A stretch of DNA of 34,459 nucleotides from a virus: positions 1 through 34,459 of the IMG/VR virus record IMGVR_UViG_3300024518_005496. One strand, 5' to 3'. The notes beneath the pieces were generated by a model. That model did no database searches, was not told the DNA's origin, and saw nothing but the letters and a program-made list of their open reading frames with translations. Below, piece after piece: positions 1-34,459 of this stretch. Each line of letters begins with the position of its first letter. Position 1 is the first letter of the stretch. Position numbers and translations under genes: made by a program.

Positions 1-30
1 AAAAAAAAAAAAAAAACACCCCCCCCCCCC
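1..30. other. Homopolymer run at the window end (A16 then C12)
   Basis: Sixteen A residues, then CA, then twelve C residues open the window. The reading frame of the first gene stays open through this stretch as a run of proline codons, which is not believable protein. The simplest reading is a sequencing or assembly artefact at a contig end, so the true upstream sequence is missing. Confidence 0.75.
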
Positions 31-32
31 AT

Positions 33-446
33 TATTCAAAAGACGCAAAGAACAATAACATTGATCACAACCTTCTCAAGGACTTTGTGCCTGAGCTACA
101 AAAACTTGTTGGCTGGTATCCCCCCATCACCGGAATTGATCTTACGCCTTATCAAGAGAAACGATTGAGTGAATTGTCAAGATGGTTGATTATTGAGGCC
201 CACGCTACCATCAAACAAGTGAAAAAAATGAGAGATTTTTATAGCTGGATGCAAGCCCCACCTCGAATGTCGCAGATTAAACAGGACTGGGCCAGATTCA
301 AAACATCATTGACAAAGGAGATTTCCCCCAATGGCACACAGCATAAAAAAACCACATTATCAGAAGAAGAAAAATTTGCTTATGACCAGCTTATACAAAC
401 AACAGATGAGAAGATTTTCCCCGGAGCAGCGCAAAGCCCTAAATGA
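33..446 (+). CDS. Truncated gene upstream of dnaB, possible replication protein
   Basis: The 5' end is lost at the window edge: the frame is open from the C-run onward, and the first internal start is a GTG at 87 with no good ribosome binding site, so it is probably not the real start. About 138 residues are visible, mostly alpha-helical, rich in Lys and Glu, with no motif that I recognise. The gene lies directly upstream of the DnaB-like helicase on the same strand, where phages often encode a replisome organiser or helicase loader, so a replication role is an inference from position. A second frame (331-513) looks protein-like just where this one ends, so a frameshift near TTTTCCCC at 414-421 may have shortened it. 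Confidence 0.55.
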   Translation, partial: YSKDAKNNNIDHNLLKDFVPELQKLVGWYPPITGIDLTPYQEKRLSELSRWLIIEAHATIKQVKKMRDFYSWMQAPPRMSQIKQDWARFKTSLTKEISPNGTQHKKTTLSEEEKFAYDQLIQTTDEKIFPGAAQSPK

Positions 447-513
447 AGGGCAAATATCGACCGTCCTTCAAACCATAGCAAGATCAATGGAGATCATAAA
501 TGAAAAGTTTTAA
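331..513 (+). CDS. Small overlapping ORF or frameshifted tail of the upstream gene
   Basis: Sixty residues from an ATG with a well-placed AAGGAG (315-320, ten-base spacing). It overlaps the preceding frame by 116 bases and the helicase start by 14. Its second half (about residues 28-60) reads like ordinary protein, while its first half is lysine- and glutamine-rich and less convincing. Two explanations fit. It may be an independent small gene coupled to dnaB, or its last 34 residues may be the true C-terminus of the upstream gene, joined by a one-base shift at the TTTTCCCC run (414-421). I cannot decide from sequence alone. Confidence 0.4.
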   Translation: MAHSIKKPHYQKKKNLLMTSLYKQQMRRFSPEQRKALNEGQISTVLQTIARSMEIINEKF

Positions 514-1891
514 TGGCAATGGGCAAAAGATAATTGCCTATGTAGACCCATCCTCCACCTATCAAGACCAGAATATAGATAATGCAATGCCTATCAATTT
601 GGACGCTGAACAAGCGGTCTTGGGGTCAATATTGATTGACCCAGAGATATTGATTTTTATTCAAGAAATATTGTCCAGCGCTGATTTCTCCTGTGAGAGA
701 TTTGCGAATATTTATCAAACTATGGTAAATATTCGTAAAGCGGGAAAGGCTCTTGATTTGTTGGTTTTGGTTGATGAAATCGAGAAATTGGGTAAGCTCG
801 AATTTATAGGGGGAGCAAACATTCTGACTGGTCTAATGAATTTTACGCCGTCTTCTTTACACGGTGTACATTATGCCAATGTGGTCAAAAGATGTTCAGT
901 CAATCGAATTTTAATTGATAGTAGTGCAAAGATTGCAGAGTTGGCATTTAAGAATGATTTAGAGCCTGATGAGGCACTTGGCGCGGCCAGCACAATAATT
1001 CGAGAAATAACGTGCTCTAATGTGATCGACAAACCGGAACCGGTTTCAACATTCGCATCTGAATTATTTGATGCAGTTGAGCGTAAAATGGCAGGGTCAG
1101 AGGTTCCTTTGACAACATCTCTTAAGTCTCTGGATTCTCAACTTGCCGGGGGTCTATGGCCTAGCAAACTTTACGTGATCGGGGGTCGCCCGGGAATGGC
1201 GAAAACATCGCTGGCTTTACAAATGGCATTGTTCAATGCAAAGCAAGGCAAGAATATTTTGTTTTTTTCTCTTGAAATGCCGGGGCAAGAGGTGGTTACC
1301 AGACTGGTCTCTTCTGAGGCCAAAATAGATGGAACCTTGATTCAATCGGGCAAGTTGGGTGAAAATATGAAAGATTTCTTGTACTATTTAAACCAAGTCC
1401 GAGCCTTAGAAACACTTTATATTGACGCGAAAACTCATGATATTCAAGGGATTTGTAGCCGATCAACAATCCAGGCTGCAACTGGACTGGATTTAATCAT
1501 TATAGACTATGCTCAGTTGATCCGCACATCGAAAAAGTTTGACACGAGGTCAAGTGAAGTAGGCTCATTTAGTCGAGATTTAAAAAGACTTTCAAAAGAA
1601 TTAGAGATACCTGTGGTCTTGATATCCTCTTTAAATCGAGGATGTGAAGCCAGGTCGGACAAAAGGCCAATGTTGCTAGATTTGCGGGAGTCTGGCGATA
1701 TTGAATATGATAGTGATATTGTGATATTTATGTATCGTGATGTGCTTTATAATGAGAACACAGATTTTCCTAATATCACCGAGATTTTGACCCGAAAACA
1801 GCGGGGTGGCAAGACCGGAACGATTAAGGCTTTTTTTCAAGAAAAGTTCACAAGGTTTAGTGATGTTAGTCATACGACGCTTTGTTCCTGA
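500..1891 (+). CDS. dnaB: DnaB-like replicative DNA helicase
   Basis: A 463-residue protein of usual DnaB length. It would form a hexameric ring that unwinds the phage replication fork using ATP. An N-terminal DnaB domain (about residues 32-150, beginning with the typical AEQAVLGSIL) is followed by a linker and the RecA-like C-terminal domain. Visible motifs are Walker A GRPGMAKT (229-236), Walker B LIIIDY (332-337), the SSLNRG...DKRP...LRESG block (376-399) and the arginine-finger region TRKQRGG (431-437). The start at 500 has GGAG seven bases upstream and overlaps the preceding small frame by 14 bases. No lesion is visible. Its presence indicates theta-type replication with a phage-encoded helicase. 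Confidence 0.96.
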   Translation: MKSFNGNGQKIIAYVDPSSTYQDQNIDNAMPINLDAEQAVLGSILIDPEILIFIQEILSSADFSCERFANIYQTMVNIRKAGKALDLLVLVDEIEKLGKLEFIGGANILTGLMNFTPSSLHGVHYANVVKRCSVNRILIDSSAKIAELAFKNDLEPDEALGAASTIIREITCSNVIDKPEPVSTFASELFDAVERKMAGSEVPLTTSLKSLDSQLAGGLWPSKLYVIGGRPGMAKTSLALQMALFNAKQGKNILFFSLEMPGQEVVTRLVSSEAKIDGTLIQSGKLGENMKDFLYYLNQVRALETLYIDAKTHDIQGICSRSTIQAATGLDLIIIDYAQLIRTSKKFDTRSSEVGSFSRDLKRLSKELEIPVVLISSLNRGCEARSDKRPMLLDLRESGDIEYDSDIVIFMYRDVLYNENTDFPNITEILTRKQRGGKTGTIKAFFQEKFTRFSDVSHTTLCS

Positions 1892-1961
1892 GATTTCTAT
1901 TTTTGCTGAGCCACCGGCTAAACACACGTTCAGCGCCTAAATAGTTGTTAGCTTGCACCAA

Positions 1962-1992
1962 AACCAACGCCGACAATTGAATCCCGTTGGTT
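1962..1992. repeat. Small hairpin downstream of dnaB
   Basis: AACCAACG (1962-1969) and CGTTGGTT (1985-1992) form a perfect 8-bp stem with a 15-base loop in the gap after the helicase gene. There is no T-tract, so it is not a typical intrinsic terminator. The rest of 1892-2094 holds no convincing gene. Confidence 0.4.
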
Positions 1993-2053
1993 GAGCGTAG
2001 GGTAAGCGTAGGTTGGCATATCGGCAACATTCGATTATACTAGATTTTGTAGC

Positions 2054-2062
2054 GTTATATGG
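2054..2062 (+). repeat. GTTATATGG core motif, copy 1
   Basis: First of five exact GTTATATGG copies in the window (others at 3160, 28011, 28251 on the minus strand, and 34385). It sits 33 bases before the start of the next gene. The motif resembles the R' crossover core of integron attC sites (GTTRRRY) but has a T at the second purine position. Confidence 0.4.
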
Positions 2063-2094
2063 CAGCTTCGTTTGCTGTCGAAAGGATTGAAACT

Positions 2095-2460
2095 ATGAGA
2101 AGAGTTCCCCGACCTCCTCTTGGACATCCGTTAGGTTATGAACCTGAGCAATTAACCGCAATTACTGAAAGCGCCCAAATATTGTTTGAGAAAGAGGAGA
2201 GAGAATTTTGGGGAACCATTTCGGGCAGGGAAATAACCAGAGACATGGTGCGGCAGGTTCTCTTAGCCGCTGAAGATAAAAATATTCATTACAGGAAAAA
2301 GGGGATTGTCCTATTTGATTTTCCGATATGTAAAGGCAGTTTTATCGGAGAGGGGGGCAGGACCATAACTATCGAAAATTATCAAGCCGAGATCGACACG
2401 CGCGAAAGATCGACGTTGGACTCTGCGTTGAAATTGGGACGGCACAACCGCGCAGCCTAA
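2095..2460 (+). CDS. Hypothetical protein in the accessory strip
   Basis: Start chosen at the ATG at 2095, which has an AAGGA-type ribosome binding site about nine bases upstream; a longer version from 2059 lacks one. The 121-residue product starts with a Pro/Arg-rich segment, then a helical stretch and a Gly-rich segment near residues 80-95. No signal peptide, membrane segment or known motif is visible. Its stop codon lies inside GCCTAAC, the classic 5' R'' core of an integron attC site, as is common for cassette genes. The function is unknown. Confidence 0.6.
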   Translation: MRRVPRPPLGHPLGYEPEQLTAITESAQILFEKEEREFWGTISGREITRDMVRQVLLAAEDKNIHYRKKGIVLFDFPICKGSFIGEGGRTITIENYQAEIDTRERSTLDSALKLGRHNRAA

Positions 2461-2531
2461 CAATCGCTTCAACCGGAATTGACTACTTGGTCTCCCCTGA
2501 ATGACCCGGAGCCTCTAAATTACGTAGCAGT

Positions 2532-2613
2532 ACTGTGGGCCTTGTTTGCCGCTCAGTGTCTAAAGCCGGTATATGACCAGTTTTATAATTCGGCTCCGGC
2601 CGGGGCCCACAGT
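2532..2613 (+). repeat. Long-range inverted repeat / possible structured RNA
   Basis: ACTGTGGGCC (2532-2541) pairs perfectly with GGCCCACAGT (2604-2613), closing an 82-base element with a GC-rich interior that includes a second complementary GCCG/CGGC pair. A short T-run (TTTT) follows the right arm. No gene is present here. It could be a structured RNA, a terminator or part of a recombination site. Confidence 0.5.
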
Positions 2614-2655
2614 TTTGGTTATTATGAATGGGAAAGTGATTTTTAATCCGCTCGC

Positions 2656-2815
2656 TTAGGCGGACAAGCCAGGTGGATTAACACTCCAAAAAATGTATAA
2701 ACGGGAGACCTATGGTTAAGTTGGATAGGGTTCGAGTCCTTGCGGTCGCTCAGCGGATGATTTTTTGAGTGGGAATGAGTGTACATAGTTCTGTCCACCT
2801 GGCTTATCCGCCTAA
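2656..2815. repeat. 160-base imperfect hairpin, attC-like
   Basis: Twenty-two-base arms at 2656-2677 and 2794-2815 match as an inverted repeat with a single mismatch. Pairing continues inward with CACTCCAAAAAAT (near 2682-2694) against ATTTTTTGAGTG (near 2760-2771), leaving a 22-base bulge. The right arm is followed by AACAAACC and GTTAAGT, which resembles the spacer and R' core of an attC site; the left flank offers only a degenerate partner (TTTTAAT). Other readings are a MITE-like remnant or a structured RNA. No ORF lies inside. Confidence 0.6.
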
Positions 2816-2832
2816 CAAACCGTTAAGTGGCC
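2807..2832 (+). repeat. Intergenic direct repeat, copy A (cassette junction-like)
   Basis: A 26-base segment (TCCGCC...AAACCGTTAAGTGGCC) that recurs in diverged form at 3144-3170 and on the minus strand near 34219-34243. Each copy lies just after one small gene and shortly before another, as junctions between integron gene cassettes do. Confidence 0.5.
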
Positions 2833-2855
2833 TCCGTGGCCAGAGGAGATAGGAG

Positions 2856-3143
2856 ATGACGGAAACAATGAACGAAAAAGACATACCAGATGCAATTTAT
2901 TTGCAAGTGCTTGGGGACGATGATAACCTCTTGCGATTTCTAACCAATTTGAAGGATCCAAAAGTAAAAAACGCAAAAAAATATTTGTTACTCTCATCAG
3001 ACCAAACTAGAGAAGAAGCTTGGGCTGATCTGCAAAAATGGTTAGCCGACAAAACTATAGGCCAGCCGCAGCCAACGTCTAGCTACACGATGGAGCAGCT
3101 ACAAGAACAAAACTTTGTCGGAGTATATGTTGCACGGAGGTAG
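2856..3143 (+). CDS. Hypothetical protein in the accessory strip
   Basis: A 95-residue acidic, helical, soluble protein from an ATG preceded by overlapping GAGGAGATAGGAG ribosome binding sequences. It starts 24 bases after the repeat ending at 2832, and a related repeat begins one base after its TAG stop. No motif is recognised. The compact gene-between-repeats arrangement is what suggests a mobile cassette. The same frame stays open for 37 codons after the TAG, which I take as chance. Confidence 0.6.
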   Translation: MTETMNEKDIPDAIYLQVLGDDDNLLRFLTNLKDPKVKNAKKYLLLSSDQTREEAWADLQKWLADKTIGQPQPTSSYTMEQLQEQNFVGVYVARR

Positions 3144-3170
3144 TCCGCTGAATTAAACCGTTATATGGCC
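3144..3170 (+). repeat. Intergenic direct repeat, copy B with GTTATATGG core
   Basis: A 27-base segment closely matching copy A (2807-2832) and ending in AAACCGTTATATGGCC. It also matches the 3' half of the attC-like site on the minus strand near 34219-34243, sharing GCTGAATT and AACCGTTATA. I found no matching 5' half upstream, so it may be a truncated or single-core site. Confidence 0.5.
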
Positions 3171-3192
3171 AACATCAGAGCCAAAACCGGTA

Positions 3193-3345
3193 TTGCGTAC
3201 CGATTTGGCAAGAGAAAACCAAGACGAAATGAAGGAACAGCAGCTTGTACCATTGGCTAATTTGATCAGAGATCGCTGTAAGCATACAGGATTTTTTCGA
3301 TTGGACGGAGCAGGTTGTTTGGATATTTTAATACGTACAGAATGA
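3193..3345 (+). CDS. Possible small protein (start uncertain)
   Basis: An open frame of 50 residues from a TTG at 3193, or 38 residues from the ATG at 3229; neither has a good ribosome binding site. The C-terminal part contains an RDRCKHTGFF...DGAGCLDIL stretch that looks protein-like. It could be the remnant of a longer gene. The remaining sequence up to 3422 shows no other gene. Confidence 0.3.
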   Translation: MRTDLARENQDEMKEQQLVPLANLIRDRCKHTGFFRLDGAGCLDILIRTE

Positions 3346-3422
3346 GATCACGTATTTATAGCAAACCAAGTAACAGCCGCATAAAGTAGGGCTAATGTCT
3401 AGCGTCGCCTTTGGAGGGTATT

Positions 3423-3800
3423 ATGAATTTTGATGAAGTAAGAATACAATTCAAGCAAACAACAATAAATTGCCTGTTAGAAGATCACTTGGCTCTAGCG
3501 ATGCAAATGAATTACGTCGTAGATGACGGTATTAAAATGAAACTAAAACGAAAAATTAAACATCTAGGTAAAGAAATAAGGCAAGAGCAAAAGCAATTAG
3601 CGCATTTACAAGCTCAAGCTAATATAAAAGGGTTAATGACCGATTATAAAGCAGCTAGTATCCAATTTGGTTCTGAGTTAAGTGAAGTTAATCGCAATCG
3701 TCTAAAGAGACAAATTGAAATCTTAGAACAACAGATAATTGCCGCCGAAGCTGAACTTTCACAAGAAGGTCCATCGAGTGAGCCTGAAAAACCATACTAA
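3423..3800 (+). CDS. Coiled-coil protein of unknown function, conflict-system adaptor-like
   Basis: Start taken at the ATG at 3423, four bases after GGAGGG (3413-3418). The 125-residue product has a helical N-terminal region and two related Lys/Gln/Glu-rich heptad segments, KLKRKIKHLGKEI (about 38-50) and RLKRQIEILEQQI (about 90-102), each running into a coiled coil, followed by a short disordered acidic tail. Similar LKxQIExLExEI segments are common in small adaptor domains of bacterial STAND/CHAT/caspase-type conflict proteins; that resemblance is from memory and is weak. It is the last rightward gene and ends one base from the convergent structural module. Confidence 0.65.
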   Translation: MNFDEVRIQFKQTTINCLLEDHLALAMQMNYVVDDGIKMKLKRKIKHLGKEIRQEQKQLAHLQAQANIKGLMTDYKAASIQFGSELSEVNRNRLKRQIEILEQQIIAAEAELSQEGPSSEPEKPY

Positions 3801-3801
3801 A

Positions 3802-4146
3802 TCACACATCACTCGCCCCGTCGAAAAACAAGATCAATTGATCTTGCTCTTTCAAGGGCTTTTTTTTCTCTTCTACAATTTTCCTTTTCAAGGCCAAATA
3901 GGCGCCTCTTTTATTTTCCTCAATTCCCACGCCGTTTGTAAACGGACTCATTAAAAACTCTTCTCCAAGGTCGATTGTCCTGCTAGTAAAAATCGATGCT
4001 TTCCCGGCAAATCTGTGAGATATTGATACGTAAAGCGCAAGCGTAACTACTGCGTCGAGTCTTTCGTAATTCATATTGTGCTGAATTATCCGCCAATAGT
4101 TCCCCTGAACACCAGCAGCGGTTTCCATCTTCTTTTCTAGTGCCAT
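3802..4146 (-). CDS. Small tail-fibre-associated protein
   Basis: A 114-residue protein that ends the late operon. Its ATG directly follows the stop of the fibre gene. The N-terminus (ALEKKMETAAGVQGNYWRI) and a mostly beta middle part resemble small proteins found after fibre genes in other siphoviruses, often of unknown role. The Lys-rich C-terminus overlaps a palindrome and T-run that may serve as a terminator for the opposite strand. A structural or assembly-accessory role is inferred from position. Confidence 0.7.
   Translation of the reverse strand: MALEKKMETAAGVQGNYWRIIQHNMNYERLDAVVTLALYVSISHRFAGKASIFTSRTIDLGEEFLMSPFTNGVGIEENKRGAYLALKRKIVEEKKKPLKEQDQLILFFDGASDV
3829..3867 (+). terminator. 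Possible terminator of the rightward strip
   Basis: A perfect 18-base palindrome CAAGATCAATTGATCTTG (3829-3846) is followed by a small GCTCT/AGGGC stem with loop TTCA and a run of eight T (3860-3867). It lies just past the end of the rightward coiled-coil gene, inside the 3' end of the convergent minus-strand gene. Confidence 0.4.
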
Positions 4147-6612
4147 TTATCTATCTGCCTCCCCTAATTTATCGGCGATGTATTCAAATTCTATATAAAC
4201 CAATGATGCCTTAGCTCCGTAGGTGTCTGCTCCGTCGCCCGTGTCGCGAGAAATCTGAATTCCTATTGTATCTTCAAACGCGCATCCGGCCCCATTGATA
4301 ATCATATCAACTGTCTCTAGCAACTCGTCTTGTGTTGAGTTTGTGCTGGAAGTGACAGTTAGTGGAGTTGTCGCCGCCGATAGCAGTTCTCCATTATTTG
4401 AGGCTACGCATACATAATCCATATCCCAAACAACACTTCCAGCTGCCGCAGTTGTCGGCGCCCAATGAACATGGACATTGATATCCGTATTTAGTGCCCA
4501 ATCGGTTGGTACATGGACATTAAAAAAAACCGATTGTGTTACTGTCTGTGAAAACTGTTTTACCGCAAAAACTCCGACAATCGCATCGGTCGGAGCTGTG
4601 CCTCCGGCTCGAACAGAAGAAACGCCAACTACTAAATGCCGAAACACCCTGGCCGTCCCCACCATTGTTTGAAGCCCATCTAATTCAAATTGTGTATAGT
4701 TGTTGTCCCAATCGCCTATCCTTACTGCATCTTCACCATCATCTACCCTGAACAAATTGGGTTCCGTACCACCAGCAACAATAAAATCAGAGCCGCCTAA
4801 TTTGTTGAAATACACGTGAGGGTCAGTGGCTCCAGGAAGGTTCTCTTCGATGTGGTTTTGGCCTGAAGAGTTTTGCACGGCTCTCATTACGGCCGTTTGA
4901 CCCGCTGTGCCCCTAATTATCTGCCCGATTATTGCCGTTCCTGACGTTTGAGTATGGAATTGGGCAAGCGGGACGGTTTCGTTAATTCCAAACAAACCCT
5001 CACTTGTGATCCGTGCGAATCCGTCAAGTATTTCGTCGTTTTGGGATGTTGAAAAAACAAGAGCAGTTGAACTATTACTGTCCACGCCGCTTTCTCGTAT
5101 TGCATCTATTGAGGCACCAAGTGCTTGCGATCCACCAGCAGGAATGTACAACGCTATGCCAATTCCATCACCAGCTTGCAAATTACCACCGTCTTTAGAT
5201 GTTACGGCAAAGGGCCGCTTGACTCCTTCCCCGCCTGTATTCGGTTCACGGACATCCAATTTCGTGAGAGGAGCAGTCGCAAACACACCAATACCTGTTC
5301 TTGCATTTACAGAATCAATCAATAATAGGATGTTAGAGCCGCTAGAGTCCAAGATTTTTACTAATGTCTCCGAATCGGCCAGCGGGGTCATTTCAAATCC
5401 AGACGTGAGGTTTAAAATGCCGTCTTGTTGAATCGTCATCCTTGGGTTTGTCATCGTATCACTGCCGGTATTGTCTTGCGTGTAGAATTGCAACTCAGTG
5501 GGAGCTATATTAGCACCTGTCCAGCCACCGGTTGCATTTGAAACGATCTTAGCACCATCAACAACCCCGGTACTAGTATCACTTCCCCGGAAATGGATAG
5601 TAGCTAACTCGTCGTTGACGTTTATAGTAGTATCTTTATTAAGAAAACTAAGAATGCCTCCTACATTTGAGGACCCAGCTAGTTCTACCTGAAAAGCGGG
5701 CGAATCTGTTCCAATTCCGACACGCTCGCTCACGGTGTCAACATTGAAAATGGGTGTACCAGCAGCATCAAGTATCTGAAATGCAGTAGTCGTGTCGATC
5801 TCGTTTTGATGCTTAAATGTTCCTGTCCACACGGTATCTGCTGAGAAATCAAATTCATTAGACAAAAATCTTCTTGCGTCCTCGATATCAGTTCTGTCAG
5901 ATGTCTCTTTTATTTCTGTTTGTCCGTTAAAAACCTTGACATAGGCAGAGGGTCGCCCTCCTTCGGGCGTACTCGGTTTTAGCGGACTAATAAATGGCGG
6001 ATTATAGGGTACTGTGTCACCATTAAGAGCCGAGATTAAACTTGTTTCTGAGTCCAGGTAAATTAAAACCCAGCGGCAAAGCCCGGCTCCAGGTACATTA
6101 GATGAAAGGTCAAGTCCGTTTCGACCCCCGAAAAATACCCGTAGGCCATTAAAATCATATTCGAGAGTCGAGATGTTGACGGTCATCCCCCCCCCTGGCG
6201 ACGTTCTGAGCATATCAAGTTGCCGCCGTTTTACAATCTGGGCCTGTAATCCCTGATAAACCTCCGGCACGTAATTTACGCTTGGCGGAAAATGGTCTTG
6301 CATCACGCCAAGAACTTCAAGTTCGGTTTGGGTGTCCCGATAACCAACATAAACAGCAAGACCCGCAACGGCCGGGACACCTCCAGCATTTCTATCCCCA
6401 TTGCGAGTTCCTCGACTGAGGCATTGGGCAGGCGACCAGGTATTCCACAATGAATACCACACATACCCGTCTCGTCCCTCTACGTTTGCAGCGCTTCCGT
6501 CTTTTTTGCCACCAACGGTCGTCAATACAGCCGGATAGGGTGTGTTCGTTTTTTGGAGCAGATCGTCTTGCTCTGCTTTGTCTAATTGTGTGCCTCTAAA
6601 CTTGAAAGGCAT
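4147..6612 (-). CDS. Tail fibre / receptor-binding protein
   Basis: An 821-residue protein. After an N-terminal attachment region, residues from about 290 contain recurring RVGIGTDSPAFQVEL-, TGIGVFATAPLTKLDV- and FGINETVPLAQFHT-type units. These are typical of trimeric phage fibre shafts in which each unit ends in a GIG(T)xxP-like turn. The C-terminal 150 residues are beta-rich and probably form the receptor-binding tip; I do not see an S74 peptidase signature. It follows the tail-tip gene after three bases, and AGAGG lies just upstream of its ATG. Confidence 0.8.
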   Translation of the reverse strand: MPFKFRGTQLDKAEQDDLLQKTNTPYPAVLTTVGGKKDGSAANVEGRDGYVWYSLWNTWSPAQCLSRGTRNGDRNAGGVPAVAGLAVYVGYRDTQTELEVLGVMQDHFPPSVNYVPEVYQGLQAQIVKRRQLDMLRTSPGGGMTVNISTLEYDFNGLRVFFGGRNGLDLSSNVPGAGLCRWVLIYLDSETSLISALNGDTVPYNPPFISPLKPSTPEGGRPSAYVKVFNGQTEIKETSDRTDIEDARRFLSNEFDFSADTVWTGTFKHQNEIDTTTAFQILDAAGTPIFNVDTVSERVGIGTDSPAFQVELAGSSNVGGILSFLNKDTTINVNDELATIHFRGSDTSTGVVDGAKIVSNATGGWTGANIAPTELQFYTQDNTGSDTMTNPRMTIQQDGILNLTSGFEMTPLADSETLVKILDSSGSNILLLIDSVNARTGIGVFATAPLTKLDVREPNTGGEGVKRPFAVTSKDGGNLQAGDGIGIALYIPAGGSQALGASIDAIRESGVDSNSSTALVFSTSQNDEILDGFARITSEGLFGINETVPLAQFHTQTSGTAIIGQIIRGTAGQTAVMRAVQNSSGQNHIEENLPGATDPHVYFNKLGGSDFIVAGGTEPNLFRVDDGEDAVRIGDWDNNYTQFELDGLQTMVGTARVFRHLVVGVSSVRAGGTAPTDAIVGVFAVKQFSQTVTQSVFFNVHVPTDWALNTDINVHVHWAPTTAAAGSVVWDMDYVCVASNNGELLSAATTPLTVTSSTNSTQDELLETVDMIINGAGCAFEDTIGIQISRDTGDGADTYGAKASLVYIEFEYIADKLGEADR

Positions 6613-6615
6613 TGT

Positions 6616-9600
6616 TTACCTCTTCGCGTCCGTTGCGTCAATCGAAGTCACTGGTGACGCACTTGATATATTATCAGTTATGTCTTCCCACGTTGCGTAG
6701 CCGTCGCCGGAAGTTGCCCTTTCTATCATTGTCCCAGAGGCGGTTAACGAATTCCCTAAGAAAATATCGCCGGATTTTGTGACGCTCATTCCGTAGGGCG
6801 TATCTATTTTTGCATTCGCTTGAGAAACCGGGTTTTCTGGTATTTCGTCTGTGCCAATAAATAGTTTACCCTTCCGAACCGTTCTTTTCCATATTTCATA
6901 TACGGTTGGGGCTCCGCTATCAAGGATGAAAGCCACCATTGTCTGACTATCGACTTTTATTATATGTTCTATTGAGCGAGTTGTCCCAGCGCCGGTTACT
7001 ATCTCGCCTGCGTCCCAATCCGAGTCACCGTCAAATTGATGGAAATACAACTCAGCATCTCTGGCGTCCCATCCGGGCATTGTCGAAAAGTTTATTTGAT
7101 TGGCCGGTTTGACGTCGGCTGTTGCTGGTGCATTTAAAGGCGAGAATGTATTTCCAGAATAATTCCACTGGCCGCTAACTTGAGACCATTGTTTTATTGG
7201 TCCCGAGTACAGAAAATCCGTGATCCCTGAACCACTTATGGGCCTAAGTGCATTGGCCCAATTAGTACCGTCAAATTCTAAAATATCCTCGGATGCGGCG
7301 GTATTCACACCTACAAGAATCCCTTTTTGTACCCCCTGTTGCGTACCGGCCCAATTTTCCAGTCCTGTTTCTATTCCGTTCGGTGTAGTTGCCGCCGCCC
7401 AAGATGTGCCGTCAGTTGACGATTCAGAGCCGTTTGTCTGACCAGTAGTCGCCTGTACCAGGTATACCATTTTGCTTCCGTTTTGCCACAATCCAACTTT
7501 AGCCGTTGAAAAAATGCCGGTATGTCGAACTGATGTATACGTTTGTGTCCAGTTGCCTGCTGTGCCGTCATAGGAATAAATGTGTATGGCATTGCTCCCG
7601 GCTGTTTCTTTCATATACGCTACAAATAATGTTCCGCCAAAATAGCATATTTTTGGTTGGTTTTGGGACTGAGTTGGCACTGTCGGCGAAAAATCGGTAC
7701 TTTGGCCTATCAATGTTACCGTTTCTTCGCCTATATCCAATTCATACACTTTAAGCAGATTGTCACAAGTGTAAATTTTTGACCCGCCATCCCAAGCAGC
7801 AAAAAAGTAGCTTGTCGTTGTTGTTGTCACTGACAGACTTAAATTAGTCCATAAAATATCCATTTCTCGCTCTAGTGGCTGATATTCCATCACATAAGCA
7901 ATGTACTCCCTCGTGCTTGCGTCTGACCAATCGATGTGAGCCGAGCCTATGTACTCAGGAGCCTCAATTGGTTCATCGTCAATAATTTCAATAGCTCCCA
8001 AATCGTTGTCAACGTCCGAGTATGTCGAACCACCATCCTCAGATATTACAATATGTTTTATGCCTGCTTCGCCGGTCAAACCAATTGGCGCATCAAATCT
8101 GCCATAAATGTGCCATACTTCATCGTCATCTAAAACTCGTTGCGGATAAGCCACAAACTCTCTTCTAGCTAATTCGTCGAGAGTCGCGCCTCCTAACGCC
8201 ACCTCCTCAACAAAATCGCCAGCCCATCCGAAAACCAGCAATTTGAGGTTGTTGTCCTCGTAAACCGTAACAAGGATGTACTCACCATTAATTGTAGCCC
8301 AAATTGGTCTCGTCTCTGTTGAAATCGATGTTCCGTGTATCGGTGTAGGAACAGCAAAGCCGATCTGGGTGGAAAATGATATGTACATTTCCCCCCTCCA
8401 CTTGTCACCGTCCCCCTGGCGTTCGGCCAAAATAATAATTGGGCCTGGCGAATATGGGGAAATAGGGTTGTACGGCGGTGTAGCGACTAGATCTGGATTA
8501 GGCCAAGCAAACTGTATTTGAATTAATGATAAATCACGTGCCACGGGCGCAGTTGCGTCACTCCACGTGTTGAATGGATTAGGTAGCGTTATTGTTTCTG
8601 GCGTTCCGTTTTTGCCTGTAACCCAATGTAACAAACCTTCATCGCCACATCCCCACCAAATTACTTTTTGAGGATTGTTGCTCTGTGCAATATGCCGCCA
8701 ATATTCATTAATCCTCACACAATTATAAGCTTGGGCTTGCAGTTCCTCCCACGTTGTGTCGTCGTCATCTCTGTACAGAGATGACTGACCGGCGAGGGCG
8801 GCCTGTAGCCCTCCCTCTTCATCTTCATCCCAAGCCTCATCTGCGGAATCTGACCAATCGGCATCAGGCAGACTGGTCGGGAAATCGCTTTTAATCCCGT
8901 CTGGGCCAATGGCCTCTGGGTGAAGGATCACGCTTGTTTGTGTTTCGCCACTTTTACTGTTGACGCTCGATATGATTTGATGACATATTAGATTAATATT
9001 GTCCATTGTGCCTCGATTCAAAATGTCATCCAAGTCAGAAATGGAGTACATACCATACGAGCCAATAGTAGTAAATGCACCGCTATAGTCCCCTGAACAC
9101 GTAAATCTTATTTCTTGTATCTCCAAGTTGCCTTTGGCCAGATCGCGCCCGGCCCGTTTATTGGCGTCATCTTGGCTATCCAAAATGGAGCGACTTCTAT
9201 GTTTGTGAGAGATGCCGTAGGTATTGATTGTACCTATGTTGTTGTTATTGTCATCAACATAGCCAGGTATCATAGCCACATACGGAATTGATGATGTTTG
9301 GTTGTAAAAAAATCCGGACACCATTGCCTTTACCATGCGTGCCCGTTGGTGTGCCGGATAATCAATAGTACCTGACACATCCTCTGGCAATATTTCAAAA
9401 ATCTCATCAAGAGCAGTTCGGTCGGTCATTAATTGTGTTTCATCTACCAAGTGTATTCTCCCTACCCTGTCACATTGAAAAACAGAGAAGAGGTTTTTGG
9501 TCAGATTATTTATCATAGCCAAAATAGAATTAGAACCCGGCTGGTCAAGCTGCCCGCCTGCCGCCTCAAATTGCGATTCCTTTATGTATTGCTGATTGTC

Positions 9601-10767
9601 CATCAATCCTTTTACATCACAAATGGTCAAGATGTTCGTGTGCCATCTAAGTAAATGGTGAATTGCGCGACCGACTGTTAGCCAGCTTGCGTAATGATAC
9701 CAGACGGTTGGTGTGCCGCCCTTTGCCTCGACGGTAACCGAGTTCATTGGCAATCGTGCCAGCATTTTATCAATTGAAATAATGGTAAGCGAGTGATCAG
9801 AGTCGCCACGTTGTAGGTTTTGCTTGTTGGCGACTTTATCCACATAGCCAATTATTGGCTCAGGATAATCCAACCCCAGAACGGACACAACTCCAGATAT
9901 ACCGTCAAAATAGTCATTGTGAAATAAGCCCACTAAGGCGCCGGTTGGGAGATTCGCTATTGTCGCGTCGTCTCCGTCCATACTCAAATTGGCCTGGACT
10001 CCTCTCCCCAATTGTTCGGTAATTTTTACCTTACTAAATCCTGTAAGCGGCGCAACGGTTGAAATAATGAGAATTCGCTCTTGAGTTTCCAGATTGTCAT
10101 CAGCTGCCGTGCATGTCGCTGTCCATTGTCCTACCGAGGTTACGGTAATCGTCCCGATTCCCGTAGTGGTATTAAAATTAATAGTTGGCCCTGTTGGGGC
10201 TATCGCAAGTATATAGGAATCTATTGCTGCACCCTCGGCAATAGCATAGCTATCACTGAGGTCGAAATTAAAAACAGCAGAACTATCAACCAACTCTTGA
10301 TATTGTATTGACGGCCCGGCGATACAAACGGGGCCAGGCGGCCAAGTAAAATTTGTGCCATAAAATTTCTTCCAGATCGAGGTGTCCAAATCAATCCTTG
10401 GCATTACCCGCCAAGGCTCTGTTTCGTTATCAACAACGGTCAGGTAATCATCGTCCTCAAAATCGCGGCCATTTTCATCAATCGTTATTGTTCCAGTTGA
10501 TGTGGAGCCGGTTATTGATTTTACCCTTTCGATTCCTTTGTCGTTCAACCCTGCCGCTGTCCCTATCCAAAGAAGCATACCATCTGTGACAAGAGTATAA
10601 TCACCGGCCCCACCGTCATAGACAATATCTCTTGCCCCGCGCTCAATAGACGCATCGTCTATTTGAGCAGTCAAAGTGGACTGAGGATTGACGACGACAA
10701 GGAAAAACTCGGAACGGTGTTGCGTGGTTCTTAGGTTGGTTAAGTTACCGGCTGTTAATATAGTCAT
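6616..10767 (-). CDS. Large tail-tip / host-interaction protein
   Basis: A 1383-residue protein, the largest in the window, placed after the tape measure and distal-tail-like genes. The first roughly 600 residues look like a tail hub or tip domain. From about residue 640 the sequence turns into WDG/EDGG-type beta repeats with an Asp-box-like SEDGGSTY near residue 908, suggesting a beta-propeller that binds surface glycans. There is no transmembrane segment. The ATG at 10767 has a weak ribosome binding site; the 108 bases upstream contain one copy of a 57-bp direct repeat. Role inferred from size, order and beta repeats. Confidence 0.72.
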   Translation of the reverse strand: MTILTAGNLTNLRTTQHRSEFFLVVVNPQSTLTAQIDDASIERGARDIVYDGGAGDYTLVTDGMLLWIGTAAGLNDKGIERVKSITGSTSTGTITIDENGRDFEDDDYLTVVDNETEPWRVMPRIDLDTSIWKKFYGTNFTWPPGPVCIAGPSIQYQELVDSSAVFNFDLSDSYAIAEGAAIDSYILAIAPTGPTINFNTTTGIGTITVTSVGQWTATCTAADDNLETQERILIISTVAPLTGFSKVKITEQLGRGVQANLSMDGDDATIANLPTGALVGLFHNDYFDGISGVVSVLGLDYPEPIIGYVDKVANKQNLQRGDSDHSLTIISIDKMLARLPMNSVTVEAKGGTPTVWYHYASWLTVGRAIHHLLRWHTNILTICDVKGLMDNQQYIKESQFEAAGGQLDQPGSNSILAMINNLTKNLFSVFQCDRVGRIHLVDETQLMTDRTALDEIFEILPEDVSGTIDYPAHQRARMVKAMVSGFFYNQTSSIPYVAMIPGYVDDNNNNIGTINTYGISHKHRSRSILDSQDDANKRAGRDLAKGNLEIQEIRFTCSGDYSGAFTTIGSYGMYSISDLDDILNRGTMDNINLICHQIISSVNSKSGETQTSVILHPEAIGPDGIKSDFPTSLPDADWSDSADEAWDEDEEGGLQAALAGQSSLYRDDDDTTWEELQAQAYNCVRINEYWRHIAQSNNPQKVIWWGCGDEGLLHWVTGKNGTPETITLPNPFNTWSDATAPVARDLSLIQIQFAWPNPDLVATPPYNPISPYSPGPIIILAERQGDGDKWRGEMYISFSTQIGFAVPTPIHGTSISTETRPIWATINGEYILVTVYEDNNLKLLVFGWAGDFVEEVALGGATLDELARREFVAYPQRVLDDDEVWHIYGRFDAPIGLTGEAGIKHIVISEDGGSTYSDVDNDLGAIEIIDDEPIEAPEYIGSAHIDWSDASTREYIAYVMEYQPLEREMDILWTNLSLSVTTTTTSYFFAAWDGGSKIYTCDNLLKVYELDIGEETVTLIGQSTDFSPTVPTQSQNQPKICYFGGTLFVAYMKETAGSNAIHIYSYDGTAGNWTQTYTSVRHTGIFSTAKVGLWQNGSKMVYLVQATTGQTNGSESSTDGTSWAAATTPNGIETGLENWAGTQQGVQKGILVGVNTAASEDILEFDGTNWANALRPISGSGITDFLYSGPIKQWSQVSGQWNYSGNTFSPLNAPATADVKPANQINFSTMPGWDARDAELYFHQFDGDSDWDAGEIVTGAGTTRSIEHIIKVDSQTMVAFILDSGAPTVYEIWKRTVRKGKLFIGTDEIPENPVSQANAKIDTPYGMSVTKSGDIFLGNSLTASGTMIERATSGDGYATWEDITDNISSASPVTSIDATDAKR

Positions 10768-10816
10768 TATAAAAAATTCTCAAACAGATATGTTTTTTCT
10801 GTTTCTGTCAGCACCC

Positions 10817-10873
10817 GTTTGGAAATATCCGTCTATTAATCCACATTGGGTTATGCCTATTCGGAATCGTTCC
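10817..10873. repeat. 57-bp direct repeat, copy 1
   Basis: Matches 11459-11515 at 56 of 57 positions (T versus C at 10840). This copy lies just after the stop codon of the gene at 10876-11526, while the other copy encodes that gene's N-terminus. The copies are 642 bp apart, exactly 214 codons, so recombination between them would delete the gene while keeping the reading frame. Confidence 0.9.
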
Positions 10874-10875
10874 CA

Positions 10876-11526
10876 TCATACGAAAAACGAAAAATACCCG
10901 CTTGCGTTCTCTAGTGTGTCGGAAGATAGTGTGAAACATCCCCGCGGGACGTAGCTTATAGCAGTCAAATTACAGTCGCCGCTACACACAGTTGGTGCTG
11001 ATGATTCGCTTCCCGTGTGTAAGGTAATTGTTGCCGATGTTGGGACGGTGAAAAATACCGTTACATTGTAGGGGGGGAGATGTCCTACCTCAACCGTATT
11101 CGAGGAAAAGACAATTATATCATCTGACCACACCACATTGTTAATTTCAAGCAATACATTAGTAAACCCACCACCACCTTTCACCGGGTTCCATTCAGGC
11201 ATTAAGGGCCTGCCGCGCAAGTCCAGAAATTCCTCTTTACTAGGTGTAGTTGCGTCGCTGCGTGGTATAGTCAGATATAGTTCGTCATCCCCGGCAAGAA
11301 GTACCCAAGACTCTATAATATTTGCCTGCTGCACGGGGATGCTATTCCATAGCAATTGTACTTTCTCGTGCCCTTGCCGTCGTTCTCCACCTAAAGAGGT
11401 TGTTTTTTTCACCAAATACGACTTGGTTGATACTAAGTCGGGTTGAGCAAGTCCAAGAGTTTGGAAATATCCGTCTATTAACCCACATTGGGTTATGCCT
11501 ATTCGGAATCGTTCCGGATACATCAT
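10876..11526 (-). CDS. Distal-tail-like protein
   Basis: A 216-residue protein directly after the tape measure, where siphoviruses encode a distal tail (Dit) protein. Its ATG overlaps the tape-measure stop (ATGA), with GGGAGG upstream. The sequence is beta-rich. Two cysteines near residue 180 are close enough to pair. Residues 4-22 are encoded by one copy of a 57-bp direct repeat whose other copy follows the stop codon in the same frame. Assignment rests on position and length; I see no diagnostic motif. Confidence 0.65.
   Translation of the reverse strand: MMYPERFRIGITQCGLIDGYFQTLGLAQPDLVSTKSYLVKKTTSLGGERRQGHEKVQLLWNSIPVQQANIIESWVLLAGDDELYLTIPRSDATTPSKEEFLDLRGRPLMPEWNPVKGGGGFTNVLLEINNVVWSDDIIVFSSNTVEVGHLPPYNVTVFFTVPTSATITLHTGSESSAPTVCSGDCNLTAISYVPRGCFTLSSDTLENASGYFSFFV
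11459..11515. repeat. 57-bp direct repeat, copy 2
   Basis: Lies inside the 5' end of the distal-tail-like gene and encodes most of its first 23 residues. Partner of 10817-10873. Confidence 0.9.
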
Positions 11527-14105
11527 TTCTCAAGTGCCTCCCTGATCAGATTTATGAACATTTCTCTATCAATGGCCGACCTAAGCGGGTCTCCTGTAGT
11601 AATGTTTATATCGCCACGGCTGTTATTAATGCTGGTAGCCTGATTATTAATGGCTTGCTGTACTGCCGGTTGCTGAGTGGCCCCTGGTTGAAATAGCACT
11701 TCACCACCAGCAACCATTGCCGGACTATGAATACCTGTAGGACCCGGCATAATTCCACCGTCCGCAAATCCTGGCGATAGGCCGGGGAACAGTGTTGGGC
11801 CAGCCGACCCTCCTCCGCCTGCTGCTCTAGCCCTGGCCCTTGCCAGTCGCTCATATGCTTTTATTTGCGCGTTAACCGACGCCTCTACTGCCGCTTGTTT
11901 CTTTTTTTCGCTGGCCTCGATAAGGGCAACTTCGTCATTTAGTTGCTTTTCAAGATCAGCCTTGGCCCTCGCATTTCGTTTCTTCTCATCTTCGGCGGCT
12001 CTTGTTTCCTGCGCCTTGATAGCCTCTCGTTTTTCTTCGGCTACCCGTGCCGCATCCTCAAGTGCCTCTTGATTCGCGCGTTGTTGCTCCTCGAACGCCC
12101 TGGCTAGAGCCTCAACCAAATCCTCTATCTGTCGTTCGCTGGCTTCTTTTGCGTCTTCGCGCTCTCGTTCACGTTGGAGCTTGAGTTCTTCCTTTTGTCG
12201 CTCGCCTTCAATTCTCAATTCCTCAAGCGATTGACTGCGGTCTGTCTCCGCTCCTTGCAACTCTTCTTCGCGCTGGCGTTGGGCATTTACGAAAGCAATC
12301 GCGTCACGTGATCGGGCTGCGTCTGCTGCTGACAGATCGAAATCACGGCGAATCTCTTGTATTCGCTGTAAGTGATCGCGTTCTATATCAACTTTGTCTT
12401 GAGCTAGCGTGCGAGCCAAGTCCGTTTCATCTCTCCCGGTGTTTTTGTCAATGTCTGACAAATCCCGGTCGAGGTCTTTTGAGGCATCCGCTAAAGCTTG
12501 CTGATGTTTGCGAATAAGCTCTTCGATCTCTCGCTGGTTTTCTCTGGCAATTTCGAGGCGTTTTTTTGCTGCGGTCTCTGCGGCATCAAGCCGGGCCCGC
12601 TCGAATTTAATTTGATCGTCGAGGATGCGGCGTTGATGGGCGGTTTCTAGTTTCTCAGTGGCTTCATTGACTTTTTTAGTAGCTTTCTCTAATTCGTTTA
12701 ATTCGTCTCCGGCCTCACGCGCCGCCGCCGCCTCAGCTATAAGAGCATCTGCTTCGGCTATGCCGGATTCCGTTGATTCCCCTACAGCTAGTGCTCTTTC
12801 CTCGTGCTTTTTTTTATTTTCCGCTACACGTTTAGAGGATTCTTTTATCTTTTCGTTGAATTCCCCGATCACTTCATTGTATGCCTCTTGCCCCGCCTGG
12901 TCAACCCTTAGTTGATCTCCTACTAAATCACGTGGTACCGAAGAAAATTCGTCAAACGTTGTTTGTTGTGAGGTAAGTGCATCAGATTCACGTTGCCTCG
13001 CCTCATCCTTTGCCGCTTGCGCTCGTAACACTGCCAAGGTTTTCGCCATGCCCAAAATAGTCTGTTCTAGGGTATTTACCGTACCAAGCAAGGTGATAGG
13101 CACTTCCAGATCAAGTAAAGTTTCAGCTAGAATCTTTGCGGCCTCTACCATCGAGAACAGGGCTTCTGATAATTCAATGGCCTCCTCAGTATCTAAATTC
13201 TCAAAAAATTCCGTGATACCCGATCCAATAAAATCAACTACCGAGGCGGCTACATCGCCAAAAGCCGCCGCTATAAGCTCAAAGTCGTCAGATCGCTCGT
13301 TCAGAACACCCCCAAGGGCATCAAACTGCTCTTTTAGCTTCTCAATAATTGGGTCGCCAAGAGATGCTTGCAAATCTTTTGCCACTTGTTCGGCTCGCCC
13401 AAACGATGTGGCGAAAGTATCTTTTGTTGATTCCAGGGAAATACCCATCAAGTCCAACTCTTTAGTTAAGCCTTCGACTAGTCCAGTTGCAGAGCCAAAT
13501 TCTTTCATTGAATTATCAATCCGGCGAACGGATTCATCGGCTAATTCAAATCTCATCTGCAATGAATTTAAGTCTCCACTAAGAGCTTCTATCAAGGCTA
13601 TTCTAGCCGCTCCTCTAATACTTTCCGGCTGTGACCGTAAAAGAGCTACTGCCTGCTCTGATACTTCTTCCACTTGCTCAAGACTCTCTACAAATGGCAA
13701 AAAAGCTTTTGCTATCCCAGTGACGTCCGTACCCAACTCTCGACTCTTTGCACGAAGACGATCAAAAACCGCTGAGGCTGCTTTTTCGTTCCCCTTAAAA
13801 ATACCGACAAAAGCAGCTTCCACAAGTTCAAATTCAGAAGCAACGTCAACAGAACCTCGAGCAATACCCACAAGAGCTCCAATGGCCTGCTTGCCAAGTT
13901 GTATAAATTCGGTAGTCAGGCTCGAAACCAAACCGCTAATTACACCGATTTTAACACCAGACAGTTTGGCTGATTTACCAATACCGCTAAAGGCAGTATC
14001 TCCGCGTTTGGCTACTTTTTCCAACGCTTTGGAAATTCCCCTTAATGATTTTAGTATTTCATCGTCATTTAATTCAACTTTGTAAACAACATCTGGCTTA
14101 GGCAT
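11523..14105 (-). CDS. Tail tape-measure protein
   Basis: An 860-residue protein that sets tail length and is ejected with the DNA. Hydrophobic helical segments lie near residues 48-90, followed by a long alpha-helical body. From about residue 440 to 780 there is a very Glu/Lys/Arg/Ala-rich coiled coil with little else. A Gly/Pro-rich segment near 795-820 precedes a short C-terminal helix. Length, composition and place after the small tail genes are typical. By the usual 1.5 angstrom per residue rule the tail would be roughly 130 nm, an estimate only. The antisense strand carries a long open frame that is a composition artefact. Confidence 0.93.
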   Translation of the reverse strand: MPKPDVVYKVELNDDEILKSLRGISKALEKVAKRGDTAFSGIGKSAKLSGVKIGVISGLVSSLTTEFIQLGKQAIGALVGIARGSVDVASEFELVEAAFVGIFKGNEKAASAVFDRLRAKSRELGTDVTGIAKAFLPFVESLEQVEEVSEQAVALLRSQPESIRGAARIALIEALSGDLNSLQMRFELADESVRRIDNSMKEFGSATGLVEGLTKELDLMGISLESTKDTFATSFGRAEQVAKDLQASLGDPIIEKLKEQFDALGGVLNERSDDFELIAAAFGDVAASVVDFIGSGITEFFENLDTEEAIELSEALFSMVEAAKILAETLLDLEVPITLLGTVNTLEQTILGMAKTLAVLRAQAAKDEARQRESDALTSQQTTFDEFSSVPRDLVGDQLRVDQAGQEAYNEVIGEFNEKIKESSKRVAENKKKHEERALAVGESTESGIAEADALIAEAAAAREAGDELNELEKATKKVNEATEKLETAHQRRILDDQIKFERARLDAAETAAKKRLEIARENQREIEELIRKHQQALADASKDLDRDLSDIDKNTGRDETDLARTLAQDKVDIERDHLQRIQEIRRDFDLSAADAARSRDAIAFVNAQRQREEELQGAETDRSQSLEELRIEGERQKEELKLQREREREDAKEASERQIEDLVEALARAFEEQQRANQEALEDAARVAEEKREAIKAQETRAAEDEKKRNARAKADLEKQLNDEVALIEASEKKKQAAVEASVNAQIKAYERLARARARAAGGGGSAGPTLFPGLSPGFADGGIMPGPTGIHSPAMVAGGEVLFQPGATQQPAVQQAINNQATSINNSRGDINITTGDPLRSAIDREMFINLIREALEK

Positions 14106-14406
14106 TGTTCGCCTCTAATTTAGTGGTAATATACAGTGCTTGTGCGTAGATTTCGTTGGCTTTTTTCAACACTGAAACTTTATCCTGGCTTTCGGTATCT
14201 AAGGTCGAAAATTTTGTCATCAGATTCTTTAACTGAATGTGTAGCAACTCGCCGCGAATGTATTCAGCTTGCAGTTTTTGACGTGCCTTCAAGTGGCAAG
14301 TCAAAAATAATGCCACCTGCGGTGTTACGCGCCGAATACCAACCGCTAAATTTATTTGATGATAATGGATCGCAAGGTACGCGTAAAAATTAGCGTTTAT
14401 TTGCAC
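14098..14406 (-). CDS. Small tail-assembly protein of unknown function
   Basis: I take the GTG at 14406, near the end of the upstream gene, giving 102 residues; a longer version from 14445 would overlap that gene by 56 bases. The product is helical, with a basic middle (KARQKLQAEY) and a Gln/Lys/Asp-rich second half. It overlaps the tape-measure start by eight bases, suggesting coupled translation. No domain is recognised. Confidence 0.6.
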   Translation of the reverse strand: MQINANFYAYLAIHYHQINLAVGIRRVTPQVALFLTCHLKARQKLQAEYIRGELLHIQLKNLMTKFSTLDTESQDKVSVLKKANEIYAQALYITTKLEANNA

Positions 14407-14971
14407 GCATAACGTCCTTCCACCCCTTTTTGAACCCAGCGTCAATTCGCCTGTTTAAGCGTGGGCGAAGGTCTTTTTTAACTGCCTTGTCTAAATGACG
14501 CGGCGGAAAGCCAGGATGATTAACCTGCCGGGAAAAGACTTTTTTCCCGCCCCTAACCTTGCCGCTTCCCCCAAACCTGGCCGGGTTTGCACCTGTTTTC
14601 GCTTGGTAGCTACGTTTCCCTCCCCAATTGTATACCAGTACACCGCCTGGCTTTCGGGGTTTGATGGTATGCGGTTTGGCTCCTGTGTCATTTATCAATT
14701 TCCACAGGCCACCGATATTCAGGTTCCGGTTCACTTTTTGCCGTCGATTGGTGATCTTGGTCTCAAGCCTGATTTGTCCGGGCACTACAAAAATGGTCGT
14801 CTTAAAATTGGGCTTATGTGTCCAATTGTCAACAACCCGATCCAAGGATCGGGTTGTTGTAGCTGCCACTGGTTTTAATTCCTCTCGAACTGCCTGCCGA
14901 ACTAAATTGTACTGAATTTTAGGTGATTTGGGCCTATGAGTCATCACCACGCCGGATTTCCTTTTAGCCAT
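14390..14971 (-). CDS. Minor tail / HK97 gp10-like protein
   Basis: A 193-residue, very basic protein. The C-terminal segment VNHPGFPPRHLDKAV (about residues 148-162) matches the HPG-x-PP pattern near the C-terminus of HK97 gp10-family tail proteins, which act in tail completion. The N-terminal 90 residues are helical then beta. A perfect 14-bp inverted repeat lies within the coding sequence at 14830-14859. It overlaps the upstream chaperone frame by eight bases. Confidence 0.7.
   Translation of the reverse strand: MAKRKSGVVMTHRPKSPKIQYNLVRQAVREELKPVAATTTRSLDRVVDNWTHKPNFKTTIFVVPGQIRLETKITNRRQKVNRNLNIGGLWKLINDTGAKPHTIKPRKPGGVLVYNWGGKRSYQAKTGANPARFGGSGKVRGGKKVFSRQVNHPGFPPRHLDKAVKKDLRPRLNRRIDAGFKKGWKDVMRANKR
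14830..14859. repeat. Perfect 14-bp inverted repeat inside a gene
   Basis: CAACAACCCGATCC (14830-14843) and GGATCGGGTTGTTG (14846-14859), separated by two bases. As RNA this would be a very stable hairpin in the 5' third of the minor tail gene. It encodes a TTTRSLDRVV stretch, so the protein is not disturbed. Confidence 0.85.
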
Positions 14972-15164
14972 TTTTTTCCCGTAGGCTTTCCATCTCTAAA
15001 CCAGTCAACCATTCTCGATGTTTTAAGTCACATATCATCGTGGCTCTGTCTCTGATGGTAAATTGACTCCATTGCTGGATCGTCCAACTATTTTGTGCTC
15101 TAACTTCGCCCGCCCATCCCCTGGTCGATATAAGGTGGGCGTGACCGGCAGGCAGATCACCCAT
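14964..15164 (-). CDS. Tail-assembly chaperone, T-like frame
   Basis: A 66-residue frame starting four bases after the stop of the 162-residue chaperone. Its own ATG has no good ribosome binding site. The reading frame is open upstream through the end of the preceding gene, so it could be made as a -1 frameshift extension at the AAAAA run 15181-15185, as in the lambda G/GT system. A segment rich in Trp, Arg and Glu (IRDRATMICDLKHREWL) resembles such extensions. Placement immediately before the minor tail and tape-measure genes supports this. Confidence 0.6.
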   Translation of the reverse strand: MGDLPAGHAHLISTRGWAGEVRAQNSWTIQQWSQFTIRDRATMICDLKHREWLTGLEMESLREKNG

Positions 15165-15168
15165 AGCT

Positions 15169-15657
15169 TCAAATAAAGGCTTTTTCTGGAACGAAGCCGA
15201 GAAACACCTCGGACAAAACGTCCGAGATATCCTTACCTGTCACCTCTGGACAGAGTACAGCTTGTTGAAGGGCAGGGTAGTCTGAAATGGATATTTTGTC
15301 CCTGTCGTCGTCATTTACGCAATTTTCGATAATGTACTGAGCAACATCATGCGCGTGTTGCTCAGTACATTCTGCTTGAAATTTCGCTTGGGTCAAGGCG
15401 GCTTGATAATGATTGTACCGCAGCCACAAAGCCATATCGTGACTATTGGCTTCACATTGATTCATTGGAAAATCCGGCTTTGTAGGAGGAGTCGTAAACT
15501 TGGTCAAATCATAGTCGATAACCTGTTGTATGCCCCCATCGAGCTCCAAAACAATTTGATACGGCCCCGGATTATCGAATGGAACATTGATCGATAATTC
15601 GTAAAGATTCAATTTACGAATCGGAATGATGTCTCCATTCGATAGCGTGATTTCCAT
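15169..15657 (-). CDS. Tail-assembly chaperone, G-like
   Basis: A 162-residue acidic protein following the tail-tube gene. It has a beta-rich N-terminal half, then a helical part with Gln/His-rich turns. In siphoviruses a chaperone in this place keeps the tape measure soluble during tail assembly. Its last codons contain GAAAAAG, a possible -1 slippage site leading into the next frame. The start codon abuts the stop of the upstream gene. Role inferred from order. Confidence 0.65.
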   Translation of the reverse strand: MEITLSNGDIIPIRKLNLYELSINVPFDNPGPYQIVLELDGGIQQVIDYDLTKFTTPPTKPDFPMNQCEANSHDMALWLRYNHYQAALTQAKFQAECTEQHAHDVAQYIIENCVNDDDRDKISISDYPALQQAVLCPEVTGKDISDVLSEVFLGFVPEKAFI

Positions 15658-17147
15658 TAGCTCAATTTCTCGATTAAACCAGAGGTGCTTAGGTCGCCAA
15701 TCACAAACGTCTCATTGGGATTAGAAGTTTCAGCGGCCATATTATAGCCAAGCTGAACGGTTGCCGTTTTCTCTATCCAAGTAGCACCCCCATCACGGGT
15801 AATCCACGCTTCACCCGCCCCACCAGAATTGTCTACATAAGCCTCTATGACCTGATCGCTGCCACCTTTACAAAACACACTGACTACCGTTCGATTCGAT
15901 CCAAAATCTTTGAGCGAACTCCAGCCCGCAGCAGTCTTGGCGCCATCTTTATTGAGATAAAGGCTCTGTCCATTACCAGCAAATATTCTGCCATTTTTAG
16001 CGCGAGAAATCGAGTAGAATATTCCCCCACCGCTCGGCCCGACTCTGGTAACAAAGCTTCCTTGGTTACTGGTTTTCTCTTCCAAAATAGCATTCGAACT
16101 ACCCGCTGCCCAAATATTCCCGTCATCATCTTGGAGCATCGCATTTATGCTGACCCCTGTAGCGGAAATCGCCGCGCCTGGGTCGGTCTGCCCCCCATCG
16201 GTTGAAAGATAAATCGAGTGCGCGCCTGCTATTCCAGCGGCCATCATCAACCTATTGCCATCACCCCATACTCCGGCGTTGATCTCACTGGACACCGCAG
16301 ACGCAGCAATAGTAACCTCTGTAAAAGCTGGAATTGTGCCTTCGTTCTGAATAGTAACATCGCCATAGGCAAACGTGGCCTTTTCTACTCCAACTATTCC
16401 ACCAAAACAAATCAATCTAAATTGTGTGTCAGAAATTGGCCGGGCTACCATTCCTGGAATAGCGTGAGCGGTAACGAAGGGACTAGGATCGGTTCCGACC
16501 ACTTGGTTGGTAGCTCCTCCATCCACAGAGTAGTACAATTCATTCTGTGCTGCGTAATAGTGTACGTCATCAGCGGGTCGCCAGCCTGTACTGATGTTTC
16601 TTTGCCACGACAAGATTAAAATAGCCGTGTTTACAGCGGCCTGCGCTGTCGTAATTTGGCTTAATGTCGTATTTAGTTGGTATATGAGGTCTCTGGCAAT
16701 CTCATAAGTAATCGTTGACTGAATTACGCCAAATTCTCCAGTTATAGCGGGACCCGCTCCCATCTCTCCTGACGAGATGTCCAAATCTGCGTCGTAAACC
16801 TGAACAGCCAGAGACGGGAGACCAAGGTCTTCTGGGAATTCAAACCGTAATCTCTGGAAATTAATCGACTTTTCTTTGCGGTAACTCTGCAAAAGCGGAT
16901 GTGTTTGATTGAATTTTTCGTAGAAATTCACAGTCAATTGAGGTCGAGCACCAGGTGGCTCTGCGCCAGAAGCCACTTCAATATGACCAACCCCCTCGCT
17001 TTTCCCGTAAACCGTAGTACGGCTCTTTTCAATAAGGCCGATCGCATCTTGACCAGTCTCGCTAGTCGCCAGCAAATTTAAAAGTCCTGTTTTGTATTTT
17101 TCTTTCCACAGAATAGCATGCGCCTGTGATAGTGCTGCAGTCCCCAT
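15657..17147 (-). CDS. Major tail (tube) protein with C-terminal Asp-box repeats
   Basis: A 496-residue protein in the position of the major tail protein. The first roughly 180 residues look like a tube-type fold. From about residue 200 there are recurring Asp-box-like motifs: SVDGGAT (207-213), STDGGQT (315-321), NKDGAKT (399-405) and TRDGGATW (450-457), as in sialidase/BNR beta-propellers. If the tube assignment is right, each tail ring would display a glycan-binding-like propeller on its outside. The alternative is a separate tail-decorating fibre with the true tube protein elsewhere, but no other candidate is visible. Confidence 0.7.
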   Translation of the reverse strand: MGTAALSQAHAILWKEKYKTGLLNLLATSETGQDAIGLIEKSRTTVYGKSEGVGHIEVASGAEPPGARPQLTVNFYEKFNQTHPLLQSYRKEKSINFQRLRFEFPEDLGLPSLAVQVYDADLDISSGEMGAGPAITGEFGVIQSTITYEIARDLIYQLNTTLSQITTAQAAVNTAILILSWQRNISTGWRPADDVHYYAAQNELYYSVDGGATNQVVGTDPSPFVTAHAIPGMVARPISDTQFRLICFGGIVGVEKATFAYGDVTIQNEGTIPAFTEVTIAASAVSSEINAGVWGDGNRLMMAAGIAGAHSIYLSTDGGQTDPGAAISATGVSINAMLQDDDGNIWAAGSSNAILEEKTSNQGSFVTRVGPSGGGIFYSISRAKNGRIFAGNGQSLYLNKDGAKTAAGWSSLKDFGSNRTVVSVFCKGGSDQVIEAYVDNSGGAGEAWITRDGGATWIEKTATVQLGYNMAAETSNPNETFVIGDLSTSGLIEKLS

Positions 17148-17392
17148 TATTTTTTACCTCCCTCTTTATTTTTTTCAACCCTGATAGGCACTGGGGTATC
17201 CAGTGCCTTTTCCAGTCTTTCAACTAACGGGTAAACGGCAACTCCACATTGAAGCATTGGCCTCCCAATTCGTGCCGGCGCATTATCCAGGTCTGTCCTG
17301 GATTTTACAAACGACAAAACTTGGTATATCGCATCAAGGTTGTCTTCGTATCCGGCACGTTTAATCAATGCTCTGGTTATAAAATTCGTCAT
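17147..17392 (-). CDS. Small protein between tail terminator and tail tube
   Basis: An 81-residue protein with a helical first half and a basic C-terminus ending EGGKK. It sits within the head-tail joining genes and its stop overlaps the next start by one base. No motif is recognised. A tail-completion role is possible but unproven. Confidence 0.6.
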   Translation of the reverse strand: MTNFITRALIKRAGYEDNLDAIYQVLSFVKSRTDLDNAPARIGRPMLQCGVAVYPLVERLEKALDTPVPIRVEKNKEGGKK

Positions 17393-17401
17393 TTTAACTC
17401 C

Positions 17402-18055
17402 TTATTCCAAAAAAGATATTTGTACTTGAAACTGCAAAAAATAAAAATCCTTGCCGTAAAACTCTTCGGCAGTACTGCCCGTGTCGGTGATAGACCCGGT
17501 TTGAGTATTGTTGATCGTAAGGTAGAAATCACCGTCAAAGACAGTCTTGTTGGTTTCAGCCCCGTAAACCTGAGAAAATCTATCTATAAATACGGGTACA
17601 TCATTTTTGAATGCAGGGTAATTGTCGGGCTGTGCTTTATAGAGAAACAAAAGAATTTGCAGTTCCCTGGTTGACTGAATGTAATCAGCTATCCTCTGAT
17701 GAGCCCCGGTTCCTGGGCCTGTCAAAACCAGAGGAAGCGAAAAATTCTTGAGTTCTCCAAGCGTGGGCCAGCCTAGTTGATCATCTTTGCTTACAGCCTC
17801 CCAAGTCACCGTACCGTCAACGACCGTGTTACCCAGAACCACTGGCCACGTTGGCTCACTGCCTCCCGTTGTTCCGGCTACCGTTGCCTTGTAGTAGAAA
17901 TCACTCAGCACAGTTGATGATACGTGCCGGTTGGTCACGTACACGGTTGATGCTTCCCACTCCCTAAATCGCACATTTGGGACACTGGAAACATCCTTTA
18001 TATCATCGTGTAAATTTTGCATCAACTGGAAGGCATTTAATGTATTGCTGCTCAT
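17402..18055 (-). CDS. Tail-terminator-like protein with inserted beta module
   Basis: A 217-residue protein. Residues about 1-30 and 100-217 look like a tail-completion protein (AFQLMQNLHDDIKDV; later GDFYLTINNTQTG). Between them is a module with FYYKATVAGTTGGSEPTWP and VVDGTVTW signatures, a small beta domain common as an insert in phage proteins. The same module, with near-identical DNA, occurs in the neighbouring gene. The gene overlaps its upstream neighbour by four bases. Confidence 0.65.
   Translation of the reverse strand: MSSNTLNAFQLMQNLHDDIKDVSSVPNVRFREWEASTVYVTNRHVSSTVLSDFYYKATVAGTTGGSEPTWPVVLGNTVVDGTVTWEAVSKDDQLGWPTLGELKNFSLPLVLTGPGTGAHQRIADYIQSTRELQILLFLYKAQPDNYPAFKNDVPVFIDRFSQVYGAETNKTVFDGDFYLTINNTQTGSITDTGSTAEEFYGKDFYFLQFQVQISFLE
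17801..17899. repeat. 99-bp duplicated module, copy A
   Basis: Aligns without gaps to 18181-18279 at about 88 percent by eye, with the final 44 bases identical. It encodes the YYKATVAGTTGGSEPTWP...VDGTVTW module. Confidence 0.9.
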
Positions 18056-18573
18056 CTCGACCGTTGGGTTTTTACAGATATGTTTCGGTATGGAAACGAA
18101 TTATCTCTTACATTTATGATATTGTGATCCTCATTCCCCCATCGGATAATGTGATGCTCTAATATCCCAGTGGTTGCTGTCCAAGTCACCGTACCGTCAA
18201 CAACCGTACCACCTAGCACAGTAGGCCACGTCGGTTCACTGCCTCCCGTTGTTCCGGCTACCGTTGCCTTGTAGTAGAAGCCATTCTCTGTGGTTGGAGC
18301 AACGTGTTGACCTACGGCGACGGCCGTGGTTACTATCCAAGCGGACGTATGATTATTCGGTATAGTTGAAATGGGGTAAGAGAAAATGAATGTGTCCTCT
18401 ACCTCGGCAAAGTTCTCTTCAAAACTGCCAATGCGAACACTGGATACATCTTGAGTGTGGACACACGCCAACGAACTATATACGGTAGTCTCCACCAACA
18501 ATGCAGACGCAGGTAGGATGATATCCACCGTAATTGTCTTTGTGATGGTAGGGATACGAGAAGCGAAACCCAT
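18052..18573 (-). CDS. Head-tail joining region protein with same beta module
   Basis: A 173-residue protein. The N-terminal half is beta-rich (IPTITKTITVDIILPA), followed by the TVAGTTGGSEPTWP...VDGTVTW module at about residues 97-132 that it shares with its downstream neighbour. It sits between the head-tail adaptor and tail-terminator-like genes, so a connector role is likely. The ATG follows AGAGGG. The 72-base upstream gap is AT-rich and without a gene. Confidence 0.6.
   Translation of the reverse strand: MGFASRIPTITKTITVDIILPASALLVETTVYSSLACVHTQDVSSVRIGSFEENFAEVEDTFIFSYPISTIPNNHTSAWIVTTAVAVGQHVAPTTENGFYYKATVAGTTGGSEPTWPTVLGGTVVDGTVTWTATTGILEHHIIRWGNEDHNIINVRDNSFPYRNISVKTQRSR
18181..18279. 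repeat. 99-bp duplicated module, copy B
   Basis: Partner of 17801-17899. The two copies are in different reading frames relative to each other along the genome but in the same frame of their own genes, so this is a domain duplication or domain transfer and not an assembly stutter. Confidence 0.9.
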
Positions 18574-18645
18574 TTTGCCCTCTATTATTTAATTGATTAA
18601 ATTCAGACCCCAAAGCACGATGTATGCCCTCAAGTCCATATTCAA

Positions 18646-19083
18646 TCACCAATCTATGATCTCGTTCCCGAATTGGTCTCGTTGGAACGGCGGTATGATG
18701 ACGTTGCCGTCATCGTCTGTTGCCTGAAAGTTTAATCCAAGTGTTAGCGACGATTCGCCGTCAACTGTTTTGTGCGGATAATCTTTAGCTAGAGCGACAT
18801 AAATCTGAGCCAATCCCTTCGCATCAAACGAGATGTCGCCTTGCTTCTCTTGCCTAGAGTAAATCGTCCACTCTGAGGCGAGTACTTCAAATGCTTGCCC
18901 CGTTGCTGCTGACACACTATCGCCCTGAGTAAGCAAGAAATATGCTATCTCATTATCGCTAAAGTTTCTCTTATCCGGTCGGGGGCCACCCTGTTCAGGC
19001 GAGGTATTTTCCTGAGTGTCCCCTATAGCAAAGCGCAATTTATCACGATTAGTTAGGAATGTGTCTAAAAAAGTAAAAGCCAT
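18646..19083 (-). CDS. Head-tail adaptor (gp6-like connector)
   Basis: A 145-residue protein. The segment DKLRFAIGDTQ...FSDNEIAYFL (about residues 14-52) is typical of phage head-tail connector/adaptor proteins that bind under the portal. An alanine-rich helix (VSAATGQAFEVLASEW) follows, as in the family. It lies 10 bases downstream of the preceding gene. Confidence 0.8.
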   Translation of the reverse strand: MAFTFLDTFLTNRDKLRFAIGDTQENTSPEQGGPRPDKRNFSDNEIAYFLLTQGDSVSAATGQAFEVLASEWTIYSRQEKQGDISFDAKGLAQIYVALAKDYPHKTVDGESSLTLGLNFQATDDDGNVIIPPFQRDQFGNEIIDW

Positions 19084-19093
19084 TCATCACTCT

Positions 19094-19654
19094 TTAATCC
19101 GTACTATAAAGTACTGTTGCTGTAAAATCTATGTTCCCCGTCTCCGCATTTTCAGTGACCAACATCACCAAATCACCGACACCCGGTTTACCTGTTGCAC
19201 CACCGGCTGCTCCTGCCGGAGAAGCCAAACCAGTGTCATTCTGCCAAACAGTATTATCGTCGTCGGCAATGTTGCTAATGATATTGGTGAGTGCCCCACT
19301 CACCACGCTTAAATTAAGGCCCTCTTGGTTGCCACCCCCAAGCGTAAGGTCCCAGAAAAATGACGAAAATCTATCAGTGCTGTCGGTGGGGTTTTGGTTC
19401 GATGACAAATGAAAATTGAGTACACCAACTATAGAACCGTTAGTTTCGTCATTTTCCACGACTACGCCAATTATGATTGTAAAATCACCATCTGATGCCT
19501 TTTCGGCATTAAAAGATAGACTAAGGAGATTTATGCTGCCGATTCTTGTATGAGGGTAATTGGTTATATCACTTTTGTCTATCAGTACATAGCCGGTCGT
19601 TGCAGCAACACCAGCCGCATTTAGAACGGCCGTATAAGTAGGTCTTGGTAGCAT
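19094..19654 (-). CDS. Hypothetical virion-region protein
   Basis: A 186-residue beta-rich protein with a Gly/Ala-rich loop near residues 143-158. It has no signal peptide or recognised motif. It lies between capsid and connector genes and its start overlaps the preceding stop by one base. A head decoration or closure role is possible, inferred only from position. Confidence 0.65.
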   Translation of the reverse strand: MLPRPTYTAVLNAAGVAATTGYVLIDKSDITNYPHTRIGSINLLSLSFNAEKASDGDFTIIIGVVVENDETNGSIVGVLNFHLSSNQNPTDSTDRFSSFFWDLTLGGGNQEGLNLSVVSGALTNIISNIADDDNTVWQNDTGLASPAGAAGGATGKPGVGDLVMLVTENAETGNIDFTATVLYSTD

Positions 19655-19869
19655 TATTTACTGGCCTTTTTTTTTGACGTTCGTTTGCGCTTTGGGGGAA
19701 GGGCGGGGGCGGGAATAGGCAAAAGAAAAGAGCAATCAAGTAACGGTGATTCTTTTATTTCGTCCGTTACTTGTTCATCAGACAATTCCACAAATGTCTT
19801 GAAGAACAGTCTACCAGCAACCTGTACAACGGCCTGCGGATAGTTTTGTTTTAGGGATACACGATACAT
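19654..19869 (-). CDS. Small protein with basic C-terminal tail
   Basis: A 71-residue protein. A short folded segment is followed by a Pro-rich stretch (PIPAPALPP) and a Lys/Arg tail (KRKRTSKKKASK). Similar small Pro/Lys-tailed proteins are found next to capsid genes in other phages and may bind DNA or virion surfaces. The function is unknown. Confidence 0.65.
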   Translation of the reverse strand: MYRVSLKQNYPQAVVQVAGRLFFKTFVELSDEQVTDEIKESPLLDCSFLLPIPAPALPPKRKRTSKKKASK

Positions 19870-19883
19870 AAATAACGACCTCG

Positions 19884-20849
19884 CTAAGTAACTAACTCGA
19901 CTGCCACACCGGACAAATCTGCCCCGGTTATTGTGTTCATATTGCCAAAAAATACATCTCTGTCATTGGCATCTAGTTTAGTTGAGCCATACACCATACA
20001 GTCTTGAAAAAAGATGCGGCGTGGCGCCCCCATACCTGCCGGTGCTAAAAAGGCAGATGTCATTGCAGTGCCCGTGTGATTATTCAAGAATCGACAGCGG
20101 ACAAAAGTGTTGTCTCTGTCAATACCTGTCGCGTCTGCGATTTCCATAAAGGCGGCCCCCGCATCGCCCGCTCTCATTCGGATAGTGCAATTCTCAAATA
20201 TGTTGCGGTGAGCCTCGCTGTCCCAGAGTATTCCAACCATACCTGTAGCTGCGTCTATAGTGTCCACTCCAATGGTGCAATTAACAAAAGTATTTTCTTC
20301 CGCACCGTCTAATTTAAGTGATGCGCCTCCATTGATTGCCTGCGTCGCATGGCCCCCGCCTGCAAAGTGGACATTTTCAAAGTAATTTCTGCCCCCGGTG
20401 ACTTGTACATTGATTAGGCTGGTCGCATCATCAACGCCTTGGAAGATATAAAAGTTTTTAAAAATGCAGCCAGTGGCCGTGATGTTTAGCAACGGAGAAA
20501 GCCCTGTGGACGTGGCTGTTTGAAAAATCCGGGCGCGTTGAGCGACACGAGTTGGCGCAGCAATGCCGATGAGATGAGTATAGTTTTTGGCCCACGTAAT
20601 TGCGGTGGCTTCGCTCACCGACGTACTCCCCGCCACGTAAAACAGAGTATCATTTTGATTGGCCGTCATCTTTGCGTATCCGCCACTAATAGTGGATAGC
20701 GGCGTAGATGGGTCTTCACCGCTATTGCTATCAGATGCGCGACTGCTGGTGGGGTCTACAAAGAAATACTTCGCATTTGCCCCAAAGGGAACGCCTGCCA
20801 TTACTGGCAAGCCACCCAAATGATAGAGCATATCGCCTACAGTTGTCAT
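19884..20849 (-). CDS. Right-handed beta-helix protein next to the major capsid gene
   Basis: A 321-residue protein immediately downstream of the major capsid gene. From about residue 110 the pattern of short hydrophobic rungs with repeated NTFVNCTI-, NIFENCTI- and NTFVRCRF-type motifs is characteristic of pectate-lyase-like beta-helices. No catalytic residues can be assigned. Its place in the capsid block suggests a head-decorating or head-fibre protein and not a tail spike; that is inference. The Shine-Dalgarno AAGGAG precedes the ATG. Confidence 0.75.
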   Translation of the reverse strand: MTTVGDMLYHLGGLPVMAGVPFGANAKYFFVDPTSSRASDSNSGEDPSTPLSTISGGYAKMTANQNDTLFYVAGSTSVSEATAITWAKNYTHLIGIAAPTRVAQRARIFQTATSTGLSPLLNITATGCIFKNFYIFQGVDDATSLINVQVTGGRNYFENVHFAGGGHATQAINGGASLKLDGAEENTFVNCTIGVDTIDAATGMVGILWDSEAHRNIFENCTIRMRAGDAGAAFMEIADATGIDRDNTFVRCRFLNNHTGTAMTSAFLAPAGMGAPRRIFFQDCMVYGSTKLDANDRDVFFGNMNTITGADLSGVAVELVT

Positions 20850-20864
20850 AAGAATAATCTCCTT

Positions 20865-21767
20865 CTAAGTCTTGCCCATTAAAACTTGGCGCCAGTCGCC
20901 ATAGCCGGTATTGTATCGTCCGTGGAATTTATAAAACCTCGTACCACCCTCAGCGGTTTTTTCCTCATCCCAAATTGTCAATTGGGCCGCTTGTCGAATT
21001 TGTAAAATAATGGGTTTCAAAAGCGAGTCCGAGGCCACAGCAAACCAGGCTGTAGTGTCCAAATAGGGAGAAAATAACGGCTGTTTTAACATGCCATGCC
21101 AGGGGTTCTCTTCTAAATTTGCCGCTTGGTAAACATTAGGATTTCCGGCCACGTTCTCTGCCAACCTAAAATTAGTAGGCGATGCTATAATAAGGTTGTG
21201 ATTGATCCCGACCGGTTCCCCCGTACCGTCCTTGAGATTCTGGCCAGCAACCCAAACAGTCTCGAAATTATCAATACTCAGTGATAAATCAAAGAGATTA
21301 TTTTGCGCGGTTTGGTATTCTGCGCTGGGATCAATGTGACTAGCAGAAAAGAAATTTTGTCCATCGTAGCACAACCCAAAGAGGGCAGCGTCGCCGCCGT
21401 TTAATGCTTGGAAGCAAATTTTATCTTTATGTATCTCAAAATTTTGCCCTGCTTGTCTGGCTTTCACATCCAGACTTCCGGCCCGGTCATCGTTGATAGC
21501 ATTGTGCGAGACCGACAGAGTAATCTCATAATCTTTATTGGCGATCTCGATGTTGACTTCATGAATACCCTTCGCTTGCGGCATATCCACGTATTCAATC
21601 GGCATAGGCACGGCCCCAATATCAGTGTAATTTTCGCTTGCCCCGGAACTGGCCGTCTCCTGTACAAATGCCCCTCTTTGAGAGACAAACATCCTCGCAC
21701 CTTTTAGGAAACCAGTCCTTACGCCGTAATTCAAATGTGTTGCTATATCATTTCTTAAAATTGTCAT
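20865..21767 (-). CDS. Major capsid protein, Mu gpT-like
   Basis: I place the start at 21767, where ATG follows AAGGAG by ten bases; a longer frame from 21869 would run into the decoration gene. This gives 300 residues. The sequence has the features of Mu-type major head subunits: an acidic N-terminal region, a long central beta/alpha domain, and a C-terminal FYKFHGRYNTGYGDWRQ segment (about residues 278-294) much like the GRYNAGYG ending of that family. It forms the icosahedral shell. Position after protease and decoration protein agrees. Confidence 0.9.
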   Translation of the reverse strand: MTILRNDIATHLNYGVRTGFLKGARMFVSQRGAFVQETASSGASENYTDIGAVPMPIEYVDMPQAKGIHEVNIEIANKDYEITLSVSHNAINDDRAGSLDVKARQAGQNFEIHKDKICFQALNGGDAALFGLCYDGQNFFSASHIDPSAEYQTAQNNLFDLSLSIDNFETVWVAGQNLKDGTGEPVGINHNLIIASPTNFRLAENVAGNPNVYQAANLEENPWHGMLKQPLFSPYLDTTAWFAVASDSLLKPIILQIRQAAQLTIWDEEKTAEGGTRFYKFHGRYNTGYGDWRQVLMGKT

Positions 21768-21781
21768 TTGCTTAATACTCC

Positions 21782-22273
21782 TTAAGTCGCTGTATTCGCA
21801 CGCCCGGAAGCGTGCGAGATGTCGATCCATGCATTTGTAGCATCTACGTTTCTTAATGTCCCCACCCATTGATTATTACTCGAGGTGGTAGTAAACGTCG
21901 TGTCGTCGGATGCGTAGACCGGCGCTCCAATATCAGTAACAGCTACACCAGAAAATGAGGCAAGCGGTACTCCAATCAGGCCAGTTGTACGTACTACAAT
22001 TTTTTTATCCCCCTGTGCCGTATCTGCTGCTACTACGGAAACCGTCTCTTCAGCAAACCCCACAAACACGTCACCACCAGCCGACGTAATTCCAGATTGA
22101 TGCGGCAGAACATATCCATCAATGTCCGACACGTCTATAATCATTACAGCGCCTTTATACGCAGTGTACGCTTCCGACCCGCCGCCTCTGTCTGTATATC
22201 CTACCATACCGTATTGTTGCTGTTCCAGTAAGCCCTTGCTTGGCCTTGAAACTGCCTGCGTCATATTTGTCAT
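21782..22273 (-). CDS. Capsid decoration / stabilising protein
   Basis: A 163-residue beta-rich protein between the protease and the major capsid protein. Its pattern (VPLASFSGVAVTDIGAPVYASDD near residues 101-123) is that of DUF2190-like head decoration proteins with the conserved GxPVYxxDD turn. It would cement the capsid lattice. Confidence 0.8.
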   Translation of the reverse strand: MTNMTQAVSRPSKGLLEQQQYGMVGYTDRGGGSEAYTAYKGAVMIIDVSDIDGYVLPHQSGITSAGGDVFVGFAEETVSVVAADTAQGDKKIVVRTTGLIGVPLASFSGVAVTDIGAPVYASDDTTFTTTSSNNQWVGTLRNVDATNAWIDISHASGRANTAT

Positions 22274-22274
22274 T

Positions 22275-23291
22275 TTAGCCTCCTATTTCCTTTGGAGTTA
22301 AATTACTCAAATCGTAATCGCTGGCTTTCCCCGCTACTATGCCAGTCTCCAGCAATTCTGACAGAGTAATTTCGCCGTCTTTCAAATCTTTAATCACGAA
22401 AAGGGGCAGTTCTTGCAATTTTGTCTTCCCCGCGCCTGTAGACCCTTTTTCCGTAAAACTAACAACCTTTGCGGACAATACTCTCTTTAGAGCGTTTACT
22501 TTGCCTACTCCAACAGCCTCCATCAATTCGATAATTTCTTCAGGACTTGAAGACAGCCCCGCAGCTCCGCTGCAAATTTCTTGCGCAAAAGTTGAATACT
22601 CAACAAGCAGAGCTTGAGCCTCGGCGAGTTCAATGCGAATCTTTTCTGTCAATTCTACACGTACCTGCTCTCTTATCTCAAAACTCTTTTGTTCCTGCGC
22701 CTTCAATTCGGACGTCACTTCGGCGCGGATTCTTTTCCGCTCTTTCTCCAAATTAACATCCTCGATTTTGTTTAAAGTCATTTCTACCTCCGTAGGTTTG
22801 TTGATTTCCACGGCCGCAGGAATTTTTGTTTTACTCATCCATTCGGCGAAAACGTCCAGAACGCCGAGTTGCTCATAAGTAACAACCCCGTCACTTAATG
22901 TGACGGCTTTTAACCCTTTAACTGCCGGGAAATTGACTAGTGATACCGATTTTATAATTTTATCTTTAACTTGGATAAATGCGGAGATGTATTGATATAT
23001 TTTTTGAGATACCAATTTTTCCCCAAGCTCATTCCAGTCAATTTCGGCTAATAAGACATCTCCTTTTCTGCTCAGGCTTTTTACCCAGCCTGCCGCTTCC
23101 TCTTGCCGGTGATCGACATCAACCGGCACACCTTGTCCGGCCGCATTTGACGCAAAATTGGCCACAAACAAATCCAAATCTGCGCTACTAATCTCGACCT
23201 TCTGTCCCGATTTGTCCGTAAAAACACCGGTTCGTAAAACCTCAATTGGCCTGTTTCTGTTTTCGCTTACTTCAGCAAATTCTAGGTACAT
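22275..23291 (-). CDS. Capsid maturation protease and scaffold, Mu gpI-like
   Basis: A 338-residue protein. The N-terminal protease domain shows VPVDVDHRQ (about 55-63, candidate catalytic His61) and YISAFIQVKD...KSVSLVNFPAVKGLKAV (101-130, candidate Ser117), the typical pair of Mu-like protease I proteins. Residues about 165-240 form a Glu/Lys/Arg coiled coil that would serve as the scaffold. It guides shell assembly and then processes it. The gene has its own promoter and a leader ending in a terminator hairpin (23314-23443). Confidence 0.88.
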   Translation of the reverse strand: MYLEFAEVSENRNRPIEVLRTGVFTDKSGQKVEISSADLDLFVANFASNAAGQGVPVDVDHRQEEAAGWVKSLSRKGDVLLAEIDWNELGEKLVSQKIYQYISAFIQVKDKIIKSVSLVNFPAVKGLKAVTLSDGVVTYEQLGVLDVFAEWMSKTKIPAAVEINKPTEVEMTLNKIEDVNLEKERKRIRAEVTSELKAQEQKSFEIREQVRVELTEKIRIELAEAQALLVEYSTFAQEICSGAAGLSSSPEEIIELMEAVGVGKVNALKRVLSAKVVSFTEKGSTGAGKTKLQELPLFVIKDLKDGEITLSELLETGIVAGKASDYDLSNLTPKEIGG

Positions 23292-23307
23292 AAAATCCCT
23301 TTTTCAA

Positions 23308-23340
23308 TAAAAAAGGCCATCAGCTATATGCTGATGGCCT
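23308..23340 (-). terminator. Intrinsic terminator in the leader of the capsid operon
   Basis: An 11-bp perfect stem, AGGCCATCAGC (23314-23324) with GCTGATGGCCT (23330-23340), loop TATAT. On the minus strand it is followed by a T-run (TTTTTT). It ends 16 bases before the protease start codon, downstream of its own promoter, so it either stops read-through from the portal genes or attenuates the capsid transcript. Confidence 0.85.
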
Positions 23341-23414
23341 AGAGTTTTCGGTGGGTCTCCTTGCCGTTGCCAAATTTTCGGGCAACAAATATTTAATTGG
23401 AAAACATTAATGCG

Positions 23415-23443
23415 ATTATATCATAAATCAAAGGTTGAGTCAA
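23415..23443 (-). promoter_or_regulatory. Sigma-70 promoter for the capsid genes
   Basis: On the minus strand, TTGACT (23438-23443) is separated by exactly 17 bases from TATAAT (23415-23420). Transcription would begin near 23408 and give a leader of about 115 bases containing a GTTGCC/GGCAAC hairpin (23366-23371, 23381-23386) and then the terminator. No other promoter this good lies within the structural block. Confidence 0.8.
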
Positions 23444-23685
23444 GTTTTAGGAGGCCTTTCTTTTTCGATTATCACAGGCCCATCGCTCCTCAGTTTTATC
23501 AAAACTGTTGCGGTTCCGATGGAATTTAATTGCCTCATTCTCTCAAGAACTTTTAATTCTTTTAGAGACACAAACGTGTTGAATTTCTCGGGGGCTTTTA
23601 CGCGCACAACAACATAGTCAAGCGGAACAGTTGTGCTTGTTGAAAAACGTATCTGTTGTTCTAGGAAATCTTCGTTGTTGGACAT
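23440..23685 (-). CDS. Small hypothetical protein of the head module
   Basis: An 81-residue protein between the MuF-like gene and the capsid promoter; its stop codon overlaps the -35 region of that promoter. Mixed beta/alpha with a basic middle. It starts one base inside the stop of the upstream gene. No motif recognised. Confidence 0.6.
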   Translation of the reverse strand: MSNNEDFLEQQIRFSTSTTVPLDYVVVRVKAPEKFNTFVSLKELKVLERMRQLNSIGTATVLIKLRSDGPVIIEKERPPKT

Positions 23686-24344
23686 TAGCTACCCATCCAC
23701 AAATCTTGACAATCCTCTCTATTTAATTTCTTTAATGTAAAATCCCATACGTGCGGACATCCAAGGTGGAATGGTGATGGATTATTGACGGCCACTTGCT
23801 TAGTGACCATTCCCCGATTAAGCCATCCTTGGCAAATCTGTTCTGCGGCCGGGTTGGGGCCCACTAATTGTGCCGTTCCGTCTATGTCATTAAACTGATT
23901 GAAGTCACGTTGAGCCAAGCTTCGAGCAGTTAAGTTTGTATGCGTAGCTATTTGATCGTCCTTGTGCTTTGCTCGTCTATTTTCCCATTTAGCCAATCGG
24001 TTGGCATATGCAAACCGATTGGCTCTCGGCGTATCGCTTGATATAGCAAGAATCGCTATACCAAGTTCGTAGTTGTAAGTATTTGCAATGCTCATTGCGT
24101 CATCCCGACTCAAATCGTTCAACTCCGATAAAACAGGTCCTTCACTGAGTATTGCGCTCCGACCACATCCTGCCTCTGCTGCCAATTGATTTAAGGTTGC
24201 CTCATACTCATTTCGACGGTTCTTTAATAATTGTGCGCGTAAAGCCTCTTCATTCACCATATCATACCTGGTCGCCAAGTGTACCAGTTTTTGCACATCC
24301 GTCATTGAGGCCACCAAGGTGCGCCAATCTAACTGAGGCATCAA
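23685..24344 (-). CDS. MuF-like minor head protein
   Basis: A 219-residue protein downstream of the portal region, where phages encode a MuF/SPP1 gp7-type head morphogenesis protein. The helical N-terminal two-thirds ends in QRDFNQFN...LVGPNPAAEQICQGW and PSPFHLGCPHVWDF (about 191-204). The last pattern resembles the PxHPxCRHxW ending of MuF domains. It is shorter than most MuF proteins. Confidence 0.72.
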   Translation of the reverse strand: MMPQLDWRTLVASMTDVQKLVHLATRYDMVNEEALRAQLLKNRRNEYEATLNQLAAEAGCGRSAILSEGPVLSELNDLSRDDAMSIANTYNYELGIAILAISSDTPRANRFAYANRLAKWENRRAKHKDDQIATHTNLTARSLAQRDFNQFNDIDGTAQLVGPNPAAEQICQGWLNRGMVTKQVAVNNPSPFHLGCPHVWDFTLKKLNREDCQDLWMGS

Positions 24345-24670
24345 AAAACCTCCTGTTCGTCTGTTTCTCTAGCAGAATCCCAAGTTTCTTGGGGGATACT
24401 ACGTAATCTCTGCAAGCGGGCGGGTAGATCACTCGCCTGTCTTAGTCCCTTCATCGTTGTATTTTTACGTTTTTTCGAGTCTACCGATACAATTTTGTTA
24501 TTAGCCGGTAAAGGTTCGGCAAACTGTACGTCAAAAATCTCGTCTTCTCCCCAAGACAAAACGCAGGTAAGGCAATGCCTCACGGTTCCGTGCCCCAGAA
24601 AAACGTTTTCAGGTGATTTGCAAAAAGGGCATAGTTCATTTATTTGTTGCGTAAAACAATTCTTTGTCAT
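24341..24670 (-). CDS. Small zinc-ribbon protein between portal and MuF genes
   Basis: A 109-residue protein with CPFC (about 15-18) and CLTC (about 34-37), a four-cysteine zinc ribbon. The C-terminal half is basic. It overlaps both neighbours by four bases, so it belongs to the head operon. Role unknown; a DNA- or RNA-contacting accessory is plausible. Confidence 0.7.
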   Translation of the reverse strand: MTKNCFTQQINELCPFCKSPENVFLGHGTVRHCLTCVLSWGEDEIFDVQFAEPLPANNKIVSVDSKKRKNTTMKGLRQASDLPARLQRLRSIPQETWDSARETDEQEVF

Positions 24671-26037
24671 TCTCTCTCTTTTCCCAAATCGTGTAATACA
24701 CCGCCAATAATACGCTCAACACTTCGAGCGTCGTTTACAATGCTTTCCCGAAACTCTTTATTTTCTTCTGTTTGCCCTCCAGAATTTTTCGGAATGATTT
24801 CCGGCATACGTGCTTGTTGTCGAATCCATAAGTGATCCTCTTCGCCGAGAGGCACCAAATTCGATATTTGAGAGAGAAACTGCCCCAGCCCAACGAGGTC
24901 AGGTTTTTTTACTTCGGTATGGATTATTCGAGGTAGCCCTGTCATTTCAGGTATTTTATTTGCATCAAATTCAAACAATCGTTTGACACCGAATTTTGTC
25001 CACACCGATGCTATTTTATCCAGCAATCCATTTACTACCATTAAAAACATTTCAGACTTGTCGCTTTGACCAGAGCCTTGGCTCAAAACACCTCCGCCCA
25101 ACTGCCCGGCCATCAAAAATTCTGCCATCACGGTTTGAAGCATTTGAGCTCGATACATTTTGATTGTGTCCAATAATGATGACGCATTATTATTGGACGT
25201 ACTCTCAAGTTTAAAGTCGACTCCCGGGGGAGTCGAAACAAACTGATTTTTAGCAACAGTAAGCCCTTGCCCGATCGCTTGTACGTCCGCCTTATCTGCT
25301 GATGAAGGTTTTTCTTGAAAATGAAAATGAGGCAATCCAACAAACGCTCTTTGCCAACCTATACCACTAATTATTTGCAAATTTACGACAAAATGATACA
25401 TTTCGTAGGCCGACTCAAACAATGCCAATCCTTCCGGATTATTTCCGTCTCGCTCAAAAACGAAATGTAATAATTCTTCGGACGGCAAAAAAACTTCTTC
25501 AAATTTAGGCGCAGCAACCTGCCACCATCCCCTAAACCCGCCACCATCGTCTAGCTCCCATCTATTAAAAGAGGATTGACGACGAAACGCAAATTTCTTC
25601 CAGCCAACTTTGCCATCAGAATAAAGGCTCGGTATCTCTGCTGTTGCTCCTGATCGCCGTTTATAAACCGTTTCAAACGACGACCAACTTAAGGGGACGC
25701 ACGAGAGTACGTCGTCTATAAAATCCGGTATGGTTATGCTCATATCATTCATACACTCGATTAAAAAATTCGAGGCTTTTTTGTCTGCCGGAAGAACGCT
25801 AAATGGTTCACTTGTCCAAATAGCTTGCCGGGACAAAAGTTTAATTGCTAGCACTAAACTGCGAAGAGACGGGTCTCTCCGCCACATTTTTGAATAAATA
25901 TCGTAAGCTTCCGGCCATTCTAAATTAGATATATAGGATTCGGATACATGCCCGTAAAATTCGCGTATCCCCTCAGTTCCTTTTTCTGCGCCCAAAGCAT
26001 TTGGTTTAAATTGGGTTTTTGTTTCATTTATCGCCAT
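24667..26037 (-). CDS. Portal protein, DUF935 / Mu gp29-like
   Basis: A 456-residue protein that forms the dodecameric DNA gate at the capsid vertex. Family-like segments include RDPSLRSLVLAIKLL (about 54-68), LPSEELLHFVFERDGNNPEGL and the long helical stem with SGQSDKSEMFLMVVNG near residues 325-340. Length is normal for DUF935 portals. Its ATG lies inside the end of the large terminase gene (14-base overlap). Confidence 0.88.
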   Translation of the reverse strand: MAINETKTQFKPNALGAEKGTEGIREFYGHVSESYISNLEWPEAYDIYSKMWRRDPSLRSLVLAIKLLSRQAIWTSEPFSVLPADKKASNFLIECMNDMSITIPDFIDDVLSCVPLSWSSFETVYKRRSGATAEIPSLYSDGKVGWKKFAFRRQSSFNRWELDDGGGFRGWWQVAAPKFEEVFLPSEELLHFVFERDGNNPEGLALFESAYEMYHFVVNLQIISGIGWQRAFVGLPHFHFQEKPSSADKADVQAIGQGLTVAKNQFVSTPPGVDFKLESTSNNNASSLLDTIKMYRAQMLQTVMAEFLMAGQLGGGVLSQGSGQSDKSEMFLMVVNGLLDKIASVWTKFGVKRLFEFDANKIPEMTGLPRIIHTEVKKPDLVGLGQFLSQISNLVPLGEEDHLWIRQQARMPEIIPKNSGGQTEENKEFRESIVNDARSVERIIGGVLHDLGKERE

Positions 26038-27409
26038 ACATTACCTCCGAGTGTTCCTTTGTTATGTCCCATACGGCTTTCTCCATTCCGACATCTTGTG
26101 GAACATCCGACATTTTACTGGCAACACTAGCGTCTAAATACATCACCGCATACCTAGTCATATCCATTCCATCATCATCTTTTTTTACTGGATGCTCTTT
26201 GACTATGCTATTACTCCAAATATATCCGCCAAATTCGTCCTCAACTTTGGTAGGTTTCCGCCCTTGAGCCAAAATCGGATCAATTTCAACTAAACTATTG
26301 CGAAGAAAAAAGATTCTAGGTCTCTTGTCGGGTTGTAAAACAAGTCGATCTTGAACTTTTCCAATTCCACGCAAAACGTCTTTTTTAGCAGGTATATTGG
26401 GTATACCATTTTCAGCTAATGTCAATCTATCCTCAGCATCGTGATCGCAAATAGTCTGCTCAATTGTCTCATTGAGATTAAGCTGTGTGATTTGTTTGGC
26501 ATGCGTGTGTACGGTTCTGCCGGTCATATATATTTGTCGATAAAGATATAACCTTTCATCCTCGTCAATCGCCCACCAGCCGCAGACAAATGGGTGAACT
26601 AAACCAAAATCAATCACAAGGACACGTCGCCAACCTCTGGGTATGTCAAAAGAGTCTATAATATGGATACGTTCATCAAATTGCGGATAGACCACACCCT
26701 CCGCTTGCACCCATCGCCCAAATCTGAGTCTTTCCTTTCGGGTGCCCGTTAGAGCATCCAATACGGACATAGTTTTTTTTCCCTGTTTGGTGATGGTACC
26801 TTCCCGATCATACAGAACAGGGTTATCCTCGTGACGACTGTGTAGTAGCTCCAAAGAAAAGCGGTGTTTTATCCAATGCGACGGCGGGCCGGGATTGCAA
26901 TCGCCAAAAACCTGAGCATAAGGAGCGTTCCCGGCTCGGCCTGTAACTCTGGTTGTCAATGTTTCCCAATCGTCGATTGTCAGTTGCTCCGCCTGATTTA
27001 CATACGCAAAGTCTCTCTCGGAAGACAATGCCTTTCCCGGATTATCAAATCCAGCTATCCAAATCCGGCTGTCATTGGAGTAGTTATAAAATTCGACTTT
27101 TTCGCCACCGTATTTGGTTATTGGTGTCGAATGGTTGGGACGATAGCCAAGAACCTTGTCCTCATAAGTTTGAATACACGAGCCAAACATATCCGACCGC
27201 ACTTTACGAATCATAACTGCCTGTGATTTGGGATACTTCCACATTAGAGCATCAAGTTTTTCCAACGCCGCCCTGGTTTTACCAGTTTCGGCAGGGCCAG
27301 CTATAATCACCTCGTTATGTTGGCACAGCCATAAATCCTTAGCCGCTCCCCAAGGTTCATATCCAATTTCGCTATCAACTGATGTCTCAATAATACTATA
27401 AATCGTCAA
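26024..27409 (-). CDS. terL: Terminase large subunit
   Basis: A 461-residue packaging motor. The ATPase domain has Walker A GPAETGKT (38-45) and a Walker-B region reading FAYVNQAEQL (134-143), with Asn-Gln where many terminases have Asp-Glu; Glu141 could be catalytic. GDCNPGP (169-175) is the coupling-motif region. The nuclease domain shows VIDFG (265-269), CDHDAED (321-327) and a terminal Asp cluster (411-416), consistent with the RNase-H-like metal site. It overlaps the small subunit by 14 bases. Confidence 0.93.
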   Translation of the reverse strand: MTIYSIIETSVDSEIGYEPWGAAKDLWLCQHNEVIIAGPAETGKTRAALEKLDALMWKYPKSQAVMIRKVRSDMFGSCIQTYEDKVLGYRPNHSTPITKYGGEKVEFYNYSNDSRIWIAGFDNPGKALSSERDFAYVNQAEQLTIDDWETLTTRVTGRAGNAPYAQVFGDCNPGPPSHWIKHRFSLELLHSRHEDNPVLYDREGTITKQGKKTMSVLDALTGTRKERLRFGRWVQAEGVVYPQFDERIHIIDSFDIPRGWRRVLVIDFGLVHPFVCGWWAIDEDERLYLYRQIYMTGRTVHTHAKQITQLNLNETIEQTICDHDAEDRLTLAENGIPNIPAKKDVLRGIGKVQDRLVLQPDKRPRIFFLRNSLVEIDPILAQGRKPTKVEDEFGGYIWSNSIVKEHPVKKDDDGMDMTRYAVMYLDASVASKMSDVPQDVGMEKAVWDITKEHSEVMYGDK

Positions 27410-27923
27410 GTGAGATACCTCTAATGATTTTTAGCACAAATGGGTTTTCATCTGAGCCCGATACGTCTTTTTTATCTTCATCTACCCCAAACATTTCTCG
27501 AATATCCTTCAAGGCTCCTCTGGCCTGTGCCAAAAGAGCCGGATTGCCGGATTGTCCCTCGGTTTTGATTTGAACTTTGGCTTTGTCTGTGCCCGAACTA
27601 GCCTCGCTGCTCTCCTGTATCTGTGTGGTTTTTTCGCCTCTACTGTCTACCCACGCTGAAAACGCCTCAGAAAAGATTTTTTGATATTGCTCCATCATTT
27701 CCCCGCGTATCAAATTCATCACCTCATCAGTTTTCTGCCAATGCCGCTGTTGAAGATGGGTCAAATCTCTCGAAATAGTAGACTGTGCTACTTCGATACC
27801 AAATTCGGTTTTGAGAGTTTGCCGGATACTGGCTTGAGGCTGATTTTTATCACGTCCCCAAATCTCGGCCACTCTCATTTGTCTAAAATTTATGATGCGT
27901 TTTTTTCTGCTATTCTTTGCCAT
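27396..27923 (-). CDS. terS: Terminase small subunit
   Basis: I choose the ATG at 27923 (175 residues); the longer frame from a TTG at 27956 only translates a direct repeat. Residues about 27-58 (QASIRQTLKTEFGIEVAQSTISRDL) form a helix-turn-helix that resembles the ArgR N-terminal domain (STISRDL). This would recognise the packaging site. A Ser/Thr/Glu-rich linker and a C-terminal helix expected to contact the large subunit follow. Position directly before terL supports the call. Confidence 0.83.
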   Translation of the reverse strand: MAKNSRKKRIINFRQMRVAEIWGRDKNQPQASIRQTLKTEFGIEVAQSTISRDLTHLQQRHWQKTDEVMNLIRGEMMEQYQKIFSEAFSAWVDSRGEKTTQIQESSEASSGTDKAKVQIKTEGQSGNPALLAQARGALKDIREMFGVDEDKKDVSGSDENPFVLKIIRGISLDDL

Positions 27924-27951
27924 ATTGTATCCAAAATATTGTATCCAAAAT
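27924..27951. promoter_or_regulatory. Tandem TTGTATCCAAAAT repeat upstream of terS
   Basis: Two direct copies of ATTGTATCCAAAAT lie immediately before the terS start codon. They could be a binding site for the small terminase itself or for a late regulator, or hold a -10-like TACAAT. No clear -35 box is seen. Confidence 0.45.
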
Positions 27952-28010
27952 TCCAACCGCAGTTAACCGGATATTTCTTGTTATGCGGATACATTCCGGT
28001 CTAATGATTT

Positions 28011-28019
28011 GTTATATGG
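28011..28019 (+). repeat. GTTATATGG core motif, copy 3
   Basis: Preceded by an ACCGGA/TCCGGT inverted pair (about 27966-28000) that gives an attC-like half-symmetry, but no complete attC can be built. It lies in the 402-base spacer between terS and the methyltransferase. Confidence 0.35.
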
Positions 28020-28116
28020 TTGAGTTCCCCACCTCAACACCTAATCAAGATTCTTACCCGCCTTGATTTCTCCAAAGGATACGGATACTAACAGGATGTC
28101 GGGCGCGACTCACGTA

Positions 28117-28317
28117 TCAGACAATTTCGTGAGTGATCGCTTTACACCTTTTTCTTGCTAAGATGAACCCCTCCCAAATGTTAATAGCTGGTTTTGCTAC
28201 ATCCTCACTAACCAGCCCATTTGTGGGTCTGCTTCCGCCCTTTGTCTGGGCCATATAACACCTGAACTTTTCAATACAACTCTTCAACCTAATGAACCGC
28301 CAAAGACTTAATTTCAC
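28117..28317 (-). CDS. Possible small protein in the terS-methyltransferase spacer
   Basis: A 66-residue frame from a GTG at 28317 (AAGGAG lies 13 bases upstream), or 45 residues from an ATG at 28254 that sits inside a minus-strand GTTATATGG core motif. The shorter form begins MAQTKGGSRPTNG and ends in a basic helix. The context is like the cassette-type genes of the left strip. The remainder of 27957-28358 shows only small hairpins (for example ACTCACG/CGTGAGT near 28107-28133). Confidence 0.4.
   Translation of the reverse strand: MKLSLWRFIRLKSCIEKFRCYMAQTKGGSRPTNGLVSEDVAKPAINIWEGFILARKRCKAITHEIV
28251..28259 (-). repeat. GTTATATGG core motif, copy 4 (minus strand)
   Basis: An exact minus-strand copy. 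Its ATG is a possible start of the small downstream frame, the same relation as at 2054 and 3160. Confidence 0.35.
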
Positions 28318-28358
28318 GCTTGTTCCCAGTCTCCTTCTTGGATAGGTTATTTACCGTG

Positions 28359-29675
28359 CTAATTACTGCTCACTAGTTTCGGCTCTATGCCAGTGTGCCC
28401 CAAAAACCGCTCCAAACAAACGGCGATATATGCCGGCGAAATTTCAACGCCTCGACATTGCCGGTGAAGATTGTGACAGGCCAAAAGTGTTGTTCCTGAT
28501 CCCAAAAACGGGTCCATACAAATATCTCCAGGTTTACTGCTATTTGACAAGGCTCGTTCAACAAGTTTTACGGGTTTAGTAGTTGGGTGAAGATCGGATC
28601 TATTCGGTCTATCTATCTCCCAAATACTTGTTTGTGTCCTGTCATTAATAAAATAATGCGCTGCTCCGGGTTTCCATCCATACAAAATAGGCTCGTGCTT
28701 GTAGTGGTAATCAGACCGCCCGATTACCATCTGATTTTTTACCCATATCAACTCGTGTTTTACAAGCCAACTTGCACTCGTCATCATCATCATCATCATC
28801 ATTTGATTCCCGCCCTGCGGCATTGTAATATAATATACGCATCCAGGATGACTAAAATCAAACATATTCTCAAAAGCTTTTCTCCATATCTTTTGAGCCG
28901 TTTCTTCCAATGATAAACAATCATTTTCGATTGGGGTCTGTATGAGGTTTCCTTTGGAAACCGCATTAAGTGAAGTGTTTTTATCTACATAAGAAACTCC
29001 GTAAGGAGGATCGGTAAAAATAAAGGTCGCCCTTTCCCCTTTCATCATCATCTCAACAACCGTTTTATCAGTACAATCGCCACAAATAATCCTGTGTTTT
29101 TCAAGTTGCCACAATTGACCAGTCTCAGTCCCCCATTTTTGACGGAGTTCATCTGCCTTGTCAATCTTAAGCGGGGTGTCTTCCCCGTTGCCATTGGCAA
29201 CGTCAACAACCCCATGTAGTTTCTTGGCCCGGTCGAGCATCGCCGTCATTCGCTCATTGTCAATCACCAATCCCTGAGCTTTTTTCATATTGTCGGACAT
29301 TTGCGCCACGTCCGGTCTACTACCAAACGGAGACGCATTATCGGACTCCATCAACAAAATAGATTCTTCAAGCGACAAATCCGACCGGTCTTTAATTTCA
29401 ATCAGATCATCGCCTCGAGACTTAATGGCCTCCCAAAGACCGTGCCCTGCTAGAATGTAAAAAATGCCCGGCTTCATTGTAAATGATTCGTCGGCTGCGT
29501 TTTTTACCTCTATCTCGACCGGAGTCGTCCAAGAGACAATGTTTTTATACTGTCCGAAGATTCTCTTCCCCTCGGCCAATTCTTTAATATTGGCTTTTGA
29601 GTGGATATTCGAGTTCAGAGGGTGAGGTGCAAGTTCTCCTGGATGGACGAAGATCGATTCAACTATGTCGCTCAT
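28359..29675 (-). CDS. ParB-like / DNA N4- or N6-methyltransferase fusion
   Basis: A 438-residue protein. An N-terminal ParB/Srx-type domain (about 1-110, with YILAGHGLWEAI near 73-84) is followed by a beta-class methyltransferase: motif IV DPPYGVSY (222-229) precedes motif I DPFLGSGTT (388-396), with LHPTTKPVKLVERAL at 362-376. It transfers methyl groups from S-adenosylmethionine to adenine or cytosine amino groups, probably to protect phage DNA; no endonuclease partner is seen. Seven consecutive Met (292-298) are encoded by seven CAT units at 28782-28802. The start overlaps the upstream stop (ATGA). Confidence 0.9.
   Translation of the reverse strand: MSDIVESIFVHPGELAPHPLNSNIHSKANIKELAEGKRIFGQYKNIVSWTTPVEIEVKNAADESFTMKPGIFYILAGHGLWEAIKSRGDDLIEIKDRSDLSLEESILLMESDNASPFGSRPDVAQMSDNMKKAQGLVIDNERMTAMLDRAKKLHGVVDVANGNGEDTPLKIDKADELRQKWGTETGQLWQLEKHRIICGDCTDKTVVEMMMKGERATFIFTDPPYGVSYVDKNTSLNAVSKGNLIQTPIENDCLSLEETAQKIWRKAFENMFDFSHPGCVYYITMPQGGNQMMMMMMMTSASWLVKHELIWVKNQMVIGRSDYHYKHEPILYGWKPGAAHYFINDRTQTSIWEIDRPNRSDLHPTTKPVKLVERALSNSSKPGDICMDPFLGSGTTLLACHNLHRQCRGVEISPAYIAVCLERFLGHTGIEPKLVSSN
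28782..28802. repeat. CAT x7 trinucleotide repeat in the methyltransferase gene
   Basis: Seven tandem CAT units on the plus strand encode Met 292-298. Slippage would add or remove Met without shifting the frame. The segment is between motif IV and motif I, where the target-recognition region is expected. Confidence 0.9.
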
Positions 29676-30040
29676 TTAGCATTACCAGCAAGTTTTCTAA
29701 ACATTCCAGCCACTAACACCGCAACACCAAAAATGAATGAATTGAGAATAAATGCTGTAGTCATTGATTGATGTGAAGTTTCTTGTTTGGATTGATACCA
29801 TTCTACCCATTTTACAAATGGATAAAACCATCCGAACATACCATACGCATAATTCGATAATTCGGTCATACGTTTTTCGTTAGCATTGTTCGGTCTAGGG
29901 AACATTCGAGATATTATAAAGTTGCCACTCATTGATGTAAGAAATCCAGCTACAAAAGAAAATATCAGATTTGTTCTATAGGATGCTACTTTTCTCTTGT
30001 TTGAGCTCGGTGTTTTCTTGCCGTAGGGTTTTATTTTCAC
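29672..30040 (-). CDS. Small membrane protein with two transmembrane segments
   Basis: A 122-residue frame from a GTG at 30040, but the start is uncertain because it overlaps the upstream gene by 65 bases and lacks a ribosome binding site. Hydrophobic segments lie at about residues 27-48 and 95-113, with a Trp/Tyr-rich linker between them. It is followed by the methyltransferase through an ATGA overlap and belongs with a holin-like gene two places upstream. A lysis accessory role is possible. Confidence 0.6.
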   Translation of the reverse strand: MKIKPYGKKTPSSNKRKVASYRTNLIFSFVAGFLTSMSGNFIISRMFPRPNNANEKRMTELSNYAYGMFGWFYPFVKWVEWYQSKQETSHQSMTTAFILNSFIFGVAVLVAGMFRKLAGNAK

Positions 30041-30335
30041 ATTCGAGTTGCTTTACAATATCTTCCAATATATCGATCCGATCATTTAGCTCGGTGTTTT
30101 CTTGTCGTAGGGTTTTATTTTCACATTCGAGTTGTTTTATGCGTTCCTTCAACGCTGAGGCAAACTCTTCCAATATATCGATCCGATCATTTAGTGGCTC
30201 AATCAAATTCAATACTGCCTCGGTAATAGCAGCGGTTGCGGTAGCTTGTGCTTGTTTCCGTTGTGCAAAATTCAGACCTATAGAGGAAACAGCTACAATT
30301 ACCGTGATGTACAATGTTAGTTGTTCCATCGCCAT
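29976..30335 (-). CDS. Membrane-anchored coiled-coil protein
   Basis: Start taken at 30335, seven bases after the stop of the holin-like gene; a longer frame would overlap it by 80 bases. The 119-residue product has one N-terminal membrane helix (about 5-22) and then a coiled coil. Two near-identical blocks, NDRIDILE and KQLECENKTLRQENTEL, are encoded by tandem DNA repeats (46 bases with one mismatch, and 28 identical bases). Architecture resembles inner-membrane spanins, though no partner outer spanin is seen. Confidence 0.7.
   Translation of the reverse strand: MAMEQLTLYITVIVAVSSIGLNFAQRKQAQATATAAITEAVLNLIEPLNDRIDILEEFASALKERIKQLECENKTLRQENTELNDRIDILEDIVKQLECENKTLRQENTELKQEKSSIL
30005..30193. 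repeat. Tandem repeats within the coiled-coil gene
   Basis: A 46-base unit at 30005-30050 recurs at 30089-30134 with one mismatch, and a 28-base unit at 30061-30088 recurs identically at 30166-30193. The second period carries extra bases, so the repeat has grown unevenly. Confidence 0.9.
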
Positions 30336-30342
30336 CGACTTT

Positions 30343-30654
30343 TCATTTGCCTTTATTAAAATGCCTGTAAACAGCACCGTTGATCCTGACAGCAAGCACT
30401 TCAGGATCAACCTTGATACCATATTGTTTCAAGGCTTCACTTGTAAGCGCGAGCGCCTGAATTAGAGCCTCTTCTTTCTTGAGGGGGCCGGGCTCGATTG
30501 AATGGATCACACTTTCAATAGCAGCCTCTATAATTGGCTGCTGGCCGTTTGCCAAATATGCTGTTTTTAATTGCCTCAGCCACAAAACCACCACCGGCAG
30601 TACCAGAGATGCTACGATGGGCAAAATTGCGCTTCCGAATTCTTCTACTGTCAT
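30343..30654 (-). CDS. LLH-type holin
   Basis: A 103-residue protein with a hydrophobic N-terminal helix (SAILPIVASLVLPVVVLWL, about 7-25), an Ala/Ile-rich amphipathic region, and a C-terminal ALTSEALKQYGIKVDPEVLAVRI segment. This order matches the Phage_holin_LLH family, which forms the lytic pore. AGGAG precedes the ATG by ten bases. No endolysin is recognised nearby. Confidence 0.78.
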   Translation of the reverse strand: MTVEEFGSAILPIVASLVLPVVVLWLRQLKTAYLANGQQPIIEAAIESVIHSIEPGPLKKEEALIQALALTSEALKQYGIKVDPEVLAVRINGAVYRHFNKGK

Positions 30655-30684
30655 TTTTTTTCTACTCCTGTTATTTTAGATATT

Positions 30685-30711
30685 GTTGTCAGACAATTTT
30701 TGTCTGACAAC
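30685..30711. repeat. 12-bp inverted repeat before the holin gene
   Basis: GTTGTCAGACAA and its complement with a three-base loop overlap the stop of the upstream gene and lie about 30 bases before the holin start. There is no T-run on the minus strand, so an operator or RNA hairpin is more likely than a terminator. Confidence 0.7.
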
Positions 30712-31018
30712 TCGACATCCTCAACCCTACAAACCACTCACGAAATCTTTGAAACTCTCTCGCGTTACCGCCAAAATCGCGTGATGACCAGTTGAGTTTC
30801 AAAACTTTGTTTTGCTTTCGTTTTTGCCCAGTGGCCCGCCGAGTGGCTAGCTTTTTTAAGCGACAAGTAAGGCATTGTGCCGTTTTCTTGAACCGAAGGT
30901 TTCCGTGCAGTGATTTATATTGCAAATCAACAAATTGCTCGTCGCCCTGATCTTTATCAGCATGCGAACACTGGAGCGTTGAAATTCTATGATTGTAATT
31001 TGAGCAAATTGGCATCAC
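30689..31018 (-). CDS. Basic Cys-containing small protein
   Basis: A 109-residue basic protein. Cysteines near residues 5 and 17 and a CLTC pair near 49-52 could bind zinc. The middle KKLATRRATGQKRKQNK is strongly basic, pointing to nucleic-acid binding. The C-terminal AREFQRFREWFVGLR helix looks well formed. There is no clear ribosome binding site, so the start is uncertain. It sits just downstream of the iteron-like array. Confidence 0.5.
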   Translation of the reverse strand: MMPICSNYNHRISTLQCSHADKDQGDEQFVDLQYKSLHGNLRFKKTAQCLTCRLKKLATRRATGQKRKQNKVLKLNWSSRDFGGNAREFQRFREWFVGLRMSSCQTKIV

Positions 31019-31093
31019 TATTCCCAGTTTTTGCTGTCCAAGTCACCAAAGCTTCGCAAGCCTCGACTAGATTGGTTGCCTCATTTCTCTAAT

Positions 31094-31206
31094 AGTTATG
31101 GGGTTATGGGTTATGGGGTATAGCCGATTTAACCCCCATAACCCCCAATTTAGGTTATTTTATATAGTTATGGGGTATAAAAGACATTACCCATAACCCC
31201 ATAACT
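31094..31206. repeat. Iteron-like inverted array of GTTATGGG motifs, candidate origin
   Basis: Seven copies of GTTATGGG(G)-type motifs lie in 113 bases: three rightward (31095-31118), one leftward (31134), one rightward (31167) and two leftward (31190-31205). The outer parts form a perfect 19-bp inverted repeat (from 31093 and ending at 31207), with an AT-rich centre between. No gene is present in 31019-31210. Such arrays are typical of replication origins or cooperative repressor sites; G-runs could also fold as a G-quadruplex. Confidence 0.75.
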
Positions 31207-31210
31207 ACCC

Positions 31211-31630
31211 CTAACCTACTGGTTTATACTTTTCTGTCTTCCGGCCACCTTTTGGGTTTTGGTAGGGGAATTTCTCAATATCCCCCAATTTCTCAAGCTG
31301 TATCCCGTACCTTGGCTTATAATCGAATCCGCCACTTATACGGTGAGGATTCGTTCCCCAATTAATTCCAAAAGATGCTTGGGGGATACAATGTCCCCCA
31401 AGGTCGAAAGCTCGCAGATATGTCATCTGCGAATCTTCTGTTGAGAAGTGGGCATCTACCACCCGCCACGAAAATTGCGCGTCAACTTCTCGCCCTTCAA
31501 GTTCTTGGATGTAAACTGCTTTTTGTGTTTTTTTGCCTAACAAACCCAAGCGAGAATTCTCCCACTCAGGCGCATTTAGTGCAATCGAGAGAGGTGTATC
31601 AATTGACAGTCCATAAAAATCCGATCTCAT
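31211..31630 (-). CDS. Hypothetical protein adjoining the iteron array
   Basis: A 139-residue protein with a strong AAGGAG nine bases before the ATG. The central FDLGGHCIPQASFGINWGTNPHRISGGFDYKPRYGIQL stretch is rich in Gly and aromatics and looks like a compact enzyme or binding fold, but I cannot assign a family. It is bounded by the iteron array on one side and two large hairpins on the other. Confidence 0.65.
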   Translation of the reverse strand: MRSDFYGLSIDTPLSIALNAPEWENSRLGLLGKKTQKAVYIQELEGREVDAQFSWRVVDAHFSTEDSQMTYLRAFDLGGHCIPQASFGINWGTNPHRISGGFDYKPRYGIQLEKLGDIEKFPYQNPKGGRKTEKYKPVG

Positions 31631-31656
31631 AGTTATTCACTCCTTTCTCTAGTACC

Positions 31657-31710
31657 GTAAACCGCCGTTCTCATTGCGGCCCCTCAGCGACAATGAGAAC
31701 GGCAGTTTAC
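31657..31710. repeat. 20-bp hairpin
   Basis: GTAAACCGCCGTTCTCATTG (31657-31676) pairs with 31691-31710 at 19 of 20 positions, with a 14-base loop. It lies 27 bases upstream of the minus-strand gene's start. Confidence 0.85.
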
Positions 31711-31714
31711 GATC

Positions 31715-31758
31715 ATAGACACCACTCTATTTTACCACAAAAATAGAGTGGTGTCTAT
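31715..31758. repeat. 19-bp perfect hairpin
   Basis: ATAGACACCACTCTATTTT (31715-31733) and its perfect complement (31740-31758) with a six-base loop, directly beside the preceding hairpin. The stop codon of the small zinc-type gene falls inside its right arm. It lacks a T-run in either direction. Confidence 0.9.
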
Positions 31759-31913
31759 CTCAACAACCGCAAACAACTGACACAAACTGTACCGGGTTTA
31801 TTTTTACAAGTACAATTGGCTTCTACTGAAGCCAAGAAATCCCTTTTTTTTATTCGTCCTATCAGAATCCAGACAACTTCTTCGATCGGGTCGTCTGTAT
31901 TTGTATATGCCAT
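31755..31913 (-). CDS. 52-residue zinc-ribbon-type protein
   Basis: A short gene that is easy to miss. The 52-residue product has a helical N-terminal part and a CTCKNKPGTVCVSC segment (34-47), a C-x-C...C-x2-C zinc site. The ATG lacks a strong ribosome binding site; the frame also stays open upstream, back to a TAA 21 codons after an ATG that overlaps the preceding gene's stop, so the true start is uncertain. It is part of the leftward early cluster. Confidence 0.6.
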   Translation of the reverse strand: MAYTNTDDPIEEVVWILIGRIKKRDFLASVEANCTCKNKPGTVCVSCLRLLR

Positions 31914-32061
31914 ACTATTTGCTTTGAGCAACCTATTTGAGATCGGGTTACTAGAAATGGCAGACGGGGAGCGCGGTCTGTGTGATGATGTTCTTTTTGG
32001 GCATTATTCGGCCTCATCAAATTTCCGGTCAAATTCAAGAACAGCAACCTTGTAAGCCTTG

Positions 32062-32298
32062 CTATTCATTCGACCGCCTATTTGGAATTGTCGGGTTCCC
32101 TAGAAGGCTGTGTATGGGGTTCTCTTTGATTTCAACCCCTGCCTCTTTAGCGACGTGACGAATGATGCTTATATTTGCCTCCTCGACAAGTCTGGCCAAT
32201 TCGATTTCTTCTCTTGAAGCGTCTTCCCTAACCAACTTATTAAATTGAAGCTGATTATTTTTATCTTTAAAATCAATTACTATCTCAACTTTTACCAT
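32062..32298 (-). CDS. Small acidic hypothetical protein
   Basis: A 78-residue, mostly helical protein with AAGGGA just upstream of its ATG. Residues 1-10 form a beta strand (VKVEIVIDF); the rest is Glu/Arg-rich helix ending in a loose tail. No motif recognised. The following 148 bases to the 52-residue gene hold only two tiny frames (21 and 17 codons). Confidence 0.6.
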   Translation of the reverse strand: MVKVEIVIDFKDKNNQLQFNKLVREDASREEIELARLVEEANISIIRHVAKEAGVEIKENPIHSLLGNPTIPNRRSNE

Positions 32299-32353
32299 AT
32301 TTTCCCTTGCCTACTAACGTCAAATAAGCCTTAGCTGGTGTTGCTCTCTGTTA

Positions 32354-32749
32354 TTAATACTCGTTCACAGGTAAATGTTGGCAGAGAGCATCTTCTGGAA
32401 ATCTGTCTTGGCATATTTCACACGGTATGACGTGACCGTAGTACGACCATTGGTCAACATCAGCAACACTGTTGGTATCCTCATCTAGGTATTGAGTAGG
32501 TAGTTCAATTCGATTTTCCAATGGAGCAAGCAAACGTTGTCCTGTTTTTAGATCGATGATGTCGGGGTGTAATCCACTGGCCCACCAGAGGTTTGTGTGG
32601 TGTTCCAGATACGCATGCCCGCCGCCTGACTCTTCAATGTAAAGTTGGGCATCGCGGCGACAATATTCAACGTCCCACTGTCTCCCTCCACCGTACATAC
32701 TAAATGGCAGCATTGTATCACTGTCAAATTCGATAAATTCAGGTTTCAT
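32354..32749 (-). CDS. Hypothetical protein with C-terminal zinc site
   Basis: A 131-residue protein. The C-terminal CEICQDRFPEDALCQHL (about 110-126) with three Cys and one His suggests a zinc-binding knuckle. The first part is aromatic and Gly-rich (SMYGGGRQWDVEYCRRD). The ATG overlaps the stop of the upstream gene (ATGA), so the two are co-translated. Confidence 0.65.
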   Translation of the reverse strand: MKPEFIEFDSDTMLPFSMYGGGRQWDVEYCRRDAQLYIEESGGGHAYLEHHTNLWWASGLHPDIIDLKTGQRLLAPLENRIELPTQYLDEDTNSVADVDQWSYYGHVIPCEICQDRFPEDALCQHLPVNEY

Positions 32750-33171
32750 AATGTTTCCTTAATTTCTGCTTGCTTTTCATACGCTTGAATAAGAAAAGTA
32801 GTTCGCTCACTCTCAGCCAAGGAATGAAACCACCTTGCAATATTAGGTGACAAGTTAGGTATACGAAAATGCACAGGTAAGCGACCTGCTCCACGACGCT
32901 TACCTCCCCATTCCCCAGATGAAGATTGAGTAATGACTAATATCTCACTTCGTTTCAGTTTTTCCTCAATATTTTCAATGGCAATATGGCCAGCGTAAGC
33001 AAGCTCTAATACATTCTTTAAGATTGCTACTGAATTCTTACCTATTCCTGTATACTGTCCCGGAACAAATTCTGAGTAAATATCTGGCTGATCAGGATGT
33101 AAAGGAGATACAGAAAACCCACCTTTTAAGGTATTTCCAAATCTATCTTGAACTTTAATGGTGAAGTTCAT
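32746..33171 (-). CDS. Putative DNA-binding early protein (GGKRRGAGR motif)
   Basis: I choose the ATG at 33171, just after the upstream stop, giving 141 residues. A central GEWGGKRRGAGR (about 86-97) and the following VHFRIPNLSPNIARWFHSL segment match the pattern of small phage and plasmid proteins that pair a basic GGxRxGAGRP linker with a ribbon-helix-helix-like domain. A regulatory role is plausible. Confidence 0.6.
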   Translation of the reverse strand: MNFTIKVQDRFGNTLKGGFSVSPLHPDQPDIYSEFVPGQYTGIGKNSVAILKNVLELAYAGHIAIENIEEKLKRSEILVITQSSSGEWGGKRRGAGRLPVHFRIPNLSPNIARWFHSLAESERTTFLIQAYEKQAEIKETL

Positions 33172-33173
33172 AA

Positions 33174-33497
33174 TTACTTCACCATCCATTCTTGGATAGC
33201 CGATAAATCAAAATCTGGGGCCCAATCATCCCAACTTTCACCTTCGCCTTCACTGTTTATTCCACCGCCTGAACGGTCTAATTTTCTTACAACTGGAACG
33301 CTTGAGCGACCAACACGTTTGTTTCCTACGCCTATGCCGATTGCCTCAAAAATAGCATTAGCGTGCCCGGAATTATTCGCCTCGATTTGTAAGACTTTCA
33401 GGATGATACTTTGAGCTTTACCAACAGGATACTGACGACGATTTCCCCAAACAGAGGCAGGGTCTTTTACATTTAGTGCGGTTTCTTGAATTTCCAT
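33174..33497 (-). CDS. First gene of the leftward early operon
   Basis: Start set at 33497, where ATG follows AAGGAG by six bases; two upstream ATGs lack that spacing. The 107-residue product has a possible helix-turn-helix-like middle (KAQSIILKVLQIEANNSGHANAIFEAI, about 27-53) and an acidic Gly/Ser-rich C-terminal part. It lies 35 bases from a consensus promoter, as an early regulator would. No family recognised. Confidence 0.65.
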   Translation of the reverse strand: MEIQETALNVKDPASVWGNRRQYPVGKAQSIILKVLQIEANNSGHANAIFEAIGIGVGNKRVGRSSVPVVRKLDRSGGGINSEGEGESWDDWAPDFDLSAIQEWMVK

Positions 33498-33531
33498 CTC
33501 CATCTCCTTCAACATTATCATAATTTATTAG

Positions 33532-33560
33532 ATTATAACACATTTCAAGATGATTGTCAA
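33532..33560 (-). promoter_or_regulatory. Consensus leftward early promoter
   Basis: On the minus strand TTGACA (33555-33560), exactly 17 bases, then TATAAT (33532-33537): a perfect sigma-70 promoter. Two direct copies of TTTCAAGATGA (33543-33553 and 33565-33575, 22 bases apart) lie in the spacer and just upstream of the -35, and a GGTTTTCAAAACC palindrome sits at 33584-33596. These look like operator sites. Confidence 0.85.
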
Positions 33561-33622
33561 TGCTTTTCAAGATGAATAGTGACGGTTTTCAAAACCTTAA
33601 GGTTGGCCTTTAGCAACCTAAC

Positions 33623-33671
33623 ACCACAAAATCAGGTGATTGTGGGTTAGCGTGCCATTTTGTGGTATAAT
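33623..33671 (+). promoter_or_regulatory. Rightward promoter with overlapping operator dyad
   Basis: TATAAT at 33666-33671 on the plus strand, with a poor -35 region. ACCACAAAAT (33623-33632) and ATTTTGTGGT (33657-33666) form a perfect 10-bp dyad touching the -10 box, as an operator would. It is divergent to the leftward promoter. Confidence 0.55.
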
Positions 33672-33760
33672 TAACGTAATTAGAATCTTTGTCTGTCCGT
33701 CCCGTCGCCCTGTCGGTGTTGTCCCGCATCGGCAAACCGACTGACGGCCGTTTGTCCCGG

Positions 33761-33838
33761 CGGCTGTTAGACAACAGAATACAAATCGCGCTCCATTTGG
33801 AGTCCTGTTTGTGTTCTGTTGTTTGAAGGCCGTTTTTT
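33761..33838 (+). terminator. Attenuator-like hairpin in the rightward leader
   Basis: ACAACAGAATACAAA (33771-33785) pairs with TTTGTGTTCTGTTGT (33808-33822) with one mismatch, enclosing a CTCC/GGAG hairpin. Flanking CGGC/GCCG can extend the stem, directly before TTTTTT (33833-33838). It lies between the rightward promoter and a well-placed ribosome binding site, hence a possible antitermination or attenuation element. Confidence 0.6.
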
Positions 33839-33877
33839 GTTATCTGAATATTTGAAAATTAAATAGGAGGTTTTGCA

Positions 33878-34162
33878 GTGAAGCAATTTTATAAGGGGAG
33901 GCCCCCCCCTGGAAAGAAAAACGACCTCGCTGTAGAAGCAGCGAGGCCGGGGAGTAGACAATTTACCAGGCTGGTTGATTGTCAATACAATCGAAATGAT
34001 ATATCAAAAGATCAACATTGTCAAACTTTTGACAATGTTGTAAAACCTTTTACAACCCCAAGTATACCACACTATACCACCCAATTTCAACAAAATCAGA
34101 GAACCACCGCCGCGCTGGACTTACTCCGGCAGGCTGATTTGCGCTTGGCCAACCTGCAATAA
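33878..34162 (+). CDS. Possible rightward ORF with perfect ribosome binding site
   Basis: A 94-residue frame from GTG with AGGAGG seven bases upstream. Composition is Gln/Arg/Thr-rich with no motif. The frame crosses a minus-strand intrinsic terminator and overlaps the better-supported 49-residue gene on the opposite strand, so either only the start region is translated or the frame is fortuitous. Confidence 0.35.
   Translation: MKQFYKGRPPPGKKNDLAVEAARPGSRQFTRLVDCQYNRNDISKDQHCQTFDNVVKPFTTPSIPHYTTQFQQNQRTTAALDLLRQADLRLANLQ
33914..33946 (-). terminator. Intrinsic terminator for leftward transcription
   Basis: CCTCGCTG (33925-33932) and CAGCGAGG (33939-33946) form an 8-bp GC-rich stem with a six-base loop. 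On the minus strand it is followed by TCGTTTTTCTTT. It would stop transcripts from the secreted-peptide gene before the control region. Confidence 0.75.
34013..34056. repeat. Two overlapping perfect palindromes
   Basis: CAACATTGTCAAA and its complement with a two-base centre (34013-34040), and GTTGTAAAA/TTTTACAAC with a two-base centre (34037-34056), share GTTG. A smaller GATTGT/ACAATC dyad lies at 33977-33992. They resemble paired operators; the minus-strand stop codon of the small secreted gene lies inside the second. Confidence 0.8.
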
Positions 34163-34199
34163 AAACAAGTGCTAAAACTAACGTGATTAACTTTTTCAT
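34050..34199 (-). CDS. Small secreted or membrane peptide (49 residues)
   Basis: A 49-residue gene too short for usual gene finders. AGGAGG lies eight bases before the ATG. The N-terminus MKKLITLVLALVFIAGWPSA is a textbook signal peptide, with likely cleavage after Ala20, leaving about 29 residues rich in Trp, Tyr and Arg. It begins 21 bases after the GTTATAC core of the attC-like site, the normal place for a cassette gene. The function is unknown. Confidence 0.7.
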   Translation of the reverse strand: MKKLITLVLALVFIAGWPSANQPAGVSPARRWFSDFVEIGWYSVVYLGL

Positions 34200-34219
34200 A
34201 ATGTACGCCTCCTTTAGAC

Positions 34220-34283
34220 GTATAACGGTTAAAATTCAGCCGATTGCGTAGTTTGCAATTCGGCTGCAATTTTGTTGTTATGT
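34220..34283 (-). other. attC-like recombination site (candidate)
   Basis: Read on the minus strand: ACATAAC (R''-like), spacer, AGCCGAATTGC, seven-base loop, GCAATCGGCT, spacer, GTTATAC (R'-like). The inner arms pair over ten bases with one unpaired base on one side only, which is the extrahelical-base hallmark of folded attC sites. The outer cores are complementary at five of seven positions. The total of 64 bases is a normal attC length. No integron integrase is in the window. Confidence 0.5.
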
Positions 34284-34312
34284 TGCGTACCAGAGCCGCC
34301 AAATAAAGACAT
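34229..34312 (-). CDS. Very short ORF running into the attC-like site
   Basis: A 27-residue frame (MSLFGGSGTQHNNKIAAELQ and on) whose stop lies inside the attC-like site; cassette genes often end this way. The ribosome binding site is weak (AAGGG, distant). It may be a remnant of a longer phage gene. Confidence 0.25.
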   Translation of the reverse strand: MSLFGGSGTQHNNKIAAELQTTQSAEF

Positions 34313-34384
34313 TTGTTTTGGCCCTTGTAACGTTTGGGATGTACGGCATAAACCCGGCTGTAGCAATTCGCCTTGATTTTGATT

Positions 34385-34393
34385 GTTATATGG
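34385..34393 (+). repeat. GTTATATGG core motif, copy 5
   Basis: Read on the minus strand, the sequence from here resembles the first half of the attC-like site at 34220-34283 (ATAACAA, then AAATC-AAGGCGAATTGC), but the matching second half is unclear. The rest of 34313-34459 has no convincing gene. Confidence 0.35.
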
Positions 34394-34459
34394 CTGGTTG
34401 GGTGGAAATTACCACCACTTTTGCAATGAATCAATCCACAACTTAGCATTTGGGATTGT

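Follow-up and report, generated by a model that had tools for sequence, protein, structure and literature searches.

A probable integron attC site in a tailed phage contig and its relation to reversed cassette arrays in viral genomes

Background

Is the hairpin near the right end of a tailed phage contig a genuine integron recombination site and, if so, which gene travels with it? Integron integrases (IntI) bind the folded bottom strand of an attC site and cut it in the R' box, adjoining the G. The site has a polarity: beyond R'' is the gene of the cassette that owns the attC, and beyond R' comes either the next cassette or DNA of foreign origin. Published pipelines for attC detection ask for two sites no more than a few kb apart, and a lone site such as the one studied here escapes them.

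A preliminary description of this locus had proposed an attC-like site with an adjacent signal-peptide gene, adding that cassettes in tailed phages are rarely described. The latter statement needs qualifying, as phage attC arrays are no longer undescribed: phage CALINs are already known from Tetrasphaera phage TJE1, Polaribacter phage P12002L and Pseudoalteromonas phage PH101 (Qi et al. 2023, PMC9892861). Here we analyze the element at positions 34220-34283 of IMG/VR record IMGVR_UViG_3300024518_005496, a linear virus contig of 34,459 bases. This whole stretch of DNA is referred to as the window.

Results

Phage context of the window

The window encodes a DnaB helicase, a DNA methyltransferase, TerL, a portal protein, a head protease, a major head protein and a tape measure protein. 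No terminal repeat indicating circular closure was found in the contig, and positions 1-31 are a poly-A and poly-C run that is probably an assembly or library artefact. In agreement with the preliminary description, no match to an IntI-type integrase was found in the window, the record being a fragment. Most of the IMG/VR relatives by TerL (L003-L009) share little with the window beyond the methyltransferase and the small and large terminase genes, and no attC was found in them. Such attC-less, poorly syntenic relatives are consistent with acquisition of the site in this phage lineage, and do not prove it. A search for TerL in bacterial genomes gave no match. Elsewhere in the window, between early genes, a 22-bp inverted repeat (95 %) at 2656-2677 and 2794-2815, its copies 116 nt apart, encloses a tRNA-T-arm-like GGGTTCGAGTCC motif with no tRNA or Rfam match.

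The element has the architecture of an attC site

Read on the minus strand from 34283 to 34220, the element is ACATAAC AACAAAATT G CAGCCG A ATTGC aaactac GCAAT CGGCTG AATTTTAACC GTTATAC. It begins with an R'' box, ACATAAC (34277-34283), which continues into AAC (AACAA), as attC sites do, and ends with an R' box, GTTATAC (34220-34226), preceded by C (CGTT) and having the form seen in Shewanella phage M16-3 (GTTATAC/GTTATAT). The two R boxes are complementary at five of seven letters, as had been proposed for the outer cores, with the AAC/GTT core unbroken. Each departs by one letter from the strict consensus (NYNYAAC / GTTRNRY), as do the boxes of Vibrio and Shewanella sites. Between them, fold, alignment and model all place paired L boxes, separated from the R boxes by an unpaired spacer. 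The 6-bp L'' core CAGCCG (34266-34261), located by alignment with genuine attC, pairs with the L' core CGGCTG (34237-34242) in both the fold and the model alignment. Alignment with genuine attC also identifies the first extrahelical base as the G at 34267 on the top strand; folds and model alignment identify the second as the base at 34260, A on the top strand and T on the bottom. Both lie in the L'' arm, 6 bp apart, the same arm as in attC-aadA. The distance from the R box to the extrahelical base is one base above that of most attC sites.

The AACAA at R'' and the CGTT at R' give concordant attC orientation: the site lies on the minus strand, and its recombinogenic bottom strand is the plus strand of the window. 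As single-stranded DNA this plus strand folds with -15.5 kcal/mol (z = -5.2), a stability reached by none of 200 shuffles; the minus strand folds less stably (z = -4.4). The plus-strand fold is one hairpin composed of an outer stem, a small internal loop and an inner stem with two unpaired bases. The bottom-strand fold proposed as a check thus shows the expected extrahelical bases, and there are two of them. The earlier picture of a ten-base inner stem with a single unpaired base is right in outline; the actual stem is longer and carries two bulged bases, in the L'' arm.

Covariance-model and scan evidence

Genuine attC sites were taken from class 1 integron plasmids, from the Shewanella phage integron and from contigs fetched by alignment of three integron integrases. 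Of these, 26 that adjoin integron integrase genes were aligned to make covariance model R1, the window being excluded, and the structure of the model is backed by covariation. With filters off, R1 matches 34220-34283 on the minus strand over its full length (model positions 1-66) at 34.9 bits and an E-value of 1.9e-8, which is rough owing to a short calibration, while the empirical gap to the next match in the window, at 14.3 bits, is clear. That runner-up, at 2810-2828, was considered as a second attC and rejected: it is a 19-bp R-R mini-hairpin without L boxes.

Across 450 kb of viral loci the window element ranks first with R1. The attC sites of phage TJE1, none of which is in the model, score 31.9, 28.8 and 28.0 bits. 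For two attC of the TJE1 array, not assigned here to individual ones of the three matches, recombination with attI1 has been demonstrated, and IntI1 activity on phage-borne attC is established (Qi et al. 2023, PMC9892861). The remaining matches above 14 bits in the viral loci come only from TJE1 and Vibrio phage p16, both previously known attC carriers. That the model is specific and also reads orientation is seen in 36 bacterial intI loci: every intI there is on the plus strand, and all 96 matches at E<=0.001 are on the minus strand. Many bacterial attC score 40-70 bits, and the window element is below most of them; its composition of 38 % GC may explain part of the lower score.

A loose scan, requiring R boxes (AAC[AC][AC] and CGTT), pairing and a bottom-strand fold, finds dozens of sites beside intI genes and, in the window, a single site, the element at 34220-34283. 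None of nine other viral sequences yielded a site, although one of them contains the known TJE1 sites, so the scan is not fully sensitive. In 600 dinucleotide-shuffled windows it gave 0.19 matches per shuffle, only one match in all being at least as stable as the element. A cassette attC (L050:6310-6379) has exactly the same L boxes, GCAGCCGA/TCGGCTGA, and agrees with the element in both extrahelical positions. The exact hairpin pattern is absent from IMG/VR, Rfam has nothing near the element at gathering score, and comparing the DNA of the region with phages and plasmids gave only short chance matches.

The proposal of an attC-like site, which a lack of hits at relaxed thresholds would have undermined, is thus borne out by the R1 match, by the correct placement of both extrahelical bases and by a score above those of the TJE1 sites. 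There is a high probability that 34220-34283 is a real attC. That it is simply coding sequence is unlikely, given the low codon scores of the frames that cross it: a 117-aa ORF in minus frame 1 scores -31.5, and a 45-aa minus-strand open frame (34229-34366) reaches the 8th percentile of true genes. The 117-aa ORF was rejected as a gene, as was a plus-strand ORF of 94 aa at 33878-34162 (codon usage at the 1st percentile of true genes).

Flanking genes and the owning cassette

The window attC reads leftwards, and the cassette that owns it extends from 34284 onwards and is cut by the contig end at 34459, 176 bp from R''. The 49-aa signal-peptide-like ORF with its AGGAGG, on the minus strand at 34050-34199, lies on the R' side, outside that cassette. 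Its ATG at 34199 is 20 nt past the core, so the sequence agrees with the earlier observation of such a gene just after the core. Its assignment as the cassette gene of this attC is not supported: it is on the wrong side, and no second attC closes a cassette, none being found to its left above 14.3 bits in the window with R1. The window has one attC only and no gene bounded by two recombination sites. The codon score of the 49-aa ORF lies at the 15th percentile of true genes and the 98th of wrong frames, with the first 25 codons being coding-like (37th percentile of true genes). No relatives of the peptide were confirmed in IMG/VR, and matches in phages were at chance level.

On the R'' side, a 42-aa ORF with a hydrophobic N-terminus runs on the plus strand at 34318-34446, against the attC polarity. 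Its codon usage is at the 66th percentile of the phage's true genes and the 100th of stop-free wrong frames. It starts 34 nt after R'', and the next attC is not visible before the contig end. With a TTG start that lacks a Shine-Dalgarno sequence, and with no homologue found, its standing as a candidate gene of the truncated cassette is only suggestive.

The DNA to the left of the element carries several further signals. On the minus strand, a sigma70-like promoter (TTGAAA-18-TATACT, 34061-34090, a consensus match only) overlaps the tail of the 49-aa ORF, and an intrinsic-terminator-like hairpin (33922-33949) lies downstream of it. Ahead of the block of structural genes, the minus strand has a perfect extended sigma70 promoter (TTGACA-17-TATAAT, 33532-33560), and upstream there is a perfect operator-like palindrome of 13 bp (34013-34040). 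At 33761-33832, an imperfect inverted repeat of 35 bp with a T-rich stretch behind it is a possible leader RNA or attenuator.

Cassette genes mostly run against attC in IMG/VR viral arrays

A pattern derived from the window L boxes matched three other viral contigs (L180, L181 and L182), with 4, 8 and 5 attC respectively, and in all three the array genes are on the strand opposite the attC. Polarity was assessed by comparing the best Shine-Dalgarno-supported ORF on each strand between consecutive attC. Bacterial intI loci gave 40 ORFs on the same strand as the attC, 10 opposite and 16 undecided; viral intI loci gave 2, 39 and 17; and viral contigs found by the attC pattern gave 8 (7 of them in isolate contigs L188 and L195), 45 and 13. 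After removal of isolate contigs and duplicates, 97 viral intervals remained, with 64 opposite ORFs and 8 on the same strand; the subset with a strong Shine-Dalgarno sequence comprises 24 opposite versus 1 same. The opposite ORFs match 51 PHROG families, including a DHH phosphoesterase (9e-106), DNA methyltransferases and exonucleases, and the same-strand ORFs have no PHROG match. Genes of the reversed cassettes start at a median of 25 nt after R'' (about 20-32 nt) and stop at a median of 6 nt inside the next attC.

The IMG/VR contigs with reversed attC arrays are L106-L129, L180-L182, L189-L194 and L197. Several array contigs carry head, tail, virion or terminase genes, though the contigs were not each checked singly. 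The arrays of TJE1 and M16-3 have canonical polarity. The literature searched, which covered no preprints and few subscription papers, contains no description of reversed phage arrays, and these seem to be undescribed.

A tree of 116 IntI unites 17 viral IntI (L105, L106, L108, L111-L119 without L110, L121-L124 and L129) in one clade that has no bacterial member, with support of 0.979. The arrays of this virus-only clade comprise 24 opposite intervals, none on the same strand and 20 undecided. Two further loci were noted. L200 8686-8813 is a locus of the named phage Virus Rctr41k (KX853513), whose IntI-like gene shows 44.9 % identity to a viral IntI and which also has one attC-like site, at 19.2 bits; here the integrase, the site and the genes share a strand. 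L046, labeled a Chloroflexi MAG, has a 68 %-identical IntI and at least 7 attC, and may be a proteobacterial contaminant.

Discussion

We regard it as very likely that 34220-34283 is an integron attC in a tailed phage, the distal or only member of an array that would run past 34459, and that the 49-aa ORF is flanking DNA. As the hairpin scores as a genuine attC, the phage, to judge from its sequence, can probably exchange genes with integrons. In the mechanism that we propose, the bottom strand, which is the plus strand of the window, folds into a hairpin in which the R boxes and the L boxes are paired, the spacer stays unpaired and two bases are extrahelical. This hairpin would be bound by an integron integrase, which the host, another element or a gene lost past the edge of the contig would provide. 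By analogy with known sites, cleavage is predicted between G 34226 and T 34225, beside the G of GTTATAC, and cassettes could be inserted or removed there. Recombination at the site and the extent of the array beyond the contig end are predictions.

More tentative is the class to which the site belongs. As in most attC arrays of phage contigs, the ORF at 34318-34446 may be a cassette gene running against the attC polarity. The window would then be one of the reversed-cassette phage integrons, for which the chances are about even; that it falls in a phage-specific integron class, with genes inverted relative to attC and an array whose reading direction is that of a phage-lineage IntI instead of diverging from it, we rate slightly below even. 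If the reversed layout applies, the cassette gene would be read by a phage operon and not from a Pc promoter.

The main competitor to this reversed layout is a boundary between cassettes of canonical polarity, in which the 49-aa minus-strand gene starts a following cassette whose attC has decayed or been lost, and the upstream cassette has a minus-strand gene that ended past the edge of the contig. The strong Shine-Dalgarno sequence of the 49-aa ORF and its start 20 nt after R' resemble those of cassette genes, its first 25 codons are coding-like, and the phage arrays of TJE1 and M16-3 are canonical. However, nothing to the left scores as an attC above the 14.3-bit runner-up, the ORF tail overlaps promoter-like sequence with a palindrome just downstream, and no minus-strand frame in 34284-34459 has good codon usage. 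We consider this account rather unlikely, though it deserves to be kept in mind.

The remaining alternatives concern the attC itself, against which one can hold that the site is alone, that its R boxes match at only five of seven letters and that the contig end, 176 bp from R'', hides any array or integrase. A chimeric assembly join between phage and bacterial integron fragment would account for an attC so near the contig end, and the homopolymer run at the left end makes end quality doubtful; yet GC content is even along the window and attC arrays occur in many other IMG/VR contigs, making a chimera very improbable. Marginally less probable still is a chance resemblance to attC of a phage transcription terminator or regulatory RNA structure. 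The hairpin does have ORFs on either side and further hairpins in its neighborhood, and weak terminator activity is possible for attC sites, but neither strand has a T tract after the hairpin, the terminator scan does not call it, Rfam does not match it, and chance does not account for two extrahelical bases together with matching R boxes and L boxes at E 1.9e-8.

Read as an integron attC, the window site joins the phage-borne attC already known. Such sites offer a route for cassettes between phages and bacterial integrons. Among the phage attC arrays of metagenomes, reversed genes are common and the virus-only IntI clade is frequent. If the reversed layout is true, phages run an integron lineage of their own, beyond picking up fragments of bacterial integrons, and it is phage operons, not the Pc promoter, that drive the transcription of cassettes, in the direction of the integrase, which would revise the view of how cassette expression and capture are coupled.

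Among known systems, the window most directly recalls the CALINs of TJE1, P12002L and PH101, which likewise place attC without an integrase in a tailed phage and share the single-strand hairpin with R boxes, L boxes and extrahelical bases. The R1 scores of TJE1 are comparable (28.0-31.9 against 34.9 bits); unlike TJE1, whose cassettes follow the attC polarity, the window shows a single site, at the contig end, and its best ORF runs against that polarity. Class 1 integron cassette attC (those of the attC-aadA type, and L050:6310-6379) have the same 6-bp separation of extrahelical bases and AACAA at R'', whereas the window site is AT-richer, has the R box GTTATAC in place of GTTAGRY and a spacer one base longer, and is accompanied by neither integrase nor array. 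Shewanella phage M16-3 and Vibrio phage Va_90-11-286_p16 also have phage-borne attC, with GTTATAY/GTTATGY R boxes, but carry intI and arrays whose genes follow the attC polarity, the integron of Va_90-11-286_p16 being a subset of the chromosomal integron of its host. The IMG/VR arrays L180-L182, L192-L194 and L106-L129 resemble the window in lying in phage genomes and in having the attC on the strand opposite to the neighboring gene, which in the window is a candidate gene; unlike the window, they have several attC, and those of L106-L129 mostly occur with an IntI of the virus-only clade.
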